A stretch of DNA of 64,000 bases from positions 949,867-1,013,866 of the forward strand of contig NZ_QKUF01000001.1 in NCBI RefSeq assembly GCF_003253565.1, read 5' to 3'. Below, piece after piece: positions 1 through 64,000 of this stretch; within the stretch, counting starts at the first letter, position 1, and each line of letters opens with the position of its first letter. This DNA comes from Thermosporothrix hazakensis. Its GTDB lineage: Bacteria > Chloroflexota > Ktedonobacteria > Ktedonobacterales > Ktedonobacteraceae. The translations under genes were made by a program, and so were the position numbers. The notes under the pieces are model-generated. The model was given only the letters and a program-made list of their open reading frames with translations, did no database searches and was not told the DNA's origin.

Positions 1-80
1 AAGACAACGTCGGACTGCCCTTCTTCTATTTGCAGACGAGCACGATACAACTGCATCTGCAATTTTGCATTTGATACCAC
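1..80 (-). CDS. Unrecognised protein, N-terminus only (cut by window edge)
   Basis: The first ~26 residues of a leftward gene are visible; the rest lies outside the window. A strong SD (GGAGGAG, 90-96 on the minus strand) sits 9 nt before a GTG at 80. An in-frame ATG at 89 exists but lies almost on top of the SD, so the GTG is preferred. The visible peptide (NAKLQMQLYRARLQIEEGQS) is polar and probably helical. It is too short to assign a family. The gene has its own promoter with a palindrome on the start site, so it is probably regulated singly. Confidence 0.5.
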   Translation of the reverse strand, partial: MVSNAKLQMQLYRARLQIEEGQSDVV

Positions 81-102
81 GAACCGCATCTCCTCCTTAC
101 AT

Positions 103-126
103 CATATGTAAACATATGCAATTATA
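103..126 (-). promoter_or_regulatory. -10 box with CATATG inverted repeat (putative operator)
   Basis: On the minus strand a perfect TATAAT (126-121) is followed by CATATG-TTTA-CATATG (118-103). The expected transcription start falls inside the first CATATG and the repeat ends shortly before the SD of the leftward partial gene. No convincing -35 box is seen. A repressor site over the start point is inferred from position only. Confidence 0.45.
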
Positions 127-476
127 ACACATCCATAGAAAAATGAGTAGTTTTGGAAGGATAAATAGGAAAGAAGAGAAGAAGTCTTATATGCCAATAG
201 AAGGAGGGTAAAGAAAGTACAACGGAAAATCTTGAACCCTTACCACCGCGCCCACAAAGTGGCAAGGAGATTTCCCGTTATTCACAGTATAACGTAATCT
301 TTTCTTTTACACAAGAACCCAGTACTTACAGGATATGCGCTTTTCCTTGCGAGACAAGTAGCTTCGTGATAGACTGTGCAAGGGGCCAGAGCGCCCACCC
401 TCTCGATACTGTATTATAAAAGCAGGAAGAAAAAAACATTTACCCCTTTGCCCAAAAACAAGCAAAGTGGCTAGAT
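127..476. other. Non-coding region upstream of yvcK
   Basis: No open frame with an SD is seen. The stretch is AT-rich to about 200. Just before the yvcK start (about 444-470) an imperfect inverted repeat, CCTTTGC and GCAAAGTGG around an A-rich loop, could form a small hairpin in the leader. No clear promoter was found. Confidence 0.3.
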
Positions 477-1595
477 GTGGAAGATGGAGAAACGAAATTG
501 ATGCATCTAGAAGAAGGTAATACCATCGAGAACGAGAGTGGATCCAGTAGCAGGAGATTGACAGTGCAAGGAAACCATCGCTTACATGATCGCCTCACTA
601 ATCTGCGGGTTGTCACCATCGGTGGAGGTTCGGGAACGTTTTCGGTGCTTTCGCATCTCAAAAAATATCCCCTGAACATTACTGCCATCGTGACTATGTC
701 AGATAGTGGCGGCAGTTCACGCATGCTCATGGACGAGTTCCGTCGCCAGTTACCACTCGGAGACCTTCGCCAATCCCTTGTAGCGCTTGCCCGCAATGGA
801 GCTCTCTGGCGCGAGGTCTTTATGCATCGCTTTGAACGTGACGATGAGGATGAAACAGAGGCAACCATTCGGCAGGGTGTCACCGGGCATAGTCTGGGTA
901 ACCTGATCATTAAAGGGCTACAGGACATCAATAACGGCGACCTGCTTCTTGCCATTGAAGACGCACAAGAACTCCTCAATACCGCAGGCAATGTTCTGCC
1001 GGTAACCTTAACTCCCACAACGCTCTGTGCAGACCTTGAAGACGGCACGACGATCTGTAGCGAAACCGAGATCGATACACGTGGCAAAAAAGACCGCGGC
1101 GACCTTTCCCCTATTCAACGTCTCCATCTTCTCCCGGAGGATGCCGCAGCCTGTCCTCAGGCTATTCGTGCGCTACGCCGGGCAGATATCATCATCATTG
1201 GCCCTGGCGACCTGTACACAAGCTTGCTCCCCAATCTGCTGGTGCGCGATGTCGCACGCGCTATTCGTGAGTCAGAGGCCGAAAAGGTATATGTCTGCAA
1301 TCTGATGACCAAGCATGGTGAAACAGATGGCTACAAAGCATCTGACTTTGTCAATGTAATCCATCGTTATCTTGGAGCCCGCGTCGACCGCGTCATCGTT
1401 AATGACGGTCCCTTCTCACCCGATCTCCTCAAGATGTATTCTGAAGAGCGCAGTGAGCCCGTCCTTGTCGATCGCGCCCAGCTCAGTCGTCTGGTGCCCA
1501 ACGTTGTCATCGAGCACCTCACGCTGGAAGATGACACGCTGGCCCGTCACGATGCCGATAGACTGGTGCAGGCCATCCTGAAAGACTATTTTTAA
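477..1595 (+). CDS. yvcK: Gluconeogenesis factor / UDP-sugar-binding YvcK (GlmR, CofD-like family)
   Basis: The 372-residue product has the YvcK/CofD-like Rossmann signature: a glycine-rich VVTIGGGSGTF near residues 45-55, followed by the MSDSGGSSR and LPLGDLRQ motifs that bind nucleotide sugar in this family. YvcK proteins are cytoplasmic, bind UDP-GlcNAc and adjust carbon flux between gluconeogenesis and cell-wall precursor synthesis. The length is slightly above the family norm (~320) because of a 40-residue polar N-terminal extension. The GTG at 477 has only a weak SD; an ATG at 501 is a possible start. The usual partners rapZ and whiA are not adjacent. The gene is followed by a hairpin shared with a convergent gene. 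Confidence 0.88.
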   Translation: MEDGETKLMHLEEGNTIENESGSSSRRLTVQGNHRLHDRLTNLRVVTIGGGSGTFSVLSHLKKYPLNITAIVTMSDSGGSSRMLMDEFRRQLPLGDLRQSLVALARNGALWREVFMHRFERDDEDETEATIRQGVTGHSLGNLIIKGLQDINNGDLLLAIEDAQELLNTAGNVLPVTLTPTTLCADLEDGTTICSETEIDTRGKKDRGDLSPIQRLHLLPEDAAACPQAIRALRRADIIIIGPGDLYTSLLPNLLVRDVARAIRESEAEKVYVCNLMTKHGETDGYKASDFVNVIHRYLGARVDRVIVNDGPFSPDLLKMYSEERSEPVLVDRAQLSRLVPNVVIEHLTLEDDTLARHDADRLVQAILKDYF

Positions 1596-1641
1596 CACAG
1601 CATCTGGTCACGCCAGTATTTGGCCCTCACGCGGCCTGAAG

Positions 1642-1672
1642 AAGCCCTTCTACGCCAAAGGTAGAAGGGCTT
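1642..1672. terminator. Hairpin between convergent genes
   Basis: A perfect 12-bp inverted repeat (AAGCCCTTCTAC, loop GCCAAAG, GTAGAAGGGCTT) lies between yvcK and the convergent GYD gene. There is no U-run on either side, so termination would be weak or factor-aided. Confidence 0.55.
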
Positions 1673-1679
1673 GTCATGC

Positions 1680-1973
1680 TCATCGCAATCCGTGAGCGAT
1701 CTGTTCAAATTCCTCACGTGGAAAGGCTCTCAGAGTTTGCGTTCTCATGGAACCCTGAGTCATCGTTTCAAGAAGAAGGCGAGCTGCCGTCTGATCGTCG
1801 GGAGCCTCGATGATTACCACATAATCAAACTGGCCCATCACTAAATAGAAGCCTACTAACCTGCCACCAACCTCTTTTGCGGCCTCTTCAAAGGCCCTGA
1901 GACGCTCTGGCGCATCCCTGACGTCCTTCACGCTCTGCTCCGTCAAATTGACCAGAGTCACGTATGTTGGCAT
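1680..1973 (-). CDS. GYD domain protein
   Basis: This small 97-residue protein starts MPTYVTLVNLTEQ and contains the pattern of the GYD family (pfam08734): an opening beta strand, a long helix ending in VGGRLVGFYLVMGQFDYV, then EAPDDQTAA and a final beta-helix unit. GYD proteins are ferredoxin-like, probably oligomeric proteins of unknown biochemical role. The ATG at 1973 was chosen because GGAGG lies 9 nt upstream; a longer open frame to 2069 has no SD. It is monocistronic and convergent with yvcK. Confidence 0.8.
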   Translation of the reverse strand: MPTYVTLVNLTEQSVKDVRDAPERLRAFEEAAKEVGGRLVGFYLVMGQFDYVVIIEAPDDQTAARLLLETMTQGSMRTQTLRAFPREEFEQIAHGLR

Positions 1974-2137
1974 AGACGTTTTCCTCCACATTGAGAAAAA
2001 AGACATGCACCGTCTCGCAGAACAACGGCCATATACTCCATTGTATACGCTGGCATGCCGACAACACAAGTACCTTTTCTTTCTAATTCTTTTCTCTCAT
2101 CTCAGATTTCTAACATCGGAATGGTCCTTTTCTCATT

Positions 2138-3553
2138 TTACCTCTTCTGGACAAAGAGCCAACCTTCACAGATTCCGGCCAGCGCTCCCGCCAGCAAGAA
2201 GATACCGCGATGCGTCATAATGCCACCCTGAAACACAAACAACCCACTGGAAAGCAGAAGATAGGTGAAGAGAGCCAGAACCGCGCCGACAAATGGTCGT
2301 GTGAACCACGTGATGACGATAAATAATGGTGGGGGAGCACTTCGATACTGGCTCAGGGTTAACAGACAACTGATACAGCCACCCAACAAACCATACATCA
2401 AGACCAGCCAGGGGACTCCCAACAGCGTAAACTCTTCATTCAAGATAGCCCGCGCAAAACCAATGCCATGCAACACTGCAAAGGTGAGTGTTAGCAGGAG
2501 CGTAAATACCAGATAGGTCGCAAATAAAGTTAACAGAGAGGAACGCCGACGCGTCGTCGCACGCGGCAACAATGGTTCCTTGCTGGCCTCCTTTTCCTGA
2601 AGCTCCTGAAAGGCTGGAAGCGGCTCTGTATCCTGCGGGGCATACTCGATCAGTGCCGTATCCAGCCTGCTTTTCTCCTCGGTGGTTGCTGTATCCTCTT
2701 CTTGCATCATATACCTCCCCAGGTACTTCATCGGTAGTTTTTGTTTACGAGCCGCCGCCGCCAGTTGCTGAACAAACGCCGTTCCCCCCGACTCCGATAG
2801 CAAAGAAAGGGGCTGCAATTGCTGACGCACGGCCTCGGCTGCAATATAGGTGATACAGGAGATATCGCGAGACCGATAGACCTCGCGCACAACGGCCTGT
2901 ACGGGGCGAAACAGGGGCCGTGGAGGCGCAGCCGCATGCACCCTATCTAGCAGCGATGCTTCATCATCTACGGGCTTTGTCAGGCGTTGTGGCACACGAT
3001 AGAGCACCCCCCAGACCTCCGCCTTTGCTTCAGGTCCTGGTTCAATGGTTGCCAGGGTCTTTTGTTCGTTCGGCAGGGTTCCCAATAAAATGCTATAGCC
3101 TTTCAGTACTGCGGGACCATAGAGCAGAGCCTGTCCATCCATCCGTTCGACGCTATTCAGCACGGTAGGGTCCATCTCAAGGCCATATTCAAAAAGCCAG
3201 GTGAATTGCGGTACTGTCTCAACGGGAGCGGTTGTAACGGTTGATCCCTCCTCAACCGACTCTTCTTCCTCGTCGATTTCTTCGGGCAAAGGGGGGGCAG
3301 ACGGGGCCTTTGCCGGAAAGGAGGGCTGTATCTCTTCCTCGCTTGCCTCCGGCTCTTCGAGCTGCGATAGATCGTGAAGAGCAAGCTCAGAATGCAGGGT
3401 TAACGGTCTGGGAGTATTGCTTCTGATGACAGAGACGCCGGGCGCCACCTCTTCGTTCTCTTGCTCTCCCTCAGCCATGATGTCATCGGAAGCATCCTCT
3501 ACTCGCTTGTGCTCGTTGCTCTGACTCTCCACTGCTTTCACCTTCTTCCACAT
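2138..3553 (-). CDS. Gamma-glutamylcyclotransferase-like domain fused to a C-terminal membrane domain
   Basis: The product is 471 residues. Residues 1-117 are acidic and low complexity. Residues ~118-285 resemble the GGCT/AIG2 barrel: FEYGLEMDPTVL near the start, GPAVLKGYSILLGTL, then VWGVLYRVP followed by an acidic PVDDEAS that sits where the family carries its catalytic Glu. Residues ~340-470 form four hydrophobic helices. GGCT enzymes cyclise gamma-glutamyl amines, but activity here is uncertain because the motifs are diverged. The start at 3553 has AAGGTGG close upstream; the open frame continues to 3610. The fusion to a membrane domain is unusual for this fold. No partner gene is evident. 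Confidence 0.55.
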   Translation of the reverse strand: MWKKVKAVESQSNEHKRVEDASDDIMAEGEQENEEVAPGVSVIRSNTPRPLTLHSELALHDLSQLEEPEASEEEIQPSFPAKAPSAPPLPEEIDEEEESVEEGSTVTTAPVETVPQFTWLFEYGLEMDPTVLNSVERMDGQALLYGPAVLKGYSILLGTLPNEQKTLATIEPGPEAKAEVWGVLYRVPQRLTKPVDDEASLLDRVHAAAPPRPLFRPVQAVVREVYRSRDISCITYIAAEAVRQQLQPLSLLSESGGTAFVQQLAAAARKQKLPMKYLGRYMMQEEDTATTEEKSRLDTALIEYAPQDTEPLPAFQELQEKEASKEPLLPRATTRRRSSLLTLFATYLVFTLLLTLTFAVLHGIGFARAILNEEFTLLGVPWLVLMYGLLGGCISCLLTLSQYRSAPPPLFIVITWFTRPFVGAVLALFTYLLLSSGLFVFQGGIMTHRGIFLLAGALAGICEGWLFVQKR

Positions 3554-3692
3554 GCACCACCTTATTTCAAGAAGTGTCAGACTATTGCTTTCTGTAGTAT
3601 CAGGATACAAACAACTCCCATTTTCACCAAATCAATAGGCCAAAAGTAGTGTTGTCTCCCGCGTCACTCTCTTTCCCCACCCCTACCGTGCT

Positions 3693-4586
3693 CTACGGAG
3701 CCAGTTGCAACGCGAGCATCGCCTCCCCGATCTTCCGGGCATAGGTGCCAATCTCGTCCCGTTTCAGCGTTCCTTGCTCCGTAATCCAGTGGCGCACCAG
3801 GTGGGAAGGTGTCGCATCAAAGTAAAAATTGCGCACTGCAATCCCTTCAGGCGCGTCCGGCCAGACCTCCTCTGGCTCTTTTTCTTCAAGCCAGTGTTCC
3901 TCGTCGGGGTTCCAGTGGCGCGGCGTGATCTTCAATGTCTCACAGAGCACATAGAAGGGGATCTGGAGACCGTGAGCCGCCCAGCCTACCAGAGCCGTCC
4001 CGGCCTTATTCAGCACCGTGCCATCTTCCAGCACGCTATCAGCACCGACCACCACCGCCTGACAGCGTGGCAGAAAAAGAGCGGCCTGAGCATCGGTAAT
4101 CAGCGTGATCTTCAGCCCGGCACACTGTAAGATTAGTGCCGTCTCACGCCCCTCAAAGTTCGGGCGCCCTTCCATCACCACCACCTCGCTGATCTGCTGC
4201 CGGCAGGCCCGCAACACATCAAGTACGGTATTGGAGATGCTGCATGTCAGCAGGCGCCCGTGCAATAAGGGAGCCGCGTGCTGCGCGATACGGGTGGTCA
4301 TGCGGTCATAGTCAGAGAGCATCCTTGCAGCGGCCGCTGCGATCTCCGCGGGCGTTTTGCGTCCGACCATTAACAGGCCCATCGCCCCCGAAAGAGCCGC
4401 CATTGCCGGACGCGCCTGTGCGATTTCGCGCGCAACTTCTCGCAGCATGTAAATATGCTCTTGCTGTTCGGTAACCTTCTCCTTCGCTGCATCGTGCATA
4501 ATACAAATTGCCTCACGCACTAACCAGCGTGACCCATGTTCTCTATCTGAGTACAGTTTTTTCACTCTTTGTTCAATTGCATTCAT
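3693..4586 (-). CDS. eIF-2B alpha/beta/delta family protein (sugar-phosphate isomerase-like)
   Basis: The 297-residue protein belongs to the IF-2B superfamily: an N-terminal helical region (1-110) and a Rossmann-like C-terminal domain with VVVGADSVLEDGTVLNKAGT, in which the Asp and Lys are the family's hallmark active-site residues. Bacterial members include methylthioribose-1-phosphate isomerase and ribose-1,5-bisphosphate isomerase. Full-length MtnA is usually ~350 residues, so this shorter form may act on another phosphosugar or have a regulatory role. An AGGAGGG lies 7 nt before the ATG. It is divergent from the next gene, with a 255-nt intergenic region in which no clear promoter was identified. 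Confidence 0.75.
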   Translation of the reverse strand: MNAIEQRVKKLYSDREHGSRWLVREAICIMHDAAKEKVTEQQEHIYMLREVAREIAQARPAMAALSGAMGLLMVGRKTPAEIAAAAARMLSDYDRMTTRIAQHAAPLLHGRLLTCSISNTVLDVLRACRQQISEVVVMEGRPNFEGRETALILQCAGLKITLITDAQAALFLPRCQAVVVGADSVLEDGTVLNKAGTALVGWAAHGLQIPFYVLCETLKITPRHWNPDEEHWLEEKEPEEVWPDAPEGIAVRNFYFDATPSHLVRHWITEQGTLKRDEIGTYARKIGEAMLALQLAP

Positions 4587-4841
4587 AGTACATCCCTCCT
4601 GGCAGCAAATTTATCTTTGCCGTTTTGCAACGTCATAAACAACAAAGAAACAGTTTAACATAGTCTGCGTCAGAGCATCGACTAATCGTACAACCAACAG
4701 TTGTACTTTTTCGTGCGTGTGCAGATAGCATTTCTTTTATCGTAACCGTGAGATTTAATATATTCCACAATAACTGCGTCATAAAGGTAGAGAGGGTATT
4801 CACGTACAGCATGTTTCGCCATTGGAACAAAGGAGAACACA

Positions 4842-5552
4842 ATGCATCATACATTGTACCGGGATGATGTTCAAGCAAGGCGTGTCACCAGCACAATACA
4901 GAGCGCGCTCGCCAGGCAAGGTGTTATACAGGGTATCTCACCAAATGTCCTCGCCAGCACGCTTTGTATCTGGACACAGGCCGCATTCACCTTACGCCAG
5001 CGAGCCACCGAGCTGATCGAGAAGCCCTGCCAGGAGCATGGCATTGCGATCCAGTGCCTCGGCGAGTATCCGTTGTTTACTGGCTCAAAGCTGATTCGAG
5101 GTGCGCAAACAGATGTAGTGATTCTTCCAGCAGAAGAAGATCCGCTCCTGGCATCAGGAAAGTTCCCTGTGCCGCTTCATGCCGCTCGACGCCTTCAACT
5201 CATCAGAGAAGCCGGGGTACCACTCGACCAGATGCGGACCTACATTGCCCACGAGGTGCCACGCAACAGCGTCAGCGAGCATGGACCAATTCCACTGGAA
5301 GTCATCGCGCCGCCTGTGCCAAAGGAAGCAGCCGCCACCGCCGAACAGCTAGGCAACATCGCACATATCGCTACTACAATCGTTCTGGGCAAGCTGAAAA
5401 AGGCCTTTACTGCCGGTATTAAGGGTGCGGGCATCGCCACCACCGGGGCCGGAATCGCAACCGCAGCACTGCTTGACCCGCTGATCTTTGGCGCGTATGC
5501 CGATCAGCATGGCCTGGCCACATGGTTTGTTCTGGCACAATGGTACTGGTAA
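4842..5552 (+). CDS. Uncharacterised protein with hydrophobic C-terminus
   Basis: The 236-residue product is not recognised. The first ~150 residues look like a mixed alpha/beta soluble domain. Residues ~165-236 are Ala/Gly/Ile-rich (an IKGAGIATTGAGIATAALL stretch) and could be one or two membrane helices or an amphipathic hairpin. AAGGAGA lies a few bases before the ATG. It is followed after 89 nt by a membrane protein and then a thiolase, all rightward, so a three-gene transcript is possible. No catalytic motif is visible. Confidence 0.6.
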   Translation: MHHTLYRDDVQARRVTSTIQSALARQGVIQGISPNVLASTLCIWTQAAFTLRQRATELIEKPCQEHGIAIQCLGEYPLFTGSKLIRGAQTDVVILPAEEDPLLASGKFPVPLHAARRLQLIREAGVPLDQMRTYIAHEVPRNSVSEHGPIPLEVIAPPVPKEAAATAEQLGNIAHIATTIVLGKLKKAFTAGIKGAGIATTGAGIATAALLDPLIFGAYADQHGLATWFVLAQWYW

Positions 5553-5641
5553 AGCAGGCTGAGCGGGAGGTATGCTTCCCGGCAGCCTGCATGCCTCCCG
5601 GGCGCTTCAATCTGACCGACCAAACTATCCAGGAGTTTTTT

Positions 5642-6205
5642 ATGCTGCCAACACAACGACAGAGACAACAACAGGACAGGGAACCTTCCCCCTTCTCAGG
5701 AATCAGCGTACAGGACTTCATAGAGCACACGGTCATTTATGAGCACCAACCGCTTCCCTTTACGACAAAGCTCAAGCAGGGCGCACGGGCAGGAATGTTA
5801 CTCTCTGTGATCTGTGCGGCCCTTCTGCTGCTTTTCCCACTGATGAAGCAGCCACTACAGAGTATATACTTCCCCTTCTTTCTGGGCTGGTTGAACAATC
5901 CGCTAACTGTCTATATGCAATGGATCTCGCAGGCGTTTCCACTCCAACTGCTCAATGGCAGCCTCTTCTGTAGCGGAATAGCGCTACTCGTAATCACCCG
6001 TAACCTGCGCCAGGGCCATTTAGGGCTTCAGTGGATTGCTTTTGCGCAGGCACTTGGTGGAAGTTTGAACATGTTGCTTATGCTCCCTTTCTTGCTGCTT
6101 CTCGTGGTGAATCTGCTGGCCTGGTTTATCGCAATCGGCCTTGCGATCATCGTCAGCCTGCTGCTGATCCGCCTGCTGGTCGCTCTGGTTGAGCAACTCT
6201 CTTGA
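5642..6205 (+). CDS. Small multi-pass membrane protein, unknown function
   Basis: The 187-residue protein has a polar N-terminal ~55 residues, then about four hydrophobic segments (roughly 57-77, 85-100, 110-128 and 140-180), ending in a long Leu/Ile-rich helix. The ATG at 5642 follows AGGAG by 6 nt; upstream in-frame codons lack an SD and overlap the preceding gene. No family recognised. The stop is 68 nt before the thiolase start. Confidence 0.6.
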   Translation: MLPTQRQRQQQDREPSPFSGISVQDFIEHTVIYEHQPLPFTTKLKQGARAGMLLSVICAALLLLFPLMKQPLQSIYFPFFLGWLNNPLTVYMQWISQAFPLQLLNGSLFCSGIALLVITRNLRQGHLGLQWIAFAQALGGSLNMLLMLPFLLLLVVNLLAWFIAIGLAIIVSLLLIRLLVALVEQLS

Positions 6206-6273
6206 GCAATTTATGCGATAATAAGAGAAAAGACTATAGACTGTTTTCTAGCAGCAGTCAGGGAGAACATGCT

Positions 6274-7446
6274 ATGTTACAGCCCTCCACGCGCGAGGCC
6301 GTGATTGTTGCCGCCCTGCGCACACCGATCGGGAAACGAAATGGAAGCCTGAAAGACTGGCATCCTGTTGATCTCCTTGCTCATGTCCTTTCCGCCCTGA
6401 TCGAACGCACCAACCTTGACCCAACCCTCGTTGATGACGTCATTGTAGGCTGTGTTGACCAGGTTGGAGAACAGGCATTGAATATCGGACGCAATGCAGT
6501 GCTTGCCGCGGGCTTTCCCGAAAGTGTGCCTGCAACCACCGTTGACCGTCAGTGCGGCTCAGGACAGCAGGCGGTTCATTTTGCCGCGCAGGGCATCATC
6601 AGCGGAGCATATGACGTCGCCATTGCGGCAGGGGTCGAATCAATGACTCGTGTCCCGATGGGGTCAACCTATGAGCATGGGCCAGGACAGCCATTCGGGC
6701 CGCGAATGAGTGCACGCTACACAGAAGGACTTGTCCACCAGGGCATCAGTGCGGAGTTGATCGCAGAAAAATGGGAACTCAGTCGGGCCGAACTGGATGC
6801 CTTCAGCCTCGAAAGCCATCGCCGAGCAGCACAGGCTACTGCTGAGGGGCGTTTCCGCTCACAGATTATTCCGGTTCCGCTTCAGGAGACTGGCGTTCTA
6901 ATGGAACGAGATGAAGGGATTCGTACTGATACCAGTCTCGAAAAGCTGGCCGCGCTTCAGCCAGCGTTCAGGTCAGCAGGACGTATCACGGCAGGAAACT
7001 CCTCCCAGATTAGCGATGGAGCTTGCGCTCTGCTGCTAATGGAGCGAGGAGTTGCTGAGCGCCTCGGCCTCAAGCCACGAGCGCGTTTTGTCTCCTTCGC
7101 ACTTGCCGGAGCTGATCCCGTGTTTATGCTGACTGCGCCCATACCTGCCACGCGCAAGGTCTTAACAAAGGCACGTATGACGCTTGAGCAAATAGACCTG
7201 TTCGAGATCAACGAGGCGTTCGCAAGTGTTGTGCTTGCCTGGCAGCATGAACTTGGGGTCGATCAGGCAAAGGTCAATGTCAACGGCGGAGCAATTGCGC
7301 TTGGGCATCCATTGGGCGCCTCGGGGGCACGTCTGACCACTGCGCTGCTTTGCGAACTGGAGCGAACGGGGCTCCGCTACGGTCTTCAGACGATCTGTGA
7401 GGGCGGAGGTATGGCCAACGCCTTGATTCTTGAACGGCTGGATTAA
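6274..7446 (+). CDS. Acetyl-CoA acetyltransferase (thiolase)
   Basis: The 390-residue protein is a full-length thiolase. The nucleophilic Cys is at ~94 in VDRQCGSGQQA, the catalytic His at ~345 in NGGAIALGHPLGASG, and the second Cys at ~375 in CEGGGMANA. It would condense or cleave acyl-CoA (acetoacetyl-CoA formation or beta-oxidation). The closest textbook relatives are steroid and acetyl-CoA acetyltransferases. The ATG at 6274 has GGGAGA 7 nt upstream; a longer frame to 6202 overlaps the preceding gene and has no SD. No hydratase or dehydrogenase partner is adjacent, so the exact substrate is open. Confidence 0.9.
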   Translation: MLQPSTREAVIVAALRTPIGKRNGSLKDWHPVDLLAHVLSALIERTNLDPTLVDDVIVGCVDQVGEQALNIGRNAVLAAGFPESVPATTVDRQCGSGQQAVHFAAQGIISGAYDVAIAAGVESMTRVPMGSTYEHGPGQPFGPRMSARYTEGLVHQGISAELIAEKWELSRAELDAFSLESHRRAAQATAEGRFRSQIIPVPLQETGVLMERDEGIRTDTSLEKLAALQPAFRSAGRITAGNSSQISDGACALLLMERGVAERLGLKPRARFVSFALAGADPVFMLTAPIPATRKVLTKARMTLEQIDLFEINEAFASVVLAWQHELGVDQAKVNVNGGAIALGHPLGASGARLTTALLCELERTGLRYGLQTICEGGGMANALILERLD

Positions 7447-7450
7447 GCCA

Positions 7451-7483
7451 AAAAACGTACCCTGAGCGGTTTTCAGGGTACGT
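7451..7483 (-). terminator. Terminator between thiolase and XRE gene
   Basis: The 11-bp inverted repeat ACGTACCCTGA / TCAGGGTACGT (7455-7465, 7473-7483) is flanked on the left by an A-run, so on the minus strand the hairpin is followed by a T-run. It therefore terminates the small XRE gene, and may also slow transcripts leaving the thiolase. Confidence 0.75.
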
Positions 7484-7517
7484 ATACATTGTTCTCTCTC
7501 CTTTCCTGTCCATAGTT

Positions 7518-7727
7518 CTAATTGCGGTCGGGCTCCTCCTCAACCAGATCGCCAACACTGACCCCTAAGGCTCGTGAGAGCTTGACCAAAGTGCTATACG
7601 CTACGTCACGATACGGATCATGAAACAGCGCCTGTACAGTCTTGTAGTTTACATCAGCGATTCTCGATAAACGGGTCATACTGATGCTCTTGCTTTCAGC
7701 AATTTCCCTCACCTTGAGACGTATCAT
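7518..7727 (-). CDS. Small XRE/Cro-type HTH transcriptional regulator
   Basis: The 69-residue protein is a single lambda-repressor-like helix-turn-helix domain: SMTRLSRIADVNYKTVQALF supplies the HTH and TLVKLSRALGVSVGDLV the following helices, with an acidic tail. There is no sensor domain. AAGGGGGAAG precedes the ATG. The upstream AT-rich DNA (7728-7870) contains repeated CTTAGTA words that could be autoregulatory sites. It is divergent from the methionine leader, whose promoter lies 250 nt away. A role in that operon is possible but not shown. Confidence 0.8.
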   Translation of the reverse strand: MIRLKVREIAESKSISMTRLSRIADVNYKTVQALFHDPYRDVAYSTLVKLSRALGVSVGDLVEEEPDRN

Positions 7728-7980
7728 GTCTTCCCCCTTGAAAAACGAATATCGGTTTAAGTACGTGTAGTACGGCCTCTTAGTAAATAAAGGTAGTAAC
7801 GGGAGAAGCCGACAAATGATAGTATACTCTTACTTATTTAACGTCTTAGTATATAATATTTTCCATCTATTTTTCATATTTTAAAGGAAAACATGACCAT
7901 TCTCCAATATTTGCTCTTTTTACACCGGGAACGGATAAAAAAAAGAAGGGGAGCGGCTCAACAAATTCCAGTGCACCCCC

Positions 7981-8010
7981 TTGACATTTTTCAGAACTCT
8001 TAGGTATACT
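7981..8010 (+). promoter_or_regulatory. Promoter of the SAM/T-box leader (metX operon)
   Basis: A perfect -35 TTGACA (7981-7986), an 18-nt spacer and TATACT (8005-8010) form a housekeeping-type promoter. Transcription would start near 8017, about 50 nt before the SAM-I aptamer. Confidence 0.75.
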
Positions 8011-8067
8011 TAACAACGATACGAAACGCAAGCACCTTTTGACAATAAAATATATGCAGTAGCAATT

Positions 8068-8184
8068 GCTCTCATCCAGAGAGGTGGAGGGAAACGGCCC
8101 GATGAAGCCCGGCAACCCGTGTTGCAAAGTCGCATTACACAGGGTGCCAATTCCGGCGGAATGCATAATCCGCAAGATGAGGGG
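8068..8184 (+). promoter_or_regulatory. SAM-I (S-box) riboswitch
   Basis: The conserved core of the SAM-I aptamer is directly readable: GAGGTGGAGGGA (8081-8092), GATGAAGCCCGGCAACC (8101-8117) and GGTGCCAATTCC (8143-8154). The P1 stem closes by pairing CTCATC (8071-8076) with GATGAG (8176-8181). The 3' P1 strand continues into G-rich sequence that can pair with the C-rich arm of the terminator just downstream, the expected antiterminator. SAM binding should favour termination and shut off metX. Confidence 0.93.
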
Positions 8185-8202
8185 AGTATGCGTAGTCGCA
8201 GC

Positions 8203-8229
8203 ACCCCTGTCAAAAGTCAGGGGTTTTTT
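8203..8229 (+). terminator. SAM-I riboswitch expression-platform terminator
   Basis: ACCCCTG (8203-8209), an 8-nt loop and CAGGGGT (8218-8224) are followed by six T. Its position 19 nt after the aptamer P1 stem makes it the SAM-controlled attenuator. Confidence 0.88.
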
Positions 8230-8240
8230 GTTGCCCTGAA

Positions 8241-8563
8241 CACTGCATAGAACGGAAATGACCGTGAAGAGGACGAGTAAATGCAACGGGTGGCTACAGC
8301 GAGTTGACGGTTGATGAGAAGGTCAGCGTCATACCAGCATTGAAGATGACCTCGGAGTTGCAGACTGAAAAAGCTGTATAGCTAGAGTAGGTTGAGCCGT
8401 GTGGCTACGTTACAGGCCAGCAGTGCTGTCACTTCCAGCAGGTAGAGAAAAGAGGAAGGAGAACAGCACTCACTGAGGTTGCACACCGTGAGGTGTCAAC
8501 AAATCAGGGTGGTACCGCGAAGCCTAATTACCCTCGCCCCTGTGATGGGGGAGGGTTTTTTTT
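8241..8563 (+). promoter_or_regulatory. T-box riboswitch, methionine (AUG) specifier
   Basis: This is a canonical T-box leader. The specifier loop is bounded by GAGG (8269-8272)/CCTC (8350-8353) below and AATGC (8280-8284)/GCATT (8337-8341) above. Its 5' strand carries AGTA (8276-8279) and its 3' strand GAAG-ATG-A, putting the specifier codon ATG at 8346-8348. The antiterminator motif AGGGTGGTACCGCG is at 8506-8519. Its TGGT matches an ACCA tRNA end, as expected for tRNA-Met with discriminator A. The AGGG arm can pair with CCCT (8531-8534), competing with the terminator. Uncharged tRNA-Met should allow read-through. Confidence 0.92.
8531..8563 (+). terminator. T-box terminator
   Basis: CCCTC and CCCC (8531-8540) pair with GGGG and GAGGG (8547-8555), with a one-base bulge, followed by eight T (8556-8563). 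The left arm overlaps the T-box antiterminator, so the structure is conditional. The following 173 nt to metX hold no other element that I can identify. Confidence 0.9.
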
Positions 8564-8736
8564 CACCCTTTTCCTCCTCCATAGATATTTCAGGGCGTGT
8601 CAATATATATTCGATATCGGTTCACTAGCGTTCTAGAGCCTGAATACGGTACATCCGTCTGTTCGGTTGACATACAGGAGAGCCCTTTTGAGAGGCACGC
8701 TACAGTCCAGTCGCGTGAAAGGAGAGTCGAAAACTT

Positions 8737-9879
8737 ATGGTGGCAAAAGTTCAGATCACGCAGCCCATTTCGATCACACCGGAAACACAAAAGAAGACCT
8801 TTTCCTTTGATCGGCTATCACTCCAGCAGGGAGGAGTGCTCGGCCCGATTACGCTGGCATATGAGACATGGGGAACACTCAATGCCACAGGCACAAACGC
8901 GATTCTGATTACCCATGCGCTGACCGGTGATGCCCACGCCCATGACCCGGCTCGTCCCTATGATCCCAAAGCAGCATGGTGGAATCCATTGATAGGGCCG
9001 GGCCGCCCACTGGATACCGACCGGTATTTCATCATCTGCTCGAACGTGCTTGGCGGCTGTTATGGCAGCACCGGAGCCGCATCCATCGACCCTCGGACTG
9101 GGCGTCCGTATGGAATGCGCTTCCCGGTTATAACCATCCATGACATGGTGCGAGCACAGCGCAAACTGATCGATCATCTGGGCGTGAAACGGCTCGAACT
9201 GGTCATTGGAGGGTCTATCGGCGGTCAGCAAGCGCTCTGCTGGTCAGTACTCTACCCCGAGCTGATCTCAAAAACAGCGGTCATTGCCGCCACAGGAGCG
9301 CTGACCGCCCAGGGAATTGCCTTCAATGAAGTCGCCCGCCAGGCCATTATGGCCGATCCCGACTGGCAGTGTGGCGACTATGCACCCGGGAAAGGCCCCG
9401 CCACCGGCCTTTCGATTGCACGCATGCTGGCAATGATCACCTATCAAAGCGAGGCGTCAATGGAACACCGCTTCGGGCGCAATACGCTGAGACGCGAGGC
9501 CGTTTCTTCGCCGACCAGTCATCCCGATCTGGGTGGCCGCTTCGACGTTGAAAACTACCTCTACTATCAGGGTGAGGCGCTGGTGCGTCGCTTTGATGCG
9601 AACTGCTATCTCTATCTCAGCAGGGCAATGGATCTCTTCGACATCAGTGCTGGTTTCCCCTCGTTGGAAGCGGCATTGCGCCGAATCAGCAGCAAAATCC
9701 TGTTTGTCGGCATTACCTCGGACTTTCTCTTTCCGGCAGCTCGTGTGCAGGCTCTGGCTGATGCTGTACGCAAGCTGGGCGGTAATGCAATCTATACAGA
9801 ACTTGACTCGCCTTGTGGTCATGATGCATTCTTAAAAGAATGGCAGCAGATGTCCGCAGTTATCACGCAGCTTGTTTAG
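8737..9879 (+). CDS. metX: Homoserine O-acetyltransferase (MetX-type acyltransferase)
   Basis: The 380-residue alpha/beta-hydrolase transfers an acyl group from acyl-CoA to homoserine, the first committed step of methionine synthesis. The catalytic triad is visible: Ser160 in GGSIGGQQA, Asp329 in SDFLFPA and His362 in CGHDAF. The family markers ALTGDAHA and NVLGGCYGSTG are also present. Length matches the family. MetX homologues can use acetyl- or succinyl-CoA; acetyl is preferred here because an O-acetylhomoserine sulfhydrylase follows. AAAGGAGAG lies ~11 nt before the ATG. Expression is governed by the tandem SAM-I and T-box leader. Confidence 0.93.
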   Translation: MVAKVQITQPISITPETQKKTFSFDRLSLQQGGVLGPITLAYETWGTLNATGTNAILITHALTGDAHAHDPARPYDPKAAWWNPLIGPGRPLDTDRYFIICSNVLGGCYGSTGAASIDPRTGRPYGMRFPVITIHDMVRAQRKLIDHLGVKRLELVIGGSIGGQQALCWSVLYPELISKTAVIAATGALTAQGIAFNEVARQAIMADPDWQCGDYAPGKGPATGLSIARMLAMITYQSEASMEHRFGRNTLRREAVSSPTSHPDLGGRFDVENYLYYQGEALVRRFDANCYLYLSRAMDLFDISAGFPSLEAALRRISSKILFVGITSDFLFPAARVQALADAVRKLGGNAIYTELDSPCGHDAFLKEWQQMSAVITQLV

Positions 9880-9915
9880 CTGGTTTCTCTACTCACTCGA
9901 TTGAAAAGGAGTTGA

Positions 9916-11247
<1,332 letters not shown>

Positions 11248-11270
11248 CGTGACACGATTCGCTTCATCGA

Positions 11271-11307
11271 GAGGTATCGCGGCGTATCAGCGATACCTCT
11301 TCTTTTT
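11271..11307 (+). terminator. Terminator after metY
   Basis: The perfect 10-bp inverted repeat GAGGTATCGC / GCGATACCTC (11271-11280, 11290-11299) is followed by TTCTTTTT. It should end much of the metXY transcript. No clear new promoter is seen in the 72 nt before lysC, so partial read-through is possible. Confidence 0.8.
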
Positions 11308-11378
11308 GTTTTCGGTTCATAGGAAAGAGTGTCCGGCAATCCCGGACCATGAAGCATTGTCAAATTGGGGTGACTTAA

Positions 11379-12848
11379 ATGGAACATGCTGTTTGTGTTT
11401 TGAAATTCGGCGGTACATCTGTAGGAAGTGGTGAACGTATCCAACAGGTGGCCCGCGTTATCGCACAGGCGCGTCAGGAACAGGACGCTTTTCCAGTTGT
11501 CGTTGTATCAGCAATGGCAGGTATCACGGACCAGCTTCTCCGTATTGCCCGCTACGCCTGCGAAGGGCAGCAAGAGGAGATTATACGAGAGTTTAAGGAG
11601 CTGCGACAAAAACATCTCGACGCCGCAGAAGTGCTCGTCACTGATCGCAGAGCGCTTTCGGATCTGCTTGCTGAACTGACCAATACCTTTTCATCATTAC
11701 AACTCGATATTAAGGCTCTGGCGCGGGTTGCCGAGCTGAATCAGGATGTCACGCTTCGTACCGCTGCGGTTGCCGCATATGGCGAGCGGCTTTCGGTCCT
11801 GCTGGTTGCCGCCGCGGTCAATGAAATAGGGATTGCTGCCGAACCTATCCGACAGGAAATTATCATTACAAGTCACCCCAAAACTGATACCACTCAGCCT
11901 TTCGGTGTGGTCATTGGCGCAAACCCTATTCCTGAAGAGACCCGGGCCAACGCGGCAAAACTGGTTCGCCCGTTGGTCGAGCGTGGGATTGTCCCCATTG
12001 CTGCTGGCTTCCTGGGCCGCACCATCACAGGCTTTGTGACCACCCTGGGACGTAACGGCTCGGACTACTCTGCCACGGTTATCGGTGCAGCACTCGACTG
12101 CACGGAAGTGACTATCTTTACCGACGTGGATGGTGTCCTTACCGCCGACCCACGCCAGGTGACGAATGCCCGCCTTCTAACACACCTTTCATATGCAGAA
12201 GCCGCCCGGCTCTCCTGGTTCGGTGCGAAGGTTCTGCATCCGCGCACGCTGATCCCGATTGCCTCACGCAATATTCCGGTCCGGGTACGCAACACATTCC
12301 GCCCGCATCTTCGCGGCACCGTGGTGGGACCGGTTGCCCCGCAGCGGAATAGCGGCGCACGTGCGATCACCGTTAAGCGTAACCTGGCCCTGATCATCAT
12401 GGAGAGCACGGATATGTTCGGGGCTCAGGAGAATGCCGGTCAGGTCTTTGAGCTGGCGGCACGCGCCGATGCAGCCCCGGTTGCGATCTGTTCAACTTCG
12501 GGTCAACACCTTTCATTTCTGGTTGAGGCTGCATCTGCTGACTCGATCCTTGCACTGCTCCAACACGATATGGGACACTGGACAGTACGCTGTCGCCGCA
12601 ATGTAGCGCTCTGTGCCTGCATTGGCTCCGGTTTTATGGCTGATCCGATGAGCCCGGCCCGCGCCGTCGCAGCCCTGGCACACGAGCGAATCCCGGTTAT
12701 CGCTCAGGGTTCCTCCGACCTCAATATCACGCTGGTTATTGAGGAGAAGGATAGCGAGCGGGCGCTGCGAAGTCTGCATCGTGATCTGATTGCGCCTGTT
12801 ATCCCGCTGGTACGCCATTCCACACAGGAAAAACGCCGCGAAGCATAA
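11379..12848 (+). CDS. lysC: Aspartate kinase with C-terminal ACT domains
   Basis: The 489-residue enzyme phosphorylates aspartate, the entry step to Lys, Thr and Met. The kinase domain (1-~290) shows VLKFGGTSVG at the N-terminus, TTLGRNGSDYSA and DVDGVLTADPR. Residues ~345-475 carry two ACT-type regulatory units (e.g. IMESTDMFGAQENAGQ and the final IPVIAQGSSDLNI). The architecture resembles the longer, monofunctional ThrA-like aspartokinases rather than the ~400-residue LysC. A GGGGTGA motif precedes the ATG. The gene is 51 nt from asd, and the pair likely forms a transcription unit. Feedback inhibition by an end-product amino acid is expected for this domain set. Confidence 0.92.
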   Translation: MEHAVCVLKFGGTSVGSGERIQQVARVIAQARQEQDAFPVVVVSAMAGITDQLLRIARYACEGQQEEIIREFKELRQKHLDAAEVLVTDRRALSDLLAELTNTFSSLQLDIKALARVAELNQDVTLRTAAVAAYGERLSVLLVAAAVNEIGIAAEPIRQEIIITSHPKTDTTQPFGVVIGANPIPEETRANAAKLVRPLVERGIVPIAAGFLGRTITGFVTTLGRNGSDYSATVIGAALDCTEVTIFTDVDGVLTADPRQVTNARLLTHLSYAEAARLSWFGAKVLHPRTLIPIASRNIPVRVRNTFRPHLRGTVVGPVAPQRNSGARAITVKRNLALIIMESTDMFGAQENAGQVFELAARADAAPVAICSTSGQHLSFLVEAASADSILALLQHDMGHWTVRCRRNVALCACIGSGFMADPMSPARAVAALAHERIPVIAQGSSDLNITLVIEEKDSERALRSLHRDLIAPVIPLVRHSTQEKRREA

Positions 12849-12899
12849 GGCTGCCAGACAAAATCAATCTTGAGTGAAATGGAGAGAATACGCACTATT

Positions 12900-13973
12900 A
12901 TGGCATCACAGTTACAGCAACGTATTCCAGTGGCCGTTCTTGGCGCGACAGGCATGGTCGGTCAACGCTTCATCGAGCTTTTGCACAATCATCCCTGGTT
13001 TGAGCTGGTCGGGCTTGCCGCCTCAGAGCAGCATGGTGGCCGCCCCTATGGAGAAGTAGCCCGCTGGCGTCTCCCCGAAAGCGACATGCCCGCTTCTGTC
13101 GCCTCCTTGCCGGTCGTTGCCTGTCGTCCCGAAGCGCTCCCGGGCGTACGCGTTGTCTTCTCAGCGCTTCCCGGAGAGGTAGCGGGCGAGATCGAGGAGG
13201 CCTTTGCCCGAGCCGGAGTAGCGGTCTTCAGCAATGCAAAAAACCACCGCATGGCACCCGATGTGCCCCTGTTGATTCCAGAAGTCAACGCCGATCATGT
13301 CGCGGCCATTCAGGAACAGCGCCAACGCAGAGAATGGCCCGGCTTTATTATCACGAATGCGAACTGTTCGGCGACGCCGCTGGTAATGGCCCTCAAGCCA
13401 CTCCAGCAGGCCTTTGGCATCAAGAAAGCCATCCTCACCACGCTACAGGCAATCTCCGGGGCAGGTTATCCCGGTCTGCCTTCCTATGACATTGTAGATA
13501 ATGTGATCCCATATATCGGGGGCGAAGAAGAGAAGCTGGAACGCGAGACGCGTAAAATGCTTGGTACCTGGGAAGAGGGCCGGGGATTTGTTGATGCTCC
13601 CCTTGCTGTCAGTGCTCACTGCACCCGCGTTCCTACCCGAGAAGGACACCTGGAATGCGTCAGTATAGAGCTTGAGCGTCAGGCCACCCCCGAGGATATC
13701 ATTGCAGTCTGGACAAACTATCAGCCAGAGCCACAACAGCTCAAGCTTCCTACGGCTCCCGCGCATCCGCTGATCTATCGTTATGAAGAGGATCGCCCGC
13801 AAACGGTTCGCGACCGCAATGCAGGCCGGGGTATGACAGCAACTATCGGACGCCTGCGCCCCTGCCCGATTCTCAGCTACAAGTTTGTGGTCCTGGGTCA
13901 CAACACCATCCGGGGCGCGGCTGGTGGTTCGGTCCTGAATGCGGAACTCTGTGTGCAAAAAGGTTTGCTCTAG
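12900..13973 (+). CDS. asd: Aspartate-semialdehyde dehydrogenase (archaeal/fungal type)
   Basis: The 357-residue enzyme reduces aspartyl phosphate with NADPH. The NADP loop VAVLGATGMVGQRF is at ~11-24, the catalytic Cys156 is in NANCSAT, and the family block QAISGAGYPG and the active-site SAHCTRVPTREGH follow. These motifs belong to the archaeal/fungal branch of ASADH rather than the E. coli type. The ATG at 12900 was chosen because it leaves a normal 10-residue lead into the Rossmann fold and has GGAGAG upstream. TTG and ATG codons at 12870 and 12879 would add up to 10 residues. Confidence 0.92.
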   Translation: MASQLQQRIPVAVLGATGMVGQRFIELLHNHPWFELVGLAASEQHGGRPYGEVARWRLPESDMPASVASLPVVACRPEALPGVRVVFSALPGEVAGEIEEAFARAGVAVFSNAKNHRMAPDVPLLIPEVNADHVAAIQEQRQRREWPGFIITNANCSATPLVMALKPLQQAFGIKKAILTTLQAISGAGYPGLPSYDIVDNVIPYIGGEEEKLERETRKMLGTWEEGRGFVDAPLAVSAHCTRVPTREGHLECVSIELERQATPEDIIAVWTNYQPEPQQLKLPTAPAHPLIYRYEEDRPQTVRDRNAGRGMTATIGRLRPCPILSYKFVVLGHNTIRGAAGGSVLNAELCVQKGLL

Positions 13974-13988
13974 CCTCTTGCGATGAAA

Positions 13989-14028
13989 GGACGGCGCAAA
14001 GCATCAGGCCTTGTGCCGTCCTCTTTCT
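13989..14028 (+). terminator. Terminator after asd
   Basis: GGACGGC (13989-13995) pairs with GCCGTCC (14015-14021), extended by CAA/TTG inside, and is followed by TCTTTCTCTC. It separates asd from the convergent DUF2207-like gene. Confidence 0.7.
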
Positions 14029-14055
14029 CTCGACCAGAGACGTCCCGGATACTTC

Positions 14056-15015
14056 CTAGTTACTTTTGCGGAGATCACCGCCATTGCTACGGGTAAAGAT
14101 CGAATTCCACATCAAGAGCATCGCAGCAAATGAGCGTGGTGCATCCCCCGAGGTACGAGGCTGATACCAGTCAGGAGCGTTCAAAGCCTCACGCTGCTGA
14201 AACGCATAAACCCACGCGGCCAACCAGCCAAACCCGGCAGCATAGGGGAAGTATTGCACAAACGTTTCGGGCCCGGTATCCTTCTTCATTGCCGTGAGCA
14301 GCGAGTTCGCGAATTCCCGGCAGCGCTGCGACTGCCTTCGCCCTCGGGGTGAGAGCGTCGAATAAAGCAGGCGCATAAAGAACGCGATGGCACTAATGCC
14401 CAATAAGCCAAAGGCCAGGTGGACAACCGAACCGATCCCCTCGGTCGAGCCAACGGTCAGCCCGATCATACACCCGATCAGCGCCAGGATCAGAGAACAC
14501 ACACAAATCAGGCCGAAATGTCCGCGGACATATTGCCTTCGCCGATCCAGAAACCCCTTTTCTTCGAGCTCATGCAACAATGCGTCAGCGAAATATCGAT
14601 ATTGTTTGCTATAGGCTCGCTTCAATTGAGAAGCTTTCAGCGAGGCACCCCGCGTATATCCTTCCGGGAAAAGCATGGCAAGCACTCCCTGCTCATGCTC
14701 GCTCAACTGCTCTGGCACCTGAACGATTTCAAGTAGATAATCCGCCTGATCGGGTCGCCAGAGAACCGTTTCCTCAAGTTCCCGCACTCGTAAGATGCCC
14801 TGATTGGCCAGATGATAGAGGGCGCTCTGGGCATGATGCCAGGACGGCAACGGCGCACTCATCGCCATGATCCCTGCAATTGCCGGAGCCAGGCACTCCG
14901 GTTCCTGTATCTCTGTATCATCCAGATGAGTGCGAGCAAAGCCACCTTCTTTTCTCCAATACCAGAAGAGGGCAGCGGCCCCGAGCAAAAAAAGAAGAAT
15001 GCCAGCGATGAACAC
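14056..15015 (-). CDS. DUF2207-like membrane protein lacking the usual N-terminal ectodomain
   Basis: The 319-residue protein starts with a membrane helix (1-19). It continues with a helical cytoplasmic region carrying LPSWHHAQSALYHLANQGIL and LEEKGFLDRRRQY, two further helices (~168-215), and YFPYAAGFGWLAAWVYAF, which resembles the 'LPYA-alG' block near the end of DUF2207 proteins. Typical DUF2207 members are ~550-650 residues with a large N-terminal extracellular beta domain, absent here. The GTG at 15015 has AAAGGATGG 9 nt upstream and an in-frame stop just beyond, so the short form is genuine in this sequence. Function is unknown. Confidence 0.6.
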   Translation of the reverse strand: MFIAGILLFLLGAAALFWYWRKEGGFARTHLDDTEIQEPECLAPAIAGIMAMSAPLPSWHHAQSALYHLANQGILRVRELEETVLWRPDQADYLLEIVQVPEQLSEHEQGVLAMLFPEGYTRGASLKASQLKRAYSKQYRYFADALLHELEEKGFLDRRRQYVRGHFGLICVCSLILALIGCMIGLTVGSTEGIGSVVHLAFGLLGISAIAFFMRLLYSTLSPRGRRQSQRCREFANSLLTAMKKDTGPETFVQYFPYAAGFGWLAAWVYAFQQREALNAPDWYQPRTSGDAPRSFAAMLLMWNSIFTRSNGGDLRKSN

Positions 15016-15111
15016 AGCGATCGACCATCCTTTATCTTTTATTTTTCAACTTCCTTCATACTCTAGCGCAAGCGCCCCTGAAACGCAAAAAAAGAGAGCA
15101 GCTCACCTCAT

Positions 15112-16440
15112 TCAAGCATGTTGTATTTTGATTAACTCAGGAAGCAGTTTCTCCGCGTTCGGTGTGCCCAGACCGGTAACGGGATCCCATCCTTGCACCG
15201 CCGGATAGCCTTCCACATCAGCCTCACGATTGGTATTGTCGCCGGTCGTTATATCATGGAAGCACTGGTTATAGGCGGGAGTCGTAGCCAGTTGATACAG
15301 AGCAGGATTGATAAAGCCGAGTGGTTTCCCGGCCATCTGGTTTGCAATGGCGATCAGGCCTGCCCACAGGGGAGCGCTGGCGCTGGTTCCACCTGCCATT
15401 GACCAGTTACCCTTGAGATAATAGGCAAGGCCGGTTGCCGGATCAGCATTAGCCGAAACATCGGGCACGCCTCGTCGGTTCTGCAACATCTGTTGTACCT
15501 GCGCGGGTAGCTTTTTCTGATATTCGGGAAGCGCGAAAATACTGCTGAAGCCACCACCACTCCCATTCCATGCCCTCTCGGTATAGCCACCAGATTTTTT
15601 GGGCAGAACCGTTGTCCCACCGACGGCAAGCCCCCAGGGATTACTGGCTGAAAAAACCGTCGTCGGCTTATCACCCAGACGTGTACTCTCCTGATCGATA
15701 TAATCGGTAGCCCCGGAATCACCAGACGAGCTAAGGTAGGTAATATGATGCTCAAGTGCCCCTTTTTTCAATAATGCATCCCACTTATTGAGCTCATCGC
15801 GGGCAGCTTTATCCTGCAATGTCAGTTCAGATGCCCCCCAGCTCTGTGAGACAATATTTCCAAGCTTATGGTCAAGAATATATTGTTCTAGCTGACGATA
15901 TTCCGGTAGGCCAAAAGTGCCCTGCGTTTCAGCCACCGGACTGACCAGAATAACGATCTTTGCTTCGGGAGCAATAGAATGCACAATCTGGACATCCAGC
16001 GTCGTTTCTTGCATCCAGCCATATTTATCATTATGCGGATCTTTTTCCGGCACATTGAGCGGCGAGATGACCTCTATATCGGCAGGAGGAAGGCCGAAGG
16101 TCTTGCTAAAAGCGTCTGTATCTTCTTTGATTGTTGGGCTCCCAAAGGACTCGATCAGCACAACGGTCTGCCCTTTCCCGGTATATCCCTTATCAATCAA
16201 CGACTGGACACCATACACCTGCCGTAGCGTATAGGGCGTCAGACAGGTTCGCACTTCCTTGAGCCGTGCAGGACAGGAAGTGACAGGCTCAGTCGTTGCA
16301 GTTTGTGGTACTGTTGGGGTTACCAGTGGCTGCTTTGTCGGCTGTTCTCCATTGTCCCCACCACCTCCACCACAGGCAGCCAGCAGTAGCGTTAGCAGCA
16401 GGCTGAGGGAACACCAATACCGCAAAAACTCTTTTTTCAT
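15112..16440 (-). CDS. Sedolisin-type (S53) serine carboxyl peptidase, lipoprotein
   Basis: The 442-residue secreted protease has a signal peptide ending in a lipobox (LLAAC, Cys23), then a Gly/Thr/Pro-rich spacer. The S53 active site is visible: Glu145 and Asp149 in QETTLDVQ, the oxyanion Asp241 in SSGDSG and Ser353 in GGTSASAP. DITTGDN (~396) and GWDPVTGLG near the C-terminus form the family calcium site. Sedolisins are usually made with a ~180-residue activation prodomain, which is missing; only ~40 residues precede the catalytic domain. It would act at the outer membrane face, possibly in acidic conditions. A cluster of TGACC half-sites lies directly upstream. Confidence 0.88.
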   Translation of the reverse strand: MKKEFLRYWCSLSLLLTLLLAACGGGGGDNGEQPTKQPLVTPTVPQTATTEPVTSCPARLKEVRTCLTPYTLRQVYGVQSLIDKGYTGKGQTVVLIESFGSPTIKEDTDAFSKTFGLPPADIEVISPLNVPEKDPHNDKYGWMQETTLDVQIVHSIAPEAKIVILVSPVAETQGTFGLPEYRQLEQYILDHKLGNIVSQSWGASELTLQDKAARDELNKWDALLKKGALEHHITYLSSSGDSGATDYIDQESTRLGDKPTTVFSASNPWGLAVGGTTVLPKKSGGYTERAWNGSGGGFSSIFALPEYQKKLPAQVQQMLQNRRGVPDVSANADPATGLAYYLKGNWSMAGGTSASAPLWAGLIAIANQMAGKPLGFINPALYQLATTPAYNQCFHDITTGDNTNREADVEGYPAVQGWDPVTGLGTPNAEKLLPELIKIQHA

Positions 16441-16460
16441 GCTTCTCCTCTCGTTATACC

Positions 16461-16557
16461 TGACCCACGCAGGTCATAGCGATGGTACACCAGGTCAGAA
16501 ATACTCTATTGTTTCTGACCCTGCGCACATTATACCTGTTCCCCTCGTATCTGGTCA
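16461..16557 (-). promoter_or_regulatory. Cluster of TGACC/GGTCA half-sites upstream of the sedolisin gene
   Basis: A perfect 9-bp inverted repeat GGTCAGAAA-N10-TTTCTGACC spans 16493-16520. A second pair, TGACC-N6-GGTCA, is at 16461-16476, and another GGTCA is at 16553. The spacing suits a dimeric regulator. The assignment is by pattern only. The remaining sequence to 16902 shows no gene. Confidence 0.45.
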
Positions 16558-16902
16558 GCAGAAACAGGCTCGTTCAGGTGAAATCCCCGGAGAAAAGGAG
16601 TGTAGAGCAGCAACCGGTTTATCCTGTTCCGCCTGTTCCTCAGATTACTACTAATTGTGCCCGATTAGCATATATTTCACGTAGCAATGAGTAGCTCTGT
16701 ATTTTTCCAGGGAGAGGAGTAGCAGCGTACTTTCTTTTTTGGTTAAGATCATGCTGCTCAATGTAGTTCTATAGTCCTATTTAACGGAACATAACTTGAC
16801 CCCCCCGAGCTCCTTGGGTAAAGTCAGGTATAGGTGATGAAGTGCTGCAAATCGCAAAAGTATTTATTGTAATGCGAGATACTGGAGTGAAGGATATTTC
16901 GT

Positions 16903-17814
16903 ATGTCGTCGTTGAATTTCACAAAGAATCCTGAATCACAATTACACACTGATTCTCTCTCCTCGGATGCCACAGAACAGCAAACTCCGGTAGAGCAACT
17001 GGCGTTTCCAGGGGCAGAGATGCCACCAGCATCACAGCCGCTTCCCGCTGCACCTTTGAATGCTTCGCAGATGATGGCTCCCAAAGTGACGCGCCAGCTC
17101 ACTGGAGCACTAGGAGATAATGGGGTCAAACGTGACCCGGTTGTTATTAAAGGCTCCGGGAAGAAAAGTGGCGGCGTCCGCCCTCCAAAAGGTCGGCGTT
17201 TCGTTCTGCATATTGCTGCCACTCTGACGCTCGTCCTGATCATCGGCGGCGCACTGGCAACAGTCGTTCCTATCACATCTGACGCAAAGGGAGCGCCAAG
17301 CACGCTCCTCAACAGTACGCTGAACAGTTTTAACTCGAAGAATGACAAAGTGACCTTGCTCCCCGAGCAGGCAGCCACGGCGACGGCTGTAACCCAGGAC
17401 GGTTATGATCCGGGGAATCAGGTCTTTGAAGGTGTTCCGACTCCTCCTCCAGGCGCTTACGGCGACGGCAACCACTTCTTTTACGGTCAATGCACCTACT
17501 GGGCGGCAATGCGCTATCACGAATTAACCGGGATCTGGGTTCCCTGGCTCGGTAATGCAGCAGACTGGGTAAGTGGAGCATATGCGTATGGCTGGCATGT
17601 CTCACAACAACCTGTCGTCGGTTCTATCCTGGTAATGATGCCGGGTGTACAGGGAGCAGGTGGCTACGGTCACGTTGCGATCGTAGAGAGTATCAATCCT
17701 GACGGAACCGTTCATACCAGCAACTGGAACTGGTATGCCGGAGGCGGCGGTTTCGCAACCCTGTCCTACTGGGATTTCTCACCCGGTCCGGGAATGTACT
17801 TCGTCTGGCACTAA
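16903..17814 (+). CDS. Membrane-anchored CHAP-domain peptidoglycan amidase/endopeptidase
   Basis: The 303-residue protein has a disordered, probably cytoplasmic N-terminus (1-97), one membrane helix (~100-123), a linker, and a C-terminal CHAP domain. CHAP catalytic residues are visible: Cys197 in YGQCTYWAA and His257 in GYGHVAIVE, followed by VHTSNWNWY. CHAP enzymes cut peptide bonds or amides in peptidoglycan, so this type II protein likely acts on the cell's own wall. AAGGA lies 9 nt before the ATG. It is a single gene followed by a strong terminator. A truncated paralogue lies 280 nt downstream. Confidence 0.85.
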   Translation: MSSLNFTKNPESQLHTDSLSSDATEQQTPVEQLAFPGAEMPPASQPLPAAPLNASQMMAPKVTRQLTGALGDNGVKRDPVVIKGSGKKSGGVRPPKGRRFVLHIAATLTLVLIIGGALATVVPITSDAKGAPSTLLNSTLNSFNSKNDKVTLLPEQAATATAVTQDGYDPGNQVFEGVPTPPPGAYGDGNHFFYGQCTYWAAMRYHELTGIWVPWLGNAADWVSGAYAYGWHVSQQPVVGSILVMMPGVQGAGGYGHVAIVESINPDGTVHTSNWNWYAGGGGFATLSYWDFSPGPGMYFVWH

Positions 17815-17828
17815 AGCAAACATATGAC

Positions 17829-17867
17829 AGGGCTACAGGTTAATTGATCTGTAGCCCTTTCTTTTTG
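17829..17867 (+). terminator. Terminator after CHAP gene
   Basis: The perfect 10-bp inverted repeat AGGGCTACAG / CTGTAGCCCT (17829-17838, 17849-17858) is followed by TTCTTTTT. Confidence 0.88.
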
Positions 17868-18090
17868 CCTCAGTATTTCTCAAAAAGAGGTAAAAACAGA
17901 AGAGAAAGCAAGAAAGGGCTCTTCTTCAACAGACAGCGAGAAAAGGGGAGTAGCATCTTGGTCCTGGTATCCGGCTCGTTTGCTTGACGAAGGAGCTCAA
18001 AGCTGGTTTAATTCAGCAATGGACGCCTGATGTTTTTGTGAGTACATGTACACGTTTGAATGCAAGCTAGAAGAGAAAAGGGAATTCTGC

Positions 18091-18327
18091 ATGCCGTCCT
18101 TTTATTCCACAACATCTGAAACATTCCGTCAGCAACCAGAGAACGAAACAACAGGAACCACATTGTATCAAAATGCCACACCAGAACGTCAACCAGAAGA
18201 TGAAGTACTACAAAAAGATACAACCTCACTACGTCAGATCGTCATCATTCGCGGTACCGGTCGCAAGCAACCCGGACCACGCTCACCAAAGCGTCTCGTC
18301 GTGCATATCGCAGTCTCATCACCATAA
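18091..18327 (+). pseudogene. Truncated paralogue of the CHAP protein N-terminus
   Basis: The 78-codon frame opens at an ATG with AAAGGGAA upstream and ends abruptly. Its last part, VIIRGTGRKQPGPRSPKRLV followed by VHIAV, matches the juxtamembrane region of the CHAP protein at 16903 (VVIKGSGKKSGGVRPPKG followed by VLHIAA), in the same order after a Thr/Gln-rich leader. The membrane helix and CHAP domain that should follow are absent from all frames downstream, where a convergent gene begins. This looks like a tandem duplicate that has lost its 3' part. It could still encode a short peptide. Confidence 0.55.
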
Positions 18328-18338
18328 AGCAGTGGCGA

Positions 18339-18695
18339 TCAGGAACCGGCCCCCCAACAACGCAACAGATGAGCATAATGTGTCCACATACGCCGATGAT
18401 AGCGCTGCTCTTGCTCGTCGTGAGCCAGCTCTAATTGTTGCCTATGATAGGCCAGCATAGCTTCAGCTCCCGCGATCGCTTTTGGTGATACCCGCATCTG
18501 CCGTACGGCCTCTGGCGGTGCGGGCTCCCACTTGGGGTTATCCCGCCAGTTGATATACGGACAATTCTTACACCGATTGGCGCAACAATAGCCACGGCGA
18601 ATCAAAAATCCTCTTGTCGCAACATACAGACCATCAGAGGTTATTTCCCAATCTGCATTCTCATTTTGCAGTTTTCGCTTCAAGTTTGCTTCCAT
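18339..18695 (-). CDS. DUF5522-like cysteine-motif protein
   Basis: The small 118-residue protein contains RRGYCCANRCKNCPY, the cysteine cluster of the DUF5522 family (GYCCxxxCxxCPY), which may bind a metal or Fe-S centre. An N-terminal beta hairpin (WEITSDGLYVATRGF) precedes it, and a long charged helix rich in Gln, His and Arg follows. The function of the family is not established. The ATG at 18695 has a GGGGAG placed unusually close, so a TTG 12 nt further in is an alternative start. It is convergent with the truncated CHAP copy. Confidence 0.65.
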   Translation of the reverse strand: MEANLKRKLQNENADWEITSDGLYVATRGFLIRRGYCCANRCKNCPYINWRDNPKWEPAPPEAVRQMRVSPKAIAGAEAMLAYHRQQLELAHDEQEQRYHRRMWTHYAHLLRCWGAGS

Positions 18696-19055
18696 CTCCC
18701 CATATTCTCAGACAAGTTACTTCATTATGCACCATCGCGAATGGAACAGCCTTGTTTTATTGTAGCGCATTTCACATCACAGAACCACGCCTCCCCAAAC
18801 GTTATTCAGATATCTCTGCTACAGCAATCCGGTAGGTAGTATACAGAAGTATAGCGAAATATACGAAGCTTTTGCTGACAGGATAGTGATATCAAAGTAC
18901 TCAGGGCCATTTTGGCTATTTCCTTCTTAATTAGCAGAGCTATATCCTATACTAAGTACAGTGCAATGGATTTATTCGTTGCAACTAGAGAGGGTAGAAG
19001 GGCAATTCTACGCAACAGGCAAGTTTTCCCGGAAGTGGTTAAGGAAGATGCTCCT

Positions 19056-19127
19056 ATGGATAAAATTACTCCGATTAATACCGGATCTATTACGTGTGAA
19101 GCAGGTGGAAAGGAGTCCATTAAATGA
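19056..19127 (+). CDS. Possible 23-residue peptide translationally coupled to the kinase
   Basis: An ATG at 19056 has AAGGA 10 nt upstream and opens a 23-codon frame (begins MDKITPINTGS, ends GGKESIK) whose stop overlaps the kinase start as ATGA at 19124-19127. The peptide is Ser/Thr-rich with one Cys. The frame also extends upstream without a stop to ~18912, but no better SD is seen there. It may be a leader for coupling, a small substrate peptide, or chance. Confidence 0.35.
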   Translation: MDKITPINTGSITCEAGGKESIK

Positions 19128-20398
19128 AATGTGAAAAAATCGAGGTGCTAGCAGATACCCCTATTTCCAAAGTAATTCAAATAGATTATAAAGGCGAACT
19201 CAGGGTTATAAAATACAACAAAGGGCCCCAATTATATGAAAGTCTGAAAATTTACATCCCCTCCAGAGGACATCACGTTGACAGGACCTATATGTATACC
19301 TTTTTCGACAATACAACACTGCTTGAGCGAGGAAAGGATTCAGACCCCGGCAATATCACTGCCGCTCCCGAATTAATCGGGCCTGATGCTAATACCCCTT
19401 CTACCTTACGCAACAAATTTCCCGGCAAGGAGTTCAAAATAAACCTTGTAGAGGATGACGGCAGATATACAGGAGAGCCGTTATATAACCGAGCAATAGA
19501 ACATGGAGATATTGCACTTTATAGTTTGCTAGATGGCTTAAAATTCAACAGAAAAAATGCTCCCATCTATATAGGCGTCGTCCAATTTTACGAAACAGAT
19601 ACTCACATATTACTTGGGAAACATATAGTTCATCCCGATTTCAACAAGTTAAACAATGATGGATATAGATATGCCGTTCTGATGCATTATATCCCAAAAG
19701 CCAACTGGCTCAATCACTACTTGAGTCAGGAAAGCTTTGTTTTCGATATGAGCAACCTCTCCATGCTCATTCATCAGATTGCTCGCCATCACCAAGGGCT
19801 TGATCCGGCTCCAACACGATTTGGTACAATCTGGCAACTTTATTCCAAATTTCAGTCTAATCTGGGCGCTCTGAGAAGCGCACATCTGCCTATAGATATT
19901 GTCAACCCCTCTTCTTTAAATCAAATTGCAGACACAATGGAAAAAGCCCTGCGAGTGTATAAGTCCTCTTTTGAAGAACGCCAAAAGAATGGGCAAATTC
20001 GGCGCTGTCATGGGGATCTCAAAGCAAATAACCTGTTTACTCAGAATAATTCTTCAGGTTTTCGGGTATATATTATCGATGCAATTGATTTTAATGAGGA
20101 CTTTTTCTACATCGATCTCCTCAGTGATCTCGCTATGTTACTGGTTGAGATCTTTTTTTATTATCCTTCATCTAACGAGCGAAGACATCATTGCATTCTT
20201 CAACTCATAGCTCAGTATTGTCAGGATAGTGGGGAAATTATGGAAAAAATATTACCCATAATTTTCTACTATCTGGTGGAAAAAGCACTCGTTCGTACAT
20301 ACACGAGCTATAGTTATGATCATCAATCCCCAGACGTAGTACATCGGTATTTTGACATCGCTCAATGGTATACAGGCAAACTTCATTTATATATATAA
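19124..20398 (+). CDS. APH/choline-kinase-fold phosphotransferase (COG2187-like)
   Basis: The 424-residue protein has the catalytic core of the aminoglycoside phosphotransferase superfamily: CHGDLKANNLF (catalytic loop with Asp and Asn, ~299-309) and IIDAIDFNEDFFYIDLLSDL (metal-binding Asp, ~324-343). The second block matches the COG2187 type, where the consensus reads IdcIEFnd...DvlsDlA. The N-terminal ~200 residues are unlike standard APH N-lobes and may bind a specific substrate. Base composition is clearly more AT-rich than the flanking metabolic genes, suggesting recent transfer. AAAGGAG precedes the ATG. The substrate is unknown and no resistance role should be assumed. Confidence 0.7.
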   Translation: MKCEKIEVLADTPISKVIQIDYKGELRVIKYNKGPQLYESLKIYIPSRGHHVDRTYMYTFFDNTTLLERGKDSDPGNITAAPELIGPDANTPSTLRNKFPGKEFKINLVEDDGRYTGEPLYNRAIEHGDIALYSLLDGLKFNRKNAPIYIGVVQFYETDTHILLGKHIVHPDFNKLNNDGYRYAVLMHYIPKANWLNHYLSQESFVFDMSNLSMLIHQIARHHQGLDPAPTRFGTIWQLYSKFQSNLGALRSAHLPIDIVNPSSLNQIADTMEKALRVYKSSFEERQKNGQIRRCHGDLKANNLFTQNNSSGFRVYIIDAIDFNEDFFYIDLLSDLAMLLVEIFFYYPSSNERRHHCILQLIAQYCQDSGEIMEKILPIIFYYLVEKALVRTYTSYSYDHQSPDVVHRYFDIAQWYTGKLHLYI

Positions 20399-20434
20399 AT
20401 CCAATAATTTCAGCGAGAGCGCGGGGCATTTCTC

Positions 20435-22021
20435 TTACTCAAACCTCAAGCGGTCAGGAAAACGCAAAGAGTAATGCCCTCCATAATGATTAGCAATAAA
20501 ATCCACGCCACTGTGCTTTCGCAACTTCTTTCGCAAATGGTATAACCGTTGGGAGAGAGTTGAACGCTCTATCATTTTCCCCCAAACCTCTTTCATTAAT
20601 ACCTCGCTACTACAGCGCAGCGGATGCTCCATTAATACCTTGAGCAATCTGTATTCGAGCTCGGTTAATGAGAGCTGCTTTACTGACCGATTCTCCAGTG
20701 AAATACTCACACTGAAACTGGCAGTGCGTCCCAATTGTGTGGGATATTCACGGAACTGCTGCTGACGCAAGAAATGACAAAGCAGAGAACCTGGTAAATA
20801 AATGGGTTGGAAAGGATCGTAGCGCACAATGCCTTCATTGACTAAAATGTAGCGTATCTTATAATGCAGCGCCTGCCACTCGTGGGCAGAAAGCACCTCC
20901 TCTCGTTGTTTCAAGGTCAGAACAAAGTGAGCAAAGGCATCCTTCGCATCCTGCCCGCCGCTTGCCAGCGCTTCAGTAAGGCGTTTCCAGAGTCCTATAA
21001 GGAACGTTGCTACGCCGGCATTTACCTGCTCAACTAAATGCGCTCTACTTTCTGGCGGCACCTCTTTCCATTGGCCGTACATATCTGCATAAAGCTGCTT
21101 CAAATAAAAAAGCTGATAGCAGAACTGCTGTAAAAGATAGGGGTGAGATCCGGCTTGTTGTAAAATCCATTGCTGCTCTTGTAATGAGAATACCTCTTCT
21201 CCTCCTAAGCGCCGAAAAGCTTTGGCCCAAGCAGGACCAAAGCTATCAGCATCTTGAGCCAAAAAAGCCATAGCATCTTTTCTGGTAAAACACTGAAGTG
21301 GCATTGTATAAAAACGAGCAAGGTCGGCAGAGATATTTTCAAACTGGCCTTCAATATTCGCAAGAGGAAGACTTTCAATAGAAAGAATCACATTCAAGCA
21401 GGCAAACTCATCGATCAAATCAACCAGGATGCGAATAGCACCGCAATGGTTTAATAAAGCAATTCCTCGTTCCTGGGGTGATCTTGCTCCACTGCTCTCT
21501 AGCTCAGGGAATGTTATATCAGGTCGATCAAGCTTCTCAATCGAGTCCAACATCACAAAGTAGCGATCATTGGGGTATAAAAGATTCATCGTTCTCAAGA
21601 GATCCCGTATGTCTTGCACTTCTATACTCGTCGCATCGTTTGAAATATGGTGAATCTCAGACAAAGAGTTAAAACATTCTGTAACAAATGCAGGAAGCAT
21701 ATCCTGTACATGCTTGCATACTTCCAGAGGGGTTAAATCTATCTGCACAAAATGATATGTATCCAGAGAAAATAGATCCTGCAAAGAAGTAAGCTCTTCT
21801 TCGTGACGCCATGACCAGATATTCTCCGGCCTCCCTTGCAGATACCGAATCAGGGATGTTTTCCCGATACGAGGTGCTCCCGTTAAAATAATTGCGCTTT
21901 GTTGGGCAACAATCATTTTTTTGATATCGGTTCCTCTCCCTGATATCCTCCGTATCCGTCCTTCAGCACTACTAGAAAACGGATTCAGTAAGCCCAGCCA
22001 TGTCATGCTTTGATCTACCAT
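20435..22021 (-). CDS. ATPase with C-terminal OmpR/PhoB-type winged helix
   Basis: The 528-residue protein has an N-terminal P-loop NTPase: Walker A GAPRIGKTS at 48-56, Walker B FVMLD at 155-159, and a helical lid through ~430. It ends with a winged-helix DNA-binding domain (~437-528; LTELEYRLLKVLMEH...STLSQRLYHLRKKL...GGHYSLRF), the OmpR/PhoB arrangement. This is STAND/AAA-like: nucleotide-controlled switching coupled to DNA binding. It begins 16 nt after the RSH-ATPase fusion with a purine-rich SD (AAGGGTGAGAG), so the two are co-transcribed and probably functionally linked. A role as the transcriptional output of the fusion is an inference. Confidence 0.75.
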   Translation of the reverse strand: MVDQSMTWLGLLNPFSSSAEGRIRRISGRGTDIKKMIVAQQSAIILTGAPRIGKTSLIRYLQGRPENIWSWRHEEELTSLQDLFSLDTYHFVQIDLTPLEVCKHVQDMLPAFVTECFNSLSEIHHISNDATSIEVQDIRDLLRTMNLLYPNDRYFVMLDSIEKLDRPDITFPELESSGARSPQERGIALLNHCGAIRILVDLIDEFACLNVILSIESLPLANIEGQFENISADLARFYTMPLQCFTRKDAMAFLAQDADSFGPAWAKAFRRLGGEEVFSLQEQQWILQQAGSHPYLLQQFCYQLFYLKQLYADMYGQWKEVPPESRAHLVEQVNAGVATFLIGLWKRLTEALASGGQDAKDAFAHFVLTLKQREEVLSAHEWQALHYKIRYILVNEGIVRYDPFQPIYLPGSLLCHFLRQQQFREYPTQLGRTASFSVSISLENRSVKQLSLTELEYRLLKVLMEHPLRCSSEVLMKEVWGKMIERSTLSQRLYHLRKKLRKHSGVDFIANHYGGHYSLRFPDRLRFE

Positions 22022-22037
22022 CTCTCACCCTTCCCCT

Positions 22038-25000
22038 TCAACGATAATTGAAGAACCAGCGATTTCGTGCCATCCAGCGACGCACCAACTCTATTTTAAA
22101 AGCATAATAAGGGTTTAAACTCCCTTTTTTAGAGATGTATTCATCTAATATCAGACCATTTCGTAAACGCTCAAGACGAGAACGAATGTCTAAAGGTGAA
22201 AGCGTAAGAAAACTGGCAAGTTGTTTTACTGTCACCGTCTCCCGTTTGTTCATTTCAGTCAATTCAACAATTGCTTCAAGAATAGTTGCCTCTTTGCTAT
22301 CCTGCAATTCGCGGCTGTAAAAAATAAAATTTTGTGTTGATTGAGCTCCAATAATATCTCGCACTACATATTCAATATCCTCAGCAACAACATAATTCTT
22401 TTCTGTTTCTACATTCAGATAGAAAATCAACTGCAAACCAAGTAATGAAAGATAATAAGGATTCCCTCCAGTTAAATGCATCATGTAACTCAAGGCCTGA
22501 GGAGCAAGCCGAACATGTTGCTCACGTAAAGGGTGAACCAATAACTGGCCAGCACTCTCTTGATCAAGAAACGAAACAGGCATTGATTGTGCAAAACTAA
22601 AGACATTCGCAAAATCATTTGAAGTCAACATGGTGTGCGCACGAGTAGGGAGAGCAATAAGCAAACTAAGCTGTGGGCAATCATCCATTAATTGTCGCCA
22701 GAGATCAAAGAAGTGAGAACTTAACCTTCCATTTTGATAGCTATCCAGCGCTCCCCCAAACTCATCCAGCACCAGGATAAAACGAGAAGCAGGGGCTTGT
22801 CGTGTACACTGCTGCACAAATTCTCGAAAAATGGTATACATATCCTTCTGATCAGACCAATCCAGTACGGGAGGAGCCAGATGAAAACAGCAAGAAAATG
22901 AACGAGCAATCTCATCAGCGATTCGTCGTAAAACCAGTTCATCAGCCCAACCAACAACATTTTGCAACGAATAGAATGTATACCAATGGGGGGGCATCAC
23001 ATAACGCTCTAAGAAATTTCTACATAATGATGTTTTTCCCGAACGACGAGGACCATACAAAAGAATAGCCTTCCCATATTCTGCATCACAAAGCTCCATT
23101 TTCAGACGCCCCATTTCCTTCCCCCGCCCCACAAACATCTTAGCAGTTGCTGGCCTGGAAATATCATACGGATTTTTCAAAACTCTATTTCGTTGTTCTA
23201 AGCCGCTATCAGAATTTTCATTCCTGGAGTGCCAGGTACCGCTCTCAACATGATTTTCATCAGCAGAGGAATTGCTTTGCAGGCGTTCCAAACGTTGTGC
23301 AACCACCTTTAAAGTGGCTTCCGTATCGATATTTACCCTTACTACCCCATCTACCGCCAATAACCTATTCCACACAATTAACGCTCCCTGATCGTCTGGA
23401 ACCTCCACTACCAACCAGATTTCAGCATTTCTCCACTTATTCACGGACCTTGCATTCATTCCTAGCAAAAGACCCGGGCACGCCAGCAATCGCTTTGTAA
23501 TATCATGGATTAGCCCCTGACGATCTTGAGCATAAACCACGAACGCAACTCTCAACGTTGAGTCAGAAAACACCCACTCCATGGGCACATATCTTGTCGG
23601 TCCTTTTCCCCCCACCCTCCGAATACAAGGACACAGCAGTGAATGCACTACAATGAACTTACTTCTCCGCCTACAGCCAACAATTTCTTGCGGATACCCT
23701 GGTTGACAGATATTGCAGAGACGCATAGGAAGGTGTTGCTTCTCATTAACAGCCCGTGGAATCCACACCTCAATACTGGACTGGAATGTATTGAGCGCCT
23801 CTCTCCTTTTGATAATCTGTAACGCAGCCCATTCAGGTGTATATGGAGCGTCTGACCCCATTCTGAAATTCTCTAAGTATCCCTGCCGCGTTCCCAGGTC
23901 ATACCGCTTCACCAGCCAAAGAAGCTCTTCATCTAGCTCCTCTGTTGAAAGCGTACAATGATAACGCTCCAACTCTCGAACAATTAATATGTATCCTCTG
24001 TATCGGTGCAACTGAGCCGTAAGCAAAGCACGCAGGTTGACAAGCGCTTTTTCTGTAATGGCGTATTTTCCTTCCAACCAATCATCTTGCACACGCACTT
24101 CTTTATCAGTGATAATCTCAACGACATCCCCGGCATCTAATTCACGGTACAGCGGCACACGGCGATTATTGACATAGGCACTTGCTGTATAATTTCCCAC
24201 CTGGGGGCCCATTTCGTATGCAAAATCGAGGACAGTAGCGCCTCTGGCAAGTGATAAAGGGTTATGCAGTTTGTCATAAACAACAACGGGCCGGGCATGA
24301 TGTTCAGATATATGGGTAGTATTTGTAAGAATGGCATGATGAATAGCATAGAAAGCTCGACCAATTGTACTGTTCCAGAACTGAGCGCCTTCTGGCAACC
24401 ACGCACTTGTATTTGTGGGGGTGGCTTCTGTTGTATAGAGACGATAACATTCAGGGTAAAGGCAGCCATAATAGATCACCGCCAACATAGGAACCGTGGC
24501 TATTTGTAATGCACAACTCACACATTCCTGACGCAGCCATTCTAGATCATGCCAATATGGTTGCTGACCATCAAGTATGAGATTATAAGCAAGCAGACTG
24601 TATCCATTAGGCTTTGGAGCAGCAATCTGGTCTGCCACTCTATCCTGTATCGTTCCGAGGAAATTGAGCGCACCAAAAGCAAGATAGCAATCTTTTACGG
24701 AGGGAACTATTATATGAAAAACGACAAGATCAAAACCTGTAAGCTTTACCTTATTGACAACAGAAGTATATACCTGCGTTTCTCTCCGTTTTAGCCCCGC
24801 TACGCCACAGGTAATCATCTCGATTGTAATTGGTTGCCCAACCATCTGTTGGTAATGGGCAATGAGTTTTCTTTGGATTGCTTCCAACTTTGACTGATCC
24901 CTATTCAGAATATGATTGTATCTCTCTTCATACTCCTTATATTCCTTATATCTAAGAAGATATTCCAGTACATCCTCTACCTTACGCTTCAAAGACCACA

Positions 25001-25523
25001 TCCCTAAATGAGTACAAATGTGAAGGAGGATTCGCCCGGTGCTCTCAATACGTGGTCGCCGCTTCTGATCGTCTCCAGGCCGCTGCTCGCTTTTGGACAG
25101 TTGCACTAACGACTGATAATGGATAGCAACCGCAATCAACAACGCTCCTAGATCACGATGGGGCAGAGAAAGGAGGGGCCCTAATTGCTCTTCTTCAATA
25201 GAACGAGAGTACAGCAGCGACTCTTTAAAGTGGCTCATCACCCGCTCTCGATCCAGAAGCTGCCGCCGCTTAATCAACTCCTCATCGTAGATACGCAGGT
25301 ATCCCGCTGCCACAACCTGCCAGGGCAACCCCCAGTTCTGTAACAGCTTCCCTACTTCCCGGGCATCATACCTGATCACATTCAGCACATAGGCATGGGC
25401 CGGACGAGGGCTTCCCACTGTCTCCCGAGCCAGCTCTTCGATCCACATAGCCCATTCAGCGGGTATTGTTGTAGGAACCGGTTTCCAGCATGCAAGCTCT
25501 GCCTGCAAACGAGTCTTTCCCAT
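22038..25523 (-). CDS. Degenerate RelA/SpoT homologue fused to AAA/STAND-type ATPase
   Basis: The 1161-residue protein follows the whole order of a long RSH protein. Residues 1-200 are helical and HD-like, with no HD dipeptide. Residues 205-350 form a synthetase-like fold: Asp265 in GFDLVVFHIIV and PKPNGY ending at Tyr308 are kept, but the ExQIRT motif reads ALQIAT, losing Glu and Arg. TGS is at ~410-475, a CC/zinc-type Cys domain at 602-636 (C603, C606, C617, C631, C633), and ACT at ~657-735. A linker leads into a P-loop ATPase: Walker A GPRRSGKTS at 824-832, Walker B FILVLDE at 915-921, and a C-terminal helical/winged region to 1161. (p)ppGpp turnover is probably lost and ligand or ribosome sensing kept. 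Start: ATG with AAAGGTG upstream. Confidence 0.8.
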   Translation of the reverse strand: MGKTRLQAELACWKPVPTTIPAEWAMWIEELARETVGSPRPAHAYVLNVIRYDAREVGKLLQNWGLPWQVVAAGYLRIYDEELIKRRQLLDRERVMSHFKESLLYSRSIEEEQLGPLLSLPHRDLGALLIAVAIHYQSLVQLSKSEQRPGDDQKRRPRIESTGRILLHICTHLGMWSLKRKVEDVLEYLLRYKEYKEYEERYNHILNRDQSKLEAIQRKLIAHYQQMVGQPITIEMITCGVAGLKRRETQVYTSVVNKVKLTGFDLVVFHIIVPSVKDCYLAFGALNFLGTIQDRVADQIAAPKPNGYSLLAYNLILDGQQPYWHDLEWLRQECVSCALQIATVPMLAVIYYGCLYPECYRLYTTEATPTNTSAWLPEGAQFWNSTIGRAFYAIHHAILTNTTHISEHHARPVVVYDKLHNPLSLARGATVLDFAYEMGPQVGNYTASAYVNNRRVPLYRELDAGDVVEIITDKEVRVQDDWLEGKYAITEKALVNLRALLTAQLHRYRGYILIVRELERYHCTLSTEELDEELLWLVKRYDLGTRQGYLENFRMGSDAPYTPEWAALQIIKRREALNTFQSSIEVWIPRAVNEKQHLPMRLCNICQPGYPQEIVGCRRRSKFIVVHSLLCPCIRRVGGKGPTRYVPMEWVFSDSTLRVAFVVYAQDRQGLIHDITKRLLACPGLLLGMNARSVNKWRNAEIWLVVEVPDDQGALIVWNRLLAVDGVVRVNIDTEATLKVVAQRLERLQSNSSADENHVESGTWHSRNENSDSGLEQRNRVLKNPYDISRPATAKMFVGRGKEMGRLKMELCDAEYGKAILLYGPRRSGKTSLCRNFLERYVMPPHWYTFYSLQNVVGWADELVLRRIADEIARSFSCCFHLAPPVLDWSDQKDMYTIFREFVQQCTRQAPASRFILVLDEFGGALDSYQNGRLSSHFFDLWRQLMDDCPQLSLLIALPTRAHTMLTSNDFANVFSFAQSMPVSFLDQESAGQLLVHPLREQHVRLAPQALSYMMHLTGGNPYYLSLLGLQLIFYLNVETEKNYVVAEDIEYVVRDIIGAQSTQNFIFYSRELQDSKEATILEAIVELTEMNKRETVTVKQLASFLTLSPLDIRSRLERLRNGLILDEYISKKGSLNPYYAFKIELVRRWMARNRWFFNYR

Positions 25524-25585
25524 CAGGAAGCACCTTTGCTCTTTTTGCTTGCCTCACAGTTTTACAAACCATATCCTATTTCGTA

Positions 25586-25614
25586 ATAATAATATGTAAA
25601 AATGCATAAGTCAA
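25586..25614 (-). promoter_or_regulatory. Promoter of the RSH-ATPase operon
   Basis: On the minus strand TTGACT (25614-25609), a 17-nt spacer and TATTAT (25591-25586) form a near-consensus promoter. Transcription would start about 57 nt before the ATG at 25523. Confidence 0.7.
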
Positions 25615-25715
25615 GTCTCTATATCACTTTGTTTAGGAATAAAAATAAAATAAAGAGATGAAAATAAAATTGTTTCTCTTTTGTCTATTATTCCAAAAAA
25701 TTACGTCAAAAGTTA

Positions 25716-25746
25716 TTGACATTTCCCAATAATTACTGCATATATT
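25716..25746 (+). promoter_or_regulatory. Promoter of the sigma-like gene
   Basis: TTGACA (25716-25721) is followed by CATATA (spacer 17) or TATATT (25741-25746, spacer 19). It is back to back with the RSH-ATPase promoter across a very AT-rich 100-nt stretch, so shared control of both units is possible. Confidence 0.55.
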
Positions 25747-25808
25747 ACTTAATATAAAAATTTCTGCTCTTTTTATAACTAACATCACAGGAAAGAAAGG
25801 GGTACAGT

Positions 25809-26486
25809 ATGACCTATCAGAAACCTCAAGTACCATCTGACTATAGCGCCCCTTCTCTTAACTCGGTTCTCGTAGAGCTAGAACCCGTAATTCGTGTGAT
25901 GCTGAAGCATGCCAACTGCTCACTGAATGACTGGGAACAGGACGAGATAGCGCAGTGCACGCTGTATAAGCTTGCCAGAGCCCTGGCAAGCCGCGAGATC
26001 AGCAATCTCCATGGATACCTCAAACGAACCATCCACAATGAGTTTGTCAGCTATCTCCGCAGCACCAGGCCCTGGCTCTCCCTCCATACCACAGAAGAAG
26101 GTGAACCCTGTACCGGAACACCACTCATCTCTTTGAGCCAGGGGTGGGACGATCCCGCCCTTGAATATGAACACCGAGCATCATTTCAGGAACTACTTGA
26201 CCTTGTTGTAGACGCCATCATGGAATTACCCCCCGTACAGCGGTATGCCACCATCTGCTACTTTAACGATATCGTTGATGATCGACATGTCCTGATCGCG
26301 TCTTTTCAACGATATAACCTGGATATCACGCCTTGCCGCTGGCCGCAAGAACGCGCAGATAAGCAGAAACTGCTTGCGTCATTCTATGCAGCACGCAGCA
26401 CACTTATTCGCCACCTTAGCGCAAATCCGCACTTTAGCTCAGACCATCCGTTCACGTGTTTTCATGTTCGTAGGCGAAGAAAATAG
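25809..26486 (+). CDS. Sigma-70-family-like (ECF-type) regulator
   Basis: In the 225-residue protein, residues ~45-90 resemble sigma region 2 (EIAQCTLYKLARAL, then LHGYLKRTIHNEFVSYLRS). Residues ~140-210 resemble region 4 (IMELPPVQRYATICYF, then a helix ending ARSTLIRHLS). Region 4 is degenerate, with an insertion in the DNA-binding helices, so it may not be a fully active sigma factor. AAAGGGG precedes the ATG. It is divergent from the RSH-ATPase operon with facing promoters. It could regulate that operon, but nothing in the sequence proves it. Confidence 0.6.
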   Translation: MTYQKPQVPSDYSAPSLNSVLVELEPVIRVMLKHANCSLNDWEQDEIAQCTLYKLARALASREISNLHGYLKRTIHNEFVSYLRSTRPWLSLHTTEEGEPCTGTPLISLSQGWDDPALEYEHRASFQELLDLVVDAIMELPPVQRYATICYFNDIVDDRHVLIASFQRYNLDITPCRWPQERADKQKLLASFYAARSTLIRHLSANPHFSSDHPFTCFHVRRRRK

Positions 26487-26549
26487 CCAGTGTCCTCTCT
26501 TTTTTCTCAGGGGGTAGCAAGGGGGTGGCGGCTATTTTATATAAAGCGA

Positions 26550-28160
26550 TCAGACAACAGGAAAGCGCTCAATCCTCTCCTGCTCTTCACGCGGTACATG
26601 GCGAGCTAGAATACGCTGCATTGCCAGACCGATACGTCGAATACCCTCTACAATCTCATCTTCTGAGGCGCTAGCAAAGCTCAAACGAATATGTTGATGG
26701 CCACCTCCATCAACATGGAATGGCTCACCCAGAACAAACGTAACCTGTTCTTGAATGGACTCTCGCAAGAGCGCTCGCGCCCGAATACAGCCCGGAAGAT
26801 GACACCAGAGATGAAAACCGCCATCCGGGACATGAATTCGCACAGGAACCGGCCAATAGCGCTTTATTGCATCAAGCATCAGATCACGTTTGTGGTGATA
26901 GAGCGCTCGCGCGGTTTCCAGATGTTTACTCAGTACATTTTGACGTAACATTTCGGATACAAGCCACTGCCCCAAAGCATTCGTATTCAGATCAAAAACC
27001 TGCTTGTGCAGGGAAAGCATCTCTATCAACGGTTCCGCTGCCGCCAGCCACGCAACCCGCAAACCGGGAGCCAGGATCTTTGAACAGGTACTCAGGTACA
27101 GCACATGGCCCCGCGTATCTAGCGCCTTCAAGGGCTGAGGCACATCATTCTCAAAATAGATCTCACCATAAGGGTCATCTTCCAGAATCGGTACCTGATA
27201 GCGCCGGGCCAGAGCCAATAGACGCTTACGCCGCTCAAGCGACATCACCACCCCGGTCGGATTCTGAAAGGTTGGCAACACATAGATCAGGCGCGGTTTC
27301 CGCCTGGCAAGCATCGCTTCCAGCAAATCAACACGCATTCCATCCTTATCGACCGGGATCCCGATAATCCGCGCACCCAATGCTCGAAAGGTCTGAATCG
27401 CTCCCAGATAAGTCGGTACCTCCACCACAACCTCATCTCCTGGATGCAAGAGAAAACGCCCGATCAAGCCGATTCCCTGCGTCGAACCGGACAACACCAG
27501 GATATGCTGAAAGTCAACCGGAACCCCACGCTTCCGCATGTGTGATGCCAGCGCACGCCGCAATGATTGCAATCCCTCAACCGGACAATACCCTAGTGCG
27601 CTTTGTCTCCCCTCAGCCAGCCTTTGACTCATAATGGACTGTATCAGTTCAGCCGGTAACATATCAGGTGGTGGGGTTGCTGAAGCCAACGAGATAATAT
27701 TTTCGCGCTCTCCCATTGAGGCAATATCGCTCAGGACGCGCGCCTGAGGGCCCTCTGACAGATCATCCATAGATGACAAACCAAAAAGCCAGGAAGGACT
27801 ATCATCAACAAAGGCTTCCTCATCCTCAAAGGCCTGAAAATAGGTTCGCTTAACCACTGTTCCACGACCAACATGTCCCTCTATCAGTCCCTCGGCAGCC
27901 AGTTCATTATAGGCGTTCATGATCGTCGTTCGATTGACATTCAGTTCCTGCGCTAGCGCCCTCTCAGTTGGCAAACGTGATCCCTCACCAAGCTCTCCCG
28001 AGAGGATCACTTCGCGAATCTGGTCACTGATCTGTTTATAGAGCGGCACACTGGAAGAACGCTCTAAATGAATATAAGTATGCAGCGGGACCACCACAGA
28101 TCGGGGCGTGCTCTGGTAGAGTGGGGGATGTTTCGCTTTTCGGATAGTTTTCTCTCGCAT
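26550..28160 (-). CDS. MocR-family transcriptional regulator (GntR HTH + aminotransferase fold)
   Basis: In the 536-residue fusion, residues ~25-100 are a GntR winged helix (SSVPLYKQISDQIREVILSG, RLPTERALAQELNVNRTTI), joined by a linker to a fold-type I aminotransferase domain (~155-525). The PLP lysine is visible in STCSKILAPGLR. MocR proteins use PLP or an aldimine as effector to regulate vitamin B6, amino-acid or polyamine genes. No pdxS/T or aminotransferase neighbour is present, so the target is unknown. The ATG at 28160 was chosen for AGGAGG 7 nt upstream; an upstream ATG at 28190 has no SD. Confidence 0.9.
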   Translation of the reverse strand: MREKTIRKAKHPPLYQSTPRSVVVPLHTYIHLERSSSVPLYKQISDQIREVILSGELGEGSRLPTERALAQELNVNRTTIMNAYNELAAEGLIEGHVGRGTVVKRTYFQAFEDEEAFVDDSPSWLFGLSSMDDLSEGPQARVLSDIASMGERENIISLASATPPPDMLPAELIQSIMSQRLAEGRQSALGYCPVEGLQSLRRALASHMRKRGVPVDFQHILVLSGSTQGIGLIGRFLLHPGDEVVVEVPTYLGAIQTFRALGARIIGIPVDKDGMRVDLLEAMLARRKPRLIYVLPTFQNPTGVVMSLERRKRLLALARRYQVPILEDDPYGEIYFENDVPQPLKALDTRGHVLYLSTCSKILAPGLRVAWLAAAEPLIEMLSLHKQVFDLNTNALGQWLVSEMLRQNVLSKHLETARALYHHKRDLMLDAIKRYWPVPVRIHVPDGGFHLWCHLPGCIRARALLRESIQEQVTFVLGEPFHVDGGGHQHIRLSFASASEDEIVEGIRRIGLAMQRILARHVPREEQERIERFPVV

Positions 28161-28240
28161 CTCTATTCCTCCTGCATTGGCTTCCTCCATTCACTGTAAA
28201 CTGTTCGCCCCCTATGTGACAAGGGCCAATTGACGTATTA

Positions 28241-28274
28241 AAAAAGCAGCCAATTGATGTTAATTGGCTGCTTT
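28241..28274 (-). terminator. Terminator after the PLDc_N-like gene
   Basis: The perfect inverted repeat AAAGCAGCCAATT / AATTGGCTGCTTT (28243-28255, 28262-28274) has an A-run to its left, giving a T-run after the hairpin on the minus strand. It ends the gene at 28305, upstream of the MocR gene. Confidence 0.85.
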
Positions 28275-28304
28275 CCTGTATAACAACTATGGAACAAGTG
28301 TGGT

Positions 28305-28547
28305 TTATGCCGACTGGCCGAACCGAATATACCCACGGCGCTGCGGAGGACGTTGCCCGAAAAACAGATAGAGCCAGGTACCAATCACCGGCACCAACCA
28401 AATCAGAACCAGCCAGAGCACTTTTCCAGAGGTTGAGTACTCATCTTCAAGCACCATAAAGGTTTCAATAATCTGACCAACAATCACAGGTAGAAACAGA
28501 ATAGCAAGAAACAAAACACTATTAAAAAAACATCCGCGATTAGACAT
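28305..28547 (-). CDS. Small PLDc_N-type membrane protein
   Basis: The 80-residue protein has two membrane helices (~9-30 and 43-64) of the 'phospholipase D nuclease N-terminal' type: an FLAILFLPVIVGQIIE helix, then KVLWLVLIWLVPVIGTWLYL followed by FGQRP. Stand-alone PLDc_N proteins are common and of unknown role. The ATG at 28547 has AAAGGAGA upstream; an earlier ATG at 28595 lacks one. It lies just downstream of the two-component genes, with 65 nt between. Confidence 0.75.
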   Translation of the reverse strand: MSNRGCFFNSVLFLAILFLPVIVGQIIETFMVLEDEYSTSGKVLWLVLIWLVPVIGTWLYLFFGQRPPQRRGYIRFGQSA

Positions 28548-28612
28548 TTTTATTTCTCCTTTAGATGAAGCGCTTTTTCTATTCAATACAATCACACTAC
28601 ATACTACTCTAT

Positions 28613-29008
28613 TTAAGGTACGTGAGACGAGGTATCCGGGTTGGAAATGCTGGAAAAAGCGGCGATCTTCTCATAGAGTTCTGCTGCGCTAAAAGGCTTC
28701 ACCAGATAACTCGCTCCACCGTATTCATACCCTTCATCTATCATTGAACGTTGAGAGAACGCCGAGATAAAAATGATCGGAATATGCGCCAGCTCAGGAC
28801 GCTCTTTCACCATTCTGGCAAGCTGAAAGCCGTCATAATAGGGCATCGAGATATCCGTAAAAATAATATCTGGCCTGACCTGCTCAATCAGAGCCAGCCC
28901 TTCACGCCCATCAGCCGCAAGGTAAAGCTCATGTGGTGTTGAGCGAAGCATGACCCGAACCAGCTTCTGAATACGCTCCTCATCCTCACAAAAGACAATC
29001 TTCGCCAT
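28613..29008 (-). CDS. Single-domain response regulator receiver
   Basis: The 131-residue protein is a CheY-like receiver only: the acidic pair is in VFCEDEE, the phospho-acceptor Asp in DIIFTDISMPYYDG, the Thr/Ser switch in PIIFISAFS and the Lys in YLVKPFSAAEL. There is no output domain, so it must act by protein contact, for instance in a phosphorelay. The ATG at 29008 follows AAGGGGGAA. It starts 17 nt after the histidine kinase stop, making a clear kinase-regulator pair. Confidence 0.9.
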   Translation of the reverse strand: MAKIVFCEDEERIQKLVRVMLRSTPHELYLAADGREGLALIEQVRPDIIFTDISMPYYDGFQLARMVKERPELAHIPIIFISAFSQRSMIDEGYEYGGASYLVKPFSAAELYEKIAAFSSISNPDTSSHVP

Positions 29009-29025
29009 CTCAATTCCCCCTTCCA

Positions 29026-31263
29026 TTACACGCTTTTTGGGCCATAACGCACTGTAAAATGAAATACAGAGCCTTCTCCGACCGCACTTTCAGCCCAGAC
29101 CTCGCCGCCGTGCAACTGCACAATCTCTTTAACAATCGGCAGGCCAAGTCCGGTCCCCTGAATAAAACGTGTGCCCATCGTCTCAACGCGAGTATAGCGC
29201 TCAAAAATACGCTCTAACTCATCATCGGGAATGCCCAGACCATTATCTTTGACATAGACATGAATCATACTACCCTCAAGAATGCTCCCAATCACGATCT
29301 CTCCGCCGCCGGGTGAATACTTGATGGCATTGTTCAGCAGATTGACAACGACCTGCGTCAGCTTATCACGGTCCCCCAGTATAATGGGCAACGCTTTTGC
29401 CAGTCGCAAGCGGATATGATGCTTCGGCGCCGATTGACGTAGCCGATTCACAACCTCAATAATAATCGCGTTTAGATCGAGCCAGCCCAGATTCAAGCGC
29501 AGACGCCCCGACTCCAGCCGATCGAGATCCAACATATTATTAATCATGCGCACCAGGCGACGTGCATCCGCATGGATATCGGCGGCGTATTCTTTGACCT
29601 CCATCGCACTGAGTTCACTATCCCGCATAATCTCGCTGAATCCCTGAATTCCAGTCAGGGCTGTGCGGAACTCATGACTGACAATCGAGACAAAGTTACT
29701 CTTCATCCGATTGAGGCGTTCTAGCTCCTCATTGGCATCTCGCAAGGCTTGCAGGGCCTGATCCCTCTCCTGTTGTGCCTTCTCACGCGCGATCAACAAC
29801 GCAGCAAGACGCCCGATCCCCTGAATAATTGAGAGGTCGTCGGGCTCCAGGCGCACCTTCAACGTGGCATAGCCAATAACCAGCAGGCCAATGAGCTGCT
29901 TTCCCTGCATGATCGGTGAAACAACCCTGTAGAGCGAAGAGCCTTTCAAGGCTGATGCACCGGGGCGCAGGCCAATTACCTCACCCTGATATAGCTGTTT
30001 CAGCAAGGCTTCGTTGCCCATCACAATGTCATGCAAAGTAATGTCCTGCATGCGATTGCGCCACTGCAATTCTTGCTCCGGGGAAGCCCCCACAATAATC
30101 ATTGGCTCAAGCGTCTGGGCCTCAGGATCAAGCAACAGAAGCGCTACTCGCTCGCAATCCAACAAATGGTAGGGGATCTCAGCCAGTCGACGACGCACCA
30201 TATCAACACTTTCAGCATTCTCCCCTTCGGAAAAGGCAGCAATCAACGAGCCCGTGTCATGCCTCTCCTCAACCATCGCCTCAGCCATTGAAAGGATGGC
30301 ATGCAACGCGTTCTGGGTTCGCTGTTCCAGCATGCGCCGCCGGGTTACATCCATTGAGATCGTCACCGCACCTGTGATGTGCCCATATTGATCAAACAAA
30401 GGTGCACCAGTAATACTAAAACGGACATCATGCTTCTCGGCACGCTGCACCACAATATCGACCGCGTTTGCATCCTTGAGTACTTCGCCACGTAGAATAC
30501 GGGCGGTCGGCCACTGGTCACGGGGAAGCGGCTCTCCATGCTCATCCAGAATGCGGCTCTGGTCCTTTACCAGTATATCCAGACTTTCCGGCAGATTCTC
30601 TTCAGGCAGTTCTAATGCCTCACGCAAAACTCGTCCCATATGCAAGATGTGCATATTACAATCGTAGACGGAGACGTGATCGGCGATGACCTCAAAAATG
30701 GCCTCCAACTCTTCAAGTCGTGAGCGCGCCTGCGCCTCAGAGGAGCGGAGTATATCTAGATGTTGATGCTCATTGGTACAATCATGAAATACCATAAGCA
30801 CAAAGTCAGGCCGGGTTGCTCGAGAAGGATGAGAAGGAATCACATTCATCAGTAACCAGCGATATGCTTTTTCTTTGGGATTCAAAACGCCCACCACAAT
30901 ACCGGCTTGAAGTTGTCCACTACGAAGCGAGCGAACCACGGGCAGAGCATCCACAGGGAACGGCGTGCCATCCTCCTGCAACATACGCCAGGCTGGATCG
31001 GAGGGCGTACGCTGCATAAGCTGTTCCATCGGAATGCCCAGAATCTGGGCCGCAACGGGATTCGCCATAACTGGCCTCCCCTCGGCGTCATACACGATTA
31101 CGCCCTGTTCCATGCCCACAAATAGAGAACGATAGATGCGTAACTCATCCTGGCTATGGATCCTGTCAACCTTTTCGATCACCGAGGTCGAGGGTTTACG
31201 CCGCTGCTTTTGCTGCTCCCCCGTTTTCTGCTCTCCCGTCTTCCGCGCACCTTCTTTACTCAT
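29026..31263 (-). CDS. PAS-PAS-GAF sensor histidine kinase, soluble
   Basis: The 745-residue kinase has a charged N-terminus, PAS domains at ~44-165 and ~185-310, GAF at ~340-495, a coiled coil (~495-520), HisKA with phospho-His530 in SIVSHEFRTALTG, and HATPase_c with NLLNNAIKYSP (N box), DNGLGIPDDE (G1) and GTGLGLPIVKEI (G2). No membrane helix is present, so it senses an intracellular signal. The ATG at 31263 was preferred over 31326 because of AGGGGC upstream and a usual polar N-terminus. It is paired with the receiver gene that follows. Confidence 0.92.
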   Translation of the reverse strand: MSKEGARKTGEQKTGEQQKQRRKPSTSVIEKVDRIHSQDELRIYRSLFVGMEQGVIVYDAEGRPVMANPVAAQILGIPMEQLMQRTPSDPAWRMLQEDGTPFPVDALPVVRSLRSGQLQAGIVVGVLNPKEKAYRWLLMNVIPSHPSRATRPDFVLMVFHDCTNEHQHLDILRSSEAQARSRLEELEAIFEVIADHVSVYDCNMHILHMGRVLREALELPEENLPESLDILVKDQSRILDEHGEPLPRDQWPTARILRGEVLKDANAVDIVVQRAEKHDVRFSITGAPLFDQYGHITGAVTISMDVTRRRMLEQRTQNALHAILSMAEAMVEERHDTGSLIAAFSEGENAESVDMVRRRLAEIPYHLLDCERVALLLLDPEAQTLEPMIIVGASPEQELQWRNRMQDITLHDIVMGNEALLKQLYQGEVIGLRPGASALKGSSLYRVVSPIMQGKQLIGLLVIGYATLKVRLEPDDLSIIQGIGRLAALLIAREKAQQERDQALQALRDANEELERLNRMKSNFVSIVSHEFRTALTGIQGFSEIMRDSELSAMEVKEYAADIHADARRLVRMINNMLDLDRLESGRLRLNLGWLDLNAIIIEVVNRLRQSAPKHHIRLRLAKALPIILGDRDKLTQVVVNLLNNAIKYSPGGGEIVIGSILEGSMIHVYVKDNGLGIPDDELERIFERYTRVETMGTRFIQGTGLGLPIVKEIVQLHGGEVWAESAVGEGSVFHFTVRYGPKSV

Positions 31264-31367
31264 GCTGTTTGCCCCTGAACAGAAACAATACACTCTCACT
31301 CTGTTCAGTGTACAAAGTGCATCCAAAGAGAAGCTATAGACAAAAGAAGAAGAAGAGCAAAGGACTT

Positions 31368-31961
31368 CTAGCCCTCTTTTGGCAGCTTGTATCGTGAAGG
31401 AATCGGAGGCAGAGGAAACCCTTTCTTGCGCACATAATCGAGGAACCAGCGAACCGGCGCCGGGTCTTTTGAGTCGGTGCCACTGTCAGCCAGAAAGAAG
31501 CGGATATAGAGGGGTAACGCCGGACCAATTCTGGCAAGCAGGAGGTCGACACGCTCTTGCGCATGCCGCCAGTCGCCCTTAATCGCGCCTAGTCGCCAGC
31601 TATTATAAGCCTCGTCATGCAACTCAATCAGGTCTAGCAAGATGGGATCAGAAATATAGCGCTGTGCAAAGCATCGAGCGCGGTAGGCGTGGTGGTTTGA
31701 ATGAATGCGCGGCCTGTGCTCGTCAACCTGATACTTGAATGTATCATGAAGCAGGGCAATCAAGCGCAACACCCGCCGCTCCTCTGGCTCAGGATGTTGC
31801 GCATCAATATTTGCCAGCACGTCTGCAATATGGAATTTCACCGGACCCTCCATGTGACCGGCTCGCGGTTTCCCCCATTCAATCCCGGCCAGCCACTCAG
31901 GGTCAGCGGCGATTTTCCGTTCTAATGCAGTTTCCAGGCGAAATGGGATATTTTCTTCCAT
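31368..31961 (-). CDS. HD-domain phosphohydrolase-like protein
   Basis: The 197-residue protein carries an HD-type metal site: His44 in VKFHIADVL and the His72-Asp73 pair in LIALLHDTFKY, then NHHAYRARCFAQRY with further histidines, and ELHDEAYNSW. HD proteins are phosphodiesterases or nucleotidases acting on nucleotides; the substrate cannot be read from sequence. AAGGAAGG precedes the ATG. It lies 30 nt downstream of the FemAB gene and in the same direction, so the pair is likely co-transcribed. Confidence 0.75.
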   Translation of the reverse strand: MEENIPFRLETALERKIAADPEWLAGIEWGKPRAGHMEGPVKFHIADVLANIDAQHPEPEERRVLRLIALLHDTFKYQVDEHRPRIHSNHHAYRARCFAQRYISDPILLDLIELHDEAYNSWRLGAIKGDWRHAQERVDLLLARIGPALPLYIRFFLADSGTDSKDPAPVRWFLDYVRKKGFPLPPIPSRYKLPKEG

Positions 31962-31991
31962 TGACAGACGTTTCCTTCCTTTCCGATTGGG

Positions 31992-33059
31992 CTAGAGGAA
32001 TCGTTCGGCAAGCCTCATCAACCAGGGCTGGTAAACGTGCTGGTAACTCCCTATATACTGTACCACGCGTCCGCCCCAACCGCGTTTGAAGCGATACACA
32101 CCGGCCATCGCCTCGCCCTCTGCATCGGTATCAGGGATCCCCCAGAAGTCATACGTCGTTGCCCCCTGCTGTTTACACCAGCGAACCGCCTCCCATTGTA
32201 ACAGATAATTTGGCATCAACTGGCGCTTCTCATTGCCCGAAGCCCCATAAAGATAGATTCCCTGACGTGCAAACAGCCCGACAAAGATTCCTGCCAGAAG
32301 CTGGCCCTCGTGCTCCGCGAGCAGCAACCGAAGTCGGTTCTGTGGTGCGAAAAGCTGCCAGACCCGCAGATAATACTCAAGATCATGAATTCCGAAATGA
32401 TCGCGTTCACTGGTAACACGATAGAGGTTATACCAGGCGCGGACATCAGCCGGTCGCTCGGCCACTCGTATAGTGACGCCACGCCGGGCCGCCAGCCGCA
32501 CATTATAGCGCCACTTCTCTTTCATGCCAGCAAGGAGCGCCTCTTCAGCAGGGGAAAGGTCCAGCACGATACTGCGCAATGGTTGAACTGGATGCAGCGG
32601 CTGCATTTGCCAGCGTCGATACCATTCCGCTACCCACCGTCCACCCTCTGTCTCGGTCTCTTCCGCTGATTCAACCTGAAGGGCCACAGCCCCCTGGCGC
32701 TTGAGATGCTCATGCAGTCGGGTAAAGAATGGCTCCCAGAGCTCGGGCTGTCGCCAGTCCAGCACCGGCCCTTTCGGGATATACGCCAGATGCCCCATAC
32801 GCAAGGGGACATGGGGAGCGGTCCGGCAGAGGACCTGTGCTCCCGCAACAATGCGCAGCTGCTCTCTATCCCATAAAACCAGGCGCTGAGGGAGCCAGCC
32901 AGTGGGCGCCTTGAGCTCGCCCCATTCCCATGACTGCAAAAAATGTCCGTTCGGGTGCTCATCAACAAAGCGGTTCCAGACCTCGCGCGCCGCCTCATGA
33001 AGCAGATGAAGTGTATAACGCTGATGTAGAGCTTGCATAGGACTCACTTTCTCTCGCAT
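31992..33059 (-). CDS. FemAB-family aminoacyl/peptidoglycan bridge transferase
   Basis: The 355-residue protein shows the double GNAT-like FemAB fold. Segment one has HFLQSWEWGELKAPTGW and GHLAYIPKGPVLDW; segment two has MKEKWRYNVRLAARRGV and ASGNEKRQLMPNYLLQWEA, then TTYDFWGIPD and YRFKRGWGGR. These are the hallmarks of FemX/FemA-type proteins that add amino acids from tRNA to lipid II, building peptide crossbridges. Neither the ATG at 33059 nor the one at 33038 has a strong SD. A perfect palindrome sits directly before the first ATG. Confidence 0.88.
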   Translation of the reverse strand: MREKVSPMQALHQRYTLHLLHEAAREVWNRFVDEHPNGHFLQSWEWGELKAPTGWLPQRLVLWDREQLRIVAGAQVLCRTAPHVPLRMGHLAYIPKGPVLDWRQPELWEPFFTRLHEHLKRQGAVALQVESAEETETEGGRWVAEWYRRWQMQPLHPVQPLRSIVLDLSPAEEALLAGMKEKWRYNVRLAARRGVTIRVAERPADVRAWYNLYRVTSERDHFGIHDLEYYLRVWQLFAPQNRLRLLLAEHEGQLLAGIFVGLFARQGIYLYGASGNEKRQLMPNYLLQWEAVRWCKQQGATTYDFWGIPDTDAEGEAMAGVYRFKRGWGGRVVQYIGSYQHVYQPWLMRLAERFL

Positions 33060-33060
33060 T

Positions 33061-33077
33061 TATGATAGCTTATCATA
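33061..33077. repeat. Perfect palindrome just upstream of femAB start
   Basis: TATGATA-GCT-TATCATA is a 7-bp perfect inverted repeat ending one base before the FemAB ATG. On the minus strand its TATGAT could serve as a -10, making a nearly leaderless transcript. It could equally be an operator. Confidence 0.4.
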
Positions 33078-33135
33078 TCACTGGCCTTCTTCACACTCTT
33101 CCACAGGAAAACCATCCTATCACTAAAGACAGACA

Positions 33136-33144
33136 TGCTATAAT
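33136..33144 (+). promoter_or_regulatory. Extended -10 promoter of the TrkA-type genes
   Basis: TGC followed by TATAAT (33139-33144) is an extended -10 element; no good -35 is present. It lies 57 nt before the first GTG. Confidence 0.5.
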
Positions 33145-33200
33145 ACCATTGTCATTTCACCTAATCCTAAACGCGGTTGACAACCGACAGGAGGCATTCT

Positions 33201-33611
33201 GTGAGAATTGTTATTCTCGGCTGTGGTCGGGTAGGTGCCACCCTTGCATCAAATCTCGAAAAGCAGGGTCATCAGGTATCTGTCATTGATATCAATACAG
33301 ACGCCTTCCAGCGTCTGGACCCCGAGTTCCAGGGAGAGCGCATCACCGGAAATGGAGTGGATGAGGATATCTTGCGCCGGGCTGGAATCGAGCAAGCTGA
33401 TGCCTTTGCCGCCGTTACCAATGGCGACAACCGCAACATCATGGCAAGCCAGATCGCAAAAGAGATTTTTCACGTCAAGAAGGTCGTTTGCCGTATCTAT
33501 GACCCGATTCGCCAGGGCACGTATCAGGAACTTGGGATAGAGACAATCAGCCCTACAATTGTAGGAGCAGAACTTCTCTCTCAAGCCATACTGAAAGAAG
33601 AAAAGCAATGA
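33201..33611 (+). CDS. TrkA-N (RCK N-terminal) NAD-binding protein
   Basis: The 136-residue protein is a single Rossmann RCK_N domain: VRIVILGCGRVGATLASNL is the NAD loop and VSVIDINTDAF the adenosine-ribose acidic turn. RCK_N proteins gate potassium transporters in response to NAD(H) or ATP. There is no C-terminal TrkA_C domain. The GTG at 33201 has AGGAGG 6 nt upstream. It is followed 53 nt later by a second TrkA protein. The two probably form a heteromeric ring, but no TrkH/KtrB membrane subunit lies nearby. Confidence 0.85.
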   Translation: MRIVILGCGRVGATLASNLEKQGHQVSVIDINTDAFQRLDPEFQGERITGNGVDEDILRRAGIEQADAFAAVTNGDNRNIMASQIAKEIFHVKKVVCRIYDPIRQGTYQELGIETISPTIVGAELLSQAILKEEKQ

Positions 33612-33664
33612 GCACTATCAATACATTCCCGGCATACGAGGGAAGGGAGTAGAGAGGCGTATCT

Positions 33665-34324
33665 ATGTATATTATCATCGGAGGTGGTGGCGACGTCGGC
33701 TACTACCTGACCAGGAGCTTGCTCAAACGCGGACACGAGGTGCTCCTTCTGGAAAAGTCGGCACAACGTGTTCAAATGCTTGCCGAAGAACTGGGACAGG
33801 CCATTCTTAAGGGAGACGCATGCGAGGCCCGCACAATGGAAGAAGCGGGCGTCCGCCGTGCTGAAGTAGTCATTGCTGTCACCGGTGAAGATGAAGACAA
33901 CCTTGTTATCTGCCAGATGGCAAAGAAACGTTTCAATGTTGCTCGTACTATTGCTCGTTTGAACAATCCCAAGCACGAGGCCCTCTTCTATAAACTGGGA
34001 ATCGATGTCACGATCAGCCCGACAAAAGCAATCCTCTCGCTGATCGAAAGTGAGTTGCCCGGCCCGCACTTTATCTCTTTGCTGACGTTGAAACGAGCCG
34101 GCCTTGAGATTGTCGAAGTAAATGTTCCGGCAATGTCACCGGTTGTTGGCAAGAAGCTAAGCGAAATCAACCTTCCACGCAAATGCACGCTTGCGCTGAT
34201 TATTCGGAACAACGAAGAGATCTTCCCCAATGCCGATACCGTGCTACAGGCAAACGATATCGTCTATGCGCTCCTCAGTCAGGAGGGAGAAGAAGAGCTG
34301 CGCCGCAACTTCGGCACAAGCTAA
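33665..34324 (+). CDS. TrkA family potassium-uptake regulatory protein (RCK_N + RCK_C)
   Basis: In the 219-residue protein, residues 1-~135 form the RCK_N Rossmann domain (MYIIIGGGGDVGYYLTRSL, VLLLEKSAQRV, and VICQMAKKRFN after the acidic turn). Residues ~140-219 are a TrkA_C domain (VEVNVPAMSPVVGKKLSEI, ILQANDIVYALL-like end). It regulates K+ transport at the membrane by binding nucleotides and possibly a cation or dinucleotide through TrkA_C. It has a purine-rich SD (AGAGAGG), forms an operon with the preceding RCK_N gene, and is followed by a terminator shared with a convergent gene. Confidence 0.88.
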   Translation: MYIIIGGGGDVGYYLTRSLLKRGHEVLLLEKSAQRVQMLAEELGQAILKGDACEARTMEEAGVRRAEVVIAVTGEDEDNLVICQMAKKRFNVARTIARLNNPKHEALFYKLGIDVTISPTKAILSLIESELPGPHFISLLTLKRAGLEIVEVNVPAMSPVVGKKLSEINLPRKCTLALIIRNNEEIFPNADTVLQANDIVYALLSQEGEEELRRNFGTS

Positions 34325-34345
34325 ACGTCAGGACAAGCCAGAAGC

Positions 34346-34382
34346 AAAAAGAGCACTTCAATCCAGCGATGAAGTGCTCTTC
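34346..34382 (-). terminator. Bidirectional terminator between trkA and the permease gene
   Basis: AAGAGCACTTCA (34349-34360) pairs with TGAAGTGCTCTT (34370-34381). The A-run on the left gives a T-run on the minus strand, and CTTCTG follows on the plus strand. Confidence 0.78.
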
Positions 34383-34386
34383 TGCC

Positions 34387-35694
34387 CTATTTCTCACTCA
34401 AAGGAGGCTCTTTCTTCGAGGTTTCCGATTGCTCTTTCTCCTTCTCTTCGCCCTCTTCCTCCGCCTTGCCTTCCTGATCAATCGCATAGATCAGATCACT
34501 ATACTCAACCTCACCTTCCTGCGCTTCGCTTTCATCTGTACTATTGGGTGGCCTCAGACGAACCCGAAAACGCCCATTTGGACGGCGAATAGTCCACGGC
34601 GCTCGCTTACGCGCAAGAATCTGATCGGGCGTCTCGCCTCGAGCCGAGCGATAAATGCTGGAAACAACCACCCACAGCGCCGCCACAATCGGGGTCGCCA
34701 GCAGAGCACCAAAAACGCCAAACAGACGCGCACCTACCAGCAAGGCCAGAATAGCAGCCACCGGATGCAGCCCAACCGCGTGCCCGACAATGCGAGGCCC
34801 CAGAATGTTACTCTCAATTAACTGAATCGCGACAAAACAACCGGCAACAATAAAGGTACGTGGAAATTGTTGCGGCTCCAGCAGCGATATCACAATAGGT
34901 GTAATCGAGGCCAGCGCCGGCCCCACCATCGGAATTGTTTCAAAGAGGAATGCCAGGACCGCACAGATCAGGGCGAACTCGCCCAGAGGTGGGTTAAACA
35001 CACAGACCAGCCCCGTCATCGCGCCAACGATCAGCGCCAGAGTCAACTGTCCCCGAATATAATTCCCAACTACTCGCGTCAGTGCATCCTCAAACAACAG
35101 GACATTCGGCAAAAAGCGCTTGGGAGCCAACCCTACCAGCGAGTCACGAATCCGCTTCCCGTCAAGTGTCAGGTAGAAGCTCATTACCACAACCAGAAAG
35201 ATATTGAGGAAATACTGCACCGCCAACGTCAGAATGTTGACCGTACTGAGTGGCGCGGAAGAGGCAAAGTTCCAGGCCTGCGTTCTTAACTCGTTAAGGA
35301 CATTGTCAATATCGCTCTGGGCAATGCCCATCTCTTTCAGCCAGTTAATTGTAGAGTTATAGCGATCCGGTATGCTGACAACGAAGTCATAAACAGTACC
35401 GGAGAATTTTCTTCCCTGCTCTGCCACGTTCGCTCCTAACTGGTAGATCAGAAAACCAAGCAGGAACAGAACGCCAATATAGACAATCGCGGTGGAGAGC
35501 ACACGCGGGATTTTCGCACGCGTTAACAGGTTTACAAGAGGAGTCAGCAGAAAGGCAATCGCCATTGACAGGACAAGAATCACGATCGCCTCGACAAACT
35601 GACCCAACAAGGCCCATGATGCGCTGAAAATAAAACCAACGCAGATGATACAGATTAAAATATCACGCGTTCGTTGCCAGTTAATTTGACCCAT
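34387..35694 (-). CDS. AI-2E family transporter (PerM/UPF0118 permease)
   Basis: The 435-residue membrane protein has about eight helices arranged as in the AI-2E/PerM family: a pair at ~12-65, one at ~68-95, a long soluble loop (~95-150), then a cluster at ~155-345 with GQLTLALIVGAMTGLVC, ETIPMVGPALASITPIV and IQLIESNILGPRIVGHAVGLHP, which are family blocks. Functions proposed for members include autoinducer export and Na+/H+ antiport. The charged C-terminal ~80 residues are Glu-rich and cytoplasmic. GAGGAAAAAG precedes the ATG. Confidence 0.88.
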   Translation of the reverse strand: MGQINWQRTRDILICIICVGFIFSASWALLGQFVEAIVILVLSMAIAFLLTPLVNLLTRAKIPRVLSTAIVYIGVLFLLGFLIYQLGANVAEQGRKFSGTVYDFVVSIPDRYNSTINWLKEMGIAQSDIDNVLNELRTQAWNFASSAPLSTVNILTLAVQYFLNIFLVVVMSFYLTLDGKRIRDSLVGLAPKRFLPNVLLFEDALTRVVGNYIRGQLTLALIVGAMTGLVCVFNPPLGEFALICAVLAFLFETIPMVGPALASITPIVISLLEPQQFPRTFIVAGCFVAIQLIESNILGPRIVGHAVGLHPVAAILALLVGARLFGVFGALLATPIVAALWVVVSSIYRSARGETPDQILARKRAPWTIRRPNGRFRVRLRPPNSTDESEAQEGEVEYSDLIYAIDQEGKAEEEGEEKEKEQSETSKKEPPLSEK

Positions 35695-36246
35695 ATTTCT
35701 TTTTCCTCGCTGTTAGCAACCGGACGGTGTACCTTTATCTTCACCATTGTGACATGTTTCATAGTCGAAAACAAGTGTTTTCAGCTATTCTTTTTACAAT
35801 AGATAGTACTCTAACGGACAGTCCTAGCCAAAAGCTTCTATTTGCTTAGACGTTTCATCAGAAGAAAACTAGAATATACCTATATTGAGATCTTTATCCA
35901 GATGCTCTTTTCCAGATTATGTCAAAAGAAGAGACTCGCACAGTGAAACTTTCTATGGCTATGTTTCGTCATGTCAATGTGGAGTCCAGGCCCGCCGGAG
36001 GCTGTAGAGCTAACCGGCTTGAACGCTATCTCATTCTTTGTTTGAGGGCAATGGGCACCCCTCAGCAGCATGCGATAGCCACTCCTATCAGGTATGAGGA
36101 AGATAGCCTATGCGGTCTGTACTTCTCTCTTAGTGAGCGCATCGAGTCTCACATTTTTCCAATTTCGTTTTCTCTGTAACTTGACGTTTCATTATACAGC
36201 TTAGAAAGTATCTATCAGAAACCAGCTTGAAAAGAGGATAAAAACA
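35695..36246. other. Gap without a supported gene
   Basis: An AT-rich intergenic stretch of ~550 nt. One open frame (35919-36179) has no SD, no hydrophobic segment and no recognisable motif, so it is not called. No promoter of good quality was found. Confidence 0.4.
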
Positions 36247-36522
36247 GTGGGCATATCACATCTGACTTCGACATCACAAATCACGCTTCTATGGGTTCTA
36301 CTGGTTGTCTTGCTGGGGTGGTTCATTACGTTCGCCTTCCTTGCCCTCCGAAATAAAGATCAAGAAGCAGCCAGGCTTTCTCATATACATGTGACTTCGA
36401 CATCTCAGGTAACGTCACGCGCTATCCTTGCGGCTACCATTCCCGATACACCAGCACCCGTCACCGAGCAGCAGGTTGTACGTGAGCAAGCTGCACTGCA
36501 ACCCTCCCGCGCGGCACGCTAA
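36247..36522 (+). CDS. Small single-pass membrane protein with a repeated Ser/Thr motif
   Basis: The 91-residue protein has one membrane helix (~12-33), a short cytoplasmic or external tail, and an odd internal repeat: HLTSTSQIT directly before the helix and HVTSTSQVT after it. The GTG at 36247 has AAGAGGAT upstream. The two repeats are also conserved at DNA level (13 identical bases in a row near 36262 and 36391), suggesting a recent internal duplication. Function unknown; a strong terminator follows. Confidence 0.5.
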   Translation: MGISHLTSTSQITLLWVLLVVLLGWFITFAFLALRNKDQEAARLSHIHVTSTSQVTSRAILAATIPDTPAPVTEQQVVREQAALQPSRAAR

Positions 36523-36526
36523 AGCG

Positions 36527-36566
36527 AAAAAAACCCGTCAGAGTCCAGCTCTGGCGGGCTTTTTTC
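36527..36566 (+). terminator. Bidirectional terminator
   Basis: CCCGTCAGAG (36534-36543) pairs with CTCTGGCGGG (36549-36558, one G-T), flanked by an A-run on the left and a T-run on the right. It serves both the small membrane gene and the convergent BTAD gene. Confidence 0.9.
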
Positions 36567-38637
36567 AGGATGCCTCCCGCTTCCCCCGCTGCGTAAATGG
36601 GTTCTGTCCTCCTTTAAGCAGATGATAGGAAATCGTACACCATACTTCCTCTTCGTCCTGCTTATAGAGCCGGGACAGTGCCTCACCGGCCAGCCGATGA
36701 AGTGATGCCTGTCGCGCCGCCGAAAGCCGCTCATATAAACGCTTGCCAAACAATGGATGCGCAAAGCGATACAGCTCTTGCTCTCCCTGCTTCTCCACAA
36801 GTAAGATCCCGGCCTGAAGCGCTTCTTCGAGCATCTGTGATAGCCCCCCCTGTCCTTGCGTCATCAATGCGACAAGCTCAAATGGAAAAGGATGATCCAG
36901 TACCGCTACCTTCGAGAGCACCCGCCGGCACTGCTCGCTCAGTTTCTCAAGGCGCAGATCGACCGCCGCCGCGATAGTGCTTGGCAAAGAGCCAAACTTC
37001 AGCGTATAGAGAATCTCGTTTTCTCCCTGCTGCTGCTCCATCTCTTGAATGGCATGTATAAACTCGATCGCAAAAAAGGGATTCCCATGCGCGTACTCGA
37101 GAATAGAACGCTGAATTGCAGGAGAACAGCGCCGCAACAATCGACCTATCTGCTCAGACGGAAGCGGCTTCAGTTCCAGATGCCAGGCGCGCTGCTCTGC
37201 CTGCAAATCTCGAATGAGCATCTGTAGCCCATTCTCCTCCCCGTCTGTGAGCGGATTGCAAGTTCCCAGGAGCAAAACCGGCTGCAACCAGACGCGCCGC
37301 ACGATAGTTGCAAAGACCTCAATGCTGGCTCGATCAGCATAATGGAGATCATCAAAGACCAGCAGGATCGGCGCTTTCTGTCCTGCCAGATAGAGGCACT
37401 CAAGCAGTGTTTCGGTCAGGGAAAAGCGCTCACGGGCAACTCTGGCCGACCAGGAGGGAGCCGAGGAAAGTAACAGCCCCGAGAGCGTCTCTCGCAGCAC
37501 TCGCTCCATACCTTGAACTTGTTCCAGCCCGCTCAACTGCCGCAATACATCGATCCAGAGACGATAGGATACAGTTTGCTCCTGCTCATAGACTTTGTTC
37601 CAGAGGATAGCCCAACCCCGCTCGCTCAGCGCCCGACTGACCTCTTCTGCCAGTCGCGTCTTTCCAATGCCGGGCTCACCAGTGAGAAACAGTGAATGAG
37701 GGAAGCCCTCTTTGTCGCTCTGAAGAGCGTCTGCCTGTTCAAGAATACGCTGATACTCATATTCCCGGCCCACAAAATGACAACGCGTTCCTCGCGCCAC
37801 CGGCAAAGGTAAGCGCGGATGCACCGCTCCTATCTGGCCGCTACTTTGCAGTTGCTCATACAGGGCTCGTGTTTCTGGCAACGGTTCCGCCCCATAGAAT
37901 TTCCACAGCGTCGCTTCCAGACGTCGATAAGCAAGCAGTGCTTCTGTGCGGCTTCCCTGCAACGCCAGCACGCGCATTAGTCGGCAGGCCGCCGCTTCAT
38001 GCGCCGGATATGCCTGTAGCAGCTTCTCAAGCAGAGCAAGCGCCTGCACAAAGGCCTCTTTCTCCATATAGCTATCTGCCAGAGCCAGCAACACACCGAA
38101 CCATTTCCGCTGCAAGGTCTCGCGCCGCACGGTGACCCATGAAGCGATCTGTTCCCCCTGGAGAAAATCACCCCGATACAGGGCCATTGCCTCCTCAAGC
38201 AGGCTCTCTCGTTCGGATGGCTCCTGTGTCTGTAACGCCTGCTGAAGTAGCATCTCAAAATGATCGGCATCAAGCCATACTCTCTGCTGTGAGGCAAAGC
38301 GAAAAATATCATGTTCCAGACGCAGCAAGCTGGAATTGGCAGGCCGGGCAAGATCCGGCTCTAGAAGTTGGCGCAAGCTATGCACCGTGATATTCAAACG
38401 ATTGGCCGCCGTCTCCAGATCGGTTTCAGGCCAGAGCGCCTCCATTACTTGCTCTCGTCCAAGCATACGAGAAGGCACGCTCAGCAAGCACCCAAGAAAA
38501 GTACGAATCCGTCGCTGTTGCCATGCTGCTTCATGTACCTCCTGCCACTCTGATCTATTCCATCGTTCCAGACGACACTGTCCCAGTAGATAGATACGAA
38601 TTACGGGAGTATGCCCCTCCAGGCGCTCTCTATCCAT
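36565..38637 (-). CDS. BTAD-domain / AAA ATPase transcriptional regulator (SARP/AfsR-like)
   Basis: The 690-residue protein has an N-terminal OmpR-like winged helix (~10-100; RIRTFLGCLLSVPSRMLGREQVMEALWP style), a bacterial transcriptional activation domain of helical repeats (~125-265), and an AAA/NACHT-like ATPase (Walker A TGEPGIGKT at 319-327, Walker B ILLVFDD at 424-430) with a lid. It stops soon after the ATPase, without the long TPR tail and LuxR HTH of larger LAL regulators. GAGGAGGG precedes the ATG. It is divergent from the ComDE-like pair, and regulation of that pair is plausible but unproved. Confidence 0.88.
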   Translation of the reverse strand: MDRERLEGHTPVIRIYLLGQCRLERWNRSEWQEVHEAAWQQRRIRTFLGCLLSVPSRMLGREQVMEALWPETDLETAANRLNITVHSLRQLLEPDLARPANSSLLRLEHDIFRFASQQRVWLDADHFEMLLQQALQTQEPSERESLLEEAMALYRGDFLQGEQIASWVTVRRETLQRKWFGVLLALADSYMEKEAFVQALALLEKLLQAYPAHEAAACRLMRVLALQGSRTEALLAYRRLEATLWKFYGAEPLPETRALYEQLQSSGQIGAVHPRLPLPVARGTRCHFVGREYEYQRILEQADALQSDKEGFPHSLFLTGEPGIGKTRLAEEVSRALSERGWAILWNKVYEQEQTVSYRLWIDVLRQLSGLEQVQGMERVLRETLSGLLLSSAPSWSARVARERFSLTETLLECLYLAGQKAPILLVFDDLHYADRASIEVFATIVRRVWLQPVLLLGTCNPLTDGEENGLQMLIRDLQAEQRAWHLELKPLPSEQIGRLLRRCSPAIQRSILEYAHGNPFFAIEFIHAIQEMEQQQGENEILYTLKFGSLPSTIAAAVDLRLEKLSEQCRRVLSKVAVLDHPFPFELVALMTQGQGGLSQMLEEALQAGILLVEKQGEQELYRFAHPLFGKRLYERLSAARQASLHRLAGEALSRLYKQDEEEVWCTISYHLLKGGQNPFTQRGKREAS

Positions 38638-38920
38638 ATATTCCCTCCTCGTCTTCGATGGGAACCAGACAAGCTACCACGTCTCTCACATATACCTCAT
38701 ATGCTTTCCTGCTTTCTGATCTTGCTCATAGGCCTCCTGGTGCTGTCTCCTCTTCTCTGGTTCTCTCTATATATAGAATCATATATCTGAAGTATAAGTT
38801 GCTGCTCAAACAGAATGCAAGGGCATTCCAGCAGGTGCCGCGCTGCTGCTCCCGATGTATCGACTGGCTTCCAGGCAAGCACATGAATGAGTACGTATTT
38901 CATGTTATCTGATATAGCTA

Positions 38921-38929
38921 TGGTATAAT
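38921..38929 (+). promoter_or_regulatory. Extended -10 promoter of the ComDE-like pair
   Basis: TGG plus TATAAT (38924-38929) forms an extended -10 element 56 nt before the ATG at 38985. A -35 is not obvious, consistent with an activator-dependent or extended -10 promoter. Confidence 0.5.
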
Positions 38930-38984
38930 GAAGATATATCCCCTGTTTCTTCCTTGTTCGTCCATTGTCTGCCAGGGAGGTTGC

Positions 38985-39497
38985 ATGCCAATTTCGTGCA
39001 AGAACGCCCGCTGCCTCTATGAGGCACTCAAGGCCTGTGATATCAAACTGATTGCCGCGCTGCCTGAAACATGGTTAGTTCCCCTGCTCAACTCCATTGA
39101 CGATGACCCGGAAATGACGTTCATCCAGGTTGCGAAGGAAGAAGAGGGGGTGGGCATCGCTGCCGGCGCGTATCTGGCAGGCGTTCGCTCAGCCCTTATC
39201 GTGCAGAATCATGGCTTCCTTGCCGCTATCAATCCGATTGTCTCGCTGGCCTTCCTCTACAAAATTCCGCTCTTGCTGCTGATCAGCTATCGTGGCTCAT
39301 CAGGAGAAACAGATCCGTGGCAGACCCAGGGTGGGCTAAAGACCGAGCCAGTCTTGCGTGCGCTCAACATTCCCTATTCGCTGTTGACCTCACCCGCTGA
39401 CGCACAGCGCACCCTCGCAGACACACAGACGCTTGCACACGCAGCGCTGCAACCTGTCGCTGTGCTACTGACCCGCCAACTACTCTGGGAGGAGTAA
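38985..39497 (+). CDS. Sulfopyruvate/phosphonopyruvate decarboxylase, alpha subunit (ComD-like)
   Basis: The 170-residue protein forms the TPP pyrimidine-binding half of a split ThDP decarboxylase. VAKEEEGVGIAAGAYLAG (Glu ~52-54) supplies the cofactor-activating Glu, and the following SALIVQNHGFLAAINPIVSL is typical. ComD/ComE decarboxylate sulfopyruvate for coenzyme M synthesis in methanogens; single-chain relatives act on phosphonopyruvate. No other CoM or phosphonate gene is visible here, so the substrate is open. The ATG at 38985 follows AGGGAGG. The beta subunit starts 3 nt after its stop. Confidence 0.82.
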   Translation: MPISCKNARCLYEALKACDIKLIAALPETWLVPLLNSIDDDPEMTFIQVAKEEEGVGIAAGAYLAGVRSALIVQNHGFLAAINPIVSLAFLYKIPLLLLISYRGSSGETDPWQTQGGLKTEPVLRALNIPYSLLTSPADAQRTLADTQTLAHAALQPVAVLLTRQLLWEE

Positions 39498-39500
39498 ACC

Positions 39501-40073
39501 ATGCTTCGTTCAGACGCCCTTCGAGCAATCTATCCAGAATTGCAATCGCGTATTGTGGTGACAATCATGGGGGCAACGGCCTGTGAGCTCTACGCGCTTG
39601 GACACCGACCGAACTTCTTCTATCTGCAACATGCAATGGGTCTCGCCTCCTCTCTGGGTATGGGAATTGCTCTTGCGCTTCCCTCCGAAAAGGTAATCGT
39701 CCTTGATGGCGATGGTTCCTTGCTGATGAATCTGGGGACGCTCAGTACAATGGCCCGCTACCAGCCTGGAAACCTGTTACACATCGTCTTTGATAATGAA
39801 AATATGGCCTCGATTGGTGGCTTTCCCACGGCGACAGCCACAGGAACCGACCTGGCTGGAATTGCCCGGGAAAGTGGCGTTCCTGCTGTTTTCTTTGCTT
39901 CGACGCTTGAGGAGTTTCAAGCGCAGGTTCAGCAAGCACTGATCACCAATACACTGACAACAATTGTCGCGAAAGTGGAGTCCGTCCCACCTCAATCGCT
40001 GTTTATGGACATCACATTGCAGGAAAACCGTGACCAGTTTCGGCGCTTCCTTGAGGCACGGGGTCGCTCCTGA
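39501..40073 (+). CDS. Sulfopyruvate/phosphonopyruvate decarboxylase, beta subunit (ComE-like)
   Basis: The 190-residue partner subunit carries the diphosphate-binding motif of ThDP enzymes: GDGSLLMNLGTLSTMARY (starting ~70) and, after the usual spacing, FDNENMASIGGF. Together with ComD it forms the active site across the subunit interface. GGAGGAG upstream overlaps the end of the alpha gene, giving tight coupling. It ends 13 nt before a convergent gene. Confidence 0.85.
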   Translation: MLRSDALRAIYPELQSRIVVTIMGATACELYALGHRPNFFYLQHAMGLASSLGMGIALALPSEKVIVLDGDGSLLMNLGTLSTMARYQPGNLLHIVFDNENMASIGGFPTATATGTDLAGIARESGVPAVFFASTLEEFQAQVQQALITNTLTTIVAKVESVPPQSLFMDITLQENRDQFRRFLEARGRS

Positions 40074-40086
40074 ACGCCATCCGATT

Positions 40087-41985
40087 TCAGCCAAAATTCC
40101 AGAGGCCGTCCTGGGGCTCGGGTGCTTCCTTCTTGCGTGCCGATGCAGCTCGCTTCTTGCGCCTGGGAGCTGGCTCGGCAGGCTTTTCCATGCTAACCGG
40201 GGTCGGCTCACCATCCTGTAGCATGACCGTTGCCTCAAAGATTGAATCATGGGTGATGTGAATAGTCGGTTGCAAGGCAAGCAGAGCCTCTATTGTTGCC
40301 TCCTCGCACGGCTGCAACACAGAATATTGCTGCTGGAGAGCGATCACCAGTTCAGACAGGGGAACGGTGCCATGCTCTTTCAGCCAGACAACGGCCTCCG
40401 CCAGAAGCTGCTGCTGCCAGGCTACTGCGCACAAACCAATGCCCGGGAGATAGCATATATGCTCGTCGGTCACATGGATCTGCGCCTGCATCAGTTCGGA
40501 ACGACTATAGCAATGCAGCAGCTCATAGCACTGCTGTTCAGGGATCAATCCGGCCTGAAGCACGCGCTCCCGTACCGACTCAGGTTGGATGTGCAGGATG
40601 CGCTCGGAGAAGTTATCATAGTGTTGTCGCAACACCTGAAGCATATCCGTCACGGTAAGTTGCCCATTATAATAGACAATCGGGAAAAACGTCGAGATCA
40701 CCTGAAACGCCTCTTTCGCTTCCTCAGGGATCGCGAGCACGATGTCATCGCGCCCACGAAGCTGCAAGAGTTTCTGCACCTTCCGCTCTCGATAGGCCGG
40801 AGTCCAGAATCCCAGAATTTCCACATACAGGCGCTTCTGCCCGCGCGTCAGGGCAAAATCGGGGATCAAAATACTGCCCTGTACCAGCAGGGGTTCAGGC
40901 TCACGTTCCAGCATCCAGCCCTCCACACCCTTACGACTTGCCAGATCCAGAAACGCAGCCGCGAACTGCTCTTCAACACTGCTATCGAAAATGGTGTCCT
41001 GATTTTCGTCGTCGTTCCCTTCGCCAGCAGGAAGCAGGCGAAGCAGGTGGGAATCCATCCGGAAGAGATAGCGTCGTTGAAGGAAATGCACAGTCGCGCT
41101 TGCCTCAACGATTGCCTGTATCACTGAGCGCTTCTGTCCCTGCTGATAGCGCAACAGCAGGCGGCAAAGTCGCGCCAACCGTAAGCCATACTGTTGCGGT
41201 GCTCCGGTTACTTCCTGCGGTCCATAGAGCGTCAGGGAGAGCAGCATATGTTCAGCCTCCCCCTCATAGCTCAGCTCATAATAGACGCCGAGCCGCCGCG
41301 CCAGAAAACATAATCGTTTGATTACTGTGCCGATACCTGCCACTGGTCGCGTTTTGCCGCTCGTCTGCCCGCTCGCGAATGCCCGACAATCGAGCACAAA
41401 CTGCACCTCTGAAGCGCTACACAGAGCGGCTTCAAAGGCCCATTGATTATACAGCGTCGCCACATCCTGAGGAGAAGGAGGCGCCTCCGTCATTCGGATC
41501 AACAGAGCCTCCTCATCGCTATCCAGCAACACCAGATATTCCAGTGCCGGAACCGTCAGGTGATAGCGCGCGGCAAACGCTGCCAGCGTGGCATGACGAT
41601 TCTGCTGTGTCAGGAAGCCGTTCTGCTGCTCATTCACATATTCATAGAGTGCCAACCGGAGCTGTCCCGGGGACGCGAAGTCACGCAGGAAATCCGGGCT
41701 TGCCTGCATCTCCCGTACAACAGCTCCCCACTCACGCTGACGCCAGACATACCAGTTGCTTAGCGTCGCGATCAGGCAGGAAGCCAGCCGATAATCACCG
41801 ATACAACTGCGTGCCTCGTCAAGCGAGAACGAGCGCTGCGTCTGCCCCAGGAGCTGTTCAAAATAGGCAATCAGGCTCTGAATCTCGGTGGTGAGAGTTC
41901 CCGGGCGCACAAAATGCAGTGAGACAGATAGCTCTTGTCCCCGGCGCTGGACTGTCTTTTTCACATCCTGTAAACTAAACCGCAC
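40087..41985 (-). CDS. DUF790 / Bax1-like nuclease
   Basis: The 632-residue protein belongs to the DUF790 family, which includes Bax1, the nuclease partner of archaeal XPB helicase. The C-terminal half has SILIPDFALTRG and, after ~12 residues, LYVEILGFWTPAYRERK, the PD-(D/E)xK-like core of the family. The tail (~600-632) is Lys/Ala/Arg-rich. The GTG at 41985 has GAGAGG 7 nt upstream and gives a start close to the family N-terminus; an ATG at 42021 lacks an SD. In many genomes this gene is next to an XPB-type helicase, but none is in this window. Confidence 0.78.
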   Translation of the reverse strand: MRFSLQDVKKTVQRRGQELSVSLHFVRPGTLTTEIQSLIAYFEQLLGQTQRSFSLDEARSCIGDYRLASCLIATLSNWYVWRQREWGAVVREMQASPDFLRDFASPGQLRLALYEYVNEQQNGFLTQQNRHATLAAFAARYHLTVPALEYLVLLDSDEEALLIRMTEAPPSPQDVATLYNQWAFEAALCSASEVQFVLDCRAFASGQTSGKTRPVAGIGTVIKRLCFLARRLGVYYELSYEGEAEHMLLSLTLYGPQEVTGAPQQYGLRLARLCRLLLRYQQGQKRSVIQAIVEASATVHFLQRRYLFRMDSHLLRLLPAGEGNDDENQDTIFDSSVEEQFAAAFLDLASRKGVEGWMLEREPEPLLVQGSILIPDFALTRGQKRLYVEILGFWTPAYRERKVQKLLQLRGRDDIVLAIPEEAKEAFQVISTFFPIVYYNGQLTVTDMLQVLRQHYDNFSERILHIQPESVRERVLQAGLIPEQQCYELLHCYSRSELMQAQIHVTDEHICYLPGIGLCAVAWQQQLLAEAVVWLKEHGTVPLSELVIALQQQYSVLQPCEEATIEALLALQPTIHITHDSIFEATVMLQDGEPTPVSMEKPAEPAPRRKKRAASARKKEAPEPQDGLWNFG

Positions 41986-42173
41986 ACATATTCCTCTCTC
42001 AGTAGTCTCTTTCCCATCCAAGTATATAACACAGAATCAGGCGCTCGCGGAACAAAGGCACGCACGCCATTCTCTCCTTCTCTTCTCACGCGGAGAGCAG
42101 AAAAAGGAAAGAGCATTCGACAAGGCTGCCATTCCTCTTGAGAAGACGGGATAGGATAAGCATCCTAACATAA

Positions 42174-42202
42174 TTGAAGATGCCGTTTTTTTATGCTATG
42201 GT
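42174..42202 (+). promoter_or_regulatory. Probable promoter of the membrane pseudokinase
   Basis: TTGAAG (42174-42179), a 17-nt spacer and TATGGT (42197-42202) with an upstream TGC fit an extended -10 promoter. A small inverted repeat AGGAT-AAGC-ATCCT lies just before it, near 42154. The leader to the ATG is ~190 nt and shows nothing else. Confidence 0.4.
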
Positions 42203-42401
42203 AGCTATGGGCTGTTCTACGATGTTTCTTGTTGTATCTTGAAAACAGTCAGGAGTGCACAGACTGCTCCGGTTTTCCCCGTACAGTTCAGCACGTTTCT
42301 GCGTTTTTCACCCTCGTTATCGTCGTCAAAACAAACAGCTATGCCAGTCTGGCGTAGCTTACAACAAAACGCCTTTGCGAAGTGTCACATTGGAGGTCGC
42401 A

Positions 42402-44783
42402 ATGAGCACAATCCCGAGGCAACTGGGGAAATACGAGCTGCAACAGCGTATCGGACAGGGCACTATTGGCGAGGTTTGGAAGGGGAGAGATCTTCAGCTC
42501 CAGCGTGACATCGCCATAAAAATTCTCCACACCGATTTACAACAGACCGATCCCCGGTTCTTTACGCATTTTCGAGAGAATGGACAAGCTCTGATAACGT
42601 TGCAGCACGCCAATCTGGTGCCAGTCACTGATCTAAACGTGTATCGCTCGGTAGAGACAAACACTCTTTTTGCCTATTTGGTGATGGACTATATCCCGGG
42701 CATGACGCTCCATGCCTATCTGGGAAAAACATCACATCGTGGCATCTTTCCGCCTGTGCCCCAGATTGTCTATTTATTCGCCTGTATTGGTTCTGCGCTT
42801 GATTACGCGCATCGGCGCGGCATTGCGCATGGAAATATTACACCGCGAAATATTTTACTTCACCAACAGAATACAACACATTTTGAGGCAGGTGAACCCT
42901 ATGTAGCAGATCTAGGCCTGGTTCGCTTGCTCAATATGCCTATTAATGCTCATACACCCTTTTATCTTTCACCCGAGCAAGCACGTGGAGAAGCTCCGAG
43001 CGCACGCAGTGACATCTATGCCCTGGGAGCGCTTCTCTATGAGATCTGCACCGGAGTACAGCCCTTCCGTGGAGAAACGCCGACCACGGTTCTCATGCAA
43101 CATCTACACACACTGCCCACACCGCCAAACCTGATTAACCCGAACATTCCCGGGGCTCTTTCAGAGGTCATCCTTCGCGCCATGTCCAAAGATCCGGCCT
43201 CGCGTTACCCAAAGGCTGCCTATTTGGCTGCCGCCATCGCTGAAGCCTGTTCACTGCGGCCAATCTATCCAGTAACCAGAACCGGCGAGATTGAGGCACT
43301 GCCTGCGCCCCCAACAGCCAACGAGGGGGGAACACTACTCGGCGTCTCACAGCCGCTCTTCCGACCCTCAACGACACGAACAGGGTCAACACCTTCTCTG
43401 CCACCACTACCCGCGGCACAGATGCCATCACAGACACTTCCGGTTGAAAAGGCGCCACAGCAAACGCCTCCTCCGGGATCACTCCCGGCGGCCAGTATTT
43501 CCATGCAGCCAACGGCCATCAATCCTGTGCTCAAAAACGAACCCGAGCCAACAAAAGTCGTTAGTGCCAGAACACCCACCACAACCCCGGCTGCGCCGCA
43601 GGAACAACTGATGCAGCAATCACCGGTCCTGCCGCCTCCCGTGCCCACGCAGGAACAGCGGACCTCATCACTGCATCCCGTCCCTGCTCACCAGAAGCAA
43701 CGCGCTCGCACAAATCCTCTGTACCTTATTGCGGCAGTGCTTGTCGTGTTGCTGCTGCTTGGCGGAGGTGCAGCCAGTCTGCTCTTTCTGAATCGTGGTG
43801 GTCAAGCGCCAGCCTCGGCAGCGCTCGTCGGACAGGTCTTTTTTCAGGATAATGCACTTGGGCATAATAATGTTATTCGGATTCAACTGAATAACATTGA
43901 AGCTCCACCAGATGGGATGGGCTATTTCGCCTGGCTCCAGATGCAGGATATGACACAGCCTGAGCTTCCTCTTGGTCAGATCACATTCAAGGAGAAACAG
44001 GGCTCTTTGCTCTATCCCGGCGACAAAAAGAACACGAACTTGCTCTCGCTCTCACCGCGTGGTGTGATCATCACGCTTGAGAACGCTGACCATCCGCCAC
44101 AACAACCGGGCAATCGAGAGGTGTTCCGAGGGCTCTTCGATCAAGCAGCCTTCCCCTCTATTAAGAATATTCTCTACGCAACGCCCGGCCTGTCAGAGAA
44201 GCAGAGCGCTATAACCAGTATGCGAGAAGCGCTTCAATCGATCAATGATAAGGCAGGCAGTATTGTCGACTCGCTTCAGAACACCGGTGATTATCAACTG
44301 GCATATCGACAGGCGGTGCGCATCATTGAGCTGATTGATGGCTCCACGATGGCCCACAAAAGCGGAGATCTCCCTGCAAAACAAGCAAGCCTGCTACCGA
44401 CCGAGACCGGCATTCTGACGATTGATAATACGCAGGGCTATCTCGATTTGCTCTCCACGCAGATCACCCAACTGAAAAGCGTCGCAAGCTCAGATCAGGA
44501 GTTAATGAAACATGCAAGCAACGTGGAAAACGCCATCACGAACCTGAAAGACTGGGTCCAGAAGATGCGAACCTACGCAACCCAGCTTATTAAGGCATCG
44601 GATATCAAGAGCCCCGAGATGATTAAGGTTGCTCTTCAGTTGAAACAGCTCGCGGCTGACGCTTATGCCGGCCGAACCATTCCACCCAATCAGGGCCCAC
44701 AGCCGATTCTGGGTTCAGCCGGAGCCTATCAGGCGTATGTCGAGAGCCAGTATCTGGCAACCCTCACCCTGCAAAAAGTCTAG
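42402..44783 (+). CDS. Membrane Ser/Thr kinase-like protein lacking the catalytic Asp (pseudokinase)
   Basis: In the 793-residue protein, residues ~10-270 have the Hanks kinase fold: glycine loop GQGTIGEV (18-25), Lys40 in IAIKIL and VADLG (Asp170, DFG-like). The HRD motif is HGN at 143-145, so the catalytic Asp is replaced by Asn. A Pro/Thr-rich linker (~290-475), one membrane helix (~488-512) and an external domain (~515-793) follow. The kept Lys and DLG Asp suggest ATP binding without normal phosphotransfer. GGAGG lies 5 nt before the ATG; the frame is open to 42255 but without an SD. Confidence 0.82.
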   Translation: MSTIPRQLGKYELQQRIGQGTIGEVWKGRDLQLQRDIAIKILHTDLQQTDPRFFTHFRENGQALITLQHANLVPVTDLNVYRSVETNTLFAYLVMDYIPGMTLHAYLGKTSHRGIFPPVPQIVYLFACIGSALDYAHRRGIAHGNITPRNILLHQQNTTHFEAGEPYVADLGLVRLLNMPINAHTPFYLSPEQARGEAPSARSDIYALGALLYEICTGVQPFRGETPTTVLMQHLHTLPTPPNLINPNIPGALSEVILRAMSKDPASRYPKAAYLAAAIAEACSLRPIYPVTRTGEIEALPAPPTANEGGTLLGVSQPLFRPSTTRTGSTPSLPPLPAAQMPSQTLPVEKAPQQTPPPGSLPAASISMQPTAINPVLKNEPEPTKVVSARTPTTTPAAPQEQLMQQSPVLPPPVPTQEQRTSSLHPVPAHQKQRARTNPLYLIAAVLVVLLLLGGGAASLLFLNRGGQAPASAALVGQVFFQDNALGHNNVIRIQLNNIEAPPDGMGYFAWLQMQDMTQPELPLGQITFKEKQGSLLYPGDKKNTNLLSLSPRGVIITLENADHPPQQPGNREVFRGLFDQAAFPSIKNILYATPGLSEKQSAITSMREALQSINDKAGSIVDSLQNTGDYQLAYRQAVRIIELIDGSTMAHKSGDLPAKQASLLPTETGILTIDNTQGYLDLLSTQITQLKSVASSDQELMKHASNVENAITNLKDWVQKMRTYATQLIKASDIKSPEMIKVALQLKQLAADAYAGRTIPPNQGPQPILGSAGAYQAYVESQYLATLTLQKV

Positions 44784-44795
44784 CAGGATCATTCC

Positions 44796-44832
44796 GAGGC
44801 ATGGACAGAAACGGATCCATGCCTCTTTTTTT
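44796..44832 (+). terminator. Terminator after pseudokinase gene
   Basis: The perfect 10-bp inverted repeat GAGGCATGGA / TCCATGCCTC (44796-44805, 44816-44825) is followed by seven T. Confidence 0.92.
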
Positions 44833-44938
44833 CCGCTCACCATACAGGACTTCATGGTACGCTTTAAGGGCAAAAAGAAGTACTGATTTGGCCAAATAAT
44901 CAGCACTTTCTGTTTTGAGGGCGTTTTCACGCTTCTAC

Positions 44939-44965
44939 TGCCGGAAATAATGGCTATTTCTGGCA
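44939..44965. repeat. Unexplained hairpin in a gene-free stretch
   Basis: TGCCGGAAATA and TATTTCTGGCA form an 11-bp hairpin (one G-T) with a 5-nt loop and no T-run. It lies in the otherwise gene-free 44833-45509, which also holds the tRNA remnant. No open frame with an SD is seen in this stretch. Confidence 0.4.
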
Positions 44966-45174
44966 GACAGAATGCTCTCGCAATGGGGGAGGAACTATAG
45001 GAAAAGGAGAGAAAGAAGCAAAAGTCCGCTGAACTGTAGAGCTTATTGCCGGCTTTCATTGTCGCAAAATGGGAGATCTGACATTCAGTTCTGAAGAAAA
45101 AACCTTACAGAAGTGTGTTTTGATATTTGTTCTATAGGGTTATTTGGCGCCAAGCGCGGGCTAAAATAGAAAAA

Positions 45175-45210
45175 CGCGCCCAGCACCTGCGACATACGGT
45201 TTAGAAAACC
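45175..45210 (-). pseudogene. Decayed copy of the 3' half of tRNA-Arg(TCT)
   Basis: Thirty-six bases align to the tRNA-Arg at 46861-46933 with only two mismatches and a 9-nt deletion that removes the T-loop. They cover the acceptor 3' strand, part of the T-arm and the 3' side of the anticodon arm. The orientation is the same as the intact tRNA. The 3' part of a tRNA at this position is what a distal attachment site of an integrated element looks like. Confidence 0.7.
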
Positions 45211-45509
45211 TGTTTGTAAGCATTCGGCTCTACAAGCTACTTTACAACGTTTTTATTCTGCTCCAGCTAAGGTCAATATCACACCATTACAAAGGGTAGG
45301 AGTTCTCCGGGATCGGTACCTGACTCCGCCTCTTTCCTAAATACAACCTCATCTTATGATGAGCGCTCTCTACAGTTCCTGAAATTGCCCAAAATTCGGG
45401 CATACATTTGCCGGGACATAAACGCATCCCGGCAAAACAACTGCGGCTCGCTTCAGATGGAAGTACATGAAAAACAGCAAGGCCGTTTATGGCATCCAGA
45501 AGAACAGTC

Positions 45510-46157
45510 CTATTTTTGCAGGAAAGATGCCAGAGACTTAAAGTCGTACGCATCCCAGGCAGTGCGCCACGTTAGATTTTGCCATACAAATTGCTCAGCG
45601 GTCGGCCTCTTCAGTGTACAGCCTCCGACCTGTTCCCTTGCCTCTTTACCATATGTATCAATGGTATCCCCTTGTAGAAAAACAATTACACTCTCCAGAC
45701 CGAGCGGCGGCTGTGCGGTCCACAGCGCCTTCTGCATTCTAAAACAATCCATCTTGACCGAATCGCGAGCTGAGTTGTTATCCCACTGTGCTCCGATATA
45801 CGTTGTGACCTGAACCGTTTTCTGATCAGGAAAATAAAGCACCTCAGCATCTTTCTTCACGCTGGTCGCAGTCGCTTTCACTCGCTCTTCTAGAGTGAGA
45901 TTCCTGGTAGGCGTGGGAGTTGGCGCAGCTTGTTGCTGTTTCTGCTGGGTGGGCTGAGTTGTCGCCTGGGCTTGTGTTTGCGCCGTTTTGCTACCAGAGT
46001 TAGCAAAAGATCCAAATCCACTACAGGTACAAAGCAAGGCAGCACAGGCAACAATGAATAGTACCTTTCCTCGAACCGACAAACGCTTGAACCAGGCAAT
46101 AAAAGGGTTGGTCTTCTTCTGGGGGTAAAGTGGTTGATAATTTGGTGGTTGTTGCAT
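45510..46157 (-). CDS. Membrane-anchored secreted protein with Gln/Thr/Pro linker
   Basis: The 215-residue protein has a cytoplasmic tail (1-30), one hydrophobic segment (~31-47, LFIVACAALLCTCSGFG), and a low-complexity linker of Gln, Thr and Pro (~55-87). The ~125-residue external domain contains VTTYIGAQWDNNSAR and two Cys that may form a disulfide. The Cys at the end of the hydrophobic segment could be a lipobox, but the long N-tail argues for a single-pass anchor. GGAGG precedes the ATG. It lies inside the segment bounded by the tRNA and its remnant. Family not recognised. Confidence 0.65.
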   Translation of the reverse strand: MQQPPNYQPLYPQKKTNPFIAWFKRLSVRGKVLFIVACAALLCTCSGFGSFANSGSKTAQTQAQATTQPTQQKQQQAAPTPTPTRNLTLEERVKATATSVKKDAEVLYFPDQKTVQVTTYIGAQWDNNSARDSVKMDCFRMQKALWTAQPPLGLESVIVFLQGDTIDTYGKEAREQVGGCTLKRPTAEQFVWQNLTWRTAWDAYDFKSLASFLQK

Positions 46158-46815
46158 TCATATCCTCCACAAGCTTTAATTCAAAGAATCAATAAAAAAG
46201 GATCTGATATGCTAAACGTAGCCTCACCGAAATTTCATAGCATTTTTTTACAACTTACTATGATAGAAAGAATTTTGTAATTTTTATATGCTTTTGATTC
46301 TTGATTCATTGCGAACTACAGACAGCTTTTTTTGATTAAGGGTCTGATCCCTCCTCTCTAAAGATTTATCATGTCGTTTATACCAAGGTTTTCTCATACG
46401 ATATATAGTTATGACGAAATTCTTATATTTATAGTATCGTGTTATACGCCCTATACTTACGATATAAGATGTTATATAGCCTTATATGGATATCCTGTAT
46501 TCATCTCCCTGCAAAGGTTTTTGCTAAAGACAGGTCACAGGAGGCTCTTTAGCTTCTGTAGTCCTTTGGTTCTGTACCTCTGTCTGGAAACTAGATGCAT
46601 TCATTGTGAAGAGTGGCTTTAAAAGCCTCTAAGTGGCAAAATAAATAAAGGCAGATGGCATAAAATATGACAGAACATAGTGTTATAAATTTGATGTGAT
46701 CACTTATACTCAGTGGATAGAGTAACGAGCTTCAGTAACGATTTTTAAAAGCCACAGTGGAGGTTTTATGAAATGGAGATAAGGGTATGCAGATTTTTCA
46801 GGAATATGGCAAGGG
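46158..46815. other. AT-rich gap
   Basis: About 650 nt of strongly AT-rich DNA with many stops in all frames. One frame (46371-46622) has no SD and no plausible product. Composition differs from both flanks, fitting a leftover of foreign DNA next to the tRNA. Confidence 0.45.
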
Positions 46816-46856
46816 CACAAAAAAAAGAGAAACGGCTTAACAAGCCATCTCTCTTA
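46816..46856 (-). terminator. Terminator of tRNA-Arg
   Basis: On the minus strand AGAGA-TGGCTT and AAGCCG-TTTCTCT form an imperfect hairpin followed by eight T, a few bases after the tRNA 3' end. Confidence 0.8.
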
Positions 46857-46860
46857 CAAA

Positions 46861-46933
46861 CGCGCCCAGCAGGATTCGAACCTGCGACACACGGTTTAGA
46901 AGACCGTTGCTCTATCCACTGAGCTATGGGCGC
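46861..46933 (-). tRNA. tRNA-Arg(TCT)
   Basis: A 73-nt cloverleaf on the minus strand. Acceptor strands are GCGCCCA and TGGGCGC, with discriminator G. The D-arm is GCTC-AGTGGATA-GAGC. The anticodon arm is ACGGT-CTTCTAA-ACCGT with anticodon TCT at 46900-46898, reading AGA. The T-arm is GCAGG-TTCGAAT-CCTGC. CCA is not encoded. A T-rich terminator follows. Confidence 0.96.
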
Positions 46934-47115
46934 TTCCATCCGGGAAACCGTTAAAACACTGGATAAACAACGGCAAACCCTTTATCATAATAGCAATGCC
47001 TGCCCCATTCTGTCAAGCATCTGCTGACTTTTTGCCCCGGTCGACAGATTCAGCAATACAGACTCGGCTCGCTACCAGAGGATGAGCAGCCACTAGCCCG
47101 GCCACCGGACACACC

Positions 47116-47144
47116 TTGACAAGCAACGCTCAAAGACTTATAAT
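47116..47144 (+). promoter_or_regulatory. Consensus sigma-70 promoter of sufB
   Basis: Perfect TTGACA (47116-47121), exactly 17 nt, and perfect TATAAT (47139-47144). Start near 47151, giving a ~90-nt leader. Such an unmodified consensus predicts strong constitutive transcription unless repressed. Confidence 0.9.
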
Positions 47145-47239
47145 ACACCTGAAATCCGAGTAGAGAACTAAGGATTAGGGGAAGCAATCCTTTTCCCATT
47201 TTTGATAGAGAAGATTTAAGCCAGCAAGTGGAGAAATCT

Positions 47240-48640
47240 ATGAGTCAGGCATTTGAACTGGAACAGGATACGTATAGTGCTGGTTTCCATGTACCAGAAA
47301 ACTATGCGTTTAAGTCCGAAAAGGGCCTCAACGAGCGCATCGTTGCACAAATATCTGAGATGAAAGGCGAACCCAGTTGGATGCGGGATTTCCGTCTGAA
47401 GAGCCTGAAACTCTTTGAGAGACGGCCGATGCCAACCTGGGGCGCTGACCTGTCCGGTATTAATTTTGACGATATCTATTACTACATTAAGCCTGTGCCC
47501 CAGCAGGGTAAGTCCTGGGATGACGTGCCATCCGAAATCAAAGAGACATTCGACCGTCTTGGTATTCCTCAGGCAGAACAGAAATACCTTGCTGGCGTGA
47601 CCGCACAGTACGAAAGTGAAGCAGTCTATCACAAGGTTCGTGAGGATCTGGAAAAGCTCGGTGTGATCTTCACCGATATGGACACCGCCTTGCGCGAGTA
47701 TCCTGATCTGGTGAAAGAGCACTTCGGCACTATTGTTCCGCCTTCCGACAACAAATTCGCCTCGCTGAACAGCGCCGTCTGGAGTGGTGGTAGCTTTGTC
47801 TACGTGCCCGCCAACGTTCGCGTTGAGATTCCGCTACAGGCGTACTTCCGTATCAACGCCCGCAACATGGGCCAGTTCGAGCGCACACTGATTATCGCCG
47901 AACCCGGTTCTTATGTCCACTATGTGGAGGGTTGTACGGCTCCTAACTATACCGATGATAGTCTGCACAGTGCTGTTGTTGAGATCAAGGTGAAAGAGGG
48001 CGCACGCGTTCGCTATACCACCATTCAGAACTGGTCGAAGAACGTCTACAACCTAGTGACCAAGCGTGCCGCCGCATACCGTGACGCAACGATGGAATGG
48101 GTTGACGGTAACCTCGGCTCAAAAGTTACCATGAAGTATCCTGCTGTCCTGCTGATGGAGCCAGGCGCGCGTGGTGACGTGCTTTCTGTCGCCTTCGCAG
48201 GCGATGGGCAGCATCAGGACGCAGGCGCGAAGATCACGCACCTTGCACCGCACACCACTTCGCAGATTCTGTCGAAGTCGGTCTCGAAGGGCTCTGGTCG
48301 CTCCTCCTATCGCGGCCTGATCCGCATCAATCCAGGCGCCCATCACACGAAGTCGAGCGTCCGCTGTGATGCGCTGCTGCTTGATGAGCAAGCCCGCACC
48401 GACACGTACCCGACCATCCGCGTCGAAGAGAACATGACCGAGATCGGCCACGAGGCCACTGTCTCGAAGGTCGGTGAAGATCAGCTCTTCTATCTGATGA
48501 GCCGCGGTCTTGATGAGTCCGAGGCATACTCGCTGATCGTCAACGGTTTCATCGAGCCGATCACCAAAGAGCTGCCGATGGAATACGCCGTTGAGCTGAA
48601 CCGTCTGATCCAGCTTGAGATGTCCGGTAGTGTGGGCTAG
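47240..48640 (+). CDS. sufB: Fe-S cluster assembly protein SufB
   Basis: The 466-residue protein is the SufB subunit of the SufBCD scaffold. It has the N-terminal VHVP-like helical part ([16 protein letters not shown]), [14 protein letters not shown], the CTAP-type motif in [12 protein letters not shown] and [22 protein letters not shown], and the C-terminal [20 protein letters not shown]. It assembles nascent Fe-S clusters with SufC and SufD, neither of which is next to it. GGAGAA precedes the ATG at 47240; a GTG at 47228 is a weaker choice. It stands alone under a consensus promoter and strong terminator. Confidence 0.96.
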
Positions 48641-48660
48641 TCCGCAACCAGAACAAACAA

Positions 48661-48697
48661 AAAAAGGGGACTTCGGTGAAGAGGTCCCCTTTTTTTG
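48661..48697 (+). terminator. Terminator after sufB
   Basis: GGGGAC-CTTC hairpin (48666-48689) closed by GTCCCC, A-run before and eight T after. It can work in both directions. Confidence 0.92.
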
Positions 48698-48767
48698 TTG
48701 CTCCTTGCAGCCCGCAGCCGTCATCCTGTATGCTAAAAGAAACAGGTCTTGCAGTTGGAGACGGCAT

Positions 48768-49229
48768 ATGTCAGCGATATACTACATGAAGGGCGATCTC
48801 TTTACCTCAACAGCGCAGACGCTTGTTAACCCGGTGAATTGTAAAGGGGTCATGGGGGCAGGGCTTGCTCTCGCCTTCAAACAACGCTACCCGAAGATGT
48901 TTCAAGCCTATCAGCGGGATTGTGCGGCGGGCAGGTTGCGTATCGGGCGCCCGGTCCTCTATACCGAAAGCACGCCCTGGATTCTGAATTTTCCGACAAA
49001 AAATCACTGGCGCCAACCCTCAACTCTCTCGATCATTGAACAGGGCCTTGCCCACTTCGTCGCCCACTATCGCAAGCAAGGCATCACCAGTATCGCGTTT
49101 CCCAAACTCGGCACCCTGCACGGGCGACTCTCCTGGGATACGGTTGGCCCGTTGATGGCCCGCTATTTACGCGCACTTGATATTGATGTTTTTCTCTATA
49201 TTACTGATGAGGACACACCGTACCCCTGA
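48768..49229 (+). CDS. DarG-like macro domain protein (ADP-ribosyl hydrolase)
   Basis: The 153-residue protein is a stand-alone macro domain close to the DarG/TARG1 branch: ALVNPVNCKGVMGAGLALAF-like N-terminus (here TLVNPVNCKGVMGAGLALAF), then WILNFPTKNHWRQPS, the DarG marker with Lys, and SIAFPKLGTLHGRLSW, where DarG usually has a GCGNGGLDW-like loop. DarG removes ADP-ribose from thymidine in DNA and acts as antitoxin to DarT. No DarT toxin gene is adjacent and the C-terminal DarT-binding domain is missing. It may be a housekeeping repair enzyme or an orphan defence against DarT. The ATG follows GGAGACGG. Confidence 0.85.
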   Translation: MSAIYYMKGDLFTSTAQTLVNPVNCKGVMGAGLALAFKQRYPKMFQAYQRDCAAGRLRIGRPVLYTESTPWILNFPTKNHWRQPSTLSIIEQGLAHFVAHYRKQGITSIAFPKLGTLHGRLSWDTVGPLMARYLRALDIDVFLYITDEDTPYP

Positions 49230-49339
49230 TCAGAGACAAAGCGCGTAACCCGAGTGCCGACCAACCGTAGTAAGATGTAGAGGGAAGGAATCTGACCCCG
49301 ACCATATCGAAAGCAATCATAGAAGTGGGAGACAATTCT

Positions 49340-51259
49340 TTGGCCTACTGCCTCAATCCACGCGGGGGACACGAGAACCCGGATACAGCTATCAGTTGCT
49401 CACGTTGTGGTTTCCTGGTCCACGGCGCTCATATCGGCACCTATCAGGTGCTCTCATTTATTGGGGCCGGGAGCTATGGCTATGTCTATAAGATCCGCGA
49501 GTCGGCTCCACTCAGCCGTGTACTGGCCCTGAAAGTCCTGCGTCTGGATCAGTTTACAGCCAAATCCAGAGCGAACTTCTTTCAGGAGGCTCGACGGATT
49601 GCGGCCATGCATCATCCAAATATTCTACCGGTCTATAACTTTGGCCAGCTAGAGGATAGCGAACAACCCTATCTTGTCACTGACTATGCCCCCCGAACCA
49701 TTCTGGACCTGTTCCGTAACAGTAATGGCGCTCCCCGTCTTGCTTTCGCCGAAGAGCTTGTTCCCTATGTGCAGCAAACCGCAGACGCGCTTCAATATGT
49801 ACATAATAGCGGAATGGTGCATCAGGACGTCAAACCGGGTAATCTGCTCATCGGGCGCAATGGACAGGTACTCCTCTCCGATTTCGGCACAACGCTCCAT
49901 CTCGGCACTCAGACACATGCCTCCCTGGGCGAAGTCACTGGAACCGCCGCGTATATGCCCCCGGAACAGTGGCAGGGCACGCCACGACGCGACTCGGATC
50001 AATACGCTCTCGCCATCTGCTGCTATGAGCTCCTGACGGGGCGAACACCATTTGTCCATAAAGGGATTGAAGAAATGTGGCTGGCCCACGTCCATACCGC
50101 GCCTCCCCCACCACAGCAATGGAATCCGCGCATTCCGGTTGAGGTCTCCGCTGTGTTGCAGCGAGCGATGGCAAAAGATTACCGCCAGCGCTATAGCAGC
50201 GTCAGTTTGTTCGCTCGCGCCTATACCGAGGCGGTTGAAACAGCGCTGCTCCGCTATGTTTGTCGTCATTGTGGGCAACAGAATCGCAGTGGCGCTCAAC
50301 GCTGCGCCTTCTGCGGCACCGAATATGATAACCGCCGCTGTCCCTACTGTGAGACGCCGGTTCGCTTCGGTCAGCGCTGCTGCTCCACCTGTGGCCGCCT
50401 GACTATTCCTTCAGCACTGGCACTCTATAGCCCACTGGCAGGAGTCAGCCTGAACCAGGGCCGCTATATCATCAAACACATGCTCAGGCGCTCGGAAGAA
50501 TCACGCTCAATGGTGGCAATTGCTTTTGATGAGCGAACGCGGCAGAAAGTCATCCTCAAACGGTGGGAGTGCGCCGACACCCCCTTAGCACAACGGGCCA
50601 AAGATGTCGCGCATTTCGATAGAGTGACCGAACCCCTCACGCGCCTGCAACATCCGTTGGTACCTCGGGTCCTACAGCGCTTTGCCGAGGGCCAGCACTA
50701 CTATCTGGTGATGAACTATATTGATGGGGAAAGCATTGAGGAACGCCTGCTGAAATTGCTGCGTCCGATCCCTGAACAGGACGCCATTCAGTATATGTTC
50801 TCGATCTTAAATATTCTGATCGCACTGGAAAAGCAGACACCTCCTCTGCGGCACTATGATATCTCGCCTTCTAACATCATTATCGAGAAACAGCGCAATC
50901 GAGCCATGCTCACAGGCTTTCAGGTGCCACTTCCGCCCTCGATTCTGGCAGCTCATCCCGGAGGAGGCCCCCGCCGCACCACGCGCAAACTGGCTATCTC
51001 CCCCTATCTGCCAATTCAGGACAAGCCATTCGATCAACGAACCTGCATCTTTGCTCTGGCCGCGACTATGCATCATGCAGTAACCAACATCGCGCCGCCA
51101 CACTACCCAACCTACCCACCGGCGCGCATCCTGAATAAAGCAATCTCGCCAGCGTTTGAAGCAATTCTCAGTAAGGCGCTGGCCGAAGACCCGGGCGTGC
51201 GCTATCAGACCTATGAGCAACTCAAGGCGAGTCTGCAAGCCCTGGTAACCAAAAGGTAA
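49340..51259 (+). CDS. Ser/Thr protein kinase with zinc ribbons and a second degenerate kinase domain
   Basis: In the 639-residue protein, an N-terminal zinc-ribbon-like segment (C4, C20, C23) leads into a complete Hanks kinase (~34-300): IGAGSYGYVYK, Lys65, HQDVKPGN (161-168) and DFG (181-183). Three close zinc ribbons follow (~308-352, CRHCG, CAFCG, CPYC, CSTCG). A second kinase-like domain (~375-635) keeps HYDISPSNI (505-513) but has LTGF in place of DFG, so it may bind without phosphorylating. The TTG at 49340 has GTGGGAGA 7 nt upstream; a GTG at 49325 is the alternative. No membrane helix. Confidence 0.88.
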   Translation: MAYCLNPRGGHENPDTAISCSRCGFLVHGAHIGTYQVLSFIGAGSYGYVYKIRESAPLSRVLALKVLRLDQFTAKSRANFFQEARRIAAMHHPNILPVYNFGQLEDSEQPYLVTDYAPRTILDLFRNSNGAPRLAFAEELVPYVQQTADALQYVHNSGMVHQDVKPGNLLIGRNGQVLLSDFGTTLHLGTQTHASLGEVTGTAAYMPPEQWQGTPRRDSDQYALAICCYELLTGRTPFVHKGIEEMWLAHVHTAPPPPQQWNPRIPVEVSAVLQRAMAKDYRQRYSSVSLFARAYTEAVETALLRYVCRHCGQQNRSGAQRCAFCGTEYDNRRCPYCETPVRFGQRCCSTCGRLTIPSALALYSPLAGVSLNQGRYIIKHMLRRSEESRSMVAIAFDERTRQKVILKRWECADTPLAQRAKDVAHFDRVTEPLTRLQHPLVPRVLQRFAEGQHYYLVMNYIDGESIEERLLKLLRPIPEQDAIQYMFSILNILIALEKQTPPLRHYDISPSNIIIEKQRNRAMLTGFQVPLPPSILAAHPGGGPRRTTRKLAISPYLPIQDKPFDQRTCIFALAATMHHAVTNIAPPHYPTYPPARILNKAISPAFEAILSKALAEDPGVRYQTYEQLKASLQALVTKR

Positions 51260-51289
51260 AGAAGAAGAGACCGCGCAGTCTCTTCTTCT
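51260..51289. terminator. Hairpin between kinase and citrate synthase
   Basis: Perfect 12-bp inverted repeat AGAAGAAGAGAC / GTCTCTTCTTCT with a 6-nt loop, between convergent genes. Only a pyrimidine-rich tail, no true T-run. Confidence 0.6.
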
Positions 51290-51307
51290 CGCTCAATTTC
51301 GTCTGCA

Positions 51308-52432
51308 CTAGCCACGCTGTTCCAGCGGGACATACTCCGTCACCTTTGGTCCGACATAGTCGGCGCGTGGCCGGATCAGGCGGTTGTTTGCATACTGTTC
51401 CAGGATATGAGCAGTCCAGCCTGCTACGCGGCTCGAAGCAAAAATGGGAGTATCCAGATCCACAGGAATGCCCATTGTGTAGTACACCGAGGCAGAATAG
51501 AAGTCAACATTGGCGTTCAGCCCTTTATGCTCCTTCATATATGCCTCAATCTTACGCGATATCTCGAACCAGCGAGTTTCGCCCTTGCGCTCACCCAATT
51601 CCTTCGACATCTCACGCAGATGCGTTGCTCGGGGGTCCTCCGTCCGATATACACGATGCCCAAAGCCCATAATGCGCTCTTTGCGGGCCAGCGCCTCCTG
51701 AATATAGGCCTCTGCCTTTTCAGGCTCGCCGATCTTCAGTAAGGTGCGCATGACCTGCTCGTTCGCGCCACCATGCAGCGGGCCAGAAAGCGCGCTAATA
51801 GCCGCAGTGATTGAAGCATACATATCGGCTTTTGTTCCGGCAGTGACACGAGCGGCAAATGTCGAGGCGTTCAACTCATGGTCAGCATGCAAAATCAGGG
51901 CAACATCCAGAACCCGAGCGCTATACTCGTCGGGCTTCTCGCCATTCAACATATACAGGAAGTTAGCGGCATGGGAGCCATCGGACAATGGCGCAATCGG
52001 TTCACGTCCGTTCCGAATATGGTGCCAGGCCGCGATAATGGTAGGGAAGGCGGCAGTCAGGCGAATCGCCCGTTGCTCGTTGGTATGTGTCGATGTATCA
52101 TTCAAGCTTGTGTCGAATGCAGCAAGGGCAGAAATGGCCGTGCGCAAGGCGTTCATCGGGGCGGTCTCGGCAGGAAGCAGTTTCATCAGCGCAATAATCT
52201 GCTCCGGGATAACACGATGAGCACAAAGCTGCGCTTTTACTTCCTCTAGCTGCGCTTCCGTTGGGAGCGTACCATGCCAGAGAAGATATGCGGTCTCTTC
52301 AAAGGTCGAATAGCGTGCGAGATCGTGGATATCCACCCCAAAATAGGTGAGTTTGCCAAGTTTACCATCAAGATCACAAATAGAAGACGTCGTGGCGACG
52401 ACATCCTCGAGACCTGCTGTAGCAGTGGTCAT
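51308..52432 (-). CDS. gltA: Citrate synthase
   Basis: The 374-residue enzyme condenses oxaloacetate and acetyl-CoA. Active-site residues are visible: His185 in HADHELNAST, His220 in GPLHGGANE, His259 in MGFGHRVYR and Asp310 in NVDFYSAS. Length and motifs match the short type II-like bacterial/archaeal enzymes (CitZ/Si-citrate synthase), which overlap with 2-methylcitrate synthases; no prp genes are adjacent, so citrate synthase is favoured. GGAGG precedes the ATG. The upstream promoter contains a palindrome spanning the spacer, suggesting repressor control. Confidence 0.94.
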   Translation of the reverse strand: MTTATAGLEDVVATTSSICDLDGKLGKLTYFGVDIHDLARYSTFEETAYLLWHGTLPTEAQLEEVKAQLCAHRVIPEQIIALMKLLPAETAPMNALRTAISALAAFDTSLNDTSTHTNEQRAIRLTAAFPTIIAAWHHIRNGREPIAPLSDGSHAANFLYMLNGEKPDEYSARVLDVALILHADHELNASTFAARVTAGTKADMYASITAAISALSGPLHGGANEQVMRTLLKIGEPEKAEAYIQEALARKERIMGFGHRVYRTEDPRATHLREMSKELGERKGETRWFEISRKIEAYMKEHKGLNANVDFYSASVYYTMGIPVDLDTPIFASSRVAGWTAHILEQYANNRLIRPRADYVGPKVTEYVPLEQRG

Positions 52433-52578
52433 TCTCAGTCCTCCACAGGATATCGCTTCGTCTCAGGGGAATATATGCGGCATACTTGCTCATCAATGAG
52501 CCAGTCTTTCCGCTTCCACAGCGAAGCAGAAACTTTTGTAGACATTGCGCGATAGTTCTAGTGTTATTGTGTACAGGT

Positions 52579-52607
52579 ATTATGACACCAGAGCTTGCAG
52601 GTGTCAA
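52579..52607 (-). promoter_or_regulatory. gltA promoter with palindromic operator in the spacer
   Basis: On the minus strand TTGACA (52607-52602), 17 nt, and CATAAT (52584-52579). TGACACC-N10-GGTGTCA (52583-52606) is a perfect 7-bp inverted repeat that begins in the -35 and ends in the -10, so a bound protein would block polymerase. The ~150-nt leader to the gene shows nothing else. Confidence 0.8.
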
Positions 52608-52706
52608 CGAAGCTAGCTAACACGCTTATCTATCTACATATATCACCTTATATCCCTCTTTTTCAAGTCGTTGTAACTTGGAGATAGCCTTTCATGCCAA
52701 AAGCAA

Positions 52707-52735
52707 TAGTCACCGCACGTAAAATATGCTACACT
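52707..52735 (+). promoter_or_regulatory. Probable promoter of the ECF sigma gene
   Basis: TAGTCA (52707-52712), 17 nt, and TACACT (52730-52735) preceded by TGC make a moderate extended -10 promoter. No classical ECF-type GGAAC-type -35 was found. Confidence 0.4.
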
Positions 52736-52772
52736 AGCACAAACGGCTTCAAAGTCTGGGGTAATTTGTGTG

Positions 52773-53405
52773 ATGAGCAGGTCAGCAACAGAAGACGAGC
52801 GACTCCTGATCGCTCGGAGCCAACGAGGGGACGTACAGGCATTTAACCAGCTTGTGCTGCGCTATCAGCAGTTGATGTATAGCGCAGTTTTTCGCATGCT
52901 CGGGAACGCCGAGGTTGCCGCCGATGTCACGCAGGAAGCCTTTCTTTCCGCTTTTCGCGCGATCTCGAGCTTTCGGCCCGGCTCCTCTTTTCGGGCATGG
53001 CTGTTACGCATTGGCTCCAACCTGGCCTGCGACCACTGGCGTCGGGTTCAACGCCACCCCGCGAGCTCACTGGACGAACTGACCGAAGAAGATGCGCCCC
53101 ATGCACCCGAACAATTAGGCCCTCTCATCACCTCCCGGCAAGAGGAGAACCCGGAAGCGCACGTACTCGCACGCGAGCTTCAAGAACTGATTCAACAGGG
53201 GCTGGCGCAGCTTCCGCTTGATCAGCGCGTCGCGGTGATTCTCTGTGATATTCAGGGCCTTTCCTATGATGAGATTGCTGAGGCCACACAGGCCACGCTC
53301 GGTACCGTTCGTTCCCGCATTGCGCGTGGTCGGAGCAAACTGCGCAGTTATCTTTCGCAACACCGGGAACTTTTACCCGGCACCTATCGTCTAAGCAACG
53401 AGTAA
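52773..53405 (+). CDS. ECF RNA polymerase sigma factor
   Basis: The 210-residue sigma-70 family protein has only regions 2 and 4. Region 2 (~20-95) has FNQLVLRYQQLMYSAVFRML, DVTQEAFLSAFRAI and FRAWLLRIGSNLACDHWRR. Region 4 (~140-200) has LPLDQRVAVILCDIQGLSYD, then EIAEATQATLGTVRSRIARG. A 40-residue acidic linker separates them. It is followed 21 nt later by a zinc-finger anti-sigma factor, so activity is controlled by sequestration. The ATG at 52773 lies in a GTGATG context, so the adjacent GTG is equally possible. Confidence 0.93.
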   Translation: MSRSATEDERLLIARSQRGDVQAFNQLVLRYQQLMYSAVFRMLGNAEVAADVTQEAFLSAFRAISSFRPGSSFRAWLLRIGSNLACDHWRRVQRHPASSLDELTEEDAPHAPEQLGPLITSRQEENPEAHVLARELQELIQQGLAQLPLDQRVAVILCDIQGLSYDEIAEATQATLGTVRSRIARGRSKLRSYLSQHRELLPGTYRLSNE

Positions 53406-53426
53406 ATCTTTTCCTGGAGCTTTTGT

Positions 53427-54083
53427 GTGACACACGATACCCGGCATCTGACAACTGAAGAACTTTCGGCCTACCTTGATGGAGAACTCACCTCCCCCGA
53501 ACAGGACAAGGCGGAACGCCATATACAATCCTGTGAGGACTGTAGGCAATCGTTGGAGTCGCTCCGGCAAACGGTCGCCTTGCTCCATGACCTTCCGCCG
53601 CTGCCCCTGCCACGCTCCTTTACGCTGCCAGTAGAAGAGGGCAGCACTGTCACACCTGTCAGCAAGCATAAGCGGCATTTACCCGGCCCGCTTCGCAGAT
53701 CGCTACGCCTGATCAGTGGTCTGGCAGCGGTGATCGGCATCTTCTTCCTGCTTTCCGGCTTCCTGATGTTCACACAGCAACATAATAGCGTGATGCTTTC
53801 GTCAGGTGAACGGCCTGCGAGTCAGTCCGATTCAAGCCAATCAGCAGAAGCGAACACACCACAGCCGGTCACCACCAATAACAAGCCAACAACGCCAAGC
53901 CTGAAGAAAACGCAGGAAACAACGCATCCACCTCAAACACAGGAGCCAGCGCCCGGCTTCTCGCTGCTCTCCTTCTTGAACCTGAATACGCCCGGCATTC
54001 AGCTCGGGGTAGGCATTCTTCTTGCGATCCTCGGCGGTATGGGAGTAACCCTCTTCAAACCTCGGACCCGGGGCAGTCCTTAA
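53427..54083 (+). CDS. Zinc-finger-type membrane anti-sigma factor
   Basis: The 218-residue protein's N-terminal anti-sigma domain contains the HxxxCxxC zinc site (AERHIQSCEDCRQS) after LTTEELSAYLDGEL, typical of ZAS proteins that bind ECF sigma region 2. A membrane helix is at ~93-114. A Ser/Thr/Pro-rich external segment follows, and a second helix lies near the C-terminus (~186-210). The GTG start has CTGGAG upstream. It is in an operon with the sigma gene. The signal and the protease that would release sigma are unknown; an HtrA gene is 1 kb away but in the opposite direction. Confidence 0.88.
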   Translation: MTHDTRHLTTEELSAYLDGELTSPEQDKAERHIQSCEDCRQSLESLRQTVALLHDLPPLPLPRSFTLPVEEGSTVTPVSKHKRHLPGPLRRSLRLISGLAAVIGIFFLLSGFLMFTQQHNSVMLSSGERPASQSDSSQSAEANTPQPVTTNNKPTTPSLKKTQETTHPPQTQEPAPGFSLLSFLNLNTPGIQLGVGILLAILGGMGVTLFKPRTRGSP

Positions 54084-54199
54084 CTTTCGCTCTAGCTCAA
54101 ACACAGAGGTCTTCCTGCTCCGATTCGCTAAGCATTGTCCTGACAGGCCTTTTTGCATTTCCCCTATCGTTTTTTGTATATTTTGAGAGAATCTTTGAG

Positions 54200-54227
54200 A
54201 AAATCTCAGAGCACTTCTGGAGATTTT
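54200..54227. repeat. Inverted repeat upstream of membrane protein gene
   Basis: AAAATCTC (54200-54207) and GAGATTTT (54220-54227) with 12 nt between, surrounded by further TTGAGA words, lie 32 nt before the ATG at 54259. It could be a leader hairpin or an operator. Confidence 0.4.
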
Positions 54228-54258
54228 GAGATTGTACGCTAACACATAAGGGCTTGTC

Positions 54259-55005
54259 ATGAATACACTCTTGATCTATCTGCCACCTATCATTAACGTG
54301 GTAGTGACCGCAATCTTTGCAGGAACCGTCATCAAACAATATCTACAGAAACACCGAGCCAATCAATTGTACTGGTCGATCGGTCTCAGCATGGCAGTGG
54401 TTGCGACGCTTGCCTATATTTGTATGCTGCTGGTACAACCGACCAGCGCCACGGGAATGCTACTGTATCGCATCTACTATATCTTTGGTGCAGCAATCAT
54501 GCCAGCCTGGCTGGGCCTGGGAAGCATTGCGCTGGTTAGCGGTCCGCGCGTTACTCGAACCTGCCTTTTGATTCTCTCGTTCCTGAGCCTGATCTGCATC
54601 GCGTTTATTCTAGATGCTACCATCGATGTTACGCATCTGGCAGCAATTGCCGGAACCCCTGGAAGCGGCGTTCTGCGCCCCGGTCCCTGGCTTGTTATGA
54701 TTATTCTCCTCAATTCACTGGGTGTTGTTGCCGTCGTCGGGGTTGCGATCTACTCCGGCTGGAAACTGATTCGCCACCAAACCAATATTAAAGGGATGCG
54801 TACAGCAAATCTGCTCTGGGCGAATCTCCTGATCCTGCTTGGAGACCTGCTAAACGCGGCAGCAGGCAGCCTCGCGCGTTTCGGCATCCAGAGTACCTTC
54901 TGGCTGATTATGGCAGTTGGTTGGATTGTCTTCTTCTCTGGCGTCGTGCTTGCCAGTCGGCGTCCTCGCCCGGCCCCAACCGCGCAGGTTTCCCATACCT
55001 CCTAA
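54259..55005 (+). CDS. Seven-helix membrane protein, unknown function
   Basis: The 248-residue protein is almost wholly hydrophobic with about seven transmembrane segments (~5-25, 38-60, 66-95, 100-122, 140-165, 178-203, 212-232) and short loops. Helix content and topology resemble 7TM sensory or histidine-kinase-associated modules, but no soluble domain is attached and no family is recognised. AAGGG precedes the ATG. It lies 175 nt after the anti-sigma gene, and a terminator follows. Confidence 0.65.
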   Translation: MNTLLIYLPPIINVVVTAIFAGTVIKQYLQKHRANQLYWSIGLSMAVVATLAYICMLLVQPTSATGMLLYRIYYIFGAAIMPAWLGLGSIALVSGPRVTRTCLLILSFLSLICIAFILDATIDVTHLAAIAGTPGSGVLRPGPWLVMIILLNSLGVVAVVGVAIYSGWKLIRHQTNIKGMRTANLLWANLLILLGDLLNAAAGSLARFGIQSTFWLIMAVGWIVFFSGVVLASRRPRPAPTAQVSHTS

Positions 55006-55014
55006 AGCGCAAAA

Positions 55015-55057
55015 AAGAAGAGAGGATAGGAGCCAGGATTCTCCGTCCCCTCTTCTT
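55015..55057. terminator. Bidirectional hairpin between convergent genes
   Basis: AAGAAGAG and AGGA (55015-55026) pair with TCCC and CTCTTCTT (55046-55057). The A-run on the left provides a T-run for the minus strand. Confidence 0.65.
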
Positions 55058-55135
55058 CGTTCGGAGAAGAAGCACAGTTAGAACGCACATGCGAGAAATG
55101 GTATCTTCAAGTCAAACGCAATGCATGAGCGCTTC

Positions 55136-56482
55136 TTATTGCGCCTTCAATTCGTCCAGCGTTACCTTGACCGTCAACTGCTGATTACCGCGATAGAGCC
55201 CAATCGTCACCTGATCACCTGGTTTCTTGTTCAACAGGTAATTGGTGAGATCTGAGCGACTCTTTACATCTGTATCATCGATCTTCACAATCACATCCCC
55301 GTTCCGAATTCCAGCCTTTGCAGCCGCACCACCCTGCGTGACCTCGGCCACCAGCACGCCACGGTCCACCGGAAGGTTATACTGTGCCGCGACAAACGGA
55401 TCAACGTCAGCAGCCTGAATGTTAAGCGCAGCACGTCCGCTATTGGTGACCTTTCCGGTCTCAATAATCTGCTTGACGACCTGTTGCACCCGGTTTGAGG
55501 GAATCGCGAACCCGACACCATTTGCCGGAGTACCAAACTGTGGATCAATCGCCGTCAACGTTGGAATACCAACCACATTCCCCTGAAGATCAGCCAGCGC
55601 ACCGCCGCTGTTGCCAGGATTAATAGGAGCATCGGTCTGAATCGCGTTCAGGATCGCACCCGAACCATTATCCTCAGAAACCGTTCGGTTGAGTGCGCTT
55701 ACGATACCTTTGGTTACGGTCTGCTCATTGCCCAGAGGATTACCAATTGCCAACACCTCCTGACCTACTCTGAGCTTTGATGAGTCACCCAGTGTTGCGG
55801 GAATAAGCGTCTTCTTGGTCTCCACCTTCAGCACGGCCAGATCGTCAAGTGAATCGGTGCCTACCACCTGCGCGTTCAGCTTGGTACCATCGTTGATCGT
55901 TACCTGATAATTGCGTCCACCCTCAATGACATGGTTATTGGTGACAATATAGCCTCGTTTATCCACAATGACCCCTGAGCCAAGACTGGTCCCTTTACTG
56001 GTCTCAGCCGTAATCAGAACCACAGATGGGCGAACCTTCTCAACAGCCGCCTCACGCACCTGTTCGATGTTGGTACCTGTTAGAGGCGGTATGGTCGGCT
56101 GAGGAGTCACCTGCTCGTTTGCCACCCCCCCACGGGCAACCTGCAAACCGGCAAACAGGCCACCGCCAAAGACAAGCGCCAGAAGCAAAAGGATCAGAAG
56201 CGCGAGGCCCCATTTCCGCTTGCGTTTTGGCGGAGGCGCACCATATGCCTGTGGGGCAGTGTACATATTGTATGGGGCTTCCGCGGTCGTCTGTTGCGCG
56301 TTTTGCATCGGACTTATCTTTTGATCCATGTGGCTCCCCTGGCTTGCATACAGTCCATAGTCGCCCTGTGGAGTGCTCCCCGCTTCCTGCGGAGCAGAAG
56401 AAGATGTCTTTTCCGCTGATTGCGTATTGGGAACAGCATTATATGATTGCAATTCATCCTTGTCCGGTTCAAAAGTAGACAT
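55136..56482 (-). CDS. HtrA/DegP-like serine protease with PDZ domain, membrane anchored
   Basis: In the 448-residue protein, a disordered N-terminus (1-88) is followed by a KRKRK stop and one membrane helix (~91-112). The trypsin-like domain has His184 in TNNHVIEGG, Asp214 in DDLAVLKV and Ser292 in PGNSGGAL. One PDZ domain (~355-445) ends the protein. This is the membrane-tethered HtrA layout of Gram-positive-type bacteria, in which the protease faces outside and degrades misfolded exported proteins. GAGGAG precedes the ATG at 56482; an ATG at 56530 lacks an SD. Confidence 0.92.
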   Translation of the reverse strand: MSTFEPDKDELQSYNAVPNTQSAEKTSSSAPQEAGSTPQGDYGLYASQGSHMDQKISPMQNAQQTTAEAPYNMYTAPQAYGAPPPKRKRKWGLALLILLLLALVFGGGLFAGLQVARGGVANEQVTPQPTIPPLTGTNIEQVREAAVEKVRPSVVLITAETSKGTSLGSGVIVDKRGYIVTNNHVIEGGRNYQVTINDGTKLNAQVVGTDSLDDLAVLKVETKKTLIPATLGDSSKLRVGQEVLAIGNPLGNEQTVTKGIVSALNRTVSEDNGSGAILNAIQTDAPINPGNSGGALADLQGNVVGIPTLTAIDPQFGTPANGVGFAIPSNRVQQVVKQIIETGKVTNSGRAALNIQAADVDPFVAAQYNLPVDRGVLVAEVTQGGAAAKAGIRNGDVIVKIDDTDVKSRSDLTNYLLNKKPGDQVTIGLYRGNQQLTVKVTLDELKAQ

Positions 56483-56647
56483 TGGCAGTCTCCTCTTCCC
56501 TTTTACAAGTCCAGATATCCTCACTCTCATACCACGTCTATCCCTATCCCCTCTGTAAACTTTCTATACTTACTATACAGGGACCTCATCAGGAAACCTT
56601 GTGAAAATTGTAAAGAATCTGTATAGTCATGGCATGTAAAGAAAGGC

Positions 56648-56676
56648 TTGCTCATACCCGGTATACATGCGATAAT
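56648..56676 (+). promoter_or_regulatory. Promoter of the TPR gene
   Basis: TTGCTC (56648-56653), 17 nt, and GATAAT (56671-56676) preceded by TGC: a good extended -10 promoter with a weak -35. Confidence 0.5.
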
Positions 56677-56740
56677 GAGTGTTACTATTGTTGAGGGGGG
56701 ATAGCTTCCCTGATATTCTCGGAAGGGGTTATCTGGAACG

Positions 56741-57799
56741 GTGAACGAACAGCAGCGCCACACAATGACAGCCCAGGAGTTTGAAGATCTTTCTGCCCAA
56801 CTTCTCCAACATATCACAGAAGAAGATTGGCAGCTCGCACAAAATTGCCTGGTCAGAATGCTGGAGCAGAACTTTCATGATTATAGAACACAAAGCTATT
56901 ATACCTATTTCGCGAAAGTTCTGGAGCAGGCAGAACAGTTCGAGCAGCTCTTAGAGCTCTCTCAGCAGTATCTTCGTCTGAAACCGGCATCTCCTGAGGG
57001 TCTGGCCTTTAAAGCACGGGCACTGCAAAAACTCGGACGACTTTCTGAAGCCACCGTTGCAAATGATCAGGCGCTGCTGCTTGATAATACTCTTCCGCTA
57101 GCATGGATTAACCGGAGTGGCCTGCAACTGCTTCAGCAAAAATATCCAGAGGCCCTGCGCAGCGCACAACGCGCCGTTGAAGTTGGCAAAAATGACCCAC
57201 GAGCGTGGGCCAATCTGGGCGTTGCCCTGATGAACTTTCAGCGACTGAACGAGGCCCTGAGCGCCTTCAATCAGAGCATTGCGCTTGACCCTGAATATAT
57301 CTTCCCGCTTCAATTGAAAGGCGAGATTCTCTACAAGCTCGGACGCATGACGGAAGCAGCAGAGGTAGCGCAGGCCATTCTCGCGCTGGAACCGCTCAAC
57401 ACCATTGCCCTGATGAATCTGGCTCAAGCCCTTCGCTCATTGGAGCGCTATCCCGAGTTGCTGGAAATCTCCGGACAGTTGCTTCAGATCATCCCCGATC
57501 ACGTGTTCGCCTGGGAACATTTTATCCGGGCACTGCGTGGCATGGGCAGCTATGCACAGGCAAGCCAGGTAATTGATAACCTTATCCAGCTTGATCCTAC
57601 CAATGTGCGCTACTGGACCCTGAAAGCGGATACTCATTACCGCCTTGAACAATATCAGCAGGCCCTCACGGCCTCTGAGCAGGCGCTTGAGATCGATATG
57701 CAATATCCGCCTGCGCAGCGGCTTCATGATAAGGCACTGAAAAAGCTTCGCTTGCAGGATCGAGAACCAGCCAGCATTCGCCCGATGCGCCCCGTTTAA
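56741..57799 (+). CDS. Tetratricopeptide repeat protein
   Basis: The 352-residue protein is built of about eight to nine TPR units: after a Gln-rich start, helices such as LGRLSEATVANDQALLLDNT, YPEALRSAQRAVEVG, LNEALSAFNQSIALDP, MTEAAEVAQAILALEP and YQQALTASEQALEIDM repeat at ~34 residues. No signal peptide or other domain, so it is a cytoplasmic scaffold for protein contacts. The GTG at 56741 follows GGAAGGGG; an ATG at 56765 has no SD. Its stop overlaps the next convergent gene by 4 nt. Confidence 0.88.
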   Translation: MNEQQRHTMTAQEFEDLSAQLLQHITEEDWQLAQNCLVRMLEQNFHDYRTQSYYTYFAKVLEQAEQFEQLLELSQQYLRLKPASPEGLAFKARALQKLGRLSEATVANDQALLLDNTLPLAWINRSGLQLLQQKYPEALRSAQRAVEVGKNDPRAWANLGVALMNFQRLNEALSAFNQSIALDPEYIFPLQLKGEILYKLGRMTEAAEVAQAILALEPLNTIALMNLAQALRSLERYPELLEISGQLLQIIPDHVFAWEHFIRALRGMGSYAQASQVIDNLIQLDPTNVRYWTLKADTHYRLEQYQQALTASEQALEIDMQYPPAQRLHDKALKKLRLQDREPASIRPMRPV

Positions 57800-58518
57800 T
57801 CCCGTCCTCTATCACGAAGCGCCCGGCGAATGCGCCTCAGCCAGTGCTCCGGCACATAGAGGTCCTCTCGTCTGTTCTGCTTGTCCAGGAGTTCCAGCGC
57901 CTTTTCTTCGGAAACGCGGAGCTCCCCGTACCGGCCCTTGCGCTTCGCCAGCCAGTCCAGCAACAACCCGAGCGAGGCAAAGAGCCACCAGAGCAGCCCG
58001 AATCCCAAAGAGCCAAGCCCTAGCGGCCAGCGATTCACCGAATAGCCATCGGGGTGCTGGCGCAGCGTAGCGCTTGTAAAGGTTTCATTCGGGCTCAGCG
58101 TCAACTGCACCACCCGGTAGCTCTTCCCGCGTAAACGGCGACCATCCGGTAGCCAGAGCTCAAAATGCTCCGCCCGATCTTCAATCAGCAAGGACACAAT
58201 CGGTGGCTTGTCCCATTGCTCCGCCTGAATGTGCGGCATAGGCTGAAAATCTCCCACCGCCACACGATAGTAGACGTTCTGTTCGGACTCAGTAGAGAGA
58301 TAATAGGAGTCACCCGAGACAAGGAGATGATAGGGACCGGACGGACCAGCCTGATAGTGCACTGTATATGATGAGAAGCCATACGCCAGCCCACTTACGA
58401 CATAGATGATACCCACCACAACCCGTCCGGGTGTGGTTACCACCAGAAAGTGCAGCCAGCGAAAGAGAAGCGCCATGCATCCTGGCCGTCGCTGTTCCTG
58501 TCTGTCTGCTGCATTCAT
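57796..58518 (-). CDS. Membrane protein with external beta domain, unknown function
   Basis: In the 240-residue protein, one helix (~22-50) leads to a ~120-residue probably extracytoplasmic segment (YYLSTESEQNVYYRVAVGDF, LLIEDRAEHFELWLPDGRRL, VVQLTLSPNETFTSATL), then a second helix (~163-188) and a basic cytoplasmic tail (RRIRRALRDRGRD). The beta-rich middle may bind a ligand, but no family is recognised. The ATG at 58518 follows AAAGGAG by 7 nt. It overlaps the TPR gene end by 4 nt in convergent orientation. Confidence 0.65.
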   Translation of the reverse strand: MNAADRQEQRRPGCMALLFRWLHFLVVTTPGRVVVGIIYVVSGLAYGFSSYTVHYQAGPSGPYHLLVSGDSYYLSTESEQNVYYRVAVGDFQPMPHIQAEQWDKPPIVSLLIEDRAEHFELWLPDGRRLRGKSYRVVQLTLSPNETFTSATLRQHPDGYSVNRWPLGLGSLGFGLLWWLFASLGLLLDWLAKRKGRYGELRVSEEKALELLDKQNRREDLYVPEHWLRRIRRALRDRGRD

Positions 58519-58583
58519 GGTCCGACTCCTTTGCTGCTTTCTGCAACAATTACGTCCTATCACTGCCAATCTTCACCAGCAAC

Positions 58584-58620
58584 AAAAAAGCGAGAGCTCC
58601 CGGAACCGGACTCTCGCTTT
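58584..58620 (-). terminator. Terminator of the HD gene at 58633
   Basis: AAAGCGAGAG (58587-58596) pairs with CTCTCGCTTT (58611-58620). The A-run on the left gives a T-run after the hairpin on the minus strand. Confidence 0.8.
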
Positions 58621-58632
58621 GCGGAAAGCGCT

Positions 58633-60093
58633 TTAATGGACAGAAGCAACCAGTTGCTCCAACAACGAAAGCACGATATCATCCTTGCGCGCCTGAATCT
58701 TCTCGCGCAGATGCGCGGCTACCAGGACGCGAATACGCCGCTGATGCTGCTCATAGCGCGCCAGATCATCCGGTTGCAGACCGGTCACCTCGACCCAGGA
58801 CATAAGCGGCTTCATCCCGACGGGGGGATGCTCAAAAGAGATATAGAGATCCATTTCCCACTTCTCGGGGCGGGGAATATCGAAGAGGATTTCATAATCG
58901 GCGATCTTCATATCCAGCTTCTCAGTGAGCGCAGCAGCCAGTTCCCGTTCAATCCGGCGACGGCGTTCCGCGTCCCAGTAGAGGGCATCCAGCCGATTAA
59001 AGAAGCGGCCCGCCTTCCGACTGACTTCCAGCACCACTTTATACGGGCGGCGCTTGTCCAGATCCACGGCTAGCGCCCTTGTACTCTCTGGCATAGTCTC
59101 AGCTTGCAGCAGTTCAAGCAGAGAGGCATCATGAAGGCCAACCAGTTCTTCAGCCGTCAGGCACTCCGCCGATAGTGCATCCTGTACCGCCCTGACCAGC
59201 ATCATCTGGAATGAGCGGCTCGTATGGTGCCAGTAGATATTATCATACATCTCCTGACGCGCATGGAGCAGTGAATGCATCGGGCTAATACCCTTATTCG
59301 TTACGACAATGCGCCGCATACCATCGATGGTATGAACGCGCAACGCACTGATCAGCCTGGCAACATCAACGCCTCCGTAGGGAACATTACAGGCTCGCGC
59401 ATCTCGGGGAAGATAGTCCAGCTTATCAACGTCCAGCGGCCCACTCAGGAGCGCACTCAACAGCTCATCATCCGGATGGCGCTCTCGATTGCGCGGCGGG
59501 TCAACAAAGTCAGCGACACGCTCGGGCGATAGATGATAATCGCGTTCGATGATCGTTGCGATTTCGCTCTTCTCAATAATCGAGCGCCCCACCTTTTCAT
59601 GCAAGAGGATCGGGTGACCCAGTTCCTCAATCGTATGTGAATAGGGATAATGGCCAATATCGTGTAACAATGTCGCCACAACCAGCGCCCGAATGCTGCT
59701 GACAGAGATACCATCCAGGCCACCATGCTCCCCCCGATACAACAGCGAGCGCAGCGCCCGCACGACCAGATGATAGCATCCCAGACTATGTTCATAGCGC
59801 GTATGCGTCGCACCGGGCCAGACACGATAGACAAAGCCAAGCTGTTTCACCTGCTGCAAACGCAAAAATGGAGTTGTCCCGATCAGTTTTCTTTCACGGG
59901 GTCCAAGCGGGATCAAATCGTAGAGGCTATCACGTACCGTGCTAACAGGCTCCATATCGGGAAGAAGCGGACAGCCTTCCGCATCCCGCCAGAAAGAGCG
60001 CATCTCGGGGCGGATCACTTCCTCCTGCTTCTGCGCAAGCGGCTGTTCAGTATCGTCACTCATATTTACTGTTTGTTCTTCTCTCGTTCTCAT
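58633..60093 (-). CDS. HD-domain phosphohydrolase (dGTPase-like, COG1078)
   Basis: The 486-residue protein has the extended HD metal site of dNTP triphosphohydrolase relatives: THTRYEHSLGCYHL (His97, His102), TLLHDIGHYPYSH (His144-Asp145) and a later DVDKLDYLPRDA (Asp). The C-terminal third is a helical region seen in COG1078 proteins (SAMHD1-like). The substrate may be dGTP or another nucleotide. The ATG at 60093 was chosen since AAGGG lies 6 nt before it; an ATG at 60099 overlaps the SD. Stand-alone gene. Confidence 0.85.
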   Translation of the reverse strand: MRTREEQTVNMSDDTEQPLAQKQEEVIRPEMRSFWRDAEGCPLLPDMEPVSTVRDSLYDLIPLGPRERKLIGTTPFLRLQQVKQLGFVYRVWPGATHTRYEHSLGCYHLVVRALRSLLYRGEHGGLDGISVSSIRALVVATLLHDIGHYPYSHTIEELGHPILLHEKVGRSIIEKSEIATIIERDYHLSPERVADFVDPPRNRERHPDDELLSALLSGPLDVDKLDYLPRDARACNVPYGGVDVARLISALRVHTIDGMRRIVVTNKGISPMHSLLHARQEMYDNIYWHHTSRSFQMMLVRAVQDALSAECLTAEELVGLHDASLLELLQAETMPESTRALAVDLDKRRPYKVVLEVSRKAGRFFNRLDALYWDAERRRRIERELAAALTEKLDMKIADYEILFDIPRPEKWEMDLYISFEHPPVGMKPLMSWVEVTGLQPDDLARYEQHQRRIRVLVAAHLREKIQARKDDIVLSLLEQLVASVH

Positions 60094-60270
60094 TGTCATC
60101 CCTTCAGGGGTTGCTTGAAAAATGCGTGGCGGCCCGAACGATCGTGCTCACAAGCGCGGGCAGCCAGTACTTGTAGGCTTTCTATTGGCCCTCTTCCGTC
60201 AGTCCTGCTTATAATGAGAGTAGCTTTCTCATTGTTTTGTTTGTAGAAAAGGGTCTCTGTACATTCGCCC

Positions 60271-61149
60271 ATGAATATGCTACCACAAGATATCCGACTG
60301 ATAGCAATTGATATTGACGGAACACTCCTCAACCCCCAGAAACAGATCTCCCCACGCACACGCGCTGCGATTCGTGCCGCCCGAGAAGCCGGTATTACCG
60401 TCACACTGGCTACGGCACGCCGCTATCTCAGCACGGGAAGCATCGCGACTGAACTCGGGCTTGACATCCCGATTGTGCTCTATGATGGTGCGCTGATTCT
60501 GGACCATCCGGATGGTCATGTGCTCCATACCAATCTGCTACAGGCCGAGATCGCACAGCAGGTTGTTGATGTGCTGGTTGAGTACAACGTGCAACCGGTC
60601 ATTCATCATTTTACCAATCAGGTTGAGGAAACCTGGACCGGACCAGAGGACTTCGATAACGAAGATGTCGCAAAATACTTTGCATACCTTCCCGAAATCA
60701 ACATCATTCGTCGCTTCCAGCATGCGACCTGTTGCATGGGGCAACCGGACCCCCTGCGCATTGTGGCCTTCACCACAGAAGACCGGGTGATGAAGCTGGT
60801 TCCAGCAATCTCATCCCTGCACTGTGCCTGGAACATCACGCCACTGGGTAGCTACCAGACGGCAGAGCTGGCAATTATGCATAAGACCTGCTCGAAAGCC
60901 AGCGGCGTTGAAGCGCTGGCCCGCCATCTGGGAATCACCATGCAACAGGTTATGGCTATCGGCGACAACAATAACGATATCGAGATGCTTCAGGCAGCCG
61001 GTTGGGGTGTGGCAATGGGGCAGGCCCCGGAAGCGGTAAAGGCGGTTGCCCATGCGGTTACTGCCAGTAACGCCGAGGATGGGGTTGCACTCGCGATTGA
61101 GCGCTATGTTCTGGAACGGCAGGCGGCCTCAAATTCACGCAGTCGCTGA
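60271..61149 (+). CDS. Cof-type HAD-superfamily phosphatase
   Basis: The 292-residue protein has the four HAD motifs: nucleophile Asp14 and Asp16 in IAIDIDGTLLNPQ, motif II Thr in VTLATARRY, motif III Lys in the KTCSKASGV region, and motif IV GDNNNDIEML. The C2-type cap lies in the middle (~85-190). Cof/YwpJ-type enzymes dephosphorylate sugar phosphates, FMN or PLP; the substrate is not predictable. No SD is seen near either the ATG at 60271 or that at 60277. Its last 46 nt overlap the convergent phosphatase gene. Confidence 0.9.
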   Translation: MNMLPQDIRLIAIDIDGTLLNPQKQISPRTRAAIRAAREAGITVTLATARRYLSTGSIATELGLDIPIVLYDGALILDHPDGHVLHTNLLQAEIAQQVVDVLVEYNVQPVIHHFTNQVEETWTGPEDFDNEDVAKYFAYLPEINIIRRFQHATCCMGQPDPLRIVAFTTEDRVMKLVPAISSLHCAWNITPLGSYQTAELAIMHKTCSKASGVEALARHLGITMQQVMAIGDNNNDIEMLQAAGWGVAMGQAPEAVKAVAHAVTASNAEDGVALAIERYVLERQAASNSRSR

Positions 61150-61838
61150 ACCTGCCGATGGTTTGGCGAGGCCTGCCAGCGTTTTCGCTGCACCAGACTG
61201 AGCGCTTCAAATGCGTTCATCCCGCGATAGACCAGCACGGCACAGGTCAGCAAAACGCTGCGTCCGACGCCATGTTCGCAGTGGATCAGCACGCGTCCTC
61301 CCTGTTCAAGGCGCTCGCTGACCCACCGTGCCCCTTCCATCAACTGATCTATACTGAGCGGATAGGTATCGGGGGCAGGCAAATGCAGCAGTTCGATATC
61401 GACTGCCCGCATAGCCTCTTTATCGTCACAATATTCGGAACGGGTATCTACCACATAATTCACGCCAGCCCGCGCTAACGTCTGAATGTCCTGCGGATGC
61501 ACGCGTCCACCCACGGAAAGCTGATCCGTGACCCAACTCATGTTCAAGCTGTCAGGCAGAGGAACATGCAGGGCGCGGGCGACTCGCTCGCCCGGTGAGT
61601 TCTCCGGAAACAGACGAACCGCCAGCCGTGTCCAGAGCCGATAGAGTACGCGAATCATGCCCGTTGTTCCCCAACGCACAAACGAGAAACGAAGCTTCTG
61701 CGGCTCCCGCAACCCCGCAAGCATGGTTTCGCTCTCTACAGGCTCAGGTAAATCATATGGTACAGCAGTATTTTCCTCAGATGTTTGTTTTGGCGCTTGT
61801 TCAGATTGCATCGTTCTTAGCTTATCCTTTTCCATCAC
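61104..61838 (-). CDS. Dual-specificity-type protein phosphatase
   Basis: The 244-residue protein has a DSP/PTP domain in its C-terminal two thirds: the P-loop HCEHGVGRS gives Cys187 and Arg193, and Asp157 in LPAPDTYPL fits the general acid. The N-terminal ~95 residues include a short hydrophobic/aromatic stretch and may attach it to partners. It could counter the Ser/Thr kinases of this genome. It begins at 61838, overlapping the stop of the DUF1385 gene by 4 nt (ATGA), so both are translated in a coupled operon. It overlaps the HAD gene tail-to-tail by 46 nt. Confidence 0.85.
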   Translation of the reverse strand: MMEKDKLRTMQSEQAPKQTSEENTAVPYDLPEPVESETMLAGLREPQKLRFSFVRWGTTGMIRVLYRLWTRLAVRLFPENSPGERVARALHVPLPDSLNMSWVTDQLSVGGRVHPQDIQTLARAGVNYVVDTRSEYCDDKEAMRAVDIELLHLPAPDTYPLSIDQLMEGARWVSERLEQGGRVLIHCEHGVGRSVLLTCAVLVYRGMNAFEALSLVQRKRWQASPNHRQVQRLREFEAACRSRT

Positions 61839-62803
61839 TTCTCAGTTACGACCCGACGATCATTGACCGGCACCTCATCGTGAGCCGATTCCGCTTCTTT
61901 GTCTCTCTGTAATACACGTTCGAGCGCGGCAATTGCGCACTCAATCATACCATCGTCAGGCTCACGCGTCGTTAAGCCTTGCAAGGCCAGAGCAGGCGTC
62001 AACAGCCAGCGCACCAGAGGTACATGATAGAAGTTCGCTCCCAGACGCATCACCTCATAGGCGATCCCTGCCACAACAGGAACGAGTAGAATACGCGATA
62101 GTATTTTAATCGGCCAGATCGGCGAACCAACCAGTGCGAAGACAAAAATGGAGATTACCGCGACTATCAGGATAAAGCCGGTGCCACAACGAGTATGCAA
62201 GCGGGTCGCCTGCCGCACATGCGCAACGTCGAGCGGCTGCCCATGCTCCATTGCATTGATTGCCTTATGTTCGGCTCCATGATAGCCAAACACACGCTGA
62301 ATATCGGGTATTCGTCCGATGAAATACAGATAGCCAAGCAACAACAACAGGCGAATGCCTCCCTCAACCAGCAAGTTGAGCCAGCCGCCACCAATCAATG
62401 GCTGAAGGAGATTCGCTACCAGCATCGGTCCGACAAAGAAGACCGCAACAGCAATCGAGAGAGAGACCAGCAAGGAACCGACCATACCAGCACCGCCAAT
62501 CATTTCCGGCTTCTCGCCTTTTTCGGTGGTCTCCTTCGGTGCATCAGGGTCCAGCGCGCCCGTCGCAACATTGGCGGAAAGGGTCAGGATCCGAGATCCC
62601 AGGCCCAGAACCTCCCACATCAGGATCATGCCACGTAAAAAGGGCAGACGGAAGAGCTTATTCTGATAGATCTTTGGTGTCAGCTTCTCCTCGTAGACAT
62701 AAATGTTCTGATCCGGTTTTCGAATAGCGACAGCGAGCGAGTTCTGCCCGCGCATCATGACACCTTCAATAACTGCCTGCCCACCATAATAGAATTTAGC
62801 CAT
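61835..62803 (-). CDS. DUF1385 (YqhQ-like) membrane protein
   Basis: The 322-residue protein starts with the DUF1385 signature YYGGQAVIEGVMMRGQNSLA, then LPFLRGMILMWEVLGLGSR, several membrane helices, the histidine-rich HGAEHKAINAMEHGQPLD and TRLHTRCGTGFILIVAVIS. The conserved His/Glu residues suggest a metal site in the membrane, but the biochemical role is not known. AAGGAGC precedes the ATG. It is the first gene of an operon with the phosphatase; the glycosyltransferase 92 nt upstream is in the same direction and may be included. Confidence 0.92.
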   Translation of the reverse strand: MAKFYYGGQAVIEGVMMRGQNSLAVAIRKPDQNIYVYEEKLTPKIYQNKLFRLPFLRGMILMWEVLGLGSRILTLSANVATGALDPDAPKETTEKGEKPEMIGGAGMVGSLLVSLSIAVAVFFVGPMLVANLLQPLIGGGWLNLLVEGGIRLLLLLGYLYFIGRIPDIQRVFGYHGAEHKAINAMEHGQPLDVAHVRQATRLHTRCGTGFILIVAVISIFVFALVGSPIWPIKILSRILLVPVVAGIAYEVMRLGANFYHVPLVRWLLTPALALQGLTTREPDDGMIECAIAALERVLQRDKEAESAHDEVPVNDRRVVTEK

Positions 62804-62895
62804 GCGTTAAAAGCTCCTTCACCCGGCATTGCTCCCTTTTCAAATTGTATCAGGCGCGATGGAAAAGGATAGAGATGCTCTCTCAACAAGCGCCT

Positions 62896-64000
62896 TTACT
62901 TGCGCTTATTTGTTTCCCAGACATCACTGATATCCGATAAATCATGTGTCTGTGTAGAACGGCGTGTCGCAGGGTTCTTTAGAAGAGTGTGAGGGAAACG
63001 CGCAGACAAAGGACGCAGGCGCACAGCCGAACGCAAGCGCTCCGTCAGATGCCGCTGCCGTCGTAACCACTGCGGGGACTCCCAGGGGTCCATCTCCTGA
63101 TTCGCAGGAATATAACTCAGGATGCACCGTGCAATATCAAATGACGCTTCTGGACGGCTCAGGGCCTTCGCGTTCTCCAGGCGCTGCTGTAGCACTTTTG
63201 AGCCGGGCTTAATCAACTTGCGCAGTTCATTCACCAGCGTGCGCGGATCAAGCGCCAGGACACCAACCCCATTCTGTACCACAAAATCAACATTCCCCTC
63301 TTCCTGCCCGGGCACATAGCCGCTGAGGATCAGGGGCAGATTACAGGCCAGCGCTTCACAGATCGTTCCCGGTCCAGCCTTCGTAATCAGGACATCGGCA
63401 GCGTGCATCAGCTCAGGCATATTATCAACAAAGCCAAAGATCTGCGCCGGAACGTGCAAACGCGTGCGCGTGCGCTGTAAATTGGCATACAGACGCTTAT
63501 TTCGTCCAGTCACGACCAGTAATTGCACGGGAAGACGAGCCTGAGAAATTGCCTTGACCGCAGTTTGCAGTCCTCCCGCACCATCACCACCACCAACAAG
63601 CAGAATCACAGGCAACCCCGGCGTCAGGCCAAACTTCTGACGCAGCTCTTCTTTACTTGCAATCGGGCGCGAAAATTTCGGGTCAATAGGCATGCCTAAC
63701 ACATGCATTCGCTTCGGATCAAGCCCACGTTCCAGATAGAGCTTTTTTGCCTCTTCCGTTGGCAGAATATAGCCGTCAGCGCCCTCAGCCAGCCAGAAAT
63801 GGTGTACAGAAACCAGATCCGTGACCACAGTTAAAAACGGGATCTTCAAGCCAAGCGAACGCAAGGCACGAATTGTCACATGATTAATCATCGGATGGAT
63901 AGAAACAATGATATCAGGCTGTACACTGATGATAAGCCGCTTCAAGCCGTTCAGCAGTAAGGGCGTCGTCATGGTATTGACTGCGGTTACCGTTCCAACG
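62896..64000 (-). CDS. MGDG-synthase-like glycosyltransferase (GT28), 5' end outside window
   Basis: At least 368 residues are visible and the frame is open through 64000, so the true start is off the window. The first visible part (PDIIVSIHPMINHVTIRAL) belongs to the MGDG_synth N-terminal domain. The C-terminal GT-B half has PVILLVGGGDGAGGLQTAV, VLITKAGPGTICEAL (sugar-nucleotide site) and LSGYVPGQEEGN. Such enzymes transfer a hexose or GlcNAc to diacylglycerol or lipid II-like acceptors, here most likely membrane glycolipid synthesis. An internal ATG at 63972 would cut the N-terminal domain and is unlikely to be the start. Confidence 0.87.
   Translation of the reverse strand, partial: VGTVTAVNTMTTPLLLNGLKRLIISVQPDIIVSIHPMINHVTIRALRSLGLKIPFLTVVTDLVSVHHFWLAEGADGYILPTEEAKKLYLERGLDPKRMHVLGMPIDPKFSRPIASKEELRQKFGLTPGLPVILLVGGGDGAGGLQTAVKAISQARLPVQLLVVTGRNKRLYANLQRTRTRLHVPAQIFGFVDNMPELMHAADVLITKAGPGTICEALACNLPLILSGYVPGQEEGNVDFVVQNGVGVLALDPRTLVNELRKLIKPGSKVLQQRLENAKALSRPEASFDIARCILSYIPANQEMDPWESPQWLRRQRHLTERLRSAVRLRPLSARFPHTLLKNPATRRSTQTHDLSDISDVWETNKRK

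Follow-up and report, generated by a model that had tools for sequence, protein, structure and literature searches.

A catalytically degenerate long RSH fused to an ATPase, and a candidate two-protein STAND-type switch in Ktedonobacteraceae

Results

The window, a 64,000-nucleotide stretch of the Thermosporothrix hazakensis genome, carries on its minus strand a gene (22038–25523) that starts with ATG and encodes a 1161-residue protein, in which a degenerate long RSH is fused to a P-loop ATPase. Only 16 nt downstream on the same strand lies the gene for a 528-residue AAA ATPase partner (20435–22021) with the motifs GAPRIGKTS (Walker A) and GSHPYLL and a C-terminal OmpR/PhoB-type winged helix, matched in Pfam as Trans_reg_C at residues 448–518 (20468–20680, minus strand). 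Convergent with it is a plus-strand gene (19124–20398) for a 424-residue APH-fold kinase-like protein with HGDLKxNN and IDFN motifs. On the other side, an ECF-sigma-like gene (25809–26486, plus strand; 225 residues, Sigma70_r2) is divergent from the fusion gene, and beyond it stands a MocR/PdxR-type regulator (26550–28190, minus strand), a neighbour at 6 of the 10 compared loci that is not clearly part of the system. The original prediction, which concerned the fusion gene, made no mention of this operon with its AAA-winged-helix protein, kinase-like gene and divergent sigma-like gene.

HHalign comparison of the clade profile with ordinary long RSHs aligned residues 53–735 with a probability of 100 and an E-value of 2.7e-54, running through HD, SYNTH, TGS, HEL, ZFD and ACT and bearing out the full long-RSH layout that had been proposed. 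All on the minus strand, the regions are an HD-like (pseudo-hydrolase) region (residues 1–235; 24819–25523), a SYNTH-like region (236–361; 24441–24818), a TGS domain (about 413–478; 24090–24287), a helical, HEL-like region placed by fold prediction and profile alignment (about 479–595; 23739–24089), a zinc-finger domain, ZFD (about 596–650; 23574–23738), and an ACT/RRM domain (about 651–740; 23304–23573). Pfam recognised TGS (7.8e-12), with ACT_4 (1.4e-4) and RelA_SpoT (0.006) both below cut-off, and NCBIfam spoT_relA (TIGR00691) matched at E=1.8e-35, although its score of 122 bits falls short of the cut-off, 499. Sequence matches in the PDB were RelA, SpoT and Rel. The predicted fold of the RSH part, with pLDDT mostly 75–97, best matched RelA (5iqr, 1.8e-27), full-length SpoT (7qpr) and RelSeq with pppGpp (24io); an RSH fold is thus predicted before residue 740, in a test that is not independent because the alignment fed to it consisted of RSHs.

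Both active sites appear to be lost. The HD dipeptide is missing and ExQIRT is replaced by ALQIAT (residues 338–343), just as first read from the window protein, and the catalytic residues are gone across the clade. The HDxxED hydrolase site is absent, together with ADRLHN, from 8/8 aligned members of the fusion's own clade (clade I) and broken in 2/2 members of its sister clade II. The synthetase Glu of ExQIRT is gone in every full-length member, 8 from clade I and both from clade II; the SYNTH-like region of clade I has also lost the Arg of QIRT and the ATP loop GRxKxxYSI, and all full-length members of both clades lack this loop. No full-length member of either clade retains all catalytic residues, as would be expected of an active synthetase, and an ordinary RSH was rejected because of these losses.

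What is kept is selective. In the SYNTH-like region of clade I, D265, D298, K304 and N306 are conserved in 8/8 members and Y308 in 6/8, and the fusion keeps the catalytic Asp of SYNTH. RelSeq Asn306 and Lys304 contact pppGpp (PMC13299517), and by alignment the Lys304 and Asn306 kept in clade I are guanine-side residues. The best-kept RSH domains are TGS (13/19 canonical columns) and ZFD (5/7). The zinc ligands C603, C606, H627 and C631 are present in 8/8 members with the spacing CxxC..H..C instead of the usual CC..H..C; the "Cys-domain" of the original prediction corresponds to the RSH zinc finger. In E. coli RelA, the TGS residue H432 mediates recognition of uncharged tRNA, and H432E abolishes activation (PMC13376610). 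This position is Asp, Gly or Asn in 8/8 aligned clade I members, Gly in the window protein, while clade II retains His. The earlier statement that the kept parts are those contacting the ribosome and deacylated tRNA is not supported for clade I, and the idea of tRNA sensing is weakened, since it is the His reading tRNA ends that has been replaced.

The attached P-loop ATPase, whose Walker motifs had been described as intact, occupies residues about 784–1045 (22389–23174, minus strand; end approximate) and contains Walker A GPRRSGKTS (824–832), Walker B LVLDEFGG (917–924) and GGNPYY (1019–1024), with G829, K830, D920, E921, G1020, P1022 and Y1023 invariant in 9 aligned members. Pfam gave AAA_16 at 1.3e-8 (above cut-off), nSTAND1 at 1.5e-7 and ATPase_2 at 4.6e-6. 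In bits, nSTAND1 reached 31.8 (cut-off 27.1) and ATPase_2 27.0, below its cut-off of 33.2, in the window protein; ATPase_2 passed its cut-off in clade II. The STAND label rests on the nSTAND1/ATPase_2 profile scores and on distant PDB matches to 2qen and 2fna. A single-sequence fold of this part was uninformative (pLDDT 42), and a viral scan with the ATPase as query yielded no confirmed match. The remaining residues, about 1046–1161 (22041–22388, minus strand), form a helical region that is likely a winged helix, with a boundary drawn from the alignment and from how proteins of the ATPase family are usually laid out; Pfam matched no HTH family in the fusion polypeptide.

A survey of homologues for the same fusion found eight orthologues in other genomes (39–47% identical, one a contig-cut stub) and the less degenerate, two-member sister clade II. 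Both clades were found only within Ktedonobacteraceae, a family of soil bacteria, in several genera. One search for relatives in genome contigs found none, another gave ordinary RSHs among the 80 loci listed, and tblastn against plasmids and phages gave partial matches only, none reaching 80% coverage of the query. The fusion gene, which has these orthologues and is under strong purifying selection, is real and not a chance product. Its dN/dS is 0.015–0.16 in every domain, which argues that it is not decaying, and the overall value within one genus is about 0.08; orthologues from several genera keep their frames open, and synteny is conserved. The RSH tree places clades I and II on one side at 82/70. 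Two independent fusions were considered and not favoured: the ATPase tree parts the clades, yet a single clade is not rejected (AU p=0.486), and one origin is favoured because the partner and the sigma-like gene are common to both. The window's own genome also encodes separate RSH genes with intact motifs.

The gene cluster around the fusion is conserved in both clades. Full-length partner occurs in exactly those genomes with a near-complete fusion, always adjacent, and in no genome without it; judged by this distribution, the partner is obligatory for the fusion. Close homologues of the kinase-like protein occur only in genomes holding the fusion's own clade.

In Pfam, the sigma-like protein matches sigma region 2 only. 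Most such proteins from the two clades form one group (83/77) that lies near STAND-linked ones. Of 28 loci with paralogues of this gene, 15 have a STAND gene in divergent orientation, compared with 0 of 313 control ORFs being STAND-like (p=7e-19). In this count, 4 of the 15 STAND loci had themselves been seeds of the search profile, and several are close copies of each other within a single genus. The STAND genes inspected beside these paralogues carry an N-terminal HTH; the fusion system, unlike such HTH-STAND regulators, has its DNA-binding domain on the separate 528-residue partner. The AT-rich divergent intergenic region (25524–25808) contains a putative promoter into the fusion gene, TTGACT-17-TATTAT at 25614–25586 on the minus strand, a consensus match only, with 3 such sites found against 1.4 expected. 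For a shared operator, the divergent intergenic regions offered only the 9-mer TTACATATT and its complement, unconvincing in AT-rich DNA.

Discussion

On balance, we favour the view that the fusion works with its AAA-winged-helix partner as a STAND-type transcription switch of two proteins, one that is specific to this lineage and uses a dead RSH as its sensor. The N-terminal 735 residues, a whole long RSH stripped of hydrolase and synthetase residues, would act as the sensor arm, in line with the sensor reading made at the outset. The RSH conformation, set by a ligand or a binding partner, would gate the C-terminal ATPase_2/nSTAND-type ATPase in an ATP-dependent manner; the ATPase would contact and signal to the co-encoded partner, the one with the DNA-binding domain, and the two may control the divergent promoter of the ECF-sigma-like gene and, through it, the regulon of that gene. 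At related loci, a single protein that combines an HTH, an NB-ARC NTPase and a WD40 or TPR sensor seems to play this role. The fusion and partner probably convert a cell signal into a gene-expression response. Since guanine-side pocket residues are among those kept, the ligand might be a guanine nucleotide or alarmone, a guess that we hold tentatively, at rather less than even chances. The fuller version, in which the dead RSH itself binds (p)ppGpp or a guanine nucleotide as a receptor, so that an alarmone enzyme has become an alarmone-gated STAND switch driving, with its partner, a dedicated sigma regulon, we regard as doubtful.

Three other readings each strike us as unlikely, and about equally so. 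Like RelA, the fusion could bind stalled ribosomes through TGS, ZFD and ACT as a sensor of starvation and deacylated tRNA, firing the ATPase; the good preservation of TGS and ZFD and the His retained in clade II fit this, but the H432 substitutions of clade I are mostly acidic, like H432E (PMC13376610), and the ZFD ligand spacing is altered. In a defence reading, a role that the original prediction called conceivable, a pseudo-RSH detecting a phage- or stress-induced change would let an abortive-infection STAND module shut the cell down. Multicellular bacteria do commonly have NTPase-centred conflict systems with varied domains, RelA and TGS among them (PMC7159879). However, no effector or toxin domain was recognised in the module, the matches from PADLOC were weak ones to PDC-S27 and PDC-S01 that did not extend beyond the ATPase, and the operon, conserved over several genera, looks regulatory with its DNA-binding and sigma-like parts. 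Finally, the dead RSH might be a decoy that complexes with the motif-intact RSHs of the same genome and tunes alarmone levels, its ATPase being a chaperone-like lever; the regulatory roles of pseudo-HD in RelA and pseudo-SYNTH in SpoT_Ab (PMC9974481) lend it some plausibility, yet it leaves the obligatory partner and the sigma-like/STAND arrangement unexplained.

That the protein still makes or hydrolyses alarmone by means of unusual residues is very improbable: the catalytic Asp of SYNTH survives, but Glu, the ATP loop and HDxxED are gone or broken in all full-length members, and in RelSeq E323Q alone, like D264G, abolishes synthesis (PMC13299517). A decaying pseudogene born of accidental fusion would account for the dead catalytic sites, but is ruled out by dN/dS, open frames and conserved synteny.

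RSHs are usually regarded as enzymes, and in the cases of pseudo-domains that we found in the literature, the pseudo-domain regulates an active domain that is still present. In the fusion, both sites of an entire long RSH are lost and the protein is held under strong selection, where the RSH apparently acts as the input to an ATPase. Should that input be an alarmone or guanine nucleotide, the stringent signal would have a direct path to a sigma factor, and the protein would be a natural experiment for telling RSH surfaces used in sensing from those used in catalysis. The sigma-like/STAND arrangement also gives a handle on the targets of some STAND proteins of the same bacteria.

The literature searched held no described RSH-ATPase fusion, in agreement with the original prediction, which knew of no described system with such a layout. 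Compared with long RSHs (Rel, RelA, SpoT), the fusion has the same domain order over residues 53–735. Single pseudo-domains have precedents in RelA (pseudo-HD) and SpoT_Ab (pseudo-SYNTH; PMC9974481), whereas the fusion has lost both active sites at once, bears a C-terminal ATPase and coexists with separate motif-intact RSHs. With ATPase_2/MNS-type STAND-like ATPases (PF01637, nSTAND1; 2qen, 2fna) it shares Walker A/B, GNPYY and a likely C-terminal winged helix; its nearest relatives within the same family have FG-GAP propeller/HEAT arms in the place of the pseudo-RSH. The HTH-NB-ARC-WD40/TPR STAND regulators of the same bacterial family likewise have a divergent ECF-sigma-like neighbour (the 15/28 paralogue loci), but unite DNA binding, NTPase and sensor in one protein, while the fusion system divides them between two and senses with an RSH. 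AfsR/SARP-type regulators (PMC10936776) share the principle of a NOD-type NTPase and TPR joined to a DNA-binding activator and differ in DNA-binding domain, NTPase clade and sensor, with no RSH. The conflict systems of multicellular bacteria (PMC7159879), like the fusion, combine RSH parts with NTPase-centred systems; there, RelA and TGS are reported as effector domains that belong to vWA components and generate nucleotides or bind RNA, whereas here a whole dead RSH sits on an ATPase with a transcription-factor-like partner.

Architecture of the fusion protein

The ORF at 22038-25523 (-), with an ATG start, encodes a 1161-aa protein in which Pfam and NCBIfam detect TGS, ACT, AAA_16, nSTAND1 and ATPase_2 domains, with a RelA/SpoT subfamily match below threshold; a sequence search of the PDB ranks RelA, SpoT and Rel first. 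The original prediction assigned it a long RelA/SpoT homologue (RSH) layout, and a profile of eight aligned clade I members (this protein included, with its orthologues) indeed aligns residues 53-735 with ordinary long RSHs (probability 100, E=2.7e-54). AlphaFold2 returned an RSH fold for this part, as had been anticipated, with pLDDT mostly 75-97 and lower between domains, and Foldseek with this model retrieved ribosome-bound RelA, full-length SpoT and RelSeq with pppGpp; this fold test depends on the RSH alignment supplied and is not independent. Walker A and Walker B, predicted to be intact, are both present in nine aligned ATPase halves together with a GNPYY-type motif. These motifs and the distant PDB relatives 2qen and 2fna identify this half, at the level of sequence, as an ATPase. 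No HTH match was found in the fusion itself.

The closest relative found of this ATPase is the C-terminal ATPase of proteins of about 1600 aa (loci L050:1472-6322, L051:3010-7956, L052:2249-7267, L054:2949-8042 and L056:7185-11975). Both of those scanned carry FG-GAP/propeller and HEAT repeats, and several have an nSTAND2 gene nearby in divergent orientation.

Catalytic losses and selection

The predicted loss of the HD dipeptide and of ExQIRT holds throughout clade I: HDxxED and ADRLHN are lost in 8/8 members, and the synthetase (SYNTH) region has lost the ATP loop GRxKxxYSI and the Arg following the catalytic Asp, along with the ExQIRT Glu and the QIRT Arg. In RelSeq, synthesis is abolished by D264G and by E323Q (PMC13299517). 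Columns conserved to at least 90% across HD-intact RSHs survive in clade I at 7/41 positions in HD, 14/30 in SYNTH, 13/19 in TGS and 5/7 in ZFD. Retained SYNTH residues are D265, D298, K304 and N306 (8/8) and Y308 (6/8).

Comparisons among three congeneric genomes gave dN/dS values of 0.10-0.13 for the HD-like, 0.06-0.09 for the SYNTH-like, 0.07-0.10 for the TGS, 0.05-0.08 for the helical/ZFD and 0.015-0.06 for the ACT region, compared to 0.03-0.06 for the ATPase, 0.08-0.09 for the C-terminal region and 0.12-0.16, the highest, for the linker. Such ratios indicate that the catalytically dead domains are under maintenance.

Distribution and origin

A survey of 29 genomes from 13 genera of the Ktedonobacteraceae recovered the fusion gene in eight genomes besides the window's own (39-47% identity), one copy being a 381-aa stub ended by a contig edge, and two further copies forming a sister clade II; catalytic residues are not all kept in the full-length homologues. 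Among the matches listed for 400 genomes drawn from the phylum, with the best two candidates per genome scored, no fusion lay outside the family. Clade II lacks the synthetase Glu and an intact HDxxED and keeps IRT and ADRLHN (ADRLHNL in one copy). Since Pfam recognises its copies as RSHs (HD_4 about 1e-21 and 3e-18, RelA_SpoT about 2e-19 and 5e-18, TGS), clade II bridges the degenerate clade I and true RSHs. The RSH tree places both clades on one side (support 82/70), the ATPase tree does not reject them as one clade (p=0.486), and the sigma-like proteins from their loci group together (83/77; one clade I member unplaced). We thus read the two clades as probably sharing a single origin.

The window's genome has separate motif-intact RSH genes besides the fusion. 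One is synthetase-type with a dead HD; the second (LLHDVVED) lies in two parts at contig edges, the end of contig C25 (L046) and the start of contig C53 (L047), with a short stretch common to both, so its split is an assembly break and not gene loss. At L046 and L060, two RSHs adjoin, one with dead HD and intact SYNTH and the other with intact HD, which resembles the sharing of tasks between RelA and SpoT, here outside Proteobacteria. Short RSHs of about 630 aa at L035:4658-6547 (-) and L036:4973-6880 (-) have intact HDxxED, an altered synthetase motif (EIRIYT / EIHIYT) and no ATPase, and a 634-aa RSH at L037:4996-6900 (-) has intact SYNTH motifs and no HD motif.

Conserved neighbours and sigma-like paralogues

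Sixteen nt downstream of the fusion gene, 20435-22021 (-) encodes a 528-aa partner with an AAA ATPase and an OmpR/PhoB-type winged helix. Full-length partner homologues are confined to exactly the nine genomes with near-complete fusions (ten copies), adjacent in all; none was seen in the tenth, which holds the contig-cut stub. On the far side of the partner lies a convergent APH-fold kinase gene (19124-20398 (+); HGDLKxNN, IDFN), with close homologues only in clade I genomes. Upstream of the fusion gene and divergent from it is a 225-aa ECF-sigma-like gene (25809-26486 (+)), frequently neighboured by a MocR-type gene. In clade II, one genome shows a partner homologue together with a sigma-like gene in divergent orientation; in the other genome the contig stops short of that point. 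The window also encodes a SARP/AfsR-like BTAD-AAA_16 regulator (36565-38637 (-)) and two protein kinases (42255-44783 and 49325-51259 (+)), the second with zinc ribbons.

Elsewhere in the family, a STAND-like protein is divergent from a sigma-like paralogue in 15/28 loci (L203, L206, L207, L210, L211, L215-L218, L220, L222-L225 and L231), whereas by the same profiles 0/313 control ORFs are STAND-like (Fisher p=7e-19). The profile had been seeded with four of these 15, and near-copies from a single genus are among them, which makes the effective n smaller, yet the excess remains large. By Pfam, the partners inspected are NB-ARC-TPR or WD40 proteins, and all fourteen whose N-termini were read begin with an HTH-like stretch. 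At L215:2276-5800 (-), a 1174-aa TIR-nSTAND1 protein adjoins the sigma-like gene, and at L226 and L227 two sigma-like copies face MerR-GAF proteins. Because related loci carry HTH-NTPase-sensor regulators divergently, the fusion occupies the position of such a regulator.

A candidate transcription switch

Architecture, losses, selection, pairing and the paralogous sigma-STAND arrangement can be read from the sequences themselves. As the most likely reading, and with moderate confidence, we propose that fusion and partner form a two-protein STAND-type transcription switch, in which the pseudo-RSH would be the sensor arm, the fused ATPase an ATP-driven switch contacting the partner, the partner an arm binding a putative DNA target, and the sigma-like gene the output. 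An alarmone or guanine nucleotide is a plausible ligand because the guanine-side residues are kept; Asn306 and Lys304 contact pppGpp in RelSeq (PMC13299517). Retention need not mean binding, since the pseudo-SYNTH of SpoT_Ab is purely regulatory without GDP binding (PMC9974481). The fuller reading, in which the dead RSH would be a direct (p)ppGpp/guanine-nucleotide receptor, gating a STAND switch that with its partner drives a dedicated sigma regulon, we consider less likely than not. The kept parts had also been taken for ribosome and deacylated-tRNA contacts, but a ribosome/tRNA reader is weakened by the TGS position that reads uncharged tRNA. In E. coli this is a His (H432), and the H432E variant is inactive (PMC13376610); clade II retains the His, and clade I carries Asp, Gly or Asn in its place. 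A defence system, likewise suggested originally, has nothing in its favour beyond the STAND-like parts.

As for the proposed transcription switch, the open-licence papers searched described no system in which a whole dead long RSH acts as sensor for a STAND-like ATPase paired with a transcription-factor-like protein, in keeping with the initial impression that no such layout had been described. The STAND regulators of related loci hold HTH, NTPase and sensor together, whereas the fusion has its DNA-binding domain on an obligatory partner; the component parts are already known, and their combination is what may be new.
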